A stretch of 48,540 nucleotides of DNA from the NCBI GenBank assembly GCA_018818105.1, contig JAHISK010000035.1, forward strand, positions 1 through 48,540. Reading direction: 5' to 3'. Below, piece by piece: positions 1-48,540 of this stretch. Below the pieces are notes generated by a model. That model had not been told where the DNA came from, searched no databases, and saw only the letters and a program-made list of their open reading frames with translations. The position numbers and the translations under genes were made by a program. Source of the DNA: Candidatus Omnitrophota bacterium. Its GTDB lineage: Bacteria; Omnitrophota; Gorgyraeia; Duberdicusellales; 4484-171. How positions within the stretch are numbered: the first letter of the stretch is position 1; each line of letters opens with the position of its first letter.

Positions 1-432
1 AATCCAAGAATAAAACCTATGGTAAGTTGGAAATGGAAAGTGTTACGGTTTCCTGATAAACAGGTAGCCAAAGGTACTGATAATGGATGGATAGAAAAAG
101 ATGATTACGCGGCCAGGTTTTATGTTATTTTTCCAGGTTTTCTTTTTAGCCAGATGAAATGTATTGAGTATGTATGGGCTAAGGATCTTGCTTCAGGCGT
201 TGTTATGAGTAGTCCGTATTTTAGTTCCATAAAAATTATGGTAGTTGAGTCGGGTGAAAAAAATAAAGGTGAATGGGTTTTTGAGGAGAGAAATATATAT
301 GAGGATTACAAGAAAATTTTTGGTCATCTTCCTGGAAAAGTTGGCGGTATTGCGATTATGACTGATACAGATAATACCAAAAGTATAGCCGAAGCTCATT
401 ATGATGAGGTGAGGGTGGGATATAAAAAATAG
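1..432 (+). CDS. DUF3047 family protein, 3' part (5' end outside window)
   Basis: The reading frame is open to the left window edge, so this is the C-terminal part of a longer protein; the ATG at 19 is probably internal. Visible family features are a W-K-W-K-V stretch near the start, the AARFYVIFPG strand, the YVWA segment, and near the C-terminus the DYKKIFG helix followed by IAIMTDTDNT, which I recognise from the DUF3047 family. Function of DUF3047 proteins is unknown; many are exported. No signal peptide can be judged because the N-terminus is missing. A heptamer repeat hairpin follows the stop codon directly. Confidence 0.7.
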   Translation, partial: NPRIKPMVSWKWKVLRFPDKQVAKGTDNGWIEKDDYAARFYVIFPGFLFSQMKCIEYVWAKDLASGVVMSSPYFSSIKIMVVESGEKNKGEWVFEERNIYEDYKKIFGHLPGKVGGIAIMTDTDNTKSIAEAHYDEVRVGYKK

Positions 433-512
433 TATATAGTGAATAGTATATAGTATTTAGACGGAGATAATTAAAACTATATACTAACGACTATATACTG
501 GATACTGGTAAT
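430..512. repeat. heptamer-repeat hairpin
   Basis: The left arm is a 7-bp-period array (tagtata, tagtgaa, tagtata, tagtatt) at 430-457. The right arm at 478-512 is its approximate complement (ctatata, ctaacga, ctatata, ctggata, ctggtaa). It fills the spacer between two genes; the left arm starts at the stop codon of the first gene. Confidence 0.8.
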
Positions 513-525
513 TGGAGGAAGAAAA

Positions 526-942
526 ATGGAAGAGAGAAGAAGAAAAAAGTTTGTTGATATTCCCTTTCAACGAAAATTGCTAGTTTTTATTTTTGCTTGT
601 TCGATAATCCCAGCGGTGATTGTTGCAATATGTTTGTATTATCTTATATTTAATCTGCTGGCGCAGCAGATGGTTATTCCTGAAGCTATCGCCTATAATT
701 TAATTCCCGTGGCTAAAAAAGTTACAATTATTATTTTTATAGCGTTGCCGGTTACGTTATTAATCATATGGATTATGGCGGTGGAAATGTCTCATAAAAT
801 TGCCGGACCGCTTTTTCGGTTAGATAGAGAATTAGATAATAGGATTACCGGTCAAGACCATGGTCATATAACTGTGCGTAAAAAGGATGAGTTAAGGCCG
901 CTTATTGATAAAATAAATATATTGCTTTCAAAAAACAAATAA
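526..942 (+). CDS. two-TM membrane protein with HAMP-like domain
   Basis: 138 aa. Starts after a clear GGAGG site. A basic N-terminus is followed by two hydrophobic segments at about residues 18-43 and 68-90, separated by a short non-cytoplasmic loop. After TM2 comes a HAMP-like stretch (SHKIAGPLFRLDREL, then KDELRPLIDKIN) to the end. No kinase, cyclase or methyl-accepting domain follows, so the protein is a stand-alone HAMP module that could relay a signal to a partner or regulate a membrane complex. Fold assignment is by eye; the function is inferred. The stop codon abuts a MITE-like element starting at 944. Confidence 0.7.
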   Translation: MEERRRKKFVDIPFQRKLLVFIFACSIIPAVIVAICLYYLIFNLLAQQMVIPEAIAYNLIPVAKKVTIIIFIALPVTLLIIWIMAVEMSHKIAGPLFRLDRELDNRITGQDHGHITVRKKDELRPLIDKINILLSKNK

Positions 943-943
943 T

Positions 944-1080
944 GGCGCTGTTGCAAAATAGCACCAACGCCTGATTTTAGAGATTAAAGATCGATTACAG
1001 CGATAAAAAAGTTAATGTTTTTTCTTTGTAATCAAGTCTTAATCGTTGTATCAGTGGCTGTTATATTTCGTAACAGTCCC
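944..1080. mobile_element. MITE-like element with imperfect terminal inverted repeats
   Basis: The left end GGCGCTGTTGCAAAA (944-958) matches the inverted right end GGGACTGTTACGAAA (1066-1080) at 11 of 15 positions. The pentamer ATAAT flanks both sides (939-943 and 1081-1085) and could be a target duplication, though it is AT-only and short. The element is 137 bp, non-coding, and resembles the termini of IS6-like elements (CTGTTGCAAA). No transposase is present in the window. Confidence 0.4.
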
Positions 1081-1087
1081 ATAATTT

Positions 1088-1140
1088 TAGATAGTATTTA
1101 GTGGTTGGTGATTTTTTAACTAAACACTAACAGATTTTAG
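1088..1140. repeat. heptamer-repeat hairpin
   Basis: Heptamers tagatag, tatttag, tggttgg (1088-1108) face ctaaaca, ctaacag (1120-1133) across a T-rich loop. It lies between the MITE-like element and the alpha/beta hydrolase gene. Confidence 0.6.
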
Positions 1141-1175
1141 TTAAGAATAATCTTCATTTCTAATAAAATAAAAAG

Positions 1176-2045
1176 ATGGTAAGAGTTATCGTTTATATAT
1201 TGTTTTTTGTTTTTTCAATGGCAGGGTATGTTAGATCTATTGAAAATTCAAAGATATTTTATCCCACAAAAGAAATCATTGAGACGCCGCGGGTTTTAAA
1301 CGTGGAATTTCAGGATATATATATTAAAACTTCAGATAATATTAAGATAAACGGGTGGTTTATTCCAAAACCCGGCGCGCGATATACTGTATTATTTTTG
1401 CATGGTAACGGCGGTAATATGGGCGACAGATTAGATAAAATAAATATGTTTTACGATATCGGCGTAAATATGTTTATAGTTGATTATAGAGGGTATGGCA
1501 GCAGCGAAGGCAAAGTAAGTGAGAAGGGCGTATATCTAGACGCCAGGTTTTGTTATAAATATTTAGTAGATGATTTCAAGATAGCGCCTGAACATATTTT
1601 AGTATATGGAGAGTCCTTGGGCGCGGCTATCGCTATAGATTTAGTGTCTAATGTAGAAGTCGCGGCGTTAATAACAGAAGGAGCTTTTACCAGCATAAAA
1701 GAAGTAGGTAAGACGGTTCATCCTTTTTTAACGTTATTTTTGCTTTCTGATAAATTTAATTCTTTAGCAAAAATAAATCATGTTACGGTGCCAAAGTTAT
1801 TTATCCATTCATCCAGCGATGAGTTGGTGCCGTTTAGTTTAGGAAAGAAACTTTATAGAAAAGCAGTATTACCTAAGCAGTTTGTTGAGTTAACCGGCGA
1901 TCATAATGGCGCGTTTATAGAGTCGCAGAAAAAATATATTGAGGCGATAAAAGAGTTTATTGATAATCTTGGGAAGACTGAAGATCGAAGACTAAGATTT
2001 TGGGAAAGATGGTCCATAGTATGTGGTCGAGGGGTAGTAATATGA
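1176..2045 (+). CDS. alpha/beta hydrolase (Bem46/serine aminopeptidase-like)
   Basis: 289 aa with an N-terminal hydrophobic segment (residues 3-18), probably a membrane anchor. The alpha/beta-hydrolase layout is complete: oxyanion motif HGNGGN (76-81), GYGSSEG (107-112), nucleophile elbow GESLG with Ser147, acid Asp215 in SSDELVP, and base His243 in GDHNGAF. The family contains esterases and lipases; the substrate is unknown. The last ~24 residues after the final helix are encoded by a heptamer repeat (1973-2000) and look like run-on sequence rather than part of the fold. The stop overlaps the yjbQ start at 2042. The ribosome site is weak (AAAAAG). Confidence 0.85.
1973..2000. repeat. heptamer array inside hydrolase 3' end
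   Basis: Units gaagact, gaagatc, gaagact, aagattt. They encode the GKTEDRRLR tail of the upstream hydrolase. Confidence 0.65.
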
Positions 2046-2458
2046 AAGTACTGACGCAGGAGTTGTGGTTTAATACTAAGAATAGGTTAGAGTTTATCAA
2101 TATAACGCCTACAATAGAGGAGTTAGTCGTGAAAAGTGGAGTGAAGGAAGGATTATGTTTAGTTAATGCTATGCATATTACCTCCAGTATTTTTATAAAT
2201 GATGATGAAAGCGGATTGCATAACGATTTCCAAGAATGGCTTGAAAAATTAGCGCCGTATCAACCTACTTCACAATATCAGCATAATGTCGGTGAAGATA
2301 ATGCTGACGCACATTTAAAACGAAGTGTTATGGGCAGAGAAGTGGTTGTCGCGATAACAAAGTCTAAACTTCATTTTGGGCCGTGGGAGCAGATTTTTTA
2401 CGGTGAATTTGACGGACGGCGTAGGAAGAGAGTGCTGGTGAAAATTATAGGAGAATGA
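2042..2458 (+). CDS. yjbQ: YjbQ/UPF0047 family protein (secondary thiamine-phosphate synthase type)
   Basis: 138 aa, the usual size of the family. The diagnostic C-terminal half is intact: [11 protein letters not shown] followed by [20 protein letters not shown] and a [10 protein letters not shown] end; the central His and acidic residues are those conserved in YjbQ. Members weakly complement thiamine-phosphate synthase mutants, and their physiological role is unsettled. I chose ATG 2042 rather than the upstream in-frame ATG at 2000, because 2042 has a GAGGGG ribosome site at suitable distance, gives the family N-terminus [10 protein letters not shown], and overlaps the upstream stop by only 4 bp. 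Confidence 0.9.
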
Positions 2459-2463
2459 ATGAT

Positions 2464-2541
2464 TAGCGTTTAGCGGATAGCGAATAGAGTAAATAGTTTT
2501 TTTTATACTATACGCTAAACGCTACGCGCTATACGCTATTA
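2464..2541. repeat. heptamer-repeat hairpin (TAGCGNN words)
   Basis: Left arm tagcgtt, tagcgga, tagcgaa, tagagta (2464-2491). Right arm tacgcta, aacgcta, cgcgcta, tacgcta (about 2511-2538), with a T-rich loop. The same word family recurs at 36864-36946 and 45568-45634. Confidence 0.85.
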
Positions 2542-2546
2542 ATGAT

Positions 2547-2921
2547 ATGAAATATCTATTCTCTTGGAGAGTGTTGGGTGTTTATACTTTTTTTATAGTT
2601 CTGCTTTCGGTTTTTCCTTTTAAGGAAGGGTCTGAAGTAGGTATCGCTTTTTTAGATAAGATAGTCCATTTTTGTATGTACGCGGGATTAGCGTTTCTGG
2701 TGGTAAATACTTTTTTTTTGAAGAAACGTAGGCGTTTTAAAATGTCAGCATTTTTTTACGTGTTTTTATTAGGGGTAGCGCTTGAATTTGTCCAGGTTTT
2801 TCTTCCTTACCGCGGTTTTGAATTGGCAGATATTGGATGTAATTTTTTAGGCGGGTTGATAGGGGTATTATTCGTTGTAGGGGATGGGGGCGCCTGTCCT
2901 GTTAATATTATTAAATCATGA
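2547..2921 (+). CDS. VanZ-like family membrane protein
   Basis: 124 aa small membrane protein with about four hydrophobic segments. The VanZ-like pattern is clear: an N-terminal TM ending in SVFP, then DKIVHFCMYAGLAFL, a basic loop (KKRRRFK), GVALEFVQVFLPYRGFE, and DIGCNFLGGLIGVLF. Such proteins occur alone in many bacteria; teicoplanin-type resistance is known only for VanZ itself, so no resistance role is claimed. The C-terminal residues (about VVGDGGACP) derive from a degenerate copy of the GTAGGGG palindrome. The stop overlaps the next start (ATGA). There is no good ribosome site, only the heptamer hairpin just upstream. Confidence 0.85.
   Translation: MKYLFSWRVLGVYTFFIVLLSVFPFKEGSEVGIAFLDKIVHFCMYAGLAFLVVNTFFLKKRRRFKMSAFFYVFLLGVALEFVQVFLPYRGFELADIGCNFLGGLIGVLFVVGDGGACPVNIIKS
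2877..2905 (+). repeat. degenerate GTAGGGG palindromic repeat
   Basis: The sequence begins GTAGGGGATGGG and ends CCTGTTAA, like the dispersed palindrome family, but with an imperfect stem. It lies within the 3' end of the VanZ-like gene. Confidence 0.45.
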
Positions 2922-4474
2922 CCAACAACGTACAAAATTTAGTTCAAATGTTAGATGAAACCGCTAATCAATACCCTAAACGGATAGCTCTAGTTTTCGG
3001 CGCCAGAAAAATTACTTATGCCCAGTTAGTAAGCAATTCAAAGAAGATCGCGGCGAAGTTTTATGAAGAAGGCGTAAGGGAGTTTGATAAGATTGCGTTG
3101 TGGCTGCCTAATTGTCCAGAGTTTATTTATACTTTTTTCGCTAGTTTACGTTTGAAAGCGATAGTTGTTCCCATTAATACGATGTTAAAGAGAGAAGAAG
3201 CTATATTTATAATAGGAGATTCTCAAGCTAAAGTCTTAGTCTGTTCTATAGATAAAGCTTATGATAGTGAGAATATTTTATCGCGGCTTGAATTATTAAC
3301 ACAGGTGGTTTCGTTACTTGCTCCTGGCGGTAATAACATAGTTAGTAATTTTTCTGAATTCGTCAGATATCCGAAAGAGTTAGATGTAAAAGTAGATATT
3401 AAAGAAGATGATTTAGCTGAAATTATTTATACTTCAGGGACGACTGGTAAGCCTAAAGGTGCCTGTCTAACGCATAAGAATCTTCTTTCTAATGTAAGAG
3501 ATTGTGTTAGCGTAATAAATGTGACTAGAAAAGATTGTTTTATCTGTGTTTTGCCTCTTTTTCATTCTTTTGCTTCAACAGTTTGTATGTTGCTTCCTTT
3601 ATCAAGCGGGGCAAAAATTGTAATTATGAGAGCGGTTAGGCCTTTTAAACGGGTTATGCGCGCTATTTTTAAACATAAGGTAACTATATTTGCCGGTGTT
3701 CCTTCTTTTTTCAGTATTTTAAGTGAAGCTAAAATACCTAAGTGGAAAGCTTTGTTAGGTGTTTTTATGAATCCTATACGATTATATATTTCCGGGGCAG
3801 CTGCTCTTCCTTCTAGTGTGTGCCGTAAGTTCGAAAGACGGTTTCGCAGACCTCTTATTCAGGGGTACGGGTTAACTGAAGCGTCGCCGGTTGTGTCCTT
3901 AAATCCTTTAAAAGGAAGACGCAAATCAGCGTCGATAGGTAAACCCTTACCGTCGGTAGAAGTAAAAGTAGTGGGTAAGAAAGGCGAAGAATTGAAACCG
4001 AATCAAGTAGGTGAGTTGCTAGTTAAGGGGCCTAATGTGATGAAGGGATACTATAATCAACCTCAGAGCCAGGCTAAAAAAGTTTTATGTGATGGCTGGT
4101 TGTATACAGGTGATTTAGCTAAGATAGATCAGGATGGATTTCTTTATATTATGGGAAGGATAAAAGATATGATTAACGTGAGAGGGCTAAATGTTTATCC
4201 TCGAGAAATAGAAGATGTTCTTTATAAGCATCATAAAGTAAAAGAGGCCGCTGTTCTTGGCGTTGTTCATCGGCACAGAGGAGAGGTTCCTGTAGCGTTT
4301 GTTGTTAAAGATGATCAATTAGAAGAAAGAGAATTGGTTAAATATTTGAGAGGTAATCTTGCTTCTTATAAAGTTCCCCTAAAAATATTATTTAAAGATA
4401 GTTTGCCGAAAAACGTGACAGGAAAGATATTAAAAAAAGAATTAAAAAAAGAAATAAAAAATCTATTTAAGTAA
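2918..4474 (+). CDS. AMP-dependent acyl-CoA synthetase/ligase (long-chain fatty acid type)
   Basis: 518 aa adenylate-forming enzyme, expected to activate a fatty acid with ATP and CoA. Motifs in order: the phosphate-binding loop YTSGTTGKPKG (171-181); GYGLTEASPV mid-protein; GWLYTGDL and GRIKDMINVRG at the hinge; and the C-terminal catalytic lysine context PKNVTGKILKKEL. Length and motifs match FadD-type ligases; chain-length preference cannot be read from sequence. It is translationally coupled to the VanZ-like gene by the ATGA overlap. Confidence 0.9.
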   Translation: MTNNVQNLVQMLDETANQYPKRIALVFGARKITYAQLVSNSKKIAAKFYEEGVREFDKIALWLPNCPEFIYTFFASLRLKAIVVPINTMLKREEAIFIIGDSQAKVLVCSIDKAYDSENILSRLELLTQVVSLLAPGGNNIVSNFSEFVRYPKELDVKVDIKEDDLAEIIYTSGTTGKPKGACLTHKNLLSNVRDCVSVINVTRKDCFICVLPLFHSFASTVCMLLPLSSGAKIVIMRAVRPFKRVMRAIFKHKVTIFAGVPSFFSILSEAKIPKWKALLGVFMNPIRLYISGAAALPSSVCRKFERRFRRPLIQGYGLTEASPVVSLNPLKGRRKSASIGKPLPSVEVKVVGKKGEELKPNQVGELLVKGPNVMKGYYNQPQSQAKKVLCDGWLYTGDLAKIDQDGFLYIMGRIKDMINVRGLNVYPREIEDVLYKHHKVKEAAVLGVVHRHRGEVPVAFVVKDDQLEERELVKYLRGNLASYKVPLKILFKDSLPKNVTGKILKKELKKEIKNLFK

Positions 4475-4505
4475 CCAGTAGAAACAGTAATAGGATTGAT
4501 TAAAT

Positions 4506-5156
4506 ATGAAAGACCCATTTGAAATTATATTTGAAGATGAGTATGTGGTTGTTCTGAATAAAATCGCTAAAATATTAGTACAGCCATCTCCTAAAAAAGA
4601 GAAACTTACATTATCCTCTCTTTTAGCGAAAAAATTGAATGAAAAGGTTTATCCTTGCCATCGGTTAGATAGAGAAACCAGTGGATTGATAATTTACGCT
4701 AAGAGTAATTCTGTTCAGAAAAAAATTATGGATCAGTTTCGGCGGGGAGAGGTTAGAAAGAAATATATAGCGTTTGTAAAAGGTAAAATGAAGAAGAGAA
4801 GCGGAGAAATCGAAAATTATATTTTGGACAAAGAGGGGGCGAAGTTCGGCGAAAAAGCTAAAAAGGCTAAAACTCGCTACCGTGTGTTAGGGGAATCTGA
4901 TGAATTTAGTGTGGTAGAATTAGTCCCGTTAACGGGCAGAACAAATCAATTAAGAATCCAGTTTGCTAAATTAGGACATCCTATTTTAGGAGAAAGAAGA
5001 TACGCTTTTAGACGAGATTTTCCAATTGATTTTAAACGGCTGGCGCTACATTCTTTTTTCGTTAGTTTCATTCATCCTATAAGTAGAGATAGGGTAAATT
5101 TAGAAATAGAGATGGCGCAAGATATGGGGGAGTTTTTACGGGATTTAAGTGTTTAA
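4506..5156 (+). CDS. RluA-family pseudouridine synthase
   Basis: 216 aa, a short RluA-type enzyme without an N-terminal S4 domain. The catalytic motif HRLDRETSGL contains Asp55, and the second signature LTGRTNQLRIQFAKLGHPILG lies in the C-terminal half. These enzymes isomerise specific uridines in rRNA or tRNA; the target base is not predictable here. It sits 31 bp after the acyl-CoA ligase gene, with a weak AGGA ribosome site. Confidence 0.88.
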   Translation: MKDPFEIIFEDEYVVVLNKIAKILVQPSPKKEKLTLSSLLAKKLNEKVYPCHRLDRETSGLIIYAKSNSVQKKIMDQFRRGEVRKKYIAFVKGKMKKRSGEIENYILDKEGAKFGEKAKKAKTRYRVLGESDEFSVVELVPLTGRTNQLRIQFAKLGHPILGERRYAFRRDFPIDFKRLALHSFFVSFIHPISRDRVNLEIEMAQDMGEFLRDLSV

Positions 5157-5201
5157 ATTAAATCCAATCGCGAATTTTAGTTTATTGTATTGCTATTGGA
5201 A

Positions 5202-5230
5202 TTGAATTGAATTGAATTGAATTGTATAAT
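5202..5230 (+). promoter_or_regulatory. sigma70-type promoter candidate within a TTGAA pentamer repeat
   Basis: TTGAAT (5202-5207), a 17-bp spacer and TATAAT (5225-5230). The -35 and spacer are made of four tandem TTGAA units. Expected to transcribe the foldase gene at 5390. Confidence 0.5.
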
Positions 5231-5292
5231 TAATATTGAAAATTTGAAGGAGATGGTTAAAATAGATTGTGCTTTTGTAGAGTAAAGTGGCT

Positions 5293-5373
5293 TTCCGATA
5301 CGAAGTATCGGAATCCCGCGTGCGGTTAACGCCATGCGGGAAATCTCCACGTGCGCGCTTGTTCGTTACGTGG
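5293..5373. repeat. three consecutive hairpins upstream of foldase gene
   Basis: Stem TTCCGATAC/GTATCGGAA (5293-5313), stem TCCCGC/GCGGGA (5314-5341), and stem CCACGT/ACGTGG (5347-5373). The third resembles the hairpin at 22792-22824. They lie in the 5' leader of the gene at 5390, so they could act in RNA or be remnants of a repeat element. The rest of the 5157-5389 spacer is AT-rich with no gene. Confidence 0.6.
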
Positions 5374-5389
5374 TAATTAGGAGGTTGAT

Positions 5390-6274
5390 ATGAGATTAAG
5401 AGGAGTTGTGTTTTTTGTTTTGGTTCTTGTTCTTTTTGGAACTAACGCGATATCTGTTTATGCTGAAGAGAGTGTTGCTGATGATTATGTTGTCGCTACG
5501 TTAGGGGTTGAAAAAATATATTTTTCCGAAGTAGCCAAAATAGCGGATGGATTAAGTCAGGAACTTAAAAATAGTTTCGCGAATGATTTGCAATGGCGGT
5601 ACAATTTTATTCAAAATTATGTTACGCTTTACGCTTTGGCAAAGAGAGCTGCGGATGAAAAAATAGATAAAAATGAGGAGGTAAACTTTTCTTTTGAAAA
5701 TGTTAAACGGCAAATTTTGTCTAATAAGTTAGTCAGCGATACATTATCTAAAGTTAACCTTACTCAAGAGAATGTAGAAAGGTATTTCGAATCGGCAAAG
5801 GTTAATTATCAATCAGATGAAGATATTAGGTTGAGTTATGTTAAATTAAGTAGCAAAGAAGAGGCTGATAGTTTTATGAATCAGTTAAATAAAGGGAAAG
5901 AGTTTGATCGGTTGGCAAAAAAGAGTAAAGTTGAAGGAAACGATTTTATTTCTAAGGCTAATCCTTATTATAAAGAGTTAGGAAATTTAAGTTTTGCCAA
6001 TGTCCTAGATTCATTTACGGCTTTAGGTGTTGGCGGAAGTAGTAACCCTGTAGAGATGAATAGTGAGTTTTACATATTTCATGTAGAGGAAAAAAAGCCT
6101 GCTGCAAAAGTTGTTTTAGCGCAAGTCCGTGATAGGGTTATACAGGATTATACTCGACAGGTAAGAGAAACAGTAGTTACAAATCTTATAAATGAAACAA
6201 TGGAACAGAAGGAGGTAATAATAAATACGGATATAATAACTGAGCAGTTTAAATTAAGTAAGAAGGAAGAATAA
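5390..6274 (+). CDS. exported parvulin/SurA-like foldase (peptidyl-prolyl isomerase family)
   Basis: 294 aa. A cleavable-looking signal peptide covers residues 1-26 (basic MRLRG, hydrophobic core, VYAEE). The rest follows the SurA/PrsA-like plan: an N-terminal helical region with SEVAKIADGL, then from about residue 145 a parvulin-like part (IRLSYVKLSSKEEADSFMNQL, FDRLAKKS, LGNLSFANVLDSF, FYIFHVEEKKPA) and a C-terminal helix. The isomerase core is degenerate, so a chaperone role in envelope protein folding is as likely as isomerase activity. It has a strong AGGAGG ribosome site. A second, distinct SurA-like gene lies at 27938. Confidence 0.75.
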   Translation: MRLRGVVFFVLVLVLFGTNAISVYAEESVADDYVVATLGVEKIYFSEVAKIADGLSQELKNSFANDLQWRYNFIQNYVTLYALAKRAADEKIDKNEEVNFSFENVKRQILSNKLVSDTLSKVNLTQENVERYFESAKVNYQSDEDIRLSYVKLSSKEEADSFMNQLNKGKEFDRLAKKSKVEGNDFISKANPYYKELGNLSFANVLDSFTALGVGGSSNPVEMNSEFYIFHVEEKKPAAKVVLAQVRDRVIQDYTRQVRETVVTNLINETMEQKEVIINTDIITEQFKLSKKEE

Positions 6275-6278
6275 GATA

Positions 6279-6391
6279 GTTATAAGTTTTAGGTTATAAG
6301 TTTTAAGTTGGTAGAAAATACAGCTAGGTTTTAATCTTTGTATATCGAAGAGTTCTTTATCTTTATGGCTTTTAAACTTATAATTTATAAC
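6279..6391. repeat. heptamer-repeat hairpin
   Basis: Left arm gttataa, gttttag, gttataa, gttttaa (6279-6306). Right arm tttaaac, ttataat, ttataac (6371-6391). The loop is about 65 nt. Confidence 0.75.
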
Positions 6392-6413
6392 TATTTGTAA
6401 AGGGGAGAGTTTA

Positions 6414-7889
6414 ATGGAAAAGAGACAACGCTGGCCGTCGAGGATGATATTTATATTTGCCGCTATAGGATCCGCTGTAGGATTAGGTAATATTTGGCGG
6501 TTTCCTTATTTAGCCGGTAAATATGGCGGAGGAGCGTTTTTAATCCCCTATTTAATAATGCTTTTTCTATTAGGCGTACCTCTTTTAATAATGGAATTCG
6601 CCATTGGTCAACGTATGCAGGTTGGGGCTGTCGGGTCTTTTCGTAAGATTAAACGTAAGTTGGCAGGTATTGGTTTAGGGTCGGTATTATGTGGATTTAT
6701 TGTAGTAAGTTATTATGCGGTAATTATGGGATGGTGTTTAATATATTTGATATATTCATTTACATTGAAATGGGGTGCTGATACAAAGAGTTTTTTCTTT
6801 GATAATGTAATTCATCTAAGTAAAGATGTGGGAGAGGTAGGGTTTATTTCTGTAGAGATTATTTTTGCTTTAGTCATTGTATGGGCCTTGATATATTTTT
6901 CTGTGTGGAAGGGAATTAAGAGTGTTAGTAAAGTAGTATTGGTAACTATGCCTTTACCTATAATTCTGTTTTTTATTCTTTTGATTCGGGGGATTACTTT
7001 ACCAGGAGCAATAGATGGAATTATATTTTATTTAAAACCAAATTTTGGGGCGTTGTTAGATTTTGAAGTATGGAGCGCGGCAATGTCTCAGATATTTTTT
7101 ACTTTAAGTTTAGCTTTTGGGATAATGATTGCTTATGCCAGTTATCAGCATGAATCCAGTGATATATCAAAAAGCGCGATAATTACGGCGTTAGTTAATT
7201 CGGGAATTTCTATTATCGCTGGATTCTGTGTTTTTTCTACTTTAGGGTATATGGCGTCAAGGAGCGGAGTGCCGGTTTCAGAATTAGCCGCCTCCGGCCC
7301 TTCTTTAGCTTTTATTGTTTTTCCAAAAGCGTTATCACTTATTCCCTTTGCTTCGGTTTTCGCGGTATTATTTTTTGTTATGCTTATAACTCTAGGTATT
7401 GACAGCGCTTTTTCTTTGGTTGAGGCCGCTTCGACCGTAATCCATGATCGGTATTCGCATATAAGAAAAGAAGATGTTTCTTTGTACGTATGCGTTTTTG
7501 GATTTATTTGCGGAATAATTTTTGCTACCTTTGCCGGATTATATTATTTAGATATAACGGACCATTTTATAACAAATTACGGATTAGTTTTAGTAGGATT
7601 GCTGGAAGTATTAGCTATAGGATGGTTATATGGGGCTAATAAATTAAGGAACTATGTTAATCATGTATCCGAAATAAAAATTGGAAAATGGTGGAACACG
7701 CTTATTAAATTTATCATTCCTGTTTTTCTTATTGTGTTATTGATTGCTAATTTTATCAGAGATATAAAACATCCCTATGAAGGTTATCCTCAGTGGGCAA
7801 TATTTTGTTTTGGATGGGGGTTGATTATCGGTGTACTTCTATTAAGTTGCCTATCTGTATTCTTTTCGAGACAAAAAAATAATGTGTAA
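6414..7889 (+). CDS. sodium-dependent neurotransmitter:sodium symporter (NSS/SNF) family transporter
   Basis: 491 aa polytopic membrane protein in the LeuT fold family, which couples Na+ to uptake of amino acids or amines. The signature TM1 is intact: WPSRMIFIFAAIGSAVGLGN followed by IWRFPYLAGKYGGGAFLIPY. Around eleven to twelve hydrophobic segments follow, ending in a basic SRQKNNV tail. TM1 contains the unwound Gly-rich region that binds Na+ in LeuT. The substrate is not predictable from sequence. A GGGGAG ribosome site precedes the ATG. The stop overlaps the next gene by 8 bp, indicating co-translation with the exported serine hydrolase. Confidence 0.92.
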   Translation: MEKRQRWPSRMIFIFAAIGSAVGLGNIWRFPYLAGKYGGGAFLIPYLIMLFLLGVPLLIMEFAIGQRMQVGAVGSFRKIKRKLAGIGLGSVLCGFIVVSYYAVIMGWCLIYLIYSFTLKWGADTKSFFFDNVIHLSKDVGEVGFISVEIIFALVIVWALIYFSVWKGIKSVSKVVLVTMPLPIILFFILLIRGITLPGAIDGIIFYLKPNFGALLDFEVWSAAMSQIFFTLSLAFGIMIAYASYQHESSDISKSAIITALVNSGISIIAGFCVFSTLGYMASRSGVPVSELAASGPSLAFIVFPKALSLIPFASVFAVLFFVMLITLGIDSAFSLVEAASTVIHDRYSHIRKEDVSLYVCVFGFICGIIFATFAGLYYLDITDHFITNYGLVLVGLLEVLAIGWLYGANKLRNYVNHVSEIKIGKWWNTLIKFIIPVFLIVLLIANFIRDIKHPYEGYPQWAIFCFGWGLIIGVLLLSCLSVFFSRQKNNV

Positions 7890-8769
7890 AAAACTACTGT
7901 GTGTTATAGGAATTTTGTTGATTCCTGTTATTAGTTTTGGTCATTCCTTTTATTCAAAAGCAGCTTTATTTAGTAAAAAAGATAAAGCTTTTTATACGTT
8001 ATCTCATAAATTAGAAGAGCAGATAAGTTTAGAAAAAGGGGATTTTTCCGTTTTTATAAAGGATCTCAAATATCCAGATTTTGAAGTCGCCTTTAGCGAG
8101 GAAAAAAAGTTTCCCGCGGCGAGTTTAATCAAGGTTCCGGTAGCTGCCGTAGTATTAATGGCCATAAAAGATGGCCGATTATTTCTTTCACAAAAAGTTA
8201 CGGTTGAGAAGAAAGATATTACTGGCGGGTCAGGAATTATAAAAGGAATGAAACTCCCCGTGTCTTTAAGCTTAGAGGAACTTCTGAAATTGATGATTGC
8301 AAAAAGTGATAATACAGCCACTAACAAAATAATTAGTATTTTAGGGTTTGATTATATTAATAAAGGTTTTAATGAGTTGGGATTAAAAGATACAATCCTT
8401 GTTAGAAAAATGATGGATTTTTATAGTAGGAAAAAAGGCTTAGAGAATTATACCACTGCTTCTGAATTAGGACTGATTTTTACCCAGGCTTATGAAGGGA
8501 AACTGGTTGACGAGGCGTCTTCAGCTTTTCTTGTATCGTTATTAAAGAAACAAAAGTTTAATGACCGGCTTCCTCGGTATTTAGCTAAAAGTATAAGTGT
8601 TGCTCATAAAACAGGACTGGAGAGAGGGGTTGTTCATGATGCTGGGATTGTTTTTTCTTCCAAAGGAGATTATGTTATTTGTGTTCTATCAAACAAAGTA
8701 GATGATTACAGCCAAGCAAAGAAATTCATTGCTAAACTTTCGTTGTTGACATATAATTTTTATCAGTGA
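7882..8769 (+). CDS. exported serine hydrolase, class A beta-lactamase-like
   Basis: 295 aa with an N-terminal signal sequence (MCKKLLCVIGILL to about residue 22). Penicillin-interacting motifs are present in order: SLIK (SxxK, Ser81 and Lys84), SDN at 142-144, and HKTG near residue 240. The omega-loop ExxLN of true class A beta-lactamases is not evident; the region reads ENYTTASELG. It may therefore be a peptidoglycan-acting or general serine hydrolase rather than a drug-resistance enzyme. It overlaps the NSS transporter gene by 8 bp. Confidence 0.8.
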   Translation: MCKKLLCVIGILLIPVISFGHSFYSKAALFSKKDKAFYTLSHKLEEQISLEKGDFSVFIKDLKYPDFEVAFSEEKKFPAASLIKVPVAAVVLMAIKDGRLFLSQKVTVEKKDITGGSGIIKGMKLPVSLSLEELLKLMIAKSDNTATNKIISILGFDYINKGFNELGLKDTILVRKMMDFYSRKKGLENYTTASELGLIFTQAYEGKLVDEASSAFLVSLLKKQKFNDRLPRYLAKSISVAHKTGLERGVVHDAGIVFSSKGDYVICVLSNKVDDYSQAKKFIAKLSLLTYNFYQ

Positions 8770-8823
8770 AATATAGATTCACACAGATAGAAATATGATA
8801 AACACTGATTAAAGAGGGGGAAT

Positions 8824-9126
8824 ATGTTTGTTGCTGGTAATCTTTTGTTTGCGGTAGCGGGTATTATAAATGTTATTCTAACCGCGCTTTATTGGCTTAT
8901 TTTGATTAGGGCCATTATAAGTTGGGTGAATCCTGATCCTTATAATTCTATCGTACAATTTTTAAATAAAGTTACTGAGCCTATTCTTTATCATATAAGG
9001 AAAATGTTGCCCTTGGGGTTTAGTATGGGAATTGATTTATCTCCGTTAATTGCTTTTTTAATAATAATGTTTTTAAGGAGTTTTTTAGTGAAGACATTAA
9101 TAGATTTAGCGTATAAATTAAAGTAA
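8824..9126 (+). CDS. YggT family membrane protein
   Basis: 100 aa with two main hydrophobic regions (about 5-32 and 72-95). The YggT pattern is clear: RAIISWVNPDPYNSIVQFL, TEPILYHIRKMLP, then DLSPLIAFLIIMFL. YggT proteins are small integral membrane proteins, often near division or cell-wall genes and linked to osmotic stress; the molecular function is unknown. Strong AGAGGGGG ribosome site. In the ~180 bp to the next gene there is no convincing start codon, only overlapping short open frames. Confidence 0.88.
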   Translation: MFVAGNLLFAVAGIINVILTALYWLILIRAIISWVNPDPYNSIVQFLNKVTEPILYHIRKMLPLGFSMGIDLSPLIAFLIIMFLRSFLVKTLIDLAYKLK

Positions 9127-9305
9127 AAGAATTAAAGTCAAAAGAGGTAGCAGCGGATTTATTGGTAATGGGCAATCGGGTAGAGAATTACCGGATGGCG
9201 GAATCTTCGGTGAGGAGGCGGAAAACATTTTTAGGAAGGACGGATGTCCGGTAGAGGTGGTTAAAAACGGTGATGCAGTAGAAAGTCTATATAAGGAGTT
9301 ATAAC

Positions 9306-9764
9306 ATGAATATTTCAGACTATTTGACAAAAGAACATTGCATAATGGATTTAGGGGCGGTTAATAAGGAAGAAGCAATCGCGGAGATTGCTACTTGTTT
9401 AGTTGATTCTGGAAAAGTAAAAGATAAAGATAAGTTAATTAATGATATTTTAGAACGGGAAAAGTTAGGATCTACTGGTATTGGTAATAAGGTAGCGATT
9501 CCTCATTCGCGGACTGAGGCGGTAGAAGATTTTGTTATTGGATTTGGCCGGTCAAAAGAAGGAGTTGAATTTAAAGCTTTAGATGGAGAACTGGTTAATC
9601 TTATTTTTGTGATGGGTGCTAATCTCAAGGAATTGAATTTATACTTAAGGTTGTTGGCAGAACTTTCCAAAAATCTTATGAATAGTTATTTTAGAGGGGA
9701 TTTACTTTCCGCGACTAATCATCAGGAAGTTATGAACATTTTTAAGAAATTTGAAAAGGCATAA
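9306..9764 (+). CDS. PTS EIIA protein (fructose/PtsN-type)
   Basis: 152 aa single-domain EIIA of the fructose/mannitol fold. The phosphorylatable His67 lies in VAIPHSRT, preceded by the family motif LGSTGIGNKVA. The N-terminus DYLTKEHCIMDLGAVNKEEA matches PtsN-like proteins. No EIIB, EIIC or HPr gene is nearby, so a regulatory role as in the nitrogen PTS is more likely than sugar transport; this is inference. AGGAG ribosome site at suitable spacing. Confidence 0.88.
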   Translation: MNISDYLTKEHCIMDLGAVNKEEAIAEIATCLVDSGKVKDKDKLINDILEREKLGSTGIGNKVAIPHSRTEAVEDFVIGFGRSKEGVEFKALDGELVNLIFVMGANLKELNLYLRLLAELSKNLMNSYFRGDLLSATNHQEVMNIFKKFEKA

Positions 9765-9787
9765 TATAGAAAGGTCAAGGGATAGAA

Positions 9788-9897
9788 ATTTTAAATTTAC
9801 CAATTAGCATTTTAAAATTAACATTTGCTTAAGAGGAAAAATATCTAATAATTTAAAATGGTAAATGGTAAATGGTAAATGGTAAATGGTAAATGAT
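9788..9897. repeat. heptamer-repeat hairpin with six AAATGGT-type units
   Basis: The left arm is the degenerate array aaattta, ccaatta, gcatttt, aaaatta, acatttg; the right arm at 9856-9897 is five perfect aaatggt units plus aaatgat. The left arm is nearly the same as those at 14925 and 16191, so these three form one dispersed subfamily. A 27-nt pure-purine GAAGA-type tract follows at 9921-9947. The 9765-9966 spacer holds nothing else. Confidence 0.85.
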
Positions 9898-9966
9898 ATG
9901 GGGCAGGGGTCAAGGAAAACAGAGAAGAAGAGAAGAGAAGAGAAGAGTAGGGTAGAGGATTAGGTA

Positions 9967-11181
9967 ATGAAGAAGGAGAGAGAAGAAGTTTTAGCTATGG
10001 TGATGGCGGGAGGTAAAGGGGAGAGATTATATCCTTTAACTTTAGAGAGAACAAAACCCTCGATTCCTTTTGGCGGTAAATATAGAATAATTGATTTCGC
10101 GTTAAGCAATTTAGTTAATTCCGGAATTTATTCTACCTATGTTCTTGTTCAGTATAAGTCTCAATCTTTAATTGAACATATAAGAAGTGCTTGGGCAAAA
10201 AGAGGATTTTCTAGACATTTTGTAGCAGTTGTTCCTCCTCAAATGAGAGTAGAAAAAGAATGGTATAGAGGAACGGCTGATTCTATCTATCAAAATATAA
10301 ACCTTATTTATGATTTTAAACCGCGGTTTGTAGCTGTTTTTGGTGGAGATCATATTTACCGAATGAATATAAAAGATATGATAGATTACCATATAAGAAA
10401 AAAATCCCAATTGACTATCTCCACTATTCCTGTTGAGTCTAAATACGCGTCTCAGTTTGGGATAGTGCAAGTGGATTCCGACAATAGGGTCAATAAATTT
10501 TTAGAAAAGCCATCTCTTTCAGAAGACAAAACTGTTCTTGCTTCAATGGGTAATTATATTTTTAATACGGATTTTCTTATTGAAACGTTAGAAAACGATG
10601 CTAATAAAGATACTGCCCATGATTTTGGTAAGGATATTGTCCCTTATTTAGTAGACAAAAAATCCGAAGTCTTTGCCTATGATTTTTCTCATAATAGGAT
10701 ACCTTCATTGAAAAAACATGAGGCAAAATACTACTGGAAAGATGTCGGTACGATTCCCAGTTATTGGGAGGCTAATGCTGATTTGTTAGGGAAGTATCCC
10801 AAGCTTGATTTAGATAATCAGGATTGGCCAATTTATGCTTCTCATTTGAATTGTCCTCCGGCGTATACCATTGATTCGCGGATTGAGAATTCACTTATTT
10901 GTGAAGGAACGCGTATCTTTGGGTCTAAAATTAATAATTCTATTATAGGCAGAGCAGTGATAATAGAGGAAGGTTGCTTTATTGATAATTCTATAATTAT
11001 GGATTTTACGCATATAGATAAAGAGTCTTCAATAAAGGGCGGTATAATTGATCGGTTCAATACCATTCCTAAAAAAACAAAGATTGGGTATAATAAGGAG
11101 ATAGATAAGGAAAAGTATTTTGTCGATTCATCGGGGATTACAGTTGTGAGGAGAGGATCTAGGAAAGCGTACTATTTTTAG
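9967..11181 (+). CDS. glgC: glucose-1-phosphate adenylyltransferase
   Basis: 404 aa, close to bacterial GlgC length. It makes ADP-glucose from glucose-1-phosphate and ATP, the committed step of glycogen synthesis. Visible motifs: nucleotide-binding VMAGGKGERLYPLTLERTKP, IPFGGKYRIIDFALSN, RGTADSIYQN, and GGDHIYRM with the metal-binding Asp. The C-terminal third shows left-handed beta-helix hexapeptide character (SLICEGTRIFGSKINNSIIG). No other glycogen gene is present in the window. The stop codon runs into a heptamer array leading to the nitroreductase. Confidence 0.95.
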   Translation: MKKEREEVLAMVMAGGKGERLYPLTLERTKPSIPFGGKYRIIDFALSNLVNSGIYSTYVLVQYKSQSLIEHIRSAWAKRGFSRHFVAVVPPQMRVEKEWYRGTADSIYQNINLIYDFKPRFVAVFGGDHIYRMNIKDMIDYHIRKKSQLTISTIPVESKYASQFGIVQVDSDNRVNKFLEKPSLSEDKTVLASMGNYIFNTDFLIETLENDANKDTAHDFGKDIVPYLVDKKSEVFAYDFSHNRIPSLKKHEAKYYWKDVGTIPSYWEANADLLGKYPKLDLDNQDWPIYASHLNCPPAYTIDSRIENSLICEGTRIFGSKINNSIIGRAVIIEEGCFIDNSIIMDFTHIDKESSIKGGIIDRFNTIPKKTKIGYNKEIDKEKYFVDSSGITVVRRGSRKAYYF

Positions 11182-11207
11182 ATTGCAGATTGGAGATGGT
11201 AGATGGG
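11180..11207. repeat. heptamer array joining glgC stop to nitroreductase start
   Basis: Four units agattgc, agattgg, agatggt, agatggg. The array starts within the glgC stop codon, and its last unit contains the downstream ATG (11203-11205). Confidence 0.75.
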
Positions 11208-11730
11208 AGTATTTGAGGTAATAAAAAAAAGAAGAAGTATTAGGGCGTATCTGGAAAAAGAAGTTGAGCAAGACAAGCTTCTTAAAATTTTAGAAGCAGC
11301 TCAAGCCGCGCCTTCAGCAAATAACTGTCAGGAATGGCGGTTTGTTGTTGTAGGAGATAAAGAAAAAAGAAAGCAGCTTAGCATCGCGGCGAGGGGGCAG
11401 GCATTTGTGGCGACCGCGCCAATAGTGATTGCTTGTTGCGCTCAAACAGATGAACGTAAGATGACTTGCGGCCAAGTTTGTTATCCTATAGACGTTACAA
11501 TTGCTATTGACCATATGATTTTGACTGCCACTGAGTTAGGGTTAGGCACTTGTTGGATAGGAGCTTTTTATCCGGAACAAGTGAAAGAAATTTTAGATAT
11601 CCCGCCTCATATAAAAGTAGTGGAACTACTTACTTTAGGGTATGCCCAAAGCGTCGCCTCTAACCCTAAGCAAAGGTTACCTTTAAATGAAATCATTTTT
11701 CGAGATAAGTGGGGAAAGACCTGTCTGTAA
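11203..11730 (+). CDS. nitroreductase family protein
   Basis: 175 aa FMN-dependent oxidoreductase of the nitroreductase fold. N-terminal KKRRSIRAYLEKEV is the usual FMN phosphate-binding Arg stretch; APSANNCQEWRFVVV and the C-terminal ELGLGTCWIGAF and LTLGYAQ are typical. The natural substrate is unknown; members reduce nitro groups, quinones or flavins. The segment CCAQTDERKMTCGQVCYP is cysteine-rich, which is unusual for the plain family. The start codon is inside a heptamer array and no separate ribosome site is seen. Confidence 0.85.
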   Translation: MGVFEVIKKRRSIRAYLEKEVEQDKLLKILEAAQAAPSANNCQEWRFVVVGDKEKRKQLSIAARGQAFVATAPIVIACCAQTDERKMTCGQVCYPIDVTIAIDHMILTATELGLGTCWIGAFYPEQVKEILDIPPHIKVVELLTLGYAQSVASNPKQRLPLNEIIFRDKWGKTCL

Positions 11731-11765
11731 ACTGAAAAACAGAAAAATCAAGTCGAGACTATCGC

Positions 11766-11831
11766 CATCAGACATCAGACAGGAAAACAAAGATTACAAT
11801 CTATTGTCTGTGGTCAGATGTCGGATGTCAT
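11766..11831. repeat. heptamer-repeat hairpin
   Basis: Left arm catcaga, catcaga, caggaaa, acaaaga (11766-11793). Right arm tggtcag, atgtcgg, atgtcat (11811-11831). Hairpin between the nitroreductase gene and the pta promoter. Confidence 0.7.
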
Positions 11832-11847
11832 TATTGCTTAGTTTGGG

Positions 11848-11875
11848 TTGATTTTTATGTATAGAGTGGTATAAT
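11848..11875 (+). promoter_or_regulatory. promoter candidate for pta-ackA
   Basis: TTGATT (11848-11853), 16-bp spacer, and extended -10 TGGTATAAT (TATAAT at 11870-11875). Transcription would start about 110 bp before pta. The remainder of the 11731-11996 spacer shows no gene. Confidence 0.55.
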
Positions 11876-11996
11876 TTTAAATCTGTAAAAGCTACTAGAA
11901 AGAGATAAATCTGGTTTTGTTTTTGTTTGTAACCTATTGGTTTATAAAGGGTTAGCATATTTTGTGGGTTTGTGATAATTAAGAGAGGAGATTTTT

Positions 11997-12980
11997 ATGG
12001 ATAGCATTATTAATAAGTTGAGAGAAAAAGCTAAGAAAAATCCTAAAAGAATAGTTTTTCCCGAAGCGGGAGATGATAGAGTTGTTGAAGCAACAAAATA
12101 TATAGAGAAGGAAGGTATTGCGTATCCTTTGTTGCTTACGCATGATAATTTAGAACCGGAAAGGCAGGAGGAGTTTGCTAATATTTTTTATGAGCGTAAA
12201 CGCGCTAAGGGCGTGAGTTTTGAAGAGGCGCGTGAGTTAATGGAAAATCCTCTTTATTACGCGTCAATGATGGCTAGATATGGCTATGCTGATGGGTTTG
12301 TTGCCGGCGCTAAGTTTACAACGTCAGCGGTGTTAAGAACAGCAATTAATTCTTTAGAGATAGATCGCTCGATTGGTCTTATTTCAAGTTGTTTTATTAT
12401 GGCGGTACCGAATTGTACTTATGGAGAAAGAGGTGTTTTTGTGTATGCTGATTGCGGAGTTATTCCTTATCCTACAAGTGAACAGCTAGCTAACATAGCG
12501 ATATCTTGTGCCCGATTTACTAGCGATGTTTTAGAGGTTGTGCCTCGAGTGGCATTGTTAAGTTTTTCTACTAAAGGAAGCGCGGAGGGTCGATGGGTAG
12601 ATAAAATAAGGGATGCCGTTGAAATTGCTAACTCAAAAAACAGTGGGTTTTCTATTGACGGAGAACTTCAAGCTGATAGCGCCTTAGTCCCGGAGGTAGC
12701 AAAAATAAAACTAGGGGAAAGCGATGTCGCCGGTCGCGCTAATGTTTTGATTTTTCCTAATTTAGACGCGGGTAATATTTGTTATAAGTTGACTCAACGG
12801 TTAGCAAATGCGAGGGCAGTTGGTCCTATAGTTTTAGGAACAATTCAGCCGTGTAGTGATTTATCTAGAGGATGTAATATTGAAGATATAATTGACTGTA
12901 CCGCGGTTACGGTAATACGGGCGCAGAGGAGAGAAGCAAGAGAGGCTGAAACAGAAAAACAGGAAAACAGAGTAATATAA
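11997..12980 (+). CDS. pta: phosphate acetyltransferase
   Basis: 327 aa, the short single-domain Pta. It interconverts acetyl-CoA and acetyl phosphate. Motifs: RIVFPEAGDDRVVEA at the start, ARYGYADGFVAGAKFTTSAV, LSFSTKGSAEG, and NVLIFPNLDAGNICYKL near the C-terminus. Paired with ackA 47 bp downstream, it gives acetate formation with substrate-level ATP, or acetate activation in reverse, consistent with a fermentative life style. The last residues (TEKQENRVI) are encoded by heptamer-like sequence (12946-12973). Good GAGGAG ribosome site. Confidence 0.95.
   Translation: MDSIINKLREKAKKNPKRIVFPEAGDDRVVEATKYIEKEGIAYPLLLTHDNLEPERQEEFANIFYERKRAKGVSFEEARELMENPLYYASMMARYGYADGFVAGAKFTTSAVLRTAINSLEIDRSIGLISSCFIMAVPNCTYGERGVFVYADCGVIPYPTSEQLANIAISCARFTSDVLEVVPRVALLSFSTKGSAEGRWVDKIRDAVEIANSKNSGFSIDGELQADSALVPEVAKIKLGESDVAGRANVLIFPNLDAGNICYKLTQRLANARAVGPIVLGTIQPCSDLSRGCNIEDIIDCTAVTVIRAQRREAREAETEKQENRVI
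12946..12973. repeat. heptamer-like array in pta 3' end
   Basis: Units ctgaaac, agaaaaa, caggaaa, acagagt, encoding the polar C-terminal tail of Pta. Weaker than the other arrays. Confidence 0.45.
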
Positions 12981-13027
12981 AAACCAAAGAATGGAAAATG
13001 AAATACGGTTTTTAGGTTTAAAATAAT

Positions 13028-14110
13028 ATGAAGATTCTAATTGTAAATTGTGGAAGTTCTTCTATAAAGTATAAGCTTTATGATTTTCCTAGAAGATTAC
13101 AGCTTGCCAAAGGCCTTATTGAAAAAATTGGGGAGAAAGCCTCGGCTGTGAATGATCATAGTCAAGGGATAAAAGTATTAATTAAACAGCTTCTAGATGA
13201 TAAAATAATTGATAGTTTGACAGAAATTTATGCTGTTGGACATCGAGTCGTTCATGGCGGAGAGTATTTTAGAGAGCCGCGAATAATTAATGATAAGGTA
13301 ATAAAGAAAATTGAGATAATCGCTGATTTAGCGCCTCTTCATAATCCTGCTAATTTAGCGGGAATAATGGGGTGTAGGAAAATATTGCCAAAAACTAAGC
13401 AGGTAGCAGTATTTGATACCGCTTTTTATCAGAGTATTGCCGAACACGTGTATATGTACGCGATACCTCAGCAATATTATAGAAAGTATGGTGTACGAAA
13501 ATATGGGTTTCATGGTACTTCTCATCAGTTTGTAGCGAATAAAGTATCAGAGTTGTTGCGTCGGCCGCTAAGTAAGTTGAAATTAATTACTTGCCATTTA
13601 GGAAATGGGTGTAGCATTACAGCAATAAATAAAGGAAAGGCTGTTGATACTTCTATGGGTTTTACTCCTTTAGAGGGGCTTATGATGGGAACTCGTTCTG
13701 GAGATGTCGATATTGCTTCGATTTTTTATATTATGAAAAAGGAAAAATTGACGATAGAGCAAATGGATCATATTTTAAATAGGGAAAGTGGTATTTTAGG
13801 TATTTCTGGTATAAGCAATGATATTAGAGTTATTAAGGGGAAAGCGAGGAAAGGCAATAAATTTGCTAAGCTCGCGTTAGAGATGTTTATTTATCGTATT
13901 AAGAAATATATTGGTGCCTATTTCATGATTTTAGGAGGGGCTGACGCGATTTGTTTTACTGCTGGCGTTGGTGAGAATAATTCTGATATTATTAAAGGAT
14001 TGAAAAAAGATATTTATAAAATTGCTTCAAGGAGTACTAAAGTTTTTGTTATCCCTACAGATGAAGAGCTAATGATAGCATCTTTAACGTATAAGGTGAT
14101 TAAAAAATGA
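13028..14110 (+). CDS. ackA: acetate kinase
   Basis: 360 aa, somewhat shorter than the common ~400 aa. It transfers phosphate between acetyl phosphate and ADP. Motifs: N-terminal VNCGSSSIKY, VGHRVVHGGEYF, LAPLHNPANL, VFDTAFYQSI, YGFHGTSHQFV, HLGNGCSI, DTSMGFTPLEGLMMGTRSGD, and FTAGVGENN near the end. All core ASKHA motifs are present, so the shorter length comes from loop trimming rather than loss of a domain. It directly follows pta, and its stop overlaps the panD start (ATGA). Confidence 0.95.
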   Translation: MKILIVNCGSSSIKYKLYDFPRRLQLAKGLIEKIGEKASAVNDHSQGIKVLIKQLLDDKIIDSLTEIYAVGHRVVHGGEYFREPRIINDKVIKKIEIIADLAPLHNPANLAGIMGCRKILPKTKQVAVFDTAFYQSIAEHVYMYAIPQQYYRKYGVRKYGFHGTSHQFVANKVSELLRRPLSKLKLITCHLGNGCSITAINKGKAVDTSMGFTPLEGLMMGTRSGDVDIASIFYIMKKEKLTIEQMDHILNRESGILGISGISNDIRVIKGKARKGNKFAKLALEMFIYRIKKYIGAYFMILGGADAICFTAGVGENNSDIIKGLKKDIYKIASRSTKVFVIPTDEELMIASLTYKVIKK

Positions 14111-14460
14111 TGAGAATAATGCTTAAATCAAAGATATCTTTTCCTACTATAACAGAAGCGCAGCTTTATTATAAGGGTAGTATTACTATTGATCAGAAGA
14201 TAATGATTGCGGCGGATTTATTCGAAGGTGAACGTGTTGATATCTTAAATCGAAATACAGGAGCTAGGCTGCAGACTTATGTTATAAAAGGAGAACCGGG
14301 CAGTGGAGTTATCTGCCTTAATGGTCCGGCTGCCCGTATGGGATGTAAGGGGGATAAGCTTGTTATTATTTCCTATGGATTTTTTAGTGAGGAAGAAGTA
14401 CAAAATTTTAAACCTAAATGTGTGGAAGTAGATGACGAAAATAGGGTTACGAATATATAG
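14107..14460 (+). CDS. panD: aspartate 1-decarboxylase
   Basis: 117 aa pyruvoyl enzyme proenzyme making beta-alanine from aspartate for pantothenate. The self-processing site Gly24-Ser25 in YKGSITID aligns exactly with the E. coli position when the first ATG (14107) is used, which supports this start. NGPAARMGCKGDKLVIISYG is the conserved C-terminal part. It overlaps ackA by 4 bp and the deformylase start by 29 bp, so the three are likely co-translated. panC lies about 31 kb away at 45638; panB is not in the window. Confidence 0.95.
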   Translation: MMRIMLKSKISFPTITEAQLYYKGSITIDQKIMIAADLFEGERVDILNRNTGARLQTYVIKGEPGSGVICLNGPAARMGCKGDKLVIISYGFFSEEEVQNFKPKCVEVDDENRVTNI

Positions 14461-14926
14461 TTGGCCGGACGCGATTTTAAAGAAGAAGTGTACGGAAGTC
14501 AAGTTTGTTGATGAGAGGATTCGTCATCTTTTTGATCAGATGATTATCCTAATGCGTGAAAGTAAGGGGATTGGGTTAGCAGGCAACCAGGTGGGATTAG
14601 ATTTAAGGTTAGTAGTAATAGAAACTCAGGAGGGTATTTTAAGGTTAGTGAATCCGCGTATTATCAAATCCGAAGGTAGAATAGATTTTCTTGAAGGGTG
14701 TTTAAGTTTTCCTGGAATAGAATTGAAAATTAGGCGGGCAAAAAAAGTTTGGGTTACAGCTTTAGATGAAAACGGTCAGCCCCTAGATTATGAAGTAGAG
14801 GGACCTTTGGCTGTAGTCTTTCAGCATGAAGTAGATCATCTTAATGGTATATTATTTATTGAGAGAGTTTCTTTTTGGAAAAGATTAAGGATTGGACATT
14901 TATTGAAGAAAATTAAGAAATTTTAA
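14432..14926 (+). CDS. def: peptide deformylase
   Basis: 164 aa metalloenzyme removing N-formyl from nascent proteins. All three motifs are present: GIGLAGNQVG (46-55; the common form is GxGLAAxQ), EGCLSFPG with metal ligand Cys90, and QHEVDHLNG with His132, Glu133 and His136. The ATG at 14432 lies within the end of panD, an overlap of 29 bp; this start gives the usual N-terminus leading to RIYSWPDAILKKKC. Confidence 0.95.
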   Translation: MTKIGLRIYSWPDAILKKKCTEVKFVDERIRHLFDQMIILMRESKGIGLAGNQVGLDLRLVVIETQEGILRLVNPRIIKSEGRIDFLEGCLSFPGIELKIRRAKKVWVTALDENGQPLDYEVEGPLAVVFQHEVDHLNGILFIERVSFWKRLRIGHLLKKIKKF

Positions 14927-15014
14927 ATTTATCAATGAACATTTTGAAATTAGCATTTAAAAGAATTAATGTTTAAAATTTAAAAGGCTAATTGCTAAAT
15001 GATAAATTTGAAAT
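14925..15014. repeat. heptamer-repeat hairpin (same subfamily as 9788 and 16191)
   Basis: Left arm aaattta, tcaatga, acatttt, gaaatta, gcattta (14925-14959), and a complementary right arm ending ggctaat, tgctaaa, tgataaa, tttgaaa. It begins in the last codons of def. Confidence 0.8.
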
Positions 15015-15037
15015 GATATTAAGAAGAGGAGGAAAGA

Positions 15038-15247
15038 ATGACTTGTGCCAATCAAGGCAGAAACAGTAAAAATTGTACGTGTTCCTATACGTCATGTTCT
15101 AAGCGAGGGCTTTGTTGTGAATGCGTTCAGTATCATCTTTTGAAAAACGAAATTCCCGGATGTTTTTTCCTTCCCGACGCGGAGAAGACCTACGATAGAT
15201 CAATAGAACATTTTATCCGAATTAAAAAACCAAACACAAATGAGTAA
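15038..15247 (+). CDS. DUF6485 family small cysteine-rich protein
   Basis: 69 aa. Eight cysteines (3, 13, 15, 20, 26, 27, 29, 42) and His33 lie in the first 42 residues, in the pattern NCTCSYTSCSKRGLCCECV followed by YHLLKNEIPGCFF and AEKTYDRSIEHF, which I recognise as the DUF6485 family. It probably binds zinc or an Fe-S centre; function unknown. It overlaps the thioredoxin reductase-like gene by 8 bp, so the two are likely made together and may be redox partners. Strong AGAGGAGG ribosome site. Confidence 0.8.
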   Translation: MTCANQGRNSKNCTCSYTSCSKRGLCCECVQYHLLKNEIPGCFFLPDAEKTYDRSIEHFIRIKKPNTNE

Positions 15248-16172
15248 ACATATTGATTTAGCTATAATTGGAGCGGGGATCGGAGGTGTAAGTAGTGCGG
15301 TTTATGCTGCGCGTTCAGGTCTTAATTGTATGCTTTTTGAAGGCAATGCCATAGGCGGCCAGCTTCTTTTTATGGAGAATATTGATAATTATATTGGCCT
15401 AAAAATGGGGACAAAGGGCCGAGATTTAGCAAAAACGTTAGAGGAGACAGTAAAAGGTTTAAAGATAAATATTGTAAACGAAAGTATTTCTAAAATTGAT
15501 ATTAGTGATAGGTTGGTTCAACTATCTTTGGATGATTCATTGTATGTGGCAAAAGGAGTAATTGCAGCTACGGGCGCTTCATTTAAGAAGTTGGGGGTAG
15601 AAGGAGAAGCTCAGTTTTTAGGGAGAGGAGTTTCTTATTGCGCTGTATGTGATGGTTTTTTCTTTAAAGGAAAAGATGTTTGCGTTGTTGGTGGGGGAAA
15701 TACCGCGGTTGAAGAAGCGTTGTATCTTAGTGATATAGCAAGAAAAGTCTATTTAGTACACCGTCGCGATGAACTTCGAGCTATGGGATATTTGCAAAAA
15801 GAACTTTTTGAGAAGAAAAATATAGAAGTTATTTTTGATAGTATAATTCATAAAATAGACGGCGGCGAGTTTTTAAATAGACTTAGCATAGAAAATACTA
15901 AGACCGGAAGATTGAGTTCTTTAGAAGTTAACGGATTATTTGTCGCTGTAGGAGTTAGGCCTAACACAGATATTTTTAAAGATATCATTTCTATGGATGA
16001 TAACGGATTTATTTTAACAGATGAGCATATGAAGAGCTCGTACGATTGCATATGGGCTTGTGGGGATTGTCGCAAACGGCCGTTAAAACAATTAATTACT
16101 GCCGCCGCCGAAGGCGCGGTCGCGGCTTTAAGCGCGTATAAATATTTGAAAGGGTATTATATCAGTTCGTAG
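15240..16172 (+). CDS. trxB: thioredoxin reductase-like FAD/NAD(P) oxidoreductase
   Basis: 310 aa, the standard low-molecular-weight TrxR length. FAD-binding GAGIGGVSSAVYAAR (11-25), the redox-active disulfide CAVC (Cys134, Cys137) in SYCAVCDGFFF, NAD(P)-binding GGGNTAVEEA (151-160), and the C-terminal FAD motif WACGDCRKRPLKQLITAAAEG. HRRDELRA is present after the NADP fold, where NADPH-specific enzymes carry HRR. It is expected to reduce thioredoxin or a related protein. No thioredoxin gene is adjacent; the overlapping DUF6485 gene is the closest candidate partner. Confidence 0.9.
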   Translation: MSKHIDLAIIGAGIGGVSSAVYAARSGLNCMLFEGNAIGGQLLFMENIDNYIGLKMGTKGRDLAKTLEETVKGLKINIVNESISKIDISDRLVQLSLDDSLYVAKGVIAATGASFKKLGVEGEAQFLGRGVSYCAVCDGFFFKGKDVCVVGGGNTAVEEALYLSDIARKVYLVHRRDELRAMGYLQKELFEKKNIEVIFDSIIHKIDGGEFLNRLSIENTKTGRLSSLEVNGLFVAVGVRPNTDIFKDIISMDDNGFILTDEHMKSSYDCIWACGDCRKRPLKQLITAAAEGAVAALSAYKYLKGYYISS

Positions 16173-16190
16173 AAATACGGATGAAATTTT

Positions 16191-16284
16191 AAATTTAGCA
16201 ATTAACATTTTAAAATTAACATTTGAAAGAACGGATGTTTTAAAATTTAAAATGATAAATGATAAATGATAAATGATAAATGAT
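16191..16284. repeat. heptamer-repeat hairpin with five perfect AAATGAT units
   Basis: Left arm aaattta, gcaatta, acatttt, aaaatta, acatttg (16191-16225). Right arm is five identical aaatgat units (16250-16284). Near copy of the elements at 9788 and 14925. Confidence 0.85.
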
Positions 16285-16300
16285 AAATTTGAAATGAATA

Positions 16301-17251
16301 ATGAATAAGAAGTTTTCTTCGATTTTTAGGATTTTTATTAGCATAGCCATCCTTTTTTTCTTAATCAAACTGATTACCGATAAAAGTATAATTGAAATTT
16401 ATAGCAACGCGAAGAAAATATATATATTTTGGGGATTCTGTATTCTTTCCCTTACATTTATATTTTTGCTAATTCGATGGAGGTTTCTTCTTTCTTCTTT
16501 AGGTATTAAACTGCCGTTTAAAGAGGTGTTTTTAGCTTTTTTTTCAGGACTTTTTTTTAACCTTTTTTGTCCGTCTGTTATAGCCGGCGATATATTTCGG
16601 GGATTTAGTATTTCTCGCCGTCATGGTCATCCTCATAAGGTGGCGTCATCTATTCTTATGGATAGGTTTTGCGGTGCTTTCGCGCTTATTATTATAGCTT
16701 GTTTTTCGTTTGGCATAGGCAGGCATCTCCTTCCTCAAGGTCAGGTTCTTTTTTCTATTCTTTTTCTTTCTTTTATTTTAGGCGCAGCTTCTTTAATAAT
16801 ATTTAGTAAGAGATTTTTTTTGCTTCTTATGAAGGTGTTTAAGCAAAAAAATAAGTTAAGGCGCAAGCTCATTGACTTTCATGATCAGCTTTATTTTTTT
16901 AGAAAAGATCCGAAAGTATTTCTTAAGGCATTAGCTATATCTTTGCCGATGCAGATGCTGCTTCCCTTTAGTTTTTTTGTTATGTCCAAAGCTTTCAGTT
17001 TAGATGTTTCGATTATTTATTTCTTTGTTTTGGTTCCCATCATAACTGTTATAGCGTTTATTCCCATAACAGTTATGGGCATTGGCGTTAGAGAGTCGGG
17101 AGCGGTTTATTTCTTTTCGCTTATTGGCATTGAAAAGAGTATTGGCTTTGGCCTATCTTTTTTGAGCTCGGCTTTTTTGATTCTAGGGTCTATTATTGGA
17201 GGGATTCTTTATGTTAGTGTATATCATCGATGGCTTCAATCTTGTTCATAA
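16301..17251 (+). CDS. lysylphosphatidylglycerol synthase/flippase TM-domain protein (UPF0104-like)
   Basis: 316 aa integral membrane protein with about eight hydrophobic helices. The family motifs are LIRWRFLLSSLG, LAFFSGLFFNLFCPSVIAGDIFRGF, SSILMDRFCGAFAL and the C-terminal IPITVMGIGVRESGAVYFF. Proteins with this domain alone are usually lipid flippases or unassigned membrane proteins, without the MprF synthase domain. The 3' end overlaps the NYN nuclease gene by 41 bp. Its start lies just after a heptamer array, with no strong ribosome site. Confidence 0.85.
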   Translation: MNKKFSSIFRIFISIAILFFLIKLITDKSIIEIYSNAKKIYIFWGFCILSLTFIFLLIRWRFLLSSLGIKLPFKEVFLAFFSGLFFNLFCPSVIAGDIFRGFSISRRHGHPHKVASSILMDRFCGAFALIIIACFSFGIGRHLLPQGQVLFSILFLSFILGAASLIIFSKRFFLLLMKVFKQKNKLRRKLIDFHDQLYFFRKDPKVFLKALAISLPMQMLLPFSFFVMSKAFSLDVSIIYFFVLVPIITVIAFIPITVMGIGVRESGAVYFFSLIGIEKSIGFGLSFLSSAFLILGSIIGGILYVSVYHRWLQSCS

Positions 17252-17675
17252 AGTTGGGTCTTTAAAAAATTCAAGCGAGCCGCATTTAGGATTAATCCAT
17301 TATATAAAAACAAATAAGTTCACTGGAAGTAGGAATAATAAAGTGATTATAGCTTTTGACGGGGGCGTGAATTATCAAGCCCAGCGGGAAAGCGAGTTTG
17401 AAATTATCTTTAGCGTCGGGGTGAGCGCTGATGAAGTTATAAAAAGAAAAGTTGACAGCATAAAGAATAAATCCCAAATAATTGTGGTTACTGACGATAG
17501 GGAAATCAGAGATTATGTTAAATCCGCGGGCGCTTCAATAGTTAGGGTGAGTGATTTTATAACTAAAAAAAGTAAAGATAAAAGCCCTGATACTTCAGCA
17601 GATTCAGATAAAAATATCAGTTATTCTTTACAAAAGGAAATTACTGATGAGATGAGAAAGATTTGGGATAAGTAG
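17211..17675 (+). CDS. YacP-like NYN domain protein (putative ribonuclease)
   Basis: 154 aa PIN/NYN-fold protein. It starts MLVYIIDGFNLVH with the metal-binding Asp7, and carries VIIAFDGG, SADEVIKRKVD and VVTDDREIRDYVKSAGA, which provide the other acidic residues of the NYN site. The family includes YacP/Rae1, a ribosome-associated endoribonuclease of Bacillus. I chose ATG 17211 because a GGAGGG ribosome site lies 7 bp upstream and the upstream in-frame ATG gives a hydrophobic extension. The stop codon TAG is supplied by the GTAGGGGCG palindrome at 17672. Confidence 0.82.
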   Translation: MLVYIIDGFNLVHKVGSLKNSSEPHLGLIHYIKTNKFTGSRNNKVIIAFDGGVNYQAQRESEFEIIFSVGVSADEVIKRKVDSIKNKSQIIVVTDDREIRDYVKSAGASIVRVSDFITKKSKDKSPDTSADSDKNISYSLQKEITDEMRKIWDK

Positions 17676-17700
17676 GGGCGTCGCTTGTCTACGCCCGTAA
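17672..17700 (+). repeat. GTAGGGGCG palindromic repeat
   Basis: Consensus form GTAGGGGCGTCGCTTG followed by TCTACGCCCGTAA. One base differs from the copy at 33731. Its TAG is the stop codon of the NYN gene. Confidence 0.8.
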
Positions 17701-17718
17701 TGGTAAATTAAAAATGAT

Positions 17719-18483
17719 ATGGGATATATAAAATTTTTAGGAACAGCCGGGGCGAGATTTGTGATGATAAAACAGGCACGGTCATCTGGGGGAATTTGGC
17801 TTAATTATAAGTCAACAAATATTCTGATTGATCCGGGTCCGGGTTCTATCGTTAGGTGTAATGTTGCCAGACCAAAATTAGATCCGGCAGGATTAGATGC
17901 TGTAATTTTAACGCATAAACATCTGGATCATTGTGGTGATGTGAATGTCATGATCGAAGCCATGACAGATGGCGGTTTTAAAAAAAGGGGTGGTTTGTTT
18001 TTGCCTGGTGACGCTGTTGGTGAAGATGGCGTAGTTTATTCATATCATCAAAAACTTATAGAAAAAATAGAATTTTTAAAAAAAGGGAAGTTTCGCGTAG
18101 GTGATATTAAGTTCCAGGTTCCTGTTAAAAACGAGCATTCTGTTGAGACTTATGGATTAAAGTTTTTTATAGAAAAAGATATTGTGTCATTGGTTTCTGA
18201 CACAAAATATTTTGATAAGATAATAGATTTATATAAAGATTCTACCATCCTCATTTTAAACGTAGTTTTTTATCAAAAACGCGGAGAGTATGAACATCTA
18301 TGTTTAGATGAAGCGATTGATATTATTAAAAAGATAAAACCTAAAAAAGCAATTCTAACTCATTTTGGAATGAGTATGTTAAAACAAAAAACTCACCTTT
18401 TAGAGGCAAAAATAAGAAAAGAACTCAATCTAGATATTAAGTGCGCTTATGATGGGATGAGTGTAGCGATTCCTTTAAAGTAG
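17719..18483 (+). CDS. MBL-fold metallohydrolase
   Basis: 254 aa. The metal-binding motif THKHLDH gives His66, His68, Asp70 and His71; NILIDPGPGS precedes it, SDTKYFD carries a later Asp, and ILTHFGMS a C-terminal His. The layout resembles RNase Z/PhnP-like phosphodiesterases, but no specific substrate signature is visible. The TAG stop overlaps the 3' end of the tRNA-Glu gene on the opposite strand. Confidence 0.85.
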   Translation: MGYIKFLGTAGARFVMIKQARSSGGIWLNYKSTNILIDPGPGSIVRCNVARPKLDPAGLDAVILTHKHLDHCGDVNVMIEAMTDGGFKKRGGLFLPGDAVGEDGVVYSYHQKLIEKIEFLKKGKFRVGDIKFQVPVKNEHSVETYGLKFFIEKDIVSLVSDTKYFDKIIDLYKDSTILILNVVFYQKRGEYEHLCLDEAIDIIKKIKPKKAILTHFGMSMLKQKTHLLEAKIRKELNLDIKCAYDGMSVAIPLK

Positions 18484-18555
18484 CCCCAACGGGATTCGAA
18501 CCCGTGTCTCATGGATGAGAACCATGTATCCTAGACCAGGCTAGACGATGGGGCC
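18481..18555 (-). tRNA. tRNA-Glu (anticodon CTC)
   Basis: Read on the minus strand, it begins GGCCCCATCGTCTAG and ends with the T-arm CGGGTTCGAATCCCG and TGGGGCT plus discriminator A. The anticodon stem CATGG/CCATG encloses the loop TTCTCAT with anticodon CTC. The acceptor stem has a G1-U72 pair. CCA is not encoded. The 3' end overlaps the stop codon of the MBL gene, and the 5' end overlaps possible starts of the glycosyltransferase frame. Confidence 0.93.
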
Positions 18556-18566
18556 AACTTTGTATA

Positions 18567-18594
18567 ATTTTATACGGAAATTAAGAGATGTCAA
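18567..18594 (-). promoter_or_regulatory. promoter for tRNA-Glu
   Basis: On the minus strand TTGACA (18594-18589), a 16-bp spacer and TAAAAT (18572-18567). Initiation would fall a few bases before the tRNA 5' end. Confidence 0.6.
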
Positions 18595-18610
18595 TGAAAA
18601 ATACAGAGAT

Positions 18611-19918
18611 ATGAAAGATGGGTCAAGGGTCATGGGTCAAGGGTCATGGAAGATAAAGATGGGGCAGGGGGCATGGAAGAATAAAGTATTTATCGCGGTG
18701 GTGATAGCCGTTATGATATTTGGGATAGGAGTGCGTTTGAGTAATCTTAATGTTTCCACAAGGACGCCCGATGAAATGGTCTATACTGCTTATGCTTCCG
18801 CGATGAATGAGTTGGGCATTAAAAACTATAAAAAAGTTATTAATGAGTACAATAGTAATGAAAAGATGTGGGTGTATCCTCTCCCTGTAAGAATAGGGTA
18901 TATTTATTTATGTTCTAGGATTATGCGGTTAGTGGGGTCTAATAATGTGGAAGTATTAGCTTTGATTTCGTGTGTTAGCAGTATTTTTTCTTTATTTATT
19001 TTAGTTTTAATAGGGTTACGTTTTTTTAACCGGTGGGTAACCGTAGTCGCGTTAGCATTAGCTAGTGTTTCTCCTATGGATTTGGCTATTGCTAGGCGGG
19101 CGTGGCAGGATGGAGTTTTAGCGTTGTTTGCCGCGTTACTGATTTATATTTGTTGTGAAATCTCGTATAAACCTCGTAGTAAAGGTTGGTTTATTGTTTT
19201 TTTTCTTTTAGGTCTTTGTTGCGTGGTCATTAAGGAGACAGGTATTGTTATTTATGGGTTATGTATTCTGGGGGTGTTATGGATAACTTTAATCAAAGAA
19301 AAATCTTTCAAAAAAAGCTTATATTATGTAGTAATTCCTAGTTTTTTAGGAATAGGGATAGGCTTTTTTATAGTATCAGCGGTGTGTGGCGGATTTTTGA
19401 ATGTAATAGAGGTGGTTAAACATAGTATGGGATCGTTTAAGACCAATGAGTATGTGTTAACCTTTCATAGTGGCCCATGGTATCAGATTTTTCAGGGTTT
19501 TTTTATTTTAAGCCCAGTTACGACAATTTTAAGTTTTATGGGGATTATAGGAACAGTTTTTTTCCAAAAGGTAAGAGGCGGCATATATAGAGTAGCTATA
19601 AGTAAACAGCCGTCACGGGTAGGCATTATTTTCTTTATGATTACTTTTGTTGGGATAGTAATGGGACCAAGGCATTTCAAAAATTTTAGGTTTGTTAGCA
19701 GTATATATCCTTTCTTGTATTTAATGGCAGGGGTTGGTTGTTTGTTTATTATGCGGGTTTTAAGAGAAAAACTAAAAATACTTCCTTCTTATGTTGTAGG
19801 ATTCGGTATTATTTTAGCTGTTTTTACGGCAGTTTTTTTTGATTATCAGAATTTTAAGTCTATTTTTATTGTAAAAGAAATACCTGATTTGGCAGTTAAG
19901 CTGATAATTGATCATTAA
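18611..19918 (+). CDS. glycosyltransferase family 39 (ArnT/PMT-like) membrane protein
   Basis: About 435 aa with about ten hydrophobic segments. After TM1 the loop carries TRTPDE, the acidic motif of dolichyl/undecaprenyl-phosphate-sugar transferases of the GT39/ArnT type, followed by RRAWQDG in a later loop. It probably moves a sugar from a lipid carrier to an envelope acceptor; the acceptor is unknown. The frame is open back to ATG 18548, but that start lies inside the tRNA. ATG 18611 and ATG 18659 are better; between them the sequence is a heptamer array encoding GSRVMGQGSWKIKMGQG, so the true start may be 18659. Confidence 0.75.
   Translation: MKDGSRVMGQGSWKIKMGQGAWKNKVFIAVVIAVMIFGIGVRLSNLNVSTRTPDEMVYTAYASAMNELGIKNYKKVINEYNSNEKMWVYPLPVRIGYIYLCSRIMRLVGSNNVEVLALISCVSSIFSLFILVLIGLRFFNRWVTVVALALASVSPMDLAIARRAWQDGVLALFAALLIYICCEISYKPRSKGWFIVFFLLGLCCVVIKETGIVIYGLCILGVLWITLIKEKSFKKSLYYVVIPSFLGIGIGFFIVSAVCGGFLNVIEVVKHSMGSFKTNEYVLTFHSGPWYQIFQGFFILSPVTTILSFMGIIGTVFFQKVRGGIYRVAISKQPSRVGIIFFMITFVGIVMGPRHFKNFRFVSSIYPFLYLMAGVGCLFIMRVLREKLKILPSYVVGFGIILAVFTAVFFDYQNFKSIFIVKEIPDLAVKLIIDH
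18620..18682. repeat. nine-unit heptamer array (GGGTCAA words)
   Basis: Units gggtcaa, gggtcat, gggtcaa, gggtcat, ggaagat, aaagatg, gggcagg, gggcatg, gaagaat. It lies at the 5' end of the glycosyltransferase gene; the same GGGTCAA word is found inside hisF. Confidence 0.85.
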
Positions 19919-19961
19919 GGTAACAGATATCAGGTGAAATGAACAAATAATATTATAAATT

Positions 19962-19992
19962 GTAGGGGAGGGCATTGTGTCCTTCTGGTTTA
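19962..19992 (+). repeat. degenerate GTAGGGG palindromic repeat
   Basis: Begins GTAGGGGAGGGCATTGTG and ends CTTCTGGTTTA. The right arm has decayed compared with other copies. Confidence 0.5.
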
Positions 19993-19997
19993 TGTAA

Positions 19998-20025
19998 TTG
20001 ATATATATTTATAGTATGGTATAAT
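19998..20025 (+). promoter_or_regulatory. promoter giving a near-leaderless hisF transcript
   Basis: TTGATA (19998-20003), 16-bp spacer and extended -10 TGGTATAAT (TATAAT at 20020-20025). The hisF ATG is at 20034, eight bases past the -10, where transcription would normally begin. Confidence 0.6.
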
Positions 20026-20033
20026 TTTTATTC

Positions 20034-20867
20034 ATGTTGGCAAAGAGAATTATTCCCTGTTTAGATATAAAGGAAGGTAGAGTTGTAAAAGGGGTAAATT
20101 TCCTTAATTTGAGGGATGCTGGAGATCCAGTAAAAAACGCTCAGTTTTATGAAAAAGAAGGCGCTGATGAGTTAGTTTTTTTGGATATTACCGCTAGTAT
20201 TCAGCGGCGGTCAACAACGATAGATTTAGTTAAAAGAGTAGCGGCAGTTGTGTTTATGCCTTTTACTGTGGGTGGCGGAATAAGAGGGGTTAGCGATATA
20301 CGAGATATTCTTTTAGCCGGAGCGGATAAAGTTTCGCTAAATACAGCGGCTGTGAAGAACCCGGAAATCATTGAAAAAGGAGCGTCTGTTTTCGGCAGTC
20401 AGTGTATAGTAGTTGCCATAGATGCGAAAAGAAAGGGTCAAGGGTCAAGGGTCAAGGGTCAAGGAAGAAAATACGGAGGAACAAAGATTTATGGTCTTTG
20501 TCGTTTGACTGCTGCGAGTAAATGGGAGGTTTATATTAATGGGGGGCGAACGCCTACGGGGTTGGATGTAATAAAGTGGGCTAAGCAGGTAGAGAAGTTA
20601 GGTGCCGGGGAGATTCTTCTTACGAGCATGAATTATGACGGTACTAAAGACGGATATAATTTAGAGTTGACTCAGGCTGTGGCGGCAGCTGTAAAGATTC
20701 CTGTAATCGCGTCGGGAGGCGCTGGAAAATTAAAACATTTTTATGATGTATTCAAAAATACTCGCGCTACAGCAGCGTTAGCAGCGTCTATTTTTCATTT
20801 TCGCCAGATTCGTATTAAAGAAATAAAGAATTATCTTGAAGAAAAAGGAATTGAGGTGAGGTTATGA
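20034..20867 (+). CDS. hisF: imidazole glycerol phosphate synthase cyclase subunit
   Basis: 277 aa, longer than the usual ~253. A (beta/alpha)8 barrel making IGP and AICAR with ammonia from HisH. The start [11 protein letters not shown] is the family N-terminus, with catalytic Asp11, and VVAIDAKR carries catalytic Asp130. The extra length is an insertion right after residue 133, encoded in part by four perfect gggtcaa heptamers (residues about 135-145, [11 protein letters not shown]), before [14 protein letters not shown] resumes. hisH is not in the window. No ribosome site is visible. It overlaps hisI by 4 bp. Confidence 0.95.
20435..20469. repeat. heptamer array inserted in hisF
   Basis: Four perfect gggtcaa units (20435-20462) and ggaagaa. 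Read in frame, it lies in the loop after catalytic Asp130. Confidence 0.9.
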
Positions 20868-21280
20868 ATCGAGAGATGAAGGACGAAGGAAGAAGGACGA
20901 AAGATAAAAATATACAGGGTAGGGACAGGGCTTGCCCCTGTCCGTTAAAGGGAATGAAAAATAATAGGGTGCCGTCATTAAAATTTGATGAGAAGGGGTT
21001 GATTGCGGCGATTGTTCAGGATTCAAAAAGCGGGGATGTACTGATGATTGCTTATATGAACAAAGAATCATTAGAAATTACGCTAAAAGAAAAAAGGACA
21101 TGTTTTTATTCCCGGTCGCGTCAGACGCTATGGCGGAAGGGAGAAAGTAGTGGGCATGTTCAGAAAGTTAAGAGTATTTATTACGATTGTGATAAAGACG
21201 CTTTGCTTATAAAAGTAAAGCAGGAAGGTGTTGCCTGTCATACGGGAGAGTGGAGTTGTTTCTATAGACGAATTCTATAA
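20864..21280 (+). CDS. hisI: phosphoribosyl-AMP cyclohydrolase
   Basis: 138 aa; the HisI domain proper begins at about residue 36 ([18 protein letters not shown]). Metal-binding DCDKD (Asp108, 110, 112) and [11 protein letters not shown] with the zinc cysteines are intact, as is [16 protein letters not shown]. It lacks the HisE pyrophosphohydrolase domain. Residues 1-35 are not family sequence: they come from a heptamer array (20875-20909) and a palindromic repeat (20919-20949). An internal ATG at 20954 would remove this leader, but its AGGGA is only one base away. It overlaps hisF (ATGA). Confidence 0.92.
20875..20909. repeat. heptamer array at hisI 5' end
   Basis: Units gatgaag, gacgaag, gaagaag, gacgaaa, gataaaa, translated as part of the HisI leader. 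Confidence 0.75.
20919..20949 (+). repeat. GTAGGGACAGG palindromic repeat within hisI leader
   Basis: GTAGGGACAGGGCTTG and CCCCTGTCCGTTAAA. Read in frame as [12 protein letters not shown]. One of about ten copies in the window. Confidence 0.8.
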
Positions 21281-21303
21281 TTTTTAAATTAAATGATTCA
21301 ATC

Positions 21304-22782
21304 ATGAATATTAATCCATCATTAAAAGATTTTTTGACGTTATCGAAAAAACATAACTTAATAGTTTTTTCCTATAAGTTTTTTGCTGACTGGTTGACGC
21401 CTTTATCTATTTATTATGGGTTAGCCAAAAGCATGAAGGGGGAGAGTTTTCTTCTTGAGTCCGTGGAAGGAGAGGAGAAAGTTTGCCGGTTTTCTTTTCT
21501 AGGATTTAAACCTTTGTGTTCTTTTAAAAGTAAAGATAAAAAGATTTATATTAGTAATTCTTCTGGCAGTAGAAGTTTTGAAACGAAAAAAGACCCGTTA
21601 TACGAATTAAAAAAAATTATGGGCAGTTTTAAAGTTGCCCCTAAAGAAAATCTACGGTTTTTTGGTGGATTCTTAGGTTATCTTGGGTATGACGCGGTTA
21701 GGTTTTATGAGCCAGTAGGAAGAAAATTGGCTGATCCTTTGGATACATTTGATTCTTATTTCATTTTGCCGAAGTTTATTATTATTTTTGATCACCGCAC
21801 GATGCAGATAGAAATTCTTACGTTTTTAGAATTGAATAATAATAAAAATTTAAAAGATGTTTACCAAGAAGAAAAACGAGTTTTACAGAGTATCTATAAA
21901 AAAATAATTATTCCCCATAAACCTCCTTTATTGAATTTTCAGCCTTCTGATTTGAAAATGAAGTCTGATTTTAAAAAGGATGATTTTATTAAGGCGGTAA
22001 AGAAAATAAAGAAATATATATCTGATGGGGAAATTATACAGAGTGTTCTTTCTCAAAGATTTTTTGTGGATTTTAAAGGGGATCCTTTTACGGCGTATAG
22101 GTATTTAAGGCTGCTTAATCCTTCCCCGTATATGTTTTATTTGAATTTTAAAAATGTTAAGGTTGCTGGGTCTTCTCCCGAGATGCTTTTGAGGTGTGAA
22201 AAAGATGAATTAATCACGCGACCTATTGCTGGGACAAGAAAAAGGGGGAATTCAGAAATAGAAGATAAAAAATTAGAAAAATCTTTATTAGGAGATCCTA
22301 AAGAACAAGCTGAGCATATTATGCTCTTGGATTTAGCCCGGAATGATTTAGGCAGGATTAGTAGGAGCGGAAGTGTTGAAATCCCTATATTTATGACCGT
22401 TGAACGATTTTCGCATGTTATGCATATAGTTAGTGAGGTAAGGGCTAAGTTAAATAAAGGGGAAGATATTTTTTCTTCTTTGATAAGCTGTTTTCCTGCT
22501 GGGACAGTTAGCGGGGCGCCAAAGGTGCGGGCTATGCAGATAATAAATGAGTTAGAGCCTCAGAAAAGAGGTATTTATGCTGGGTGTGTAGGATATTTTT
22601 CCTTCACAAAAAGCCTAGATACCTGTATAATAATCCGAACTGTTGTTTTTAAGAATAATAAAGCCTATGTTCAGGCGGGGGCTGGAATTGTAAGTGATTC
22701 TGTGCCTGAGAGAGAATACAAGGAAATAGTAAGTAAAGCGAAAGCGCAAGTATTGGCGTTGAAATTGGCTTATAAAAGATAA
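21304..22782 (+). CDS. trpE: anthranilate synthase component I
   Basis: 492 aa chorismate-using enzyme. Motifs: the N-terminal TrpE domain with LLESVEGEEK (tryptophan-binding LLES), FFGGFLGYLGYD, and in the catalytic half IQSVLSQRFFVDF, SPEMLLRC, PIAGTRKRG, LDLARNDLGR, TVERFSHVMHIVSEV and FPAGTVSGAPKVRAM, ending with QAGAGIVSDSVPEREY. The LLES feedback motif favours TrpE over PabB. trpG is not in the window. It follows hisI by 23 bp and may share its transcript. Confidence 0.92.
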   Translation: MNINPSLKDFLTLSKKHNLIVFSYKFFADWLTPLSIYYGLAKSMKGESFLLESVEGEEKVCRFSFLGFKPLCSFKSKDKKIYISNSSGSRSFETKKDPLYELKKIMGSFKVAPKENLRFFGGFLGYLGYDAVRFYEPVGRKLADPLDTFDSYFILPKFIIIFDHRTMQIEILTFLELNNNKNLKDVYQEEKRVLQSIYKKIIIPHKPPLLNFQPSDLKMKSDFKKDDFIKAVKKIKKYISDGEIIQSVLSQRFFVDFKGDPFTAYRYLRLLNPSPYMFYLNFKNVKVAGSSPEMLLRCEKDELITRPIAGTRKRGNSEIEDKKLEKSLLGDPKEQAEHIMLLDLARNDLGRISRSGSVEIPIFMTVERFSHVMHIVSEVRAKLNKGEDIFSSLISCFPAGTVSGAPKVRAMQIINELEPQKRGIYAGCVGYFSFTKSLDTCIIIRTVVFKNNKAYVQAGAGIVSDSVPEREYKEIVSKAKAQVLALKLAYKR

Positions 22783-22791
22783 GGGCTTATT

Positions 22792-22852
22792 GCCACGTGA
22801 TCTCGCTGACGCTCGAAACGTGGCTAATTCGACTAATCCCGATAAATCGGGA
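22792..22852. repeat. two hairpins before rpsP
   Basis: GCCACGT/ACGTGGC (22792-22824) and TCCCGAT/ATCGGGA (22837-22852). The first is related to the hairpin at 5347-5373. They lie between trpE and rpsP and may act as an attenuator or terminator; no long T-run follows. Confidence 0.6.
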
Positions 22853-22876
22853 AAGTCTCATTAGGAGGAATTTAGT

Positions 22877-23122
22877 ATGTTAAGAATCAGATTAAGAAGA
22901 CCGGGAAAATTAATTAAAGGACGTAAACATTGTAAGATTGTGGTGACTGAGAGAGCGAAAGCTAGAGAATCTAGTTTTGCCGATGAAATTGGTTATTATG
23001 ATCCTATAAGTAAGCTGTTAAAGATTACAGTTAGTAAATATGAGAGTTGGGTTAAAAAAGGAGCTCAGCCGACAGAAACAGTGGCAGCTTTGTTTAAGAG
23101 ATATAAGAAGAATAATAAGTAA
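22877..23122 (+). CDS. rpsP: 30S ribosomal protein S16
   Basis: 81 aa, the usual size. The S16 N-terminus is present with some change (MLRIRLRRPGKLIKGRKHCKIVV), then ARESSFADEIGYYDPISK, and WVKKGAQPTETVAALFKRY. The usual partners rimM and trmD are not adjacent; yajC and secDF follow instead. Strong AGGAGG ribosome site. Confidence 0.93.
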   Translation: MLRIRLRRPGKLIKGRKHCKIVVTERAKARESSFADEIGYYDPISKLLKITVSKYESWVKKGAQPTETVAALFKRYKKNNK

Positions 23123-23125
23123 TAT

Positions 23126-23154
23126 GTAGGGGATGGGCTTGTCCCATCCCGTGA
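23126..23154 (+). repeat. GTAGGGGATGGG palindromic repeat
   Basis: GTAGGGGATGGGCTTG, then TCCCATCCCGTGAAA. First of two copies in tandem between rpsP and yajC. Confidence 0.8.
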
Positions 23155-23173
23155 AAAGAAATAATAAAAATAT

Positions 23174-23204
23174 GTAGGGACAGTTTGTGAGCTGTCCGTT
23201 GAAA
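23174..23204 (+). repeat. GTAGGGACAG palindromic repeat
   Basis: GTAGGGACAGTTTGTGAGCT, then GTCCGTTGAAA. Second copy in the rpsP-yajC spacer, different stem sequence but same ends. Confidence 0.8.
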
Positions 23205-23249
23205 TAAGAAATTAATATTAACCGTATAATAAATTAAGGAGACAATATT

Positions 23250-23528
23250 ATGCAAGGTAGCCCAAACGCGATATTTCAGTTTATTCCGTTGATTTTTATT
23301 TTTGTGGTATTTTATTTTCTTATCATTCGGCCGCAGACAAAAAAACAAAAAGAACATCAAGCACTAATTACTAATTTAAAGAAGAATGATGAGGTAGTTA
23401 CTTCAGGCGGGATACATGGAACAATTATTAATATTAAAGAAAAAACATTTGTGATTCGTGTAGATGATAACGCTAAAATAGAAATTGATAAAAATGCTAT
23501 CAGTTACGTAGAAAAACAAAGAGCTTAA
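23250..23528 (+). CDS. yajC: preprotein translocase subunit YajC
   Basis: 92 aa with one N-terminal TM (FIPLIFIFVVFYFLIIRPQ) followed by the YajC signature RPQTKKQKEHQALITNLKKND and EVVTSGGIHGTIINI. An accessory of the SecDF holotranslocon. It ends 1 bp before secDF, in the conserved gene order. Ribosome site AGGAG. Confidence 0.93.
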   Translation: MQGSPNAIFQFIPLIFIFVVFYFLIIRPQTKKQKEHQALITNLKKNDEVVTSGGIHGTIINIKEKTFVIRVDDNAKIEIDKNAISYVEKQRA

Positions 23529-23529
23529 T

Positions 23530-25698
23530 ATGATTAAACGAGTTGATCTGAAATTAAGATTGTTAGTGATTTTAGGGTTGGTGGTTTTTAGTATATTTTA
23601 TGTTTTTCCTTTCGAGAAAAATATAAATTTAGGGTTAGATTTAAAAGGTGGTATGTATGTTTTGTTGAGAGCTGATACTTCCGCCATTCCTTCCGATAAA
23701 CGCGGTGCCGCGATGAGTGGTACCATTGAAAAAATAAGAAATAGAGTCGATGACTATGGCGTGAAAGAAATATCTATGCAGGTTCAAGGTAAAGACTCTA
23801 TTCTTGTTCAAGTGCCTGGAGTTGTAGATCGGACGATTGTTGATAAGCTAAAGAAAGTAGGAAAATTAGAGTTTAAGTTGGTAGAAGAAGATTCCGATAA
23901 GCTTATTGCTGCTTCCGATGGTAATGTTCCTCAAGGGTATGAACTGAAAAAATTTAGGGATTCGTCTATACTAATAAATAATGAGCCGTCACTAACTGGC
24001 GCCGATTTATCCGAAAGCCATACAGGCGTGGATTCGTTAGGGTTGTCGGCTGTGGATTTATGGTTAAGCGGTGAAGGTAGAAAAAAATTTTCTAAAGTAA
24101 CCCAAGATAATGTTGGTCGGCAGTTGGCAATATTATTAGATGATAAAGTCATAAGCGCGCCTAATATTAGTGAACCCATAACCGGCGGTCAGGCCAAAAT
24201 TACGGGCAATTTTTCTTCTGATGAAGCAAAAGCAATGGTCTCAGTATTAAATTCCGGCGCGTTGCCAGTTCCTTTAGTTGTTGAAGAAGAAAGAAGCGTG
24301 GGTCCGCTTCTTGGGTCTGATTCTATAGAGAGAGGAATTAAGTCTATAATTTTAGGTGCTGGCACAGTTATCGCTTTTATGTTAATTTATTATCTTTTAG
24401 GCGGTATTATTGCTGTAATTTGTATAGTATTGGATTTGCTTTTTATTATTGCCGGATTACACCTTTTTAGAGGAACGCTGACATTACCAGGAATTGCCGG
24501 CATGATTCTAACTTTAGGGATGGCCGTTGACGCTAACGTTTTAATCTTTGAGCGGATAAGAGAAGAGTTGAACGCGAAAAAACCGTTAAGTATAGCTGTT
24601 AAAAACGGGTTTGATAAAGCTAAGCGTACTATTATTGATGCTAATATTACAACATTAATCGCGGCGGTATTCCTTTTTATTTTTGGTACCGGGCCTATAA
24701 GGGGGTTTGCTACAACGTTGTCTTTAGGTATTATTGCCAGTATTTTTACCGCGGTTTTCGTGGGGCGGACAATTTTTTCTTGTCTTTTGGAGCTTAAAAT
24801 AAAAAAGTTCCCTATGCTACGCCTTTTTCAAACTTCAAATATAAATTTTGTAAAATTACGTAATATTTGTATTATTATTTCGTTAATTGTGATTATCGTG
24901 GGTATGGTGAAATTTTATTCCCGTATTGATAATATTTACGGGATAGATTTTAAAGGTGGTCAGATCTTAGAGTATAAATTAACTCCTTCTCCTGATATCG
25001 AAAACGTAAGGGCGGTTTTATCAGCAAATGATTATGGCGATGTGGCTATTCAAGAATTCAACGATATTGATGGCGGCATAATGATTAGAAGTAAATCAGA
25101 TATTGTTGATAACATTAGCCGGATTTTAAGGAGTAAATTTGATCAGGTAGAAGATTTAAAAGTTACTACTGTAGGGCCTGCCGTTGGTAAAGCATTGAAG
25201 CATAAAGCATACCTCGCGATATTTCTTTCTCTTATAGGAATACTTTTTTATGTTGCCATTCGGTTTAAGCATTTTGATTTTGCTTTCGCGGCGGTTATCG
25301 CGTTGTTTCATGACGTTATTATAAGTTTAGGGTTCCTTGCTTTTTTTGGATATGAGATAAACCTTTTGATTATAACGGCGCTGTTGACTATTGCCGGATA
25401 TTCTATAAATGATACTATTGTAATTTATGACCGTATACGAGAGATTTCTCCGCGGTTTCATAAGTTATCTTTACGCGAAATAATAAATATGGCTTTAAAC
25501 GGTACGCTTTCTCGTACTATTGTTACTTCATTGACTACAATTCTGGTAGTCATCGCTATGTATTTATTAGGAGGCCAGGCTTTAAAAGGGTTTGCCTTTA
25601 CTCTTTTAGTAGGGTTTTTAGCGGGAACGTATTCTTCTATCTACATCGCATCTCCTTTAGTATTATTATTTAGAAAATCCCATCTGCATACGAAATAA
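23530..25698 (+). CDS. secDF: fused protein translocase SecD-SecF
   Basis: 722 aa with both halves in one chain. The SecD half (about 1-430) has LGLDLKGGMYVLLRAD, the P1 periplasmic part with IRNRVDDYGVKE, and GMAVDANVLIFERIREEL. The SecF half (about 431-722) has GIDFKGGQILEYKL, VGPAVGKAL and AGYSINDTIVIYDRIRE. The conserved Asp/Arg pairs for proton flow are visible in both TM4-like motifs. It uses the proton gradient to pull exported proteins. Fusion is known in some lineages, whereas two separate genes are more common in Gram-negatives. Confidence 0.95.
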   Translation: MIKRVDLKLRLLVILGLVVFSIFYVFPFEKNINLGLDLKGGMYVLLRADTSAIPSDKRGAAMSGTIEKIRNRVDDYGVKEISMQVQGKDSILVQVPGVVDRTIVDKLKKVGKLEFKLVEEDSDKLIAASDGNVPQGYELKKFRDSSILINNEPSLTGADLSESHTGVDSLGLSAVDLWLSGEGRKKFSKVTQDNVGRQLAILLDDKVISAPNISEPITGGQAKITGNFSSDEAKAMVSVLNSGALPVPLVVEEERSVGPLLGSDSIERGIKSIILGAGTVIAFMLIYYLLGGIIAVICIVLDLLFIIAGLHLFRGTLTLPGIAGMILTLGMAVDANVLIFERIREELNAKKPLSIAVKNGFDKAKRTIIDANITTLIAAVFLFIFGTGPIRGFATTLSLGIIASIFTAVFVGRTIFSCLLELKIKKFPMLRLFQTSNINFVKLRNICIIISLIVIIVGMVKFYSRIDNIYGIDFKGGQILEYKLTPSPDIENVRAVLSANDYGDVAIQEFNDIDGGIMIRSKSDIVDNISRILRSKFDQVEDLKVTTVGPAVGKALKHKAYLAIFLSLIGILFYVAIRFKHFDFAFAAVIALFHDVIISLGFLAFFGYEINLLIITALLTIAGYSINDTIVIYDRIREISPRFHKLSLREIINMALNGTLSRTIVTSLTTILVVIAMYLLGGQALKGFAFTLLVGFLAGTYSSIYIASPLVLLFRKSHLHTK

Positions 25699-25729
25699 AC
25701 TGTGGTGTTTTTTCCATTATTCGAGGTGG

Positions 25730-25913
25730 TTAAAGAGATAACAAAAATAGCCCTTTTGCTTTGCGTATGAGTCCTAAAACCATATTGATAGTGAAAGAGC
25801 ATAATAATCAAAGCAAAAGATGCCGCGGTTCAACCGATATAAAATCGGCCTCACGCGCGGATATCCATCCGGACTCAAGACGTGCGCAAAAGAGATTTTT
25901 GTTATCTCTTTAA
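25730..25913. repeat. large multi-hairpin inverted-repeat element A
   Basis: A perfect 19-bp outer stem (25730-25748 with 25895-25913) encloses an 11-bp stem CTTTTGCTTTG/CAAAGCAAAAG (25753-25763 with 25809-25819), a small hairpin CCGAT/ATCGG (25834-25848) and a GCGC-bounded hairpin (25855-25887). The element fills most of the 25699-25962 spacer before the mfd-like gene. It could be an RNA structure or a non-autonomous mobile element; its outer arms resemble those of the element at 28893. Confidence 0.7.
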
Positions 25914-25962
25914 TTATGCCAGAGGTTTTGTATATTTTTGATAGAATGGAACCTATCGTATC

Positions 25963-27858
25963 ATGGAAGTTTTTAATACCCTTAAAATTTATATTCATAA
26001 GAAAATTTCTCTGGAAGAAGTTAATAGAACGCTTATAGAGTTAAAATATAAGCGTGTTAATCAAGTTTTAGAGGAAGGGGATTTTTCTGTTCGCGGAGAT
26101 ACTCTAGAAGTTTTTCCTGTGAATTTTAGTTTGTCGTTAAGAGTGGAATGGGAGTTTGATGTTGTTGGAAAAATTTATAGTTTTGATAAAATTCTAAACA
26201 AGAAAGTAACCGATTATGAGTTTCTTATTGTTATTCCCTATATTAAAAAAGTAAAACGGTACGCGGGGGATGATTTTCCTATAGACGCTATTTTACGTAT
26301 AAAAAAAGGCGATTACGTTGTTCATAGTCGCTATGGTATTGGTCAGTTTAAGGGAGTTAAGAAGTTAACTGTAAGAGACAGGTCAGATTTTTATTTTGAG
26401 ATAGAATATGACAGACAAGATAAAATTTATGTGTCTAAAGAAGAAGCCCATTTAATTCAAAAATATACTAGTTTTTCCGCTAAAACGCCTAAGCTTACGC
26501 GGTTAGGCACGAAAGAATGGTCAAAAATTAAAGTAAGGGTAGAGGAGGGAATAAAAAAGTTAGCTTTACAGCTTTTAAGAATTCAAGCTCAAAGGAAGGT
26601 AATCGCGGGTATTAAGTTTTCTCACGACAGCGATTGGCAGAAAAAATTTGAAGCTGATTTTCCTTATACAGAGACTCAAGATCAGCTTAAGGCAACGGAT
26701 GAAACTAAAAAAGATATGGAACAGCCTAATTGTATGGATAGGCTAATTTGCGGCGATGTGGGCTATGGTAAAACCGAAGTTGCTATGCGCGCTGTTTTTA
26801 AGGCTGTTTCCGACGGCAAACAAGTAGCGTTTTTAGTTCCTACAACGATTCTGGCGTATCAGCATTATACTAATTTGTTTAAAAGGTTAAAGGCATTTCC
26901 TTTTTTTGTGGAGATGTTATCGCGGTTTAGAACACAAGGTGAACAGATAAATATTATAAAGAAGTTGAATGAAGGCAAAATTGATATTGTAGTTGGAACT
27001 CATAGACTTTTATCCGGTGATGTGGCTTTTAAAGATTTAGGGTTGCTTATCATTGATGAGGAGCATAAGTTTGGGGTTGAGCATAAAGAAAGGGTGAAAA
27101 ATATAAAAGTAGGGGTTGAAGTATTGACGTTAACGGCAACTCCTATTCCTCGTACTCTTTATATGAGTTTAGTGGGCCTTAAAAATATCTCTTTGATAAG
27201 AACTCCTCCGGCACAGCGGGTAGCGGTAAAAACAAAAGTTGTTGAGTTTTCTCCGAAATTCTTGAAAGAAGTAATTTTAAAGGAAGTTGATAGAGGAGGA
27301 CAAGTTTTTTTTATTCATAACCGTATTGAAAGTATAGATAAAGTAGCTGGTATTTTTAAAAAACAGCTACCGAAAGAAGTAAGGATGGCAGTAATTTATG
27401 GAAGGTTATCCAGCCGTACAATAGAGAAAGTCATGCTGGATTTTATTGAACATAGGTTGGATGTGTTACTGTCAACAGCTATTGTTGAATCAGGTATTGA
27501 CATTCCTTGCGCTAACACTATTATAATTAACGACGCGCATCGGTTTGGATTAGCGGATTTACATCAGTTGAGGGGTAGAGTTGGCCGGCTTAATATTCAA
27601 GCCTATGCTTACTTGGTTGTACCTAAAATGGAGAGTATTTCTACTTTGGCAAGGAATAGACTCTCTATGATTGAAGAATTTTCTCATTTAGGGGCAGGGT
27701 TTGATGTCGCGATGAGTGATTTGGAGTTAAGAGGCGCCGGTAATATTTTGGGCAAAGAACAGCACGGATTTGTCTGGATGGTAGGATTTGATTTATATTG
27801 CCGTCTCATGAAGAAAGAGATAGAATATCTGAAGCAAGCTTTTAGGATAGAAACATAG
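25963..27858 (+). CDS. mfd: short Mfd-like DNA translocase (lacks N- and C-terminal domains)
   Basis: 631 aa against about 1,100-1,150 for full Mfd. It starts in the UvrB-homology module (FSVRGDTLEVFP, 41-52), then a CarD-like RNA-polymerase-interaction domain (IKKGDYVVHSRYGIGQFKGV, 113-132), then the RecG-like motor with Walker A GDVGYGKT (264-271), DEEH (365-368), TATPIPRTLYMS, and RGRVGR and LRGAGNILG near the end. It stops after YCRLMKKEIEYL, where full Mfd would continue into the regulatory D7 domain. The missing N-terminal part carries most of the UvrA-binding region. No upstream remnant is visible; the spacer is a hairpin element. Confidence 0.85.
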   Translation: MEVFNTLKIYIHKKISLEEVNRTLIELKYKRVNQVLEEGDFSVRGDTLEVFPVNFSLSLRVEWEFDVVGKIYSFDKILNKKVTDYEFLIVIPYIKKVKRYAGDDFPIDAILRIKKGDYVVHSRYGIGQFKGVKKLTVRDRSDFYFEIEYDRQDKIYVSKEEAHLIQKYTSFSAKTPKLTRLGTKEWSKIKVRVEEGIKKLALQLLRIQAQRKVIAGIKFSHDSDWQKKFEADFPYTETQDQLKATDETKKDMEQPNCMDRLICGDVGYGKTEVAMRAVFKAVSDGKQVAFLVPTTILAYQHYTNLFKRLKAFPFFVEMLSRFRTQGEQINIIKKLNEGKIDIVVGTHRLLSGDVAFKDLGLLIIDEEHKFGVEHKERVKNIKVGVEVLTLTATPIPRTLYMSLVGLKNISLIRTPPAQRVAVKTKVVEFSPKFLKEVILKEVDRGGQVFFIHNRIESIDKVAGIFKKQLPKEVRMAVIYGRLSSRTIEKVMLDFIEHRLDVLLSTAIVESGIDIPCANTIIINDAHRFGLADLHQLRGRVGRLNIQAYAYLVVPKMESISTLARNRLSMIEEFSHLGAGFDVAMSDLELRGAGNILGKEQHGFVWMVGFDLYCRLMKKEIEYLKQAFRIET

Positions 27859-27928
27859 AGATAGTGGATAGTGGTTAGTGTTTAGTATTTAGTGGAGAGG
27901 ATATAGGGGATAGTGGTTAGTTAGGAGG
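27859..27928. repeat. ten-unit heptamer array merging into a Shine-Dalgarno site
   Basis: Units agatagt, ggatagt, ggttagt, gtttagt, atttagt, ggagagg, atatagg, ggatagt, ggttagt, taggagg. The last unit is the ribosome site of the next gene. Confidence 0.8.
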
Positions 27929-27937
27929 TAATACAGT

Positions 27938-28846
27938 ATGAAAAAATATATTTTCAGCGTAGTGATTGTAGTCATATTTGCTTTTTGGGGTAATAATAGT
28001 AACGATGTCAGTGCTCAGGAGGTCAACAGGGTTTTAGCTCGTGTGAACAATGAGGTAATAACTTCAAAGGATTTTCAGGAGTATTTAGAGATTCTTTCCT
28101 ACCGATTGTCTGATGCGGATAAGGCGGAATTTAAAAACGATGATAATTTTAAAGAACAGGCTTTAGCGCGGATGATTGAGGATAAACTTATTTTAGATAA
28201 GGCGAAGAAAGATAAAATGCGGATTCCTTCGCCGGTAATAGAAGATAAGTTTGATAAAATAGTTTCCGCGTATTCTTCATTAGAAGAATTTGAAAAATCA
28301 TTAGTTGATAAAGGGTTAAATATTACTTCTTTAAAAGAGAAGATTAGAGATCAGTATATTTCACGTCAAATAGTAGAAATATATGTAAAGTCAAGGATTT
28401 ATATCGAGCCTAAAGAAATAAGCCAATATTATCAAAAGCATTTAGATGTTTTTTCTTTGCCTTCCAGGTATGCTATATGTATAGCAAAATTTAAAGATCA
28501 TGATTTCATCAAAGAAATCGCGAGGGTAATTGATAGTGAAGGTATAGAAAAAGCTAAGGATAAGTACGCGGATTCTTTAGTTAGAGTAGAATCAGGAAAA
28601 GAAGAAATGAGAGAAGAAGTGTCAACAGTTCTTTCAGAAATACAAAAAGGAGATTATTTTATTAGAGAAATAGACGGTTTGTTTTATCTGGTTTTCCTAG
28701 AGGATGAGCTTGCTTCGGAGGTTATTCCTTTGGAATCAGTGAAAGAGAAAATTTACGCGATTATTTGGGATCAAAAAATGCGGTCTAGTTTTCTAGACTG
28801 GATGAATAAATTGAAAGAAAAAGCGTTAGTAAAAGTATATGAATAG
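27938..28846 (+). CDS. SurA-like periplasmic chaperone
   Basis: 302 aa with signal peptide (residues 1-26, ending VSAQE). The SurA N-domain follows: VNRVLARVNNEVITSKDF, then EQALARMIEDKLILDKAKK and the helical segment to about residue 165. The C-terminal half (RYAICIAKF, EIQKGDYFIREIDGLFYLVFLED) occupies the parvulin position but is reduced. It likely assists envelope protein folding. The position before pdxA and rsmA matches the surA-pdxA-rsmA order of Gammaproteobacteria, supporting SurA kinship. AGGAGG ribosome site, provided by the heptamer array. Confidence 0.82.
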   Translation: MKKYIFSVVIVVIFAFWGNNSNDVSAQEVNRVLARVNNEVITSKDFQEYLEILSYRLSDADKAEFKNDDNFKEQALARMIEDKLILDKAKKDKMRIPSPVIEDKFDKIVSAYSSLEEFEKSLVDKGLNITSLKEKIRDQYISRQIVEIYVKSRIYIEPKEISQYYQKHLDVFSLPSRYAICIAKFKDHDFIKEIARVIDSEGIEKAKDKYADSLVRVESGKEEMREEVSTVLSEIQKGDYFIREIDGLFYLVFLEDELASEVIPLESVKEKIYAIIWDQKMRSSFLDWMNKLKEKALVKVYE

Positions 28847-28892
28847 TAAATTAAAAATTGTACTTTAAACGAGATGTGGTTACATGGCGGAA

Positions 28893-29039
28893 GAGAATCA
28901 AAAATAATTTTTTCAGGAAGCCCTGAACCCTTAAAAGCATGGTATTCTTCCCGAAGGGAAGAATTTTTAAGGGTGAAGTGCAGTGAAAATCCTCGCAGGG
29001 GATTTTTACGATTCTAGAAAAAATTCGTTTTTGATTCTC
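28893..29039. repeat. large multi-hairpin inverted-repeat element B
   Basis: Outer stem GAGAATCAAAAA/TTTTTGATTCTC (28893-28904 with 29028-29039), continued by AATTTTTTC/GAAAAAATT (28906-28914 with 29017-29025). Inside are three further stems: CAGG/CCTG, ACCCTTAAAA/TTTTAAGGGT enclosing ATTCTTCCC/GGGAAGAAT, and AAAATCC/GGATTTT. This would give a multibranch fold. It fills the spacer before pdxA. No gene is seen in it. Confidence 0.75.
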
Positions 29040-29086
29040 ATGAATTGTAAATGCGACTCGTTGCAAGTACATAAAAATATTTACAT

Positions 29087-30019
29087 ATGAAAAAAGTAAT
29101 TATTACTAGTGGTGATCCGGCTGGGTGTGGTCCTTATATCACGTTGGAAGCCATAAATCTTTTGCGAAGGCAGAAAATTGATTTTTTTGTTGTAGGAGAT
29201 AGAACAATTTTAGAGAAATTACCGCTTTATGAAAAGATGAATAAAAGATTTAATCTGGTAGATGTCGATACTAAAGGCATTACTAAATTAACTAAGGGTA
29301 AAATATCTAAATTGGGGGGGAGAGCTAGTTTAAATTATATAGATAGAGGCTTGCTTTTGGCGCGAGAGGCAAACATAAAACGGATAATTACCGCTCCGGT
29401 TTCTAAAGAAGCGGTTAAATTGATAAATCTTAAGTTTGTTGGTCATACGGAGTATTTAGCTCAATATTTCGGAGTTAAAAATTACGCAATGATGATGGCG
29501 TCTTCAGTATTAAGGGCGGTTCCTTTTAGCCGGCATATTCCTTTGAGAGAAGTTTCTGCCGCTATCAAAAAGAAAGATATTCTAGATACTGTTTCTTTAG
29601 TGTACACTTCTTTAAAAGATAAGTTTAATATTAAAAATCCCAGAATAGTTGTCGCGTCTTTTAATCCCCACGCCGGTATTAATACTTTTTTAGATAAAGA
29701 GGAAAAAGAGATTGACGCGGGATTACGGTTGTTCAAAGAAAAAATCTATGGACCGTTGCCTGCTGATACTATTTTTACTCTTCATAATTTAAAGAATTTT
29801 GACTGTGTGATTTGTCCCTATCATGACCAGGCAATGATACCTTTTAAGCTGCTAGCCTTTAAGAAAGGGGTTAACCTTACCTTAGGGTTGCCGATAATAC
29901 GTACATCGCCGGATCACGGAGTTGCGTATGATTTAGTGGCGAAAGGTAAACGTCCCTTTGCTACCTCAATGGTTGAAGCGATTAAATTAGCAATAAAAAT
30001 CAATCCTGTAGGGGCGTAG
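29087..30019 (+). CDS. pdxA: 4-hydroxythreonine-4-phosphate dehydrogenase
   Basis: 310 aa. It oxidises 4-phosphohydroxy-threonine in the DXP-dependent pyridoxal phosphate route. Motifs: SGDPAGCGPYITLEA at the start, ITAPVSKEAV, VGHTEYLA with metal-binding His, FNPHAGIN, CPYHDQAMIPFKLLAF, and RTSPDHGVAYDLVAKG. All are in order. The last residues (NPVGA) and stop codon come from an inverted copy of the GTAGGGGCG palindrome at 30008. Confidence 0.95.
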   Translation: MKKVIITSGDPAGCGPYITLEAINLLRRQKIDFFVVGDRTILEKLPLYEKMNKRFNLVDVDTKGITKLTKGKISKLGGRASLNYIDRGLLLAREANIKRIITAPVSKEAVKLINLKFVGHTEYLAQYFGVKNYAMMMASSVLRAVPFSRHIPLREVSAAIKKKDILDTVSLVYTSLKDKFNIKNPRIVVASFNPHAGINTFLDKEEKEIDAGLRLFKEKIYGPLPADTIFTLHNLKNFDCVICPYHDQAMIPFKLLAFKKGVNLTLGLPIIRTSPDHGVAYDLVAKGKRPFATSMVEAIKLAIKINPVGA

Positions 30020-30036
30020 GCAAGCGACGCCCCTAT
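30008..30036 (-). repeat. GTAGGGGCG palindromic repeat, inverted orientation
   Basis: GTAGGGGCGTAGGCAAGC then GACGCCCCTAT. The GCAAG loop is the complement of the CTTGC loop of other copies. It supplies the last PdxA codons and stop. Confidence 0.75.
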
Positions 30037-30060
30037 GATAAATTACGATAGAGGTTGGTA

Positions 30061-30843
30061 ATGAAACAATCTAAATCTTTCGGACAAGTTTTTTTAAAAG
30101 ATAACAATTATATCAATAAAATTGTCGATTCACTTAGTATCGATGATAAAGAGGTTTTAGAAATAGGTCCGGGGGACGGCAGAATAAGCCGCCGAATCGC
30201 TGCTTGCGCCAAATATCTTTATTGCGTGGAAGTAGATGTTCGTTTCTGTAAGTTGCTTAATGATAAGTTTAAAACTTTCTCCAATGTTGAAATTATTCAG
30301 CAAGATATTACTAAATTTCCCTTTTCTGATAAATTTGAACCAAATAGAAAAATAATAGTTTTTGGTAACGTGCCTTATCAGATAAGTAATGAGATAGTGA
30401 GGCATTTGGTAAGAAACAGAGCATATATTAAGTGCGCCTACATTACTTTTCAAAAAGAGTTTGTTTCAAAACTTATCGCGGTTCCGTCAACGAAGGCTTA
30501 CGGTGTTTTAAGCTGTTACGCGCAGTTTTACGCGAAAGTCGAAAAGCTGTTTGATATTCCCGCTAAAGCGTTTACGCCTGTTCCGAAAGTTGATTCATCT
30601 TTTATGAAACTGGACTTTTATTCTAAGAGTCCCTATGCAGTAGATAATGTTGATTTTTTGTTTAGACTTATTAAAGCCGCTTTTTCAAACCGTAGGAAAA
30701 AGGTTATCAATTCATTGCCTTTTCCTAAAGAAGAAATAATTGGAGTTCTGTTATCCTTAGGGTTGTCTGTCAACGCGCGTCCGGAGAATCTGGGGTTAGA
30801 AGATTATATAGCTATAGCTGAAAAATTACCGAAAAATAGCTGA
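30061..30843 (+). CDS. rsmA: 16S rRNA (adenine1518-N6/adenine1519-N6)-dimethyltransferase
   Basis: 260 aa SAM-dependent methyltransferase (KsgA) that dimethylates two adenosines near the 3' end of 16S rRNA. Motifs: KSFGQVFLKD at the N-terminus, LEIGPGDGRISRRIA for SAM binding, FGNVPYQISNEI (the N6-adenine NxPY motif), and FTPVPKVDSSF. The ATG at 30061 is preferred over an in-frame TTG at 30055 because it has a GAGG site 6 bp upstream and matches the family start. It follows pdxA as in the surA-pdxA-rsmA cluster. No gene is seen in the 190-bp spacer downstream. Confidence 0.95.
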   Translation: MKQSKSFGQVFLKDNNYINKIVDSLSIDDKEVLEIGPGDGRISRRIAACAKYLYCVEVDVRFCKLLNDKFKTFSNVEIIQQDITKFPFSDKFEPNRKIIVFGNVPYQISNEIVRHLVRNRAYIKCAYITFQKEFVSKLIAVPSTKAYGVLSCYAQFYAKVEKLFDIPAKAFTPVPKVDSSFMKLDFYSKSPYAVDNVDFLFRLIKAAFSNRRKKVINSLPFPKEEIIGVLLSLGLSVNARPENLGLEDYIAIAEKLPKNS

Positions 30844-31033
30844 TAAATATAGAAAACTGTCAAATTTTGTGTTATATATATAATATTTTGTACAGTTTAG
30901 TTTATGATTCGGATAGAGAAAGATGGGTTGTTATTTCAGCTTGGCTTTGATAAATATTGCTGAGGAGTAAAAAATATTATCAGATAGTTGTAATATTTAT
31001 TACGGAAAAAATTTTGCATAAGCGTTTCTAATT

Positions 31034-31417
31034 ATGAAAATGACCAAAAAAGTATACTATCACGACACCGACTGCGGTGGAGTTGTGTATTACGCTAATT
31101 ACCTTAAGTATCTAGAAGAAGCAAGGACGGAATACTTTTGTGATAAAGGGATAGATTTAAAAAAACTTTCGCAAATAGGCGTTATGTTTGTTGTTCGTCG
31201 GGTTGAGATTGATTATAAATCGCCGGCTAAATATGCTGATACCTTAGATATTTTTACTCAGATAACGCGTAAAAAGAATGTTTCTTTAGAGTTTTTTCAA
31301 GAAGTCAAAAGAGAAGATAAAGTGTTAGTTTCGGCTAAGACTATTCTTGTCTCTGTAAATAAAGAATTACGCCCCGCTTCTATCCCGCAAGATATTATTG
31401 AAAGTCTATCTAAATAA
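31034..31417 (+). CDS. ybgC: YbgC/FadM-like acyl-CoA thioesterase
   Basis: 127 aa hotdog-fold thioesterase. Signature HDTDCGGVVYYANYLKYLEE with catalytic Asp13, then VRRVEIDYKSPAKYADTL and LVSVNKELRPASIPQDI. In Proteobacteria YbgC is linked to the Tol-Pal region; here it stands alone. It hydrolyses short- to medium-chain acyl-CoA; the physiological substrate is unknown. Confidence 0.9.
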   Translation: MKMTKKVYYHDTDCGGVVYYANYLKYLEEARTEYFCDKGIDLKKLSQIGVMFVVRRVEIDYKSPAKYADTLDIFTQITRKKNVSLEFFQEVKREDKVLVSAKTILVSVNKELRPASIPQDIIESLSK

Positions 31418-31437
31418 AATATTTTATTTTTTTGACT
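31416..31437 (+). terminator. possible AT-only terminator after ybgC
   Basis: The palindrome AATAAAATATTTTATT is followed by a T-run. The stem has no G-C pair, so it would be weak. Confidence 0.3.
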
Positions 31438-31447
31438 TTTAAAAGAT

Positions 31448-31475
31448 GGTTACTGTAATCTGGTTTCTGGTTACT
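31448..31475. repeat. heptamer array before argC
   Basis: Units ggttact, gtaatct, ggtttct, ggttact. Confidence 0.65.
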
Positions 31476-31483
31476 TAAAAACA

Positions 31484-31512
31484 TTGACTCTGGCATGTTT
31501 TTCGTTTATCAT
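31484..31512 (+). promoter_or_regulatory. promoter candidate for the arginine operon
   Basis: TTGACT (31484-31489), 17-bp spacer and TATCAT (31507-31512), 61 bp before argC. No ARG-box palindrome was recognised nearby. Confidence 0.5.
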
Positions 31513-31572
31513 AACTGTTATTGGTAGCCTAGGTAAGAGTATAAAGTTTTGTAATTTTAGGGAACAAAAAAT

Positions 31573-32613
31573 ATGAAAGTAGGAGTTTTAGGCGCGACAG
31601 GATTTACTGGTGAGAAGTTAGTAGAAATACTGCTTTCTCATCCTAAGGTAGAGGTTACCTATTTAGCTTCTCGTACACCTCACTCGGTGTCATATTATGA
31701 GTTTTTTCCTAAATTTAAGGGAAAAACTGATTTAAAATGTGAGCCGTTAAATATTGAGAAAGCCGCTGAGTGTGCCGATATTCTATTTTTATCTTTACCT
31801 CATACGGTTTCTATGGAGTATGTGCCCTATCTTTTAAAGAAGGGTAAAAAGGTAATTGATTTATCGGCGGATTACCGGCTGGATAGTTCTTTATATAAAG
31901 AATATTATGGTAAACAGCATGAAGATAAAAATAATTTGGCAAAGGCAGTGTATGGGTTGCCGGAGATTAATGAAGAAAAAATAACAAAAGCAGGGTTGGT
32001 TGCTAACCCGGGGTGTTATCCTACCTCAGTTATTCTTGCTTTGTTTCCTTTATTAAGGGAATCATTAATTGATGGGAAAATAATTGTGGATGCTAAATCG
32101 TCGATTACCGGCGCGGGAAGAAAAGCTGTTATTGATTATCATTACTCCAATATTTCCGGTAATATTTGGGCGTATAAGCCTTTTGTTCATCAGCATACCC
32201 CGGAAATTAAGGCGGTTTTAACTAAAAGTACAAATAAAAATATAGATATTTTGTTTGTTCCTCATGTCGTAGGCGTTGAGGCTGGGATATATTCCACAAT
32301 ATATGTGTCTTTTAAGAAAAAAGTGACAGGTAGTCAAATCAGAAAAGTTTATGATAAATATTATAAACAATGTCCTTTTATACGGTTAAATAATGATTCA
32401 TCCCCACACCAAAAATTTTGGTGTGGGGATTTACCGAAGCTTAAGAACGTTGTAGGTACTAATTTTTGTGATATAGGGTTTAGTGTGGATTATAGTGGTA
32501 AGAACTCCGTTATAGTTTCCTGTATAGATAATTTAATAAAAGGCGCGGCCGGTACAGCGGTACAAAATATGAATATAATGGCAGGGTGGGATCAAACTTT
32601 GGGGTTGTTATGA
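31573..32613 (+). CDS. argC: N-acetyl-gamma-glutamyl-phosphate reductase
   Basis: 346 aa. It reduces N-acetylglutamyl phosphate with NADPH in arginine synthesis. N-terminal GATGFTGEKLVEIL for NADP binding, catalytic Cys148 in VANPGCYPT, and KSSITGAGRKA. Residues about 277-286 (SSPHQKFWCG) do not belong to the family: they are encoded by a perfect 31-bp palindrome (32400-32430) placed in the loop before DLPKLKNVVGTNFCDIG. The frame is kept and the enzyme is probably active. First gene of argCJBDFGH; its stop overlaps argJ. Confidence 0.95.
   Translation: MKVGVLGATGFTGEKLVEILLSHPKVEVTYLASRTPHSVSYYEFFPKFKGKTDLKCEPLNIEKAAECADILFLSLPHTVSMEYVPYLLKKGKKVIDLSADYRLDSSLYKEYYGKQHEDKNNLAKAVYGLPEINEEKITKAGLVANPGCYPTSVILALFPLLRESLIDGKIIVDAKSSITGAGRKAVIDYHYSNISGNIWAYKPFVHQHTPEIKAVLTKSTNKNIDILFVPHVVGVEAGIYSTIYVSFKKKVTGSQIRKVYDKYYKQCPFIRLNNDSSPHQKFWCGDLPKLKNVVGTNFCDIGFSVDYSGKNSVIVSCIDNLIKGAAGTAVQNMNIMAGWDQTLGLL
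32400..32430. repeat. perfect palindrome inserted in argC
   Basis: ATCCCCACACCAAAA, one central A, then TTTTGGTGTGGGGAT; 15-bp arms without mismatch. It adds about ten codons to argC. No other copy was seen in the window. Confidence 0.85.
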
Positions 32614-33725
32614 TTGTTCCGGCAGGATTTAGTTTGTGGGGCGCGCATTCAGGAGTAAAGAAGCAGGCTTTAGATTTAGGTATAATTTACTGCGAGGGAG
32701 ACTTTTTTCGGGGAGTCGGCAGTTTTACTAAAAATGTTAATCCAGCTTACTCGGTAGTTTTAAGCAAGAAAAATATAAATAAACCGATAAAAGCGGTATT
32801 GGTTAACAGCGGTAATGCTAACTGTTTTTCTCATCCTAGGGGTTTAGCTGATACAACACAGATTATTTCTCAATTAGCAGTTAAATTAGGTGTTAAAAAG
32901 GACAATATTCTTATTGCTTCAACAGGGATTATTGGCAGACGATTACCTAAAGAAAAAGTTATCGCGGGGTTTGGCTTGCTTCTAGATAATGTAAGTAGAA
33001 AACGCGGGAAACAAAAAGAAGGTATAGATAAATTCGCTAATAGTATTCTTACAACAGATACCTTTGAAAAAATATCATATGCTAAAGTTAATTTTGGTAA
33101 AAAGCAAATAAATATATTAGGCATTGCTAAGGGATCGGGAATGATTTGTCCTGATATGGCTACGTTGTTAGGATTTGTTATGACCGACGCTGATGTCTCT
33201 GCCGCGGATTTGAAGAGAATCTTAAAGACGGCAGTTGATGATAGTTTTAATTCTATTACTGTAGATGGATGTATGAGTACAAATGATACAGTATTGCTTC
33301 TTTCTAGTAAAAAAGTAAAACTAACGAAGGATGAGTTAAGTGGGTTTTCTTCCGGAGTAAAAAGAGTTTGTTTGGATTTAGCGAAAATGATGGTGAAAGA
33401 CGCTGAAGGCGCGACAAAATTTGTTGAAATTGAAGTTAAAGGGGCGGCTTCGGTGAAAGAAGCAAAAAAAGGCGGACTTTTTATCGCTAATTCTAATCTT
33501 TTTAAGTGCGCGTTATATGGTGCTAATCCCAATTGGGGAAGAATTATCGGCGCGTTAGGGCATGCCGGCATAAAAGTTAAGGATAATGTTTCAATAAAGT
33601 TTACTCCGCTTGAAAAACGAGAGATTAAAGTTACGGTTGATTTGAAAAAAGGTAGTTTTAAGCATAAAGTATATACTAGCGATTTAACTCCCGCGTACGT
33701 AAAAATAAACGCCGATTACAGTTAA
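32610..33725 (+). CDS. argJ: bifunctional glutamate N-acetyltransferase/amino-acid acetyltransferase
   Basis: 371 aa Ntn-fold enzyme that self-cleaves before a threonine. The site is MAT-LLGFVMTDA with Thr185, preceded by KGSGMICPD. Other family motifs: FSLWGAHSGVKK, VNSGNANCF, IASTGIIGRRLP and the C-terminal GANPNWGRIIGALG. It recycles acetyl from acetylornithine to glutamate, so no argA or argE is needed. I use ATG 32610, overlapping the argC stop (ATGA) after a GGGG site; an earlier GTG at 32586 is possible but adds nonconserved residues. Confidence 0.95.
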   Translation: MIVPAGFSLWGAHSGVKKQALDLGIIYCEGDFFRGVGSFTKNVNPAYSVVLSKKNINKPIKAVLVNSGNANCFSHPRGLADTTQIISQLAVKLGVKKDNILIASTGIIGRRLPKEKVIAGFGLLLDNVSRKRGKQKEGIDKFANSILTTDTFEKISYAKVNFGKKQINILGIAKGSGMICPDMATLLGFVMTDADVSAADLKRILKTAVDDSFNSITVDGCMSTNDTVLLLSSKKVKLTKDELSGFSSGVKRVCLDLAKMMVKDAEGATKFVEIEVKGAASVKEAKKGGLFIANSNLFKCALYGANPNWGRIIGALGHAGIKVKDNVSIKFTPLEKREIKVTVDLKKGSFKHKVYTSDLTPAYVKINADYS

Positions 33726-33730
33726 CCATT

Positions 33731-33759
33731 GTAGGGGCGTCGCTTGCCTACGCCCGTAA
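33731..33759 (+). repeat. GTAGGGGCG palindromic repeat
   Basis: GTAGGGGCGTCGCTTG then CCTACGCCCGTAA, nearly identical to the copy at 17672. In the argJ-argB spacer. Confidence 0.85.
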
Positions 33760-33794
33760 TAATTCTAAAATTATTTTAGAAAAAGAAGAGCAGT

Positions 33795-34646
33795 ATGGTA
33801 GATGAAGCAATAAAAAAAGCCGACGTTTTAATTGAGGCGATGCCTTTTATACGAAAGTTTAATAAGAAAATTTTCGTAATAAAATATGGCGGGTCTATTT
33901 TAGGAGAGGAAAGAGTAAGAAAGTCTGTTCTGGAAGATATTGCTTTCCTTCGGTATACAGGGGTAAGGCCGATTTTAGTTCATGGCGGCGGACCAAATAT
34001 AACAAAGAAATTAAATAGTCATAAAAAATCTTCACAGTTTGTAGATGGAATACGGGTAACCGATGAATTTACGTTACGGGTTGTGGCAGAAGAGTTAAGT
34101 AAATTGAACGGGATGATTGTTAAAGAGATAAGCTCTTATGGTGTGCAGGCTGTGGGGTTAAAGATTAACTCTAAATTATTGCGCGCGCAAAAGAAGCAAA
34201 CTAAGGTTGATTTAGGGTTTGTGGGAGATGTCGTAGATTTTGATTCCGAAAGTCTGAATAAAATTGTAGATGAAGCTATTCCTGTGATAACACCTATGGG
34301 CATTTCAAGTGAGGGTGTTGTCTATAATATTAATGCTGATGAAGTGGCTTGTTTTATCGCGGCAAAATTAGGAGCCCAGAAGCTGGTTCTTCTTACAAAT
34401 GTGTTAGGAGTTATGCGGGATCCTCGGCAGAATAGTTCTTTAATCCCTACTATAAAAGTTAAAGAAGCAAAGCATCTTATTGCCAAAAAAATTATTGGTG
34501 AAGGTATGATTCCTAAAGTAAACGCGGCAATCGCCGCCATTGACGGCGGAGTTAATAAAGCGCATATTGTTGACGCTAGAATATCGCACGCCATTCTTTT
34601 AGAAATATTTACTAACCGAGGGATTGGTACTGAGGTTGTAAAGTGA
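33795..34646 (+). CDS. argB: acetylglutamate kinase
   Basis: 283 aa amino-acid kinase fold. N-terminal FVIKYGGSILGEE, substrate/ATP glycine loop LVHGGGPNI, and YNINADEVACFIAAKLGA and KLVLLTNVLGVMRD near the C-terminus. It phosphorylates N-acetylglutamate. The extended N-terminal helix with EAMPFIRKFNKK is of the kind found in arginine-inhibited hexameric ArgB, so feedback inhibition by arginine is plausible. Confidence 0.95.
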   Translation: MVDEAIKKADVLIEAMPFIRKFNKKIFVIKYGGSILGEERVRKSVLEDIAFLRYTGVRPILVHGGGPNITKKLNSHKKSSQFVDGIRVTDEFTLRVVAEELSKLNGMIVKEISSYGVQAVGLKINSKLLRAQKKQTKVDLGFVGDVVDFDSESLNKIVDEAIPVITPMGISSEGVVYNINADEVACFIAAKLGAQKLVLLTNVLGVMRDPRQNSSLIPTIKVKEAKHLIAKKIIGEGMIPKVNAAIAAIDGGVNKAHIVDARISHAILLEIFTNRGIGTEVVK

Positions 34647-34659
34647 ATAAAAATTAATT

Positions 34660-35871
34660 ATGGAAAACACAAAAAAACTATTCGATAAATATGTTCTTAA
34701 TACCTATACCAGAGTTGGTCCTGTTTTTGTTAAGGGCAAGGGGAGTTGGCTGTGGGATGAGGCGGGGACTAAGTACCTTGATTTATTTCCTGGATGGGGC
34801 GTTTCGATTTTAGGGCATTGTCATCCTAGAATTACAAAGGTTATAAGTCAGCAGGCGGGTAAGTTAATCCATCTGCCAAATAACTTATATTTTAAGGAAC
34901 AGGCTCAGTTAGCAGAGGAAATTGTTAATAGTAGTTTTTCTTCAAAAGTGTTTTTTGCCAATTCCGGCGCTGAAGCGGTTGAAGGCGCGCTTAAGTTTTC
35001 TCGTCTTTATGGTAGGAGCAATGGCCGGTATGAAGTGATTGTTATGAAAAATTCTTTTCATGGCAGGACTTTCGGCGCGCTTTCTGCTACTGGCCAGGGA
35101 AAATATAAAGTTCCTTTTAAACCGTTACTGGCATCATTTAAAGAGGCGCGGTTTAATGATTTTTCTAATTTTAAAAAGAAGGTTACGTCTAAAACCGTAG
35201 GTGTAATGTTAGAACTAATTCAGGGCGAAGGCGGCGTTAATGTTGCGCAACAAGAGTATATAAAAGAAGTAAAACTTTACTGTGAAAAACGTGATTTACT
35301 TTTTATAGTGGATGAGGTTCAAACTGGGATGGGCAGGACTGGTAAGTTGTTTTGTTATCAGAATTATGGGATTAAACCTGATATAATGGTTTTGTCTAAA
35401 GGTTTAGGCGCGGGAGTGCCTATATCAGCTATATTGGTTGCCAAGGAAATCTCTGATATAATAGGTCCTGGGATGCATGCTTCTACTTTTGGCGGGTCTC
35501 CGCTTGTTACGAGAGTTTCTCTGGAAGCCTTTAAAATTATAAAAGAAGATAAAATTCTTTCTAATGTGAGGGAATTAAGTATTTATTTATTGAGGCGGTT
35601 AGGAGATTTTAATCGGAAGTTTAAGATTATAAAAGAAATAAGAGGGATAGGACTTATGGTTGGTATCGAACTCAAAGTTAAATCCGCGCCGATATTCGCG
35701 CAAGCGCTTAAACAGGGATTAATAATTAATTCTACCCATGAAAATGTTCTAAGAATTATGCCGGCGTTAAATATAAAAAAGAGCGAGTTAGATAAAGGAT
35801 TGAATATTTTGGAAGAAATATTAACAGGTAACAGGTTGCAGGGTGTTAAAGACATGATACCTGTGACATGA
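34660..35871 (+). CDS. argD: acetylornithine aminotransferase
   Basis: 403 aa class III PLP aminotransferase. GWGVSILGHCHPRI in the N-terminal part, FFANSGAEAVEGALKFSR, SFHGRTFGALSATGQ, ELIQGEGGVN, VDEVQTGMGRTG, PLP lysine in LSKGLGAGVPI, and STFGGSPL. The last ~15 residues (LTGNRLQGVKDMIPVT) are encoded by a heptamer hairpin and lie beyond the family end. Directly after argB (13 bp). Confidence 0.95.
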   Translation: MENTKKLFDKYVLNTYTRVGPVFVKGKGSWLWDEAGTKYLDLFPGWGVSILGHCHPRITKVISQQAGKLIHLPNNLYFKEQAQLAEEIVNSSFSSKVFFANSGAEAVEGALKFSRLYGRSNGRYEVIVMKNSFHGRTFGALSATGQGKYKVPFKPLLASFKEARFNDFSNFKKKVTSKTVGVMLELIQGEGGVNVAQQEYIKEVKLYCEKRDLLFIVDEVQTGMGRTGKLFCYQNYGIKPDIMVLSKGLGAGVPISAILVAKEISDIIGPGMHASTFGGSPLVTRVSLEAFKIIKEDKILSNVRELSIYLLRRLGDFNRKFKIIKEIRGIGLMVGIELKVKSAPIFAQALKQGLIINSTHENVLRIMPALNIKKSELDKGLNILEEILTGNRLQGVKDMIPVT

Positions 35872-35893
35872 GACCTGAAACATTTAATGAAAT
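35826..35893. repeat. heptamer-repeat hairpin overlapping argD 3' end
   Basis: Left arm aggtaac, aggttgc, agggtgt (35826-35846). Right arm acatgat, acctgtg, acatgag, acctgaa, acattta (35852-35886). It encodes the argD tail and continues into the spacer. Confidence 0.7.
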
Positions 35894-35947
35894 TTAAATC
35901 ATTGGTAATTGTAACTTGATACATAAAATGAAATCTAATATAGGGAT

Positions 35948-36862
35948 ATGAAACACTTTACATCATTAAAACATTTATCACGAAAAGAAATCATTAATCT
36001 TTTAGAAATAGTTTCTAAAGTTAAAAAGAATCCTTCTGCCTATAAAAATAAATTAAAAGACAAATATATAGGATTGGTTTTTCAGAAGCCGTCGTTGAGA
36101 ACTAAGACTTCCTTTTACGTGGGTGCTTTACAGTTGGGAGCCAACGTGATTTATTACGCTCCTGGGGAAGTGAAGATAGGGGAAAGAGAGAGAATTTGCG
36201 ATATAGCAAAAACTATGTCGGGATATCTTGATGGTATAGTAGTAAGAACGTTTTCTCATAAAGTGATTGATGAGTTCGCTCAGTATGGCAGTATCGCGGT
36301 GATTAATGCTTTAAGTAATTTGTTGCATCCGTCGCAAGTGTTAGGTGATTTATTTACGTTGATTGAATTGAAAAAAGATATAAAAAAGATAAAATTTACT
36401 TATGTCGGTGATGGGAATAATGTTTGTCATTCTCTTTTGTACGCTTTTTCTATTTTAGGAGGTAATATTTGTATTGCTTATCCTAAAGGGTATAGTCCAA
36501 AAAGTGAAGTTTTGGCTGAATGTAAGAATTTCGCGAAGAAGTCTGGTGGATCTATTTGCCTTACTAATAAGCCAACAATCGCGGCAGCCGACGCTGATGT
36601 TTTGTACACCGATGTTTGGTCGTCCATGGGGAGAGAAAAAGAACAAGAGCAAAGAAAAAAAGTTTTTAAGGATTTCCAAATAAATGATACGCTTTTAAAA
36701 TTGGCAAAAAGCGATTGTTTAGTGATGCATTGTTTGCCGGCGCATAGAGGCCAGGAAATTACAGATAGCGTTATTGATAGTAAAAAGTCTGTTGTTTTTT
36801 TACAGGCGGAGAATAGACTTCATAGTGCTAAGGCGATATTATTATCTTTGTTGGAAGATTAG
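35948..36862 (+). CDS. argF: ornithine carbamoyltransferase
   Basis: 304 aa. Carbamoyl-phosphate motif KPSLRTKTSF replaces the usual STRTR (Thr to Leu, second Arg to Lys). HPSQVLGDL (HPxQ) and ornithine-loop MHCLPAHRGQEIT are normal. The genomic place, between argD and argG, supports the ornithine enzyme. The STRTR change could affect carbamoyl-phosphate binding or mark an acylated substrate, but the gene set here (ArgJ present) does not require acetylornithine as substrate. Confidence 0.9.
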   Translation: MKHFTSLKHLSRKEIINLLEIVSKVKKNPSAYKNKLKDKYIGLVFQKPSLRTKTSFYVGALQLGANVIYYAPGEVKIGERERICDIAKTMSGYLDGIVVRTFSHKVIDEFAQYGSIAVINALSNLLHPSQVLGDLFTLIELKKDIKKIKFTYVGDGNNVCHSLLYAFSILGGNICIAYPKGYSPKSEVLAECKNFAKKSGGSICLTNKPTIAAADADVLYTDVWSSMGREKEQEQRKKVFKDFQINDTLLKLAKSDCLVMHCLPAHRGQEITDSVIDSKKSVVFLQAENRLHSAKAILLSLLED

Positions 36863-36863
36863 C

Positions 36864-36946
36864 GCATAGCGTAGAGCGTATAGCGGATAGGGAAGATAAA
36901 GATTTTTTTACTAAACGCCACCCGCTAAACGCTATTCGCTAGTAAA
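36864..36946. repeat. heptamer-repeat hairpin (TAGCG words)
   Basis: Left arm gcatagc, gtagagc, gtatagc, ggatagg (36864-36891). Right arm taaacgc, cacccgc, taaacgc, tattcgc, tagtaaa (36912-36946). Between argF and argG. Confidence 0.85.
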
Positions 36947-36961
36947 TGGGAGGATGAAACC

Positions 36962-38131
36962 GTGGAAAAAATAGTTTTAGCCTATTCGGGAGGGTTAGAT
37001 ACATCTTGTGTTGTGACGTATTTAAAAGATAAAGGCTTTGACGTTGTTTGTTTTTCGGCTAATTTAGGAAGCGAATTTGAGCCCGCGGATTTAAAGCAGA
37101 GGGCGTTACAAACAGGAGCGTCTAAAATCTATGTAAAAGATTTAAGAGAAGAATTCGCGAATAAATATATACTTATCGCCCTAAAGGCAAATTCTATATA
37201 TGAAGATAAGTATGTTCTTTCCACGGCGTTAGGGCGTCCTTTAATAGCAAAATATCTTGTTGATATCGCTAAAAAAGAAGGAGCGAAGTACGTTGGGCAT
37301 GGGTGTAGCGCTAAAGGTAATGATCAGGTTAGAATAGATGTTACGGTAAAACTGCTTAATCCTAAGCTGCATATCGTGGCGCCGTTGAGAGAGTGGGAGT
37401 TAACTTCAAGAGAATCAGAAATTGAGTACGCTAAACAGAAGAAAATTCCTATTCAAGCGACTAAAGAGAAAATATATAGTATCGATAAGAATATTTGGGG
37501 AGTAAGTATTGAGGCGGGAATTTTGGAGGATTTAAATAATGAGCCTAAAGAAGATGCCTATATATTTACTAAAAGCCTAAAAGAGGCGCCGGATAAGCCT
37601 CAATATGTTGAAATAGATTTTGTCGTGGGTGTGCCCGTGAAAATTAATGGTAAACAGAAACCATTTCTAGAAATTATTGAAGAGTTAAATACATTAGGTG
37701 GCCGGCACGCCGTAGGTAGAACGGATTTAATTGAAGATAGAACTGTAGGAATAAAATCAAGAGAAGTTTATGAGGCCCCTGCCGCGTGGATTTTAATTAA
37801 AGCGCATCAGGAGCTTGAGAGTTTAGTATTAGATAAAGATACTTTATCATTCAAAAAATGTATAGAGTTAAAGTATTCACAGCTTATTTATCAAGGCTTA
37901 TGGTTTTCTCCTTTGAAGCTGAGTTTAGACGCTTTTATTGAAAAGACGCAGAGTAAAGTTACAGGAAAGATAACATTAAAGCTTTATAAAGGAAATATTG
38001 TTGTCTCGAAGAGAAATTCTTCGAACGCGCTTTATAAAAAAGAGTTAGCGACTTACGGAGTTGATGATAAGTTTGATAGAACCGATGCTAAAGGTTTTAT
38101 AAACATATTTTCTATGCCGTACATTAAATAA
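36962..38131 (+). CDS. argG: argininosuccinate synthase
   Basis: 389 aa. ATP-PP-loop YSGGLDTS (8-15), VGHGCSAKGNDQVR, EWELTSRESEIEYAK, GIKSREVYEAPAA. It joins citrulline and aspartate. The start is GTG at 36962, 8 bp after a GGGAGG site; an ATG at 36954 is out of frame, and GTG gives the family N-terminus MEKIVLAYSGG. Confidence 0.95.
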   Translation: MEKIVLAYSGGLDTSCVVTYLKDKGFDVVCFSANLGSEFEPADLKQRALQTGASKIYVKDLREEFANKYILIALKANSIYEDKYVLSTALGRPLIAKYLVDIAKKEGAKYVGHGCSAKGNDQVRIDVTVKLLNPKLHIVAPLREWELTSRESEIEYAKQKKIPIQATKEKIYSIDKNIWGVSIEAGILEDLNNEPKEDAYIFTKSLKEAPDKPQYVEIDFVVGVPVKINGKQKPFLEIIEELNTLGGRHAVGRTDLIEDRTVGIKSREVYEAPAAWILIKAHQELESLVLDKDTLSFKKCIELKYSQLIYQGLWFSPLKLSLDAFIEKTQSKVTGKITLKLYKGNIVVSKRNSSNALYKKELATYGVDDKFDRTDAKGFINIFSMPYIK

Positions 38132-38134
38132 TTT

Positions 38135-38163
38135 GTAGGGGCGATTCATGAATCGCCCGTTAA
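38135..38163 (+). repeat. GTAGGGGCGATTC palindromic repeat
   Basis: GTAGGGGCGATTCATGAATC then GCCCGTTAA. In the argG-argH spacer, a perfect stem. Confidence 0.85.
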
Positions 38164-38175
38164 AAGGAGTAAAAC

Positions 38176-39537
38176 ATGGCCAAGAAATTGTGGGGTGGTA
38201 GATTTAAGAAGAAGATAGATAAGGATTTTGAAGAATTTTCAAAGTCTATCCAGTATGATTATAAATTAGCAGAATATGATATATACCATTCTATAATACA
38301 TGTTAACGCTTTAGTTGATTCGGCTATTTTAACAAAGAAAGAAGGACAAAGGTTAATCTTTTCATTGGGGCAGATATTGAGAGAAATAGAAAAGGGAACA
38401 TTTACTCCCGATTTAGAATGTGAAGATATTCATTCTGATATACAGAGTAGAGTAGAAAAAAAAGTTGGTAAATTAGCCGCGAAATTACACACATTGCGGT
38501 CTAGAAATGATCAGGTTGTTTTTGATGAGAAGTTTTATTGTTTGAATGAAGTTGAGCTGCTGGGGAAGCTATTGGGTGATGTGTTTGACGCGATAGTCAG
38601 TAAGGCTAAACAATATGAAAAAAACTTTTTTCTGGGATATACTCATACGCGGCGCGCTCAAGTTATCTTTTTTAGTGATTATATTTTAGCTTACGCCTAT
38701 ATGTTTAAGAGAGATTATCGGCGGTTTCAGTGTTTTTTAAAAAACCTGGAGGTAGTAATAGGCGCTGGCGCTTTAGCGGGAAGCGCTTTGAACTCTAAGC
38801 ATTATCAAAAAGCTATTTTTAGCGCGTTAGTTAAAAAAAATTTAGCTGAGTTAAATAGTTCGGTTGATAATGTCAGTAGTCGGGACTTTATCATTGAGTT
38901 GTTAAGTATGTTATCAATATTGCAGATGCATCTTTCTAGATTAACAGAGGATATGATTTTATATTCAGGTAAAGAGTTTGACTTTTTGCGGTTGCCGGAA
39001 GAGTTTTGTACTGGAAGTAGTCTAATGCCGCATAAAAAAAATCCCGATTTTCTAGAGTTAGTCAGAGGATATACGGGGATGGTTTATGGTAATTTAGTAG
39101 CAGTGTTAACTATGATGAAAGGGTTGCCTTTAACTTATAATAGGGATATGCAGTTAGATAAGGAACCTTTGTTCTCATCAGTTGAAGTTTTAAAAAATGA
39201 GTTAAAAATTATGGCAAAATTCATAAAGGGTGTTACTCTTAATGAGGAAAATATTGCTAAGGCTTTGGAAGATGATAGTTTATATGCCACGGAGATAGCG
39301 GAGTTTTTGGTAATAAGTAAAGGTGTCGCGTTTAGTGACGCGCATACTGTAGTAGGTAAATTAGTAAGGTATTCTGAAGATAAAAAAATAAGAGTTAAAG
39401 ATATGAAGGATAGTTTATTGAAAACTTTTTATCCGGGATTAAGCTTGAAAGCTTTAAAAAGCATAATGAATCCTGAGTACGCTACTTCTTCAAAGAAGTC
39501 CGTCGTGCGAAAAATGCCGAAAACAATAAAGGCTTAG
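38176..39537 (+). CDS. argH: argininosuccinate lyase
   Basis: 453 aa fumarase/aspartase superfamily. KLWGGRFKKKID at the start, LHTLRSRNDQV, and the superfamily signature GSSLMPHKKNPD. It releases arginine and fumarate, the last step of the pathway. The TDM variant TRRAQVIFFSDYILA is less conserved than usual (common TQPAQP), a point worth noting. 11 bp before lysA. Confidence 0.95.
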   Translation: MAKKLWGGRFKKKIDKDFEEFSKSIQYDYKLAEYDIYHSIIHVNALVDSAILTKKEGQRLIFSLGQILREIEKGTFTPDLECEDIHSDIQSRVEKKVGKLAAKLHTLRSRNDQVVFDEKFYCLNEVELLGKLLGDVFDAIVSKAKQYEKNFFLGYTHTRRAQVIFFSDYILAYAYMFKRDYRRFQCFLKNLEVVIGAGALAGSALNSKHYQKAIFSALVKKNLAELNSSVDNVSSRDFIIELLSMLSILQMHLSRLTEDMILYSGKEFDFLRLPEEFCTGSSLMPHKKNPDFLELVRGYTGMVYGNLVAVLTMMKGLPLTYNRDMQLDKEPLFSSVEVLKNELKIMAKFIKGVTLNEENIAKALEDDSLYATEIAEFLVISKGVAFSDAHTVVGKLVRYSEDKKIRVKDMKDSLLKTFYPGLSLKALKSIMNPEYATSSKKSVVRKMPKTIKA

Positions 39538-39548
39538 GGGATAATTAT

Positions 39549-40805
39549 ATGCATTATTTTAAATATAGAGGAAAAGAGTTGTATTGTGAGGGTGTCAAGG
39601 TTTCTAGCATCGCGGTCAAATTTGGGACGCCAGTATATGTTTATTCAAAAAGAACGATTCTTGAGCATTTTCAAAAGATTGATAAAGCTTTTAAAAAAAT
39701 AAGTCCGCTGATATGTTATTCGATTAAAGCTAATTCAAACCTCGCGATATTAAAAATATTAGTCCAGGTCGGTGCCGGGTTAGACATTGTTTCCGGTGGA
39801 GAATTATATCGGGCGAGAGAAGTTAAGTGTTCATCGAAGAAAATAGTTTATGCTTCTGTTGGTAAGACTGAAGATGAGATTAGGGCAGCGATAAAATATG
39901 GAATATTATTATTTAATGTGGAGTCTTTTCCTGAATTATCGAGGATAAATAAAGTAGCGCGAGAGTTAAGAAAAAAAGTCGATGTCGCTTTACGTGTAAA
40001 TCCTGATGTTGAACCTAAAACCCATAAGTACATAATAACCGGTAAAAAGGAAACTAAGTTTGGTATGGATATTGATACCGTTAGGGATATTTTTCTTAAA
40101 CGAGATGATTTTCGGTATCTGGACGTTTGTGGTATCCATATTCATATAGGGTCTCAAATTACGCAAAGTGCTCCATTCATCAAAGCGATTAAGAAGATAA
40201 AAACGTTGATAGGTGATTTGGCGAAAAAAGGTGTTGATTTGAAATATTTTAATATAGGAGGAGGATTAGGCATAGTATATGATGATGAAACCCCTCAAAC
40301 CGCGGAGGTCTTTGCTAAAGCGGTGTTGCCGATGTTAAAGGATAGTTCTCTATCTACTATTTTAGAGCCCGGCAGATTTATTGTTGGAAACGCGGGAATA
40401 GTTGTTACGAAAGTTTCATATATTAAGGATACTCCTTCCAAAAATTTTATTATTGTTGACGCGGGAATGAATGATTTGTTAAGACCGTCATTGTATGAAG
40501 CTTATCATAAGATAATTCCTGTGACACAAAACACAAAGCACAAAACACGAAACACGAAAAAATCTGATGTTGTAGGACCGATTTGTGAGAGTGGAGATTT
40601 TTTAGGAAAGGATAGATATTTAAACGTTGAAGAAGATGATTATTTAGCGGTGTTAGGTGCTGGCGCTTATGGGTTCAGTATGAGTTCTAATTATAATTCA
40701 AGGCCGCGCGCGGTAGAAGTTTTGGTTGATGGTAATAATGTCCATTGTATAAGGAAGAGAGAAGCGTATAGCGATTTGATTAAGGGTGAACGCATTGTTT
40801 CCTAG
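39549..40805 (+). CDS. lysA: diaminopimelate decarboxylase
   Basis: 418 aa alanine-racemase fold PLP enzyme. PLP lysine Lys60 in CYSIKANSNLAIL, HIHIGSQI, NIGGGLGI, EPGRFIVGNAG, and VGPICESGDFL with substrate Cys. Residues about 326-338 (TQNTKHKTRNTKK) are encoded by a heptamer array (40526-40560) inserted between IIPVT and DVVGPICES; the frame stays open. It converts meso-DAP to lysine. It links the arginine block to the dap genes. Confidence 0.95.
   Translation: MHYFKYRGKELYCEGVKVSSIAVKFGTPVYVYSKRTILEHFQKIDKAFKKISPLICYSIKANSNLAILKILVQVGAGLDIVSGGELYRAREVKCSSKKIVYASVGKTEDEIRAAIKYGILLFNVESFPELSRINKVARELRKKVDVALRVNPDVEPKTHKYIITGKKETKFGMDIDTVRDIFLKRDDFRYLDVCGIHIHIGSQITQSAPFIKAIKKIKTLIGDLAKKGVDLKYFNIGGGLGIVYDDETPQTAEVFAKAVLPMLKDSSLSTILEPGRFIVGNAGIVVTKVSYIKDTPSKNFIIVDAGMNDLLRPSLYEAYHKIIPVTQNTKHKTRNTKKSDVVGPICESGDFLGKDRYLNVEEDDYLAVLGAGAYGFSMSSNYNSRPRAVEVLVDGNNVHCIRKREAYSDLIKGERIVS
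40526..40560. repeat. heptamer array inserted in lysA
   Basis: Five units acaaaac, acaaagc, acaaaac, acgaaac, acgaaaa, read in frame as a Thr/Lys/Asn/His-rich loop. Confidence 0.85.
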
Positions 40806-40845
40806 AAATAGTGGTGTATTCTAGCCGATAATAAAAATATATAAT

Positions 40846-41751
40846 ATGATAGTAAAAGAATTTTATAAAATGCAGGCATCGGGAAATGATTTTATATTAG
40901 TCGACCATCGACCATCGACCATCGACTATCGACTTAAAAGAGGAAGAATAAATTATAAGCAAGTAGCGAAAAAGTTCTGTGAGAGGAAGTTTGGCGTAGG
41001 AGCTGATGGATTATTAGTGATAGAGGCGTCTAAGAAAGCTGATTTTAAGATGAGGATATTTAATTCTGATGGCAGTGAAGCCCAAATGTGTGGTAACGGC
41101 GCCCGGTGTGTTGCGCTATGGGCGAAAATAGACCAAAGACGGAAGACTGATGACGGAAGACAGAAAACCGAAGACAGAGGGAGGAAGCTAGGTTGTCGAT
41201 TTGAAACGGTGGCGGGTATTATTGAAGCAGAGGTTACTAATGTTAAAGATGGCAGCGGTAATGCAAAAATAAAGATGGCGGATGTTTTTGGTATGTCTTT
41301 GAGTAAACCTCTTAAAGTTTGCTCTAAGACTATAAATGTCAATTATCTAAATACAGGGGTGCCTCATGTTGTTGTTTTTGTGCAGGGGCTAGAGGCTATT
41401 GATGTTGATAAAATTGGCGCGGCAATAAGATTTCATGAAACGTTTGCTCCCGCGGGAACAAACGTTAATTTTGTTGAAGTATTAAAAAATAATCTTATAA
41501 AGATTAGAACTTATGAGAGAGGAGTGGAGGCGGAAACTTTAGCTTGTGGAACAGGCTCAGCGGCCTGCGCTATTATTAGCGGGTATAAGTTAGCAGATGA
41601 GGCGTTGTTGTGTGATGGAGAATATAAAATGAATGTTTCTACGAGAAGCGGAGAAACGCTAGGCGTTTATTTTAATTGTAAAAATAACAAAATTAATGAT
41701 GTTTGGTTAGAAGGTAAAGCGTATTTAGTGTATCAGGGACAGGTTTGCTAA
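40846..41751 (+). CDS. dapF: diaminopimelate epimerase with two heptamer insertions
   Basis: 301 aa, longer than the usual ~275. Catalytic Cys82 in QMCGNGARCV and the second cysteine in ACGTGSAAC, plus FGVGADGLL and GVPHVVVFV. Two segments are repeat-derived: residues about 20-30 (from four cgaccat-type units) and about 96-113 (RKTDDGRQKTEDRGRK, from eight agacgga-type units). Both fall in surface loops next to conserved motifs. It makes meso-DAP from LL-DAP, matching the DapL route. Confidence 0.93.
   Translation: MIVKEFYKMQASGNDFILVDHRPSTIDYRLKRGRINYKQVAKKFCERKFGVGADGLLVIEASKKADFKMRIFNSDGSEAQMCGNGARCVALWAKIDQRRKTDDGRQKTEDRGRKLGCRFETVAGIIEAEVTNVKDGSGNAKIKMADVFGMSLSKPLKVCSKTINVNYLNTGVPHVVVFVQGLEAIDVDKIGAAIRFHETFAPAGTNVNFVEVLKNNLIKIRTYERGVEAETLACGTGSAACAIISGYKLADEALLCDGEYKMNVSTRSGETLGVYFNCKNNKINDVWLEGKAYLVYQGQVC
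40902..40936. repeat. heptamer array inserted in dapF, first
   Basis: cgaccat three times, then cgactat and cgactta, read as part of DHRPSTIDYRL. Confidence 0.85.
41130..41185. repeat. heptamer array inserted in dapF, second
   Basis: Eight units agaccaa, agacgga, agactga, tgacgga, agacaga, aaaccga, agacaga, gggagga, read as a highly charged loop. Confidence 0.85.
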
Positions 41752-41843
41752 ATCGGTTAAGAAGGTTATGGTTTCGGTTTCGGCTAAGTAAAGGTATGCG
41801 GTATTACGTATAACTTGATCAATCATACAAAGAGGGGGTAGAT

Positions 41844-42725
41844 ATGTTAAAGGGTAGTATTGTGGCATTGGTGACACCGTTTCATGCCGATGGTCAAATT
41901 AATGAAGAAAAGTTAAAATTTTTAATGAATTGGCATATAGAGAATAAAACAGACGGGATTTTAGTATGTGGGACTACTGGTGAGAGCGCGACCCTAACTC
42001 ACGCGGAGCATAAAAAAGTCATTGAGATAGCTGTTAAAGAAGTAAATAAAAGAATTCCTGTTGTTGCTGGATGTGGGTCAAATTCAACACGGGAAGCGTT
42101 AGAACTGGTTGAGTATGCTAATGGGGTAGGAGCTGATTTCGCGTTAGTTATTACTCCTTATTATAATAAGCCTACGCAGGAGGGGTTATATTATCATTTT
42201 AAGACGATTTCTGACGCGGTAGATATTCCTATAATAATTTATAATGTACCGGGACGTACGGGATGTAATATTTTGCCTCAGACTGTTGCTAGAATTTATA
42301 ACGATTGCAAGGGAGTTGTGGGAATTAAAGAGGCCAGTGGCTCTTTAGACCAAATTACTAAAATTATGACGTTAGTAGATAAAAACTTCCTATTGTTTTC
42401 TGGAGCTGATGAAATCAATTTGCCTATTCTTTCTGTTGGAGGCGTAGGCGCGATATCTGTAGTAGCCAATGTAATGCCTAAGGAGACGCATGAATTAGTT
42501 GATAACTTTTTGAAAGGTAATTATGACGAATCTCGTAAGTCGCAAATTTATCTTTATGATTTAATTAAATCTCTTTTTATAGAGACTAATCCTATTCCGG
42601 TAAAGACAGCTTTAAGTCTTATGGGATTAATCGAATCTTATTTGAGGTTGCCGCTTTATAAAATGAGCGTGGATAATTTAGAGAAATTTAAAAGAGTATT
42701 AAAGCAATATAAGTTAATTACATAA
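41844..42725 (+). CDS. dapA: 4-hydroxy-tetrahydrodipicolinate synthase
   Basis: 293 aa, usual length. Schiff-base Lys162 in GIKEASGSLDQ, VCGTTGESATL (Thr44-45 region), IIYNVPGRTG with the catalytic Tyr133. It condenses pyruvate with aspartate semialdehyde. Strong AGAGGGGG ribosome site. Confidence 0.95.
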   Translation: MLKGSIVALVTPFHADGQINEEKLKFLMNWHIENKTDGILVCGTTGESATLTHAEHKKVIEIAVKEVNKRIPVVAGCGSNSTREALELVEYANGVGADFALVITPYYNKPTQEGLYYHFKTISDAVDIPIIIYNVPGRTGCNILPQTVARIYNDCKGVVGIKEASGSLDQITKIMTLVDKNFLLFSGADEINLPILSVGGVGAISVVANVMPKETHELVDNFLKGNYDESRKSQIYLYDLIKSLFIETNPIPVKTALSLMGLIESYLRLPLYKMSVDNLEKFKRVLKQYKLIT

Positions 42726-42751
42726 GTAAAAAGAAATAATATTTAACTTTT

Positions 42752-42903
42752 AAATTACAAATTACAATAAACAAATTACAAAGAATATACAACAAACAAA
42801 TGGAGAAAATATACAATAAAAAACAAAATAATTTATTATTTGGATATTGTATATTTGAATTTGTGTATTGTTTGTAATTTGGAATTTGTATATTGTAATT
42901 TAT
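42752..42903. repeat. long heptamer-repeat hairpin
   Basis: Left arm aaattac, aaattac, aataaac, aaattac, aaagaat, atacaac, aaacaaa and more (42752-42830). A complementary right arm (about 42843-42903) with tttgtaa- and tattgta-type words. Loop AT-only. The largest of the arrays; it fills the dapA-dapB spacer. Confidence 0.8.
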
Positions 42904-42924
42904 AATATTCATTTGGAGGATGAG

Positions 42925-43647
42925 ATGATTAAAGTGGGTGTTAGTGGTGCTTGTGGGAAAATGGGCAAACGAATAATTTGTTTATCCCGGGAAGATAAAG
43001 ATATAGAAGTGATTTTAGGATTAGAACATAAGGCTTGTCCTAGCGTAGGGCAGGTCATAGACGGCGTCCAAATAACAGCTGATTTGGATAGACTTCGCGA
43101 ATGTGATTGTTGGATAGATTTTAGTGCCGCGTCCGCGACTCAGAAAAATTTAGAGGCAATAATTAAGTATAATAAATGTGTAATTATTGGTACGACGGGC
43201 CTCGATGCGGCGGTACGTGATGAAATAAAGGCGGCGTCTAGTAAAATCGCGGTTATTTTTTCACCTAATATGAGTATAGGTGTAAATGTATTATTTAAGC
43301 TGATTAAAGAGGCTGCGGGCACTTTGAGTAAATATGGAGTTTCTATTTCAGAAGCGCATCATATCCATAAGAAAGACACGCCTTCAGGTACGGCAAAAAA
43401 AATCGCCGAAATCATTAATGATCAGGGTTTTAATTTAAAGATTGAAGATATAAAAGCGATTAGAGAAAATGAAATTATCGGTGATCATAAAATTGTGTTT
43501 GAGAGTGATGTTGATAGAATCGAATTGTTTCATTCGGCTAAAACTAGAGATATTTTTGTCCAAGGAGCAATTTTAGCGGCAAAATGGATTGTTGGCAAGC
43601 CGGCAGGGTTATATTCTATGGAAGATGTGTTATTTGGCAATGAGTAA
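42925..43647 (+). CDS. dapB: 4-hydroxy-tetrahydrodipicolinate reductase
   Basis: 240 aa. NAD(P)-binding VGVSGACGKMGKRI at the start, IIGTTGLD, FSPNMSIGVN, and the catalytic EAHHIHKKDTPSGTA. I chose ATG 42925, after a GGAGG site, rather than the upstream in-frame ATG at 42868, which lies inside the repeat hairpin. Confidence 0.95.
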   Translation: MIKVGVSGACGKMGKRIICLSREDKDIEVILGLEHKACPSVGQVIDGVQITADLDRLRECDCWIDFSAASATQKNLEAIIKYNKCVIIGTTGLDAAVRDEIKAASSKIAVIFSPNMSIGVNVLFKLIKEAAGTLSKYGVSISEAHHIHKKDTPSGTAKKIAEIINDQGFNLKIEDIKAIRENEIIGDHKIVFESDVDRIELFHSAKTRDIFVQGAILAAKWIVGKPAGLYSMEDVLFGNE

Positions 43648-43664
43648 TTTTGAGATTAAGTAGT

Positions 43665-43845
43665 TAGGTAAAGGTCAAGAAGGCAGTATGGTAGTTGGGT
43701 AAGGGTTAAGTAGTAGAAAAACACAAAATCTAAAATAAGATAATTTAAGAGAAAGTACTGTATTAATTAATGTTTTTAGTTTAGGGTTTGATGTTTTTGA
43801 TTTATTTAGAGTTTAGTGTTTAGGATTTAGAGTTTTAAAAAAGCA
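43665..43845. repeat. heptamer-like region between dapB and dapL
   Basis: Several degenerate heptamer tracts, the clearest tttagag, tttagtg, tttagga, tttagag near 43807-43834, partly complementary to aacacaa, aatctaa, aataaga near 43720. No gene seen. A TTGACA at 43854 has no matching -10. Confidence 0.6.
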
Positions 43846-43888
43846 AGAAACTTTTGACAATACCTGATAGTTGGTAGGGAGGGAAATC

Positions 43889-45049
43889 ATGAAAATTGAA
43901 TGGTCTCATAGATTACAGCAGTTGCCGCCATATTTATTCGCTGAAATTGATAAGCAGAAGAGTGAGTTGAGAAAAAAAGGAATAAAATTTATTGATTTAA
44001 GTATTGGTGATCCTGATATTTTGGCTCCCGAGAAAGTGATAGAAGCAATGTACGCGTCTGCTAAAGTTAAAGAGAACCAGAAGTACGCCTTAGATCAAGG
44101 TAAAGCGGTTTTGCGGGCAGCCATAAAAAAATGGTTTAAAAAAAGATTCGATGTTTCTTTAGATGAGAATAAAGAGATTCTGCCTCTTATTGGGTCAAAA
44201 GAAGGATTGGTTCATTTGCCTTTAGGTTTGGTGAATAAAGGAGATTACGTAATTGTTCCTTCTCCGGGGTATCCTGGGTATAGGGGCGCGGCTCTTTTTG
44301 CCGGGGCAAACATTTTTGAGGCGGCGCTTTTGGAAGAAAATAATTTTTTGCCGGATTTAGATAAAATTCCCGTCGAGGTAAGGAATAAAACGAAAATCAT
44401 TTATTTGAATTACCCTAATAATCCTACAACCGCTTTAGCTCCAATAAGTTTTTTGAATAATGTAGTTAAGTTTTGTTCGAAATATGGAATAATTCTTGCT
44501 TATGATAACGCTTATTCAGAGCTTTATTTTAATGATAAGCCGCATAGTATTTTAGAAGTAAAGGGCGCCCGCGAAGTAGCGATTGAGTTTCATTCTTTAT
44601 CTAAAACATTTTGTATGACGGGATTTAGAGTAGGATGGGCTTGTGGCGGGTCAGAGTTGGTTGGTACCTTGTTAAAGGTAAAAACTAATGTTGATTCAGG
44701 GATTTTTTGCGCTGTTCAAGACGCGGCAAGAACAGCTCTTGAAAAAGAAGGGACGTATGTTCGAGATTTAAGAAAAGAACTTAAGGGAAGACGGGATTTT
44801 TTTGTGGAAAATCTTGCTAAGATAGGTCTTAAAAACACTTTTTCGGAAAGTACTTTTTATGTGTGGACAAAGTTACCTCGAGGAATTAAGTCTTCTATAG
44901 ATTTTGCTAAGTATCTTATTAATGAGAAACGAATCATTGCTACTCCGGGAGTAGGTTTTGGTAAATATGGAGAAGGATATATCCGCTTTGCTTTGACAGT
45001 TAAAAAAGATATTTTAAAAAAAGCAATAGATCTTTTAGGAGCTATTTAA
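43889..45049 (+). CDS. dapL: LL-diaminopimelate aminotransferase
   Basis: 386 aa class I/II PLP aminotransferase. LSIGDPDILAPEKVIEAM, NYPNNPTTALAP, and PLP lysine in HSLSKTFCMTGFRVGWA. With dapA, dapB, dapF and lysA around it, and no dapD/dapE, it is the one-step transaminase converting tetrahydrodipicolinate to LL-DAP. ATG 43889 follows GGGAGGG closely and is preferred to ATG 43871. Confidence 0.9.
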   Translation: MKIEWSHRLQQLPPYLFAEIDKQKSELRKKGIKFIDLSIGDPDILAPEKVIEAMYASAKVKENQKYALDQGKAVLRAAIKKWFKKRFDVSLDENKEILPLIGSKEGLVHLPLGLVNKGDYVIVPSPGYPGYRGAALFAGANIFEAALLEENNFLPDLDKIPVEVRNKTKIIYLNYPNNPTTALAPISFLNNVVKFCSKYGIILAYDNAYSELYFNDKPHSILEVKGAREVAIEFHSLSKTFCMTGFRVGWACGGSELVGTLLKVKTNVDSGIFCAVQDAARTALEKEGTYVRDLRKELKGRRDFFVENLAKIGLKNTFSESTFYVWTKLPRGIKSSIDFAKYLINEKRIIATPGVGFGKYGEGYIRFALTVKKDILKKAIDLLGAI

Positions 45050-45099
45050 AAGGACGAAATTCGTTTCGTGGAATTTTAGGAATATTCAAACTATTAATT

Positions 45100-45139
45100 T
45101 CTATGAATTTCGATAAATCTCTATAAATATCAATTAATA
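45100..45139. repeat. 10-bp-period degenerate tandem repeat
   Basis: tctatgaatt, tcgataaatc, tctataaata, tcaattaata. Between dapL and folK. Confidence 0.4.
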
Positions 45140-45173
45140 TTGCGAACGGAGTGAGCAAATATCTGTTTTGAGT

Positions 45174-45590
45174 ATGGATGTTTTCATCGGGGTTGGGTCT
45201 AATTTAGGAGATCGGTTAGTAAATATTCAAAAAGCAATTGACTGTTTAAAGGCTTCTGTAGGCATTGAAATTATAAAATTATCTTCGATAATAGTTTCGG
45301 ATCCGCAAGGTGGACCACCGCAAGATAAGTATTTAAATTGTGTTATAAAAATAAAAACTTACCTTTCAGCGCGAGATTTATTAAATACTTTACAAACTAT
45401 TGAGAAAAAATTAGGTAGGAAGCGTTTAGTTGAAAATGGACCTAGAACGATAGATTTAGATATTCTTTTGTATGGTGATGATGCGGTGAATGAAGAGGAT
45501 TTAGTAATCCCTCATCCACGAATGCGGCAGAGGGAGTTTGTTATGGGACCGCTTAAAGAAATCTTAAATAGCGTAGAGCGCATAGCGTAG
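45174..45590 (+). CDS. folK: 2-amino-4-hydroxy-6-hydroxymethyldihydropteridine diphosphokinase
   Basis: 138 aa. GVGSNLGDR at the N-terminus, GPRTIDLDILLYGD, and IPHPRMRQREFVMGPL. It pyrophosphorylates the pterin in folate synthesis. ATG 45174 gives the family start; an in-frame TTG at 45168 is also possible. The C-terminal SVERIA and stop are encoded by a heptamer array. Ribosome site weak. Confidence 0.93.
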   Translation: MDVFIGVGSNLGDRLVNIQKAIDCLKASVGIEIIKLSSIIVSDPQGGPPQDKYLNCVIKIKTYLSARDLLNTLQTIEKKLGRKRLVENGPRTIDLDILLYGDDAVNEEDLVIPHPRMRQREFVMGPLKEILNSVERIA

Positions 45591-45634
45591 AGCGTTTAGG
45601 AAAAAAAAGATATTTCTACTCTACGCTATATAAT
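45568..45634. repeat. heptamer-repeat hairpin overlapping folK 3' end
   Basis: Left arm atagcgt, agagcgc, atagcgt, agagcgt. Right arm tctacgctatataat, after an A-rich loop. Same word family as 2464 and 36864. Confidence 0.8.
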
Positions 45635-45637
45635 ATT

Positions 45638-46483
45638 ATGATAGTATCAGGCAGTATTGATAAAGTAAGAAAGATTATAAAGAAAGCGAAACAGCAGGGT
45701 AAAACTATAGGTTTTGTTCCTACTATGGGTTCTTTGCATTGCGGACATATGTCTCTAGTAAAAAGAGCGAAGAAGGAATGCGGATTTGTTATAGTAAGTA
45801 TCTTTGTTAATCCCGCTCAATTTGGTCCAGGAGAAGATTTTAAGTGTTATCCTAGAAATTTGGATAAGGATGAAAACTTATTACGGCAGGAAGGGATAGA
45901 TTTGATTTTTTATCCCAAGGACGATGTAATGTATCCGCGCGATTATTCTGTATATGTAGAGGAAGGACAATTAAGTAGTAAGCTGTGCGGTCAGTTTCGG
46001 TCAGGGCATTTTAAAGGAGTTTGCACGGTTGTTACAAAGTTATTCAATATAATTGTGCCGGATAGCGCTTATTTCGGACAGAAAGACTATCAGCAGGCAG
46101 TTATTTTGAAACGATTAGTGAGTGATTTAAATTTTTCTTTAAAAGTAAGAATATTGCCTATAATAAGAGATAAAGATAAGTTAGCTTTATCTTCGCGTAA
46201 TAGATATTTAAGTGAGATAGAGAGGCAATCAGCTTTATCTCTTTATTCTTCTTTACTATTGGCAAAATCTTTAATCAAAAAAGGTCAGAGAGATTCTAAT
46301 GAAATCATAGCCGCGATGAAAAAGCTTATACTTTCTAAAAAAACGGCTAAAATAGAATATATAAAAATAGTTGATATCCAAAATTTAAACAATCTAGATA
46401 AGATAAAAGGTAAGCTTCTAATCGCTTTAGCCGTTTATGTTGGCCGGACTAGACTGATAGATAATATTATTGTCAGCGCGTAG
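45638..46483 (+). CDS. panC: pantothenate synthetase
   Basis: 281 aa HIGH-type nucleotidyltransferase that joins pantoate and beta-alanine with ATP. VPTMGSLHCGHMSLVKRAK (here HCGH for HIGH), VSIFVNPAQFGPGEDF, and YFGQKDYQQAVILKR. Beta-alanine comes from panD at 14107. panB is absent from the window. Confidence 0.95.
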   Translation: MIVSGSIDKVRKIIKKAKQQGKTIGFVPTMGSLHCGHMSLVKRAKKECGFVIVSIFVNPAQFGPGEDFKCYPRNLDKDENLLRQEGIDLIFYPKDDVMYPRDYSVYVEEGQLSSKLCGQFRSGHFKGVCTVVTKLFNIIVPDSAYFGQKDYQQAVILKRLVSDLNFSLKVRILPIIRDKDKLALSSRNRYLSEIERQSALSLYSSLLLAKSLIKKGQRDSNEIIAAMKKLILSKKTAKIEYIKIVDIQNLNNLDKIKGKLLIALAVYVGRTRLIDNIIVSA

Positions 46484-46577
46484 AGGTATTTAGGTGGTGG
46501 AGTGATTCTGGTGGTTTTATTGGGCTGAATTTATATTAGTGTGAATTCGTGTTTAAAAATTAGCGGAGATTAGTGTT

Positions 46578-47387
46578 ATGAAAAAGGTAAAAATAGGTAT
46601 TATTGGATGTGGCGCTATAGGCGGGGGCGTGGCTTCTTTTATTGATAAAGAGTTATCCTCAAAGGCTAATATTGTGGCGTTAGCGGATATCGATAATATA
46701 ACCGCGGATACTTTAAAAAATAAACTTAAAGCGAAACCTAAAATTATGGATATTGACGCGCTTATTGAGGCATGTGATTTAGTCATTGAAGCTGCCTCTG
46801 TTAATGCGGCAGAATATATTTTAGATAAAACCTTAGAGCATAGAAAAGATGTGGTCATTTTAAGTGTAGGCGCTTTGCTTAAAAAAGATTCTATTTTAGA
46901 GAAAGCTGAGAAAAAGGGAATCAAGATTTATATTCCTTCAGGCGCGATTTGCGGAGTAGATGGGGTAGGGGCATTAAGTTTGGGCGATATAAGAAAAATA
47001 TCGTTGATTACATCTAAACCTCCAGAAGGGTTAGCCGGCGCGGCTTATCTAAAGAAAAAAAATATAAATTTAGATAAGTTGAAGAAAGAAAAAATAGTGT
47101 TTAAAGGCGGGGTTAGAGAAGCGATTAGATTTTTTCCTAAAAATATTAATGTTGCCGCTATTTTATTGTTAGCTTCTCCATATAAAGGTGTTGAGGTTTG
47201 CATAAAAGCAAATCCTTTTATAAAGAGGAATATTCATCGTATAGAAATTAAAGCTAAAGAAGCCAATATTAATATAGAAGTAGAAAATGTTCCTTCACAA
47301 CTAAATCCTAAGACAAGCACTTTAGCGATTCTTTCTACGAAATATCTGTTAAAGAAGATGTTCTCCTCGTTCAAAATCGGAGGATAA
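46578..47387 (+). CDS. nadX: L-aspartate dehydrogenase-like protein
   Basis: 269 aa. Rossmann GIIGCGAIGGGVASF at the N-terminus, then EAASVNAAEYI and the C-terminal domain with GVREAIRFFPKNINVAAIL, as in NadX. It would oxidise aspartate to iminoaspartate for NAD synthesis (or run in reverse). nadA and nadC are not in the window. The upstream spacer holds AGTGTGA-type words. Confidence 0.88.
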   Translation: MKKVKIGIIGCGAIGGGVASFIDKELSSKANIVALADIDNITADTLKNKLKAKPKIMDIDALIEACDLVIEAASVNAAEYILDKTLEHRKDVVILSVGALLKKDSILEKAEKKGIKIYIPSGAICGVDGVGALSLGDIRKISLITSKPPEGLAGAAYLKKKNINLDKLKKEKIVFKGGVREAIRFFPKNINVAAILLLASPYKGVEVCIKANPFIKRNIHRIEIKAKEANINIEVENVPSQLNPKTSTLAILSTKYLLKKMFSSFKIGG

Positions 47388-47401
47388 ATTATAAATATTT
47401 T

Positions 47402-47430
47402 GTAGGGACAGTCCTTGTGCCTGTCCGTTA
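47402..47430 (+). repeat. GTAGGGACAG palindromic repeat
   Basis: GTAGGGACAGTCCTTG then TGCCTGTCCGTTA. In the nadX-uvrA spacer. Confidence 0.8.
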
Positions 47431-47445
47431 TAAAAGAGATTAAGA

Positions 47446-48540
47446 ATGAATGACTATATTATAATTAAAGGGGCAAAAGAGCATAATCTAAAGAATATAG
47501 ATTTAAGGATTCCTAAGAATAAACTAATTGTCGTTACAGGTCTTTCTGGTTCCGGGAAATCTTCTTTAGCGTTTGATACTATTTATGCTGAAGGCCAGCG
47601 CCGCTATGTTGAAAGTTTGTCTACATACGCGCGTCAGTTTTTAGAGCAGTTGCAAAAACCTGATGTTGAGCATATAGAAGGGTTATCTCCGGCAATCGCT
47701 ATTGAACAAAGGTCAGCCGGCGCCTCCCCTCGGTCTATTGTTGCCACGCAAACAGAAGCTTATGATTATCTGCGGTTATTGTTTACCCGTATTGGTAAAC
47801 CTCATTGTTATAATTGCGGCCGGCCGATAAGCAAACAAACTTCTCAAGAGATAATTGAACAGATTTTTTCAATACCGCGGGATAATAAGATATTTATTCT
47901 TTCTCCTGTAGTGCGAGGTAAAAAGGGCCAATTTGTTTCGTTATTCGCGAGATTGATTAAGGAAGGATTTGTTCGAGTAAGAGTCGATGGAAAAATATAT
48001 GATTTGAGTGAAGATATTAAACTTCAGAAATATAAATTACATACTGTTGAGATTTTGGTAGATCGGATTAAAGTTTCGCCGCATTATAAAAAAAGAATTA
48101 TAGATTCAGTTGAAACTTCTTTGAAATATTCTGATGGCATGGTGTTGATAGTTGATGAAACGCGAAAAAAAGAATTTCTTTATAACACGAATTTAAGTTG
48201 TTCTTCTTGCGGTATTTCGTTAGAGGAGTTGCAACCTAGAATGTTTAGCTTTAACTCTCCCTACGGCGCGTGTCCGGCATGTAATGGGCTAGGTACCAAA
48301 TTGGAGTTTGACGAAGATTTAATTATTCCTGATAAAAATAAGACGATAGGAGAAGGGGCTATTTGTGCCTGGCGTAGAGGCAGCCGCGGGTATATTATGT
48401 ATTATCGCGCTTTATTGCGGGAGTTAACTGATGCGGGAGGATTTTCTTTAGATGCGCCCTTTAGCAAGTTATCCAAGACGGTTAAGAATATGATTCTTTA
48501 TGGCAGTCAGGATGTTTGTGTGTGGGGAAAGCCGTTTCAG
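47446..48540 (+). CDS. uvrA: excinuclease ABC subunit A, 5' part (runs off window)
   Basis: The first 365 codons. [19 protein letters not shown] at the start, Walker [10 protein letters not shown] (32-40), [17 protein letters not shown] and [12 protein letters not shown] after it, then [25 protein letters not shown]. It is the damage-recognition ATPase of nucleotide excision repair. The insert [10 protein letters not shown] differs from the common QKTTSHNPRS. It lies 20 kb from the short Mfd gene; uvrB and uvrC are not in the window. Confidence 0.95.

Follow-up and report, generated by a model that had tools for sequence, protein, structure and literature searches.

A MITE-like interspersed palindromic repeat as the probable identity of a hairpin between secDF and mfd in an Omnitrophota genome

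Introduction

A 187-nt MITE of Microcystis aeruginosa PCC 7806, which PMC11448079 describes as having the ITR GGCTCTTCG, 8-nt repeats and a stem-loop, is attributed in that account to ISL3. The BOX and RUP sequences of Streptococcus pneumoniae, as presented in PMC3049150, are small, folded, interspersed palindromic repeats that are thought to be mobilised by resident IS and are co-transcribed. The same account gives ERIC and Correia sequences as intergenic palindromic repeats in operons, with orientation-dependent effects on mRNA stability. In the split ribosome-binding sites of T4 gene 25 and gene 38, according to PMC3014915, a hairpin lies between the Shine-Dalgarno sequence and the AUG.

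Here we analyze a window, by which we mean the whole stretch of 48,540 nucleotides from a Candidatus Omnitrophota bacterium, in which a 184-base palindrome sits between secDF and mfd (Table 1). In our reading, to which we assign a probability of about 0.8, a MITE-like interspersed palindromic repeat has multiplied within this Omnitrophota lineage, and the palindrome forms the hairpin core of one of its old copies (type A). The observations behind this assignment are the many copies in the host and the finding of none in relatives, a core shared by two types (A and B), ISL3 termini and 8-bp duplications in type B, resident ISL3 transposase sequence, a strong conserved fold, and a site between co-directional genes. 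Such an origin would account for the hairpin without a new RNA or a gene-loss event.

Table 1. Positions of the putative type A copy, its parts and its neighbors in the window.
Feature	Position	Strand	Remark
Hairpin core of repeat copy A (the element of the initial annotation)	25730..25913	+	
Outer stem, 5' arm, 19 bp	25730..25748	+	
Outer stem, 3' arm, 19 bp	25895..25913	+	
Second stem, 5' arm CTTTTGC	25753..25759	+	pairs with 25886-25892; copies show compensatory GC-AU changes
Second stem, 3' arm GCAAAAG	25886..25892	+	
Third stem, 5' arm TGAGTCC	25768..25774	+	pairs with 25871-25877
Third stem, 3' arm GGACTCA	25871..25877	+	
Degenerate left terminal-repeat-like GGTGTTTTTTCC, tentative left element end	25704..25715	+	best register agrees with the ISL3 terminal repeat at 7/12 letters; weak when the window copy is taken alone
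Degenerate right terminal-repeat-like TAGAATGGAACC, tentative right element end	25942..25953	+	8/12 letters match
AGGTGG, Shine-Dalgarno-like, conserved in A copies	25724..25729	+	immediately 5' of the hairpin
ATG, conserved in A copies	25916..25918	+	immediately 3' of the hairpin; 40-codon frame, out of frame with mfd
secDF	23530..25698	+	upstream neighbor
Short mfd	25963..27858	+	downstream neighbor; UvrB_inter, CarD/RID and helicase domains; no TRCF domain

Results

Fold and covariation of the hairpin core

The core folds as RNA with a predicted energy of -62.2 kcal/mol, compared to -32.7 +/- 4.0 kcal/mol in 200 dinucleotide shuffles (z -7.37), none of which is equally low. The DNA fold of 25704-25953 has a z of -5.26 and the type B fold a z of -3.1; strong palindromic secondary structure, as expected of MITE-like repeats, is thus present in both types. 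The 19-nt arms of the outer stem are 100% complementary, bearing out the perfect outer stem that the initial annotation had described. That annotation also placed three separate inner hairpins within the stem. Small terminal hairpins do exist (two in the consensus), but the minimum free energy fold and the alignment consensus agree on a single long interrupted hairpin that ends in them. The first of the annotated inner hairpins, CTTTTGCTTTG/CAAAGCAAAAG, is an alternative fold that is perfect in the window copy only; its pair 35-83 is formed in one of 17 aligned copies, and none of its pairs shows a compensatory change in that alignment.

Across the same 17 copies, 93.5% of the cells in the consensus structure pair. 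Doubly changed cells number 17, compared to 7.1 in shuffles (0/500 as high), a count for which the control for relatedness is imperfect and in which most double changes split B and one A copy from the remaining copies. Counted by pair, double changes are unremarkable (6 pairs versus 4.1 in shuffles; 62/500), and the pair-type count shows no rise over shuffles. In these alignments, covariation supports one long interrupted hairpin. The paired columns of type A diverge less than the unpaired ones (7.8% versus 15.6%, permutation p 0.0014), whereas type B shows no such difference (7.0% paired versus 4.8% unpaired, p 0.82). Because of this contrast, type A may be under constraint and not simply decaying. 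If that holds for the old copies, they would offer a natural setting in which to test how inserted elements persist within operons.

Copies and distribution of the repeat family

A BLAST search with positions 25725-25918 against the genome of origin returned 13 near-full matches, 12 of type A and one of type B. The 12 full-length A copies have a mean pairwise identity of 88.4% (range 82-94%), and mean identity within type B is 94.4% over five full cores. The two types are 77.9% identical over the core, with type B lacking the terminal hairpin. A search with the B consensus yields up to 19 B loci in the host genome, although the true number is possibly lower because 10 of these are cut by contig ends. 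Homologous structures, on whose existence elsewhere the proposal of the initial annotation hung, are therefore present in the same genome (12 copies of type A and up to 19 loci of type B). Both types are short (184-250 bp), non-coding and present in many copies in one genome. Indels within the family are not multiples of three, and internal deletions are tolerated. We rejected a protein-coding interpretation of the core, since indels of 1 and 2 nt among the copies disrupt its frame. Two B copies are arranged head to tail on one contig (G000:C57, 18309-18583), separated by a few bases, as though one had inserted beside the other.

A known structured RNA (a riboswitch, tmRNA, SRP, RNase P or a piece of a group II intron) would also explain so strong a fold. 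We consider this highly improbable for an element that occurs in dozens of copies beside unrelated genes and that withstands non-triplet indels and internal deletions. An Rfam search of the whole window at the gathering threshold left the element unmatched, with a tRNA-Glu (18481-18555) as the sole match.

A covariance model built from the 17 copies finds the family in one of 58 genomes, the host alone, and in none of the 57 relatives. BLAST with the A consensus likewise finds it in one of 37 genomes of the host's family (the host, and none of the 36 others), a survey spanning 26 genera in which the host's genus is represented once. A longer window query brings three of the 58 genomes past E 0.001, the two non-host matches being short (26 and about 35 bases). 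A pattern scan allowing up to three mismatches (<=3) revealed no hairpin-less version of the flanks, with AGGTGG directly joined to the ATG motif, and no viral contigs with the 23-base core pattern were found.

ISL3-type ends and target duplications

The host genome contains ISL3-family transposase sequence (PF01610, best E 3e-49); four of the five matches are above the cut-off, all of them fragments. The resident ISL3 element has the ends GGTTCTTTCTTAATTAATGTGG. B copies start with GGCTCTTTCTTA and end with TAAGAAAGAACC or a close variant, and these termini correspond to the ends found next to the transposase gene of the resident ISL3 element. All six B copies that have both ends display a perfect 8-bp target duplication (AATTATTG, AAAATATC, AAAATAAT, CTAAAATA, TTACTATT and AAATAAAA), while a seventh internal copy, L204, has lost its left end. 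Given the ISL3 terminal inverted repeat and the perfect 8-bp duplications, type B is most likely a MITE whose mover is the ISL3 transposase; on sequence evidence it counts as an ISL3-type MITE.

These features bear on how the family has moved. The segment had originally been interpreted as a structured RNA or a folded single-strand mobile element. A folded element of mobile type, with homologues, agrees with our results, but single-strand transposition is unsupported because the B branch carries hallmarks of double-strand DDE (ISL3) transposition, namely TIRs and 8-bp duplications. An IS200/IS605-type single-strand element or an integron attC-like site would be compatible with the folded palindrome, the orientation bias and the lack of a clear target duplication in type A. 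Either is very unlikely in view of the TIRs and 8-bp duplications of the sister branch, and the copies are dispersed over contigs by housekeeping genes instead of forming a cassette array.

The ends of type A are degenerate, and matches to the ISL3 repeat exceed those in shuffles when the 12 copies are pooled: the terminal-repeat match sum is 96 in the left flanks (81.2 +/- 3.1 in shuffles) and 88 in the right flanks (76.7 +/- 2.9). In the window copy, the matches (7/12 and 8/12 letters) are no better than those of its own control windows, and no direct repeat longer than 6 nt occurs at the place expected for an 8-bp target duplication. Sequence homology places the window copy in the repeat family, as an old member, and we make no claim that it passes the ISL3 tests on its own. 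Direct repeats of at least 9 nt flank 3/12 A copies, compared to 3/132 mismatched flank pairs; of these three, one falls within a different dispersed repeat and the other two are highly A+T-rich, and we regard them as suggestive without accepting them as target duplications. Similarity between A copies ends about 15-30 nt outside the core, and that of their flanks drops to background within 20-40 nt of it. Since it fades so near the core, type A may have had different ends or another transposase.

Other repeats were encountered in the course of this analysis. Immediately upstream of a truncated ISL3 transposase frame, a segment of roughly 250 bp (L055, G000:C1, 717-966) has ISL3-type ends and no A or B core; it may represent a third type of MITE or an ISL3 copy that has undergone internal deletion. 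A dispersed palindrome, GTAGGGGCGTCGCTTGCCTACGCCCGTAAT, occurs in the window at 17672-17701, 30008-30037 and 33731-33760, and a related sequence, GGTAGGGG, is found on both sides of A copy L005. The window also contains tandem repeats of the GGGTCAAGGGTCATGG type within open reading frames (18620-18656 and 20435-20471).

Genomic placement and flanking motifs

All 12 A copies lie between two co-directional ORFs, and 11 of them are sense to both (one-sided binomial probability of at least 11/12, 0.003, calculated by hand); the neighbors in this count and in that for type B are mechanical ORFs. Pfam matches support the genes on both sides of nine copies (window, L002, L005, L006, L008, L009, L010, L011 and L012), on one side only of L004 and L007, and on neither side of L003, with the upstream gene of L006 being the gene scanned as the downstream gene of L002. 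At L011, the frame on the downstream side extends into the element. The sole antisense copy, L012, has as its neighbors the gene for a HisH-type glutamine amidotransferase and a histidine-biosynthesis (hisA-type) gene. The HisH-type gene at this locus (794-1479) is split into two frames, one of 146 aa and one of 71 aa, close to a short tandem repeat that encodes RRQKTEDRRQKTED. Among the 18 B loci counted (L207, one of the 19, is omitted), 11 are sense, 6 antisense and 1 mixed, so that the orientations of the two types are not clearly different.

Most sense A copies have an AGGTGG-like motif on the 5' side and an ATG on the 3' side, directly outside the core. Antisense L012 has neither, and the ATG is absent from its position in L003, L008 (CTG) and L011. 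This arrangement raises the alternative that type A has been co-opted and that the transcribed hairpin works in the operon mRNA, for example as a split ribosome-binding site. A possible version, drawn by analogy with T4 genes 25 and 38 (a precedent presented in PMC3014915), has the closed stem bring AGGTGG and ATG within a few nucleotides of each other. The sense placement of 11/12 copies, the bordering motifs and their absence from the antisense copy, the conservation of stems over loops in type A only, and the excess of doubly changed cells would all suit co-option. We nevertheless consider it unlikely. The SD-like bases are 15-69% unpaired in the predicted folds of the nine copies with the motif, being mostly paired in several; the window copy has them base-paired to the region of the ATG. 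Three copies, as listed above, lack the ATG at that position, and the mixed orientation of type B leaves the contrast with type A unclear. The frame opened by the ATG also ends no nearer the start of the next gene than other frames do. It ends within 11 nt of the gene start in 5/7 ATG copies (the in-frame copy L002 excluded); translational coupling from this frame to the next gene is unsupported, because another frame scores 6/8 over all eight ATG copies.

A stronger form of the argument would have old ISL3-type MITE copies kept almost only in the sense orientation between operon genes because the hairpin closes a split ribosome-binding site, thereby keeping up translation and transcription through the insertion as a self-carried anti-polarity device. 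This is a speculative extension to which we give slightly less credence than to co-option in general.

Mfd in the host and its relatives

The mfd gene in the window encodes a product of 631 aa, whose closest named records are mostly from Omnitrophota MAGs (66-71% protein identity). The initial annotation had linked the element to the loss of the N-terminal half of Mfd, with insertion accompanying or causing that loss. The element does adjoin a short mfd, but element-free relatives share the short form. An Mfd-type match (identity >=45%) is present in 47/57 relatives, with the other 10 having RecG-like matches only in our reading of the lower-identity rows. Wherever a relative's mfd is uncut by a contig end, the open frame spans 595-696 aa and the element is absent (42/42). 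SecDF is encoded upstream of mfd in 26 of the 29 relative loci examined, with a gap of at most 129 nt in 24 of these 26 and overlapping genes in 8; SecDF runs straight into mfd there. Comparison with relatives makes the short Mfd the rule without the element and speaks against an insertion-linked loss, a scenario to which we attach almost no probability. As the gene comparison indicates, the element did not cut mfd, and the short Mfd, being shared by relatives that lack the element, predates the insertion.

The Omnitrophota Mfd (window 25963-27858; relatives L083-L120) is short at both ends throughout the sampled class, lacking both a C-terminal TRCF domain and any Pfam domain ahead of UvrB_inter. 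The TRCF domain (PF03461) was found in 0/58 genomes, whereas the control finds it in 10/14 named genomes. We take the missing parts to be the UvrA-binding module and the C-terminal autoinhibitory module. A paper search found no literature on Mfd in Omnitrophota, and the loss of both modules in this group is worth a separate study.

Discussion

The analysis documents a MITE-like family and an ISL3 partner for Omnitrophota; paper searches, partly too broad for a strong negative, found no such pair described there. We propose that an ISL3-type transposase, working in trans and on double-stranded DNA, also moved an ancestor of type A. The insertion of one copy between secDF and mfd would have placed it where co-transcription of the two genes can run through it, and its terminal repeats and target duplication would have decayed since. 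In mRNA, the element would form one long hairpin between the secDF and mfd cistrons, allowing read-through transcription with a mild effect on the message. In this model its present effect is most likely passive, as a hairpin in mRNA stability or processing or as an insulator between secDF and mfd.

Among the known systems, the T4 gene 25 and 38 sites share with type A a hairpin that separates Shine-Dalgarno and AUG (PMC3014915). Those sites, however, are 22-27 nt and experimentally shown in that account, whereas the A element is about 190 nt and the resemblance is geometric only. The Microcystis ISL3-type MITE, as PMC11448079 describes it, is similar in size, stem-loop fold, an ITR starting GGCTCTT and 8-nt direct repeats, and it too has a resident ISL3 transposase with the same ends; the likeness is one of features and not of compared sequences. 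Its copies are identical and young in that description; the copy in the window, by contrast, is old, its ends have decayed and it has no target duplication. BOX and RUP, in the terms of PMC3049150, are likewise small, tightly folded, interspersed palindromic repeats, a likeness drawn from their description; they differ from the window element in their host and, for BOX, in a modular architecture. ERIC and Correia sequences, as that source portrays them, differ from the window element in sequence but resemble it in being intergenic palindromic repeats inside operons.
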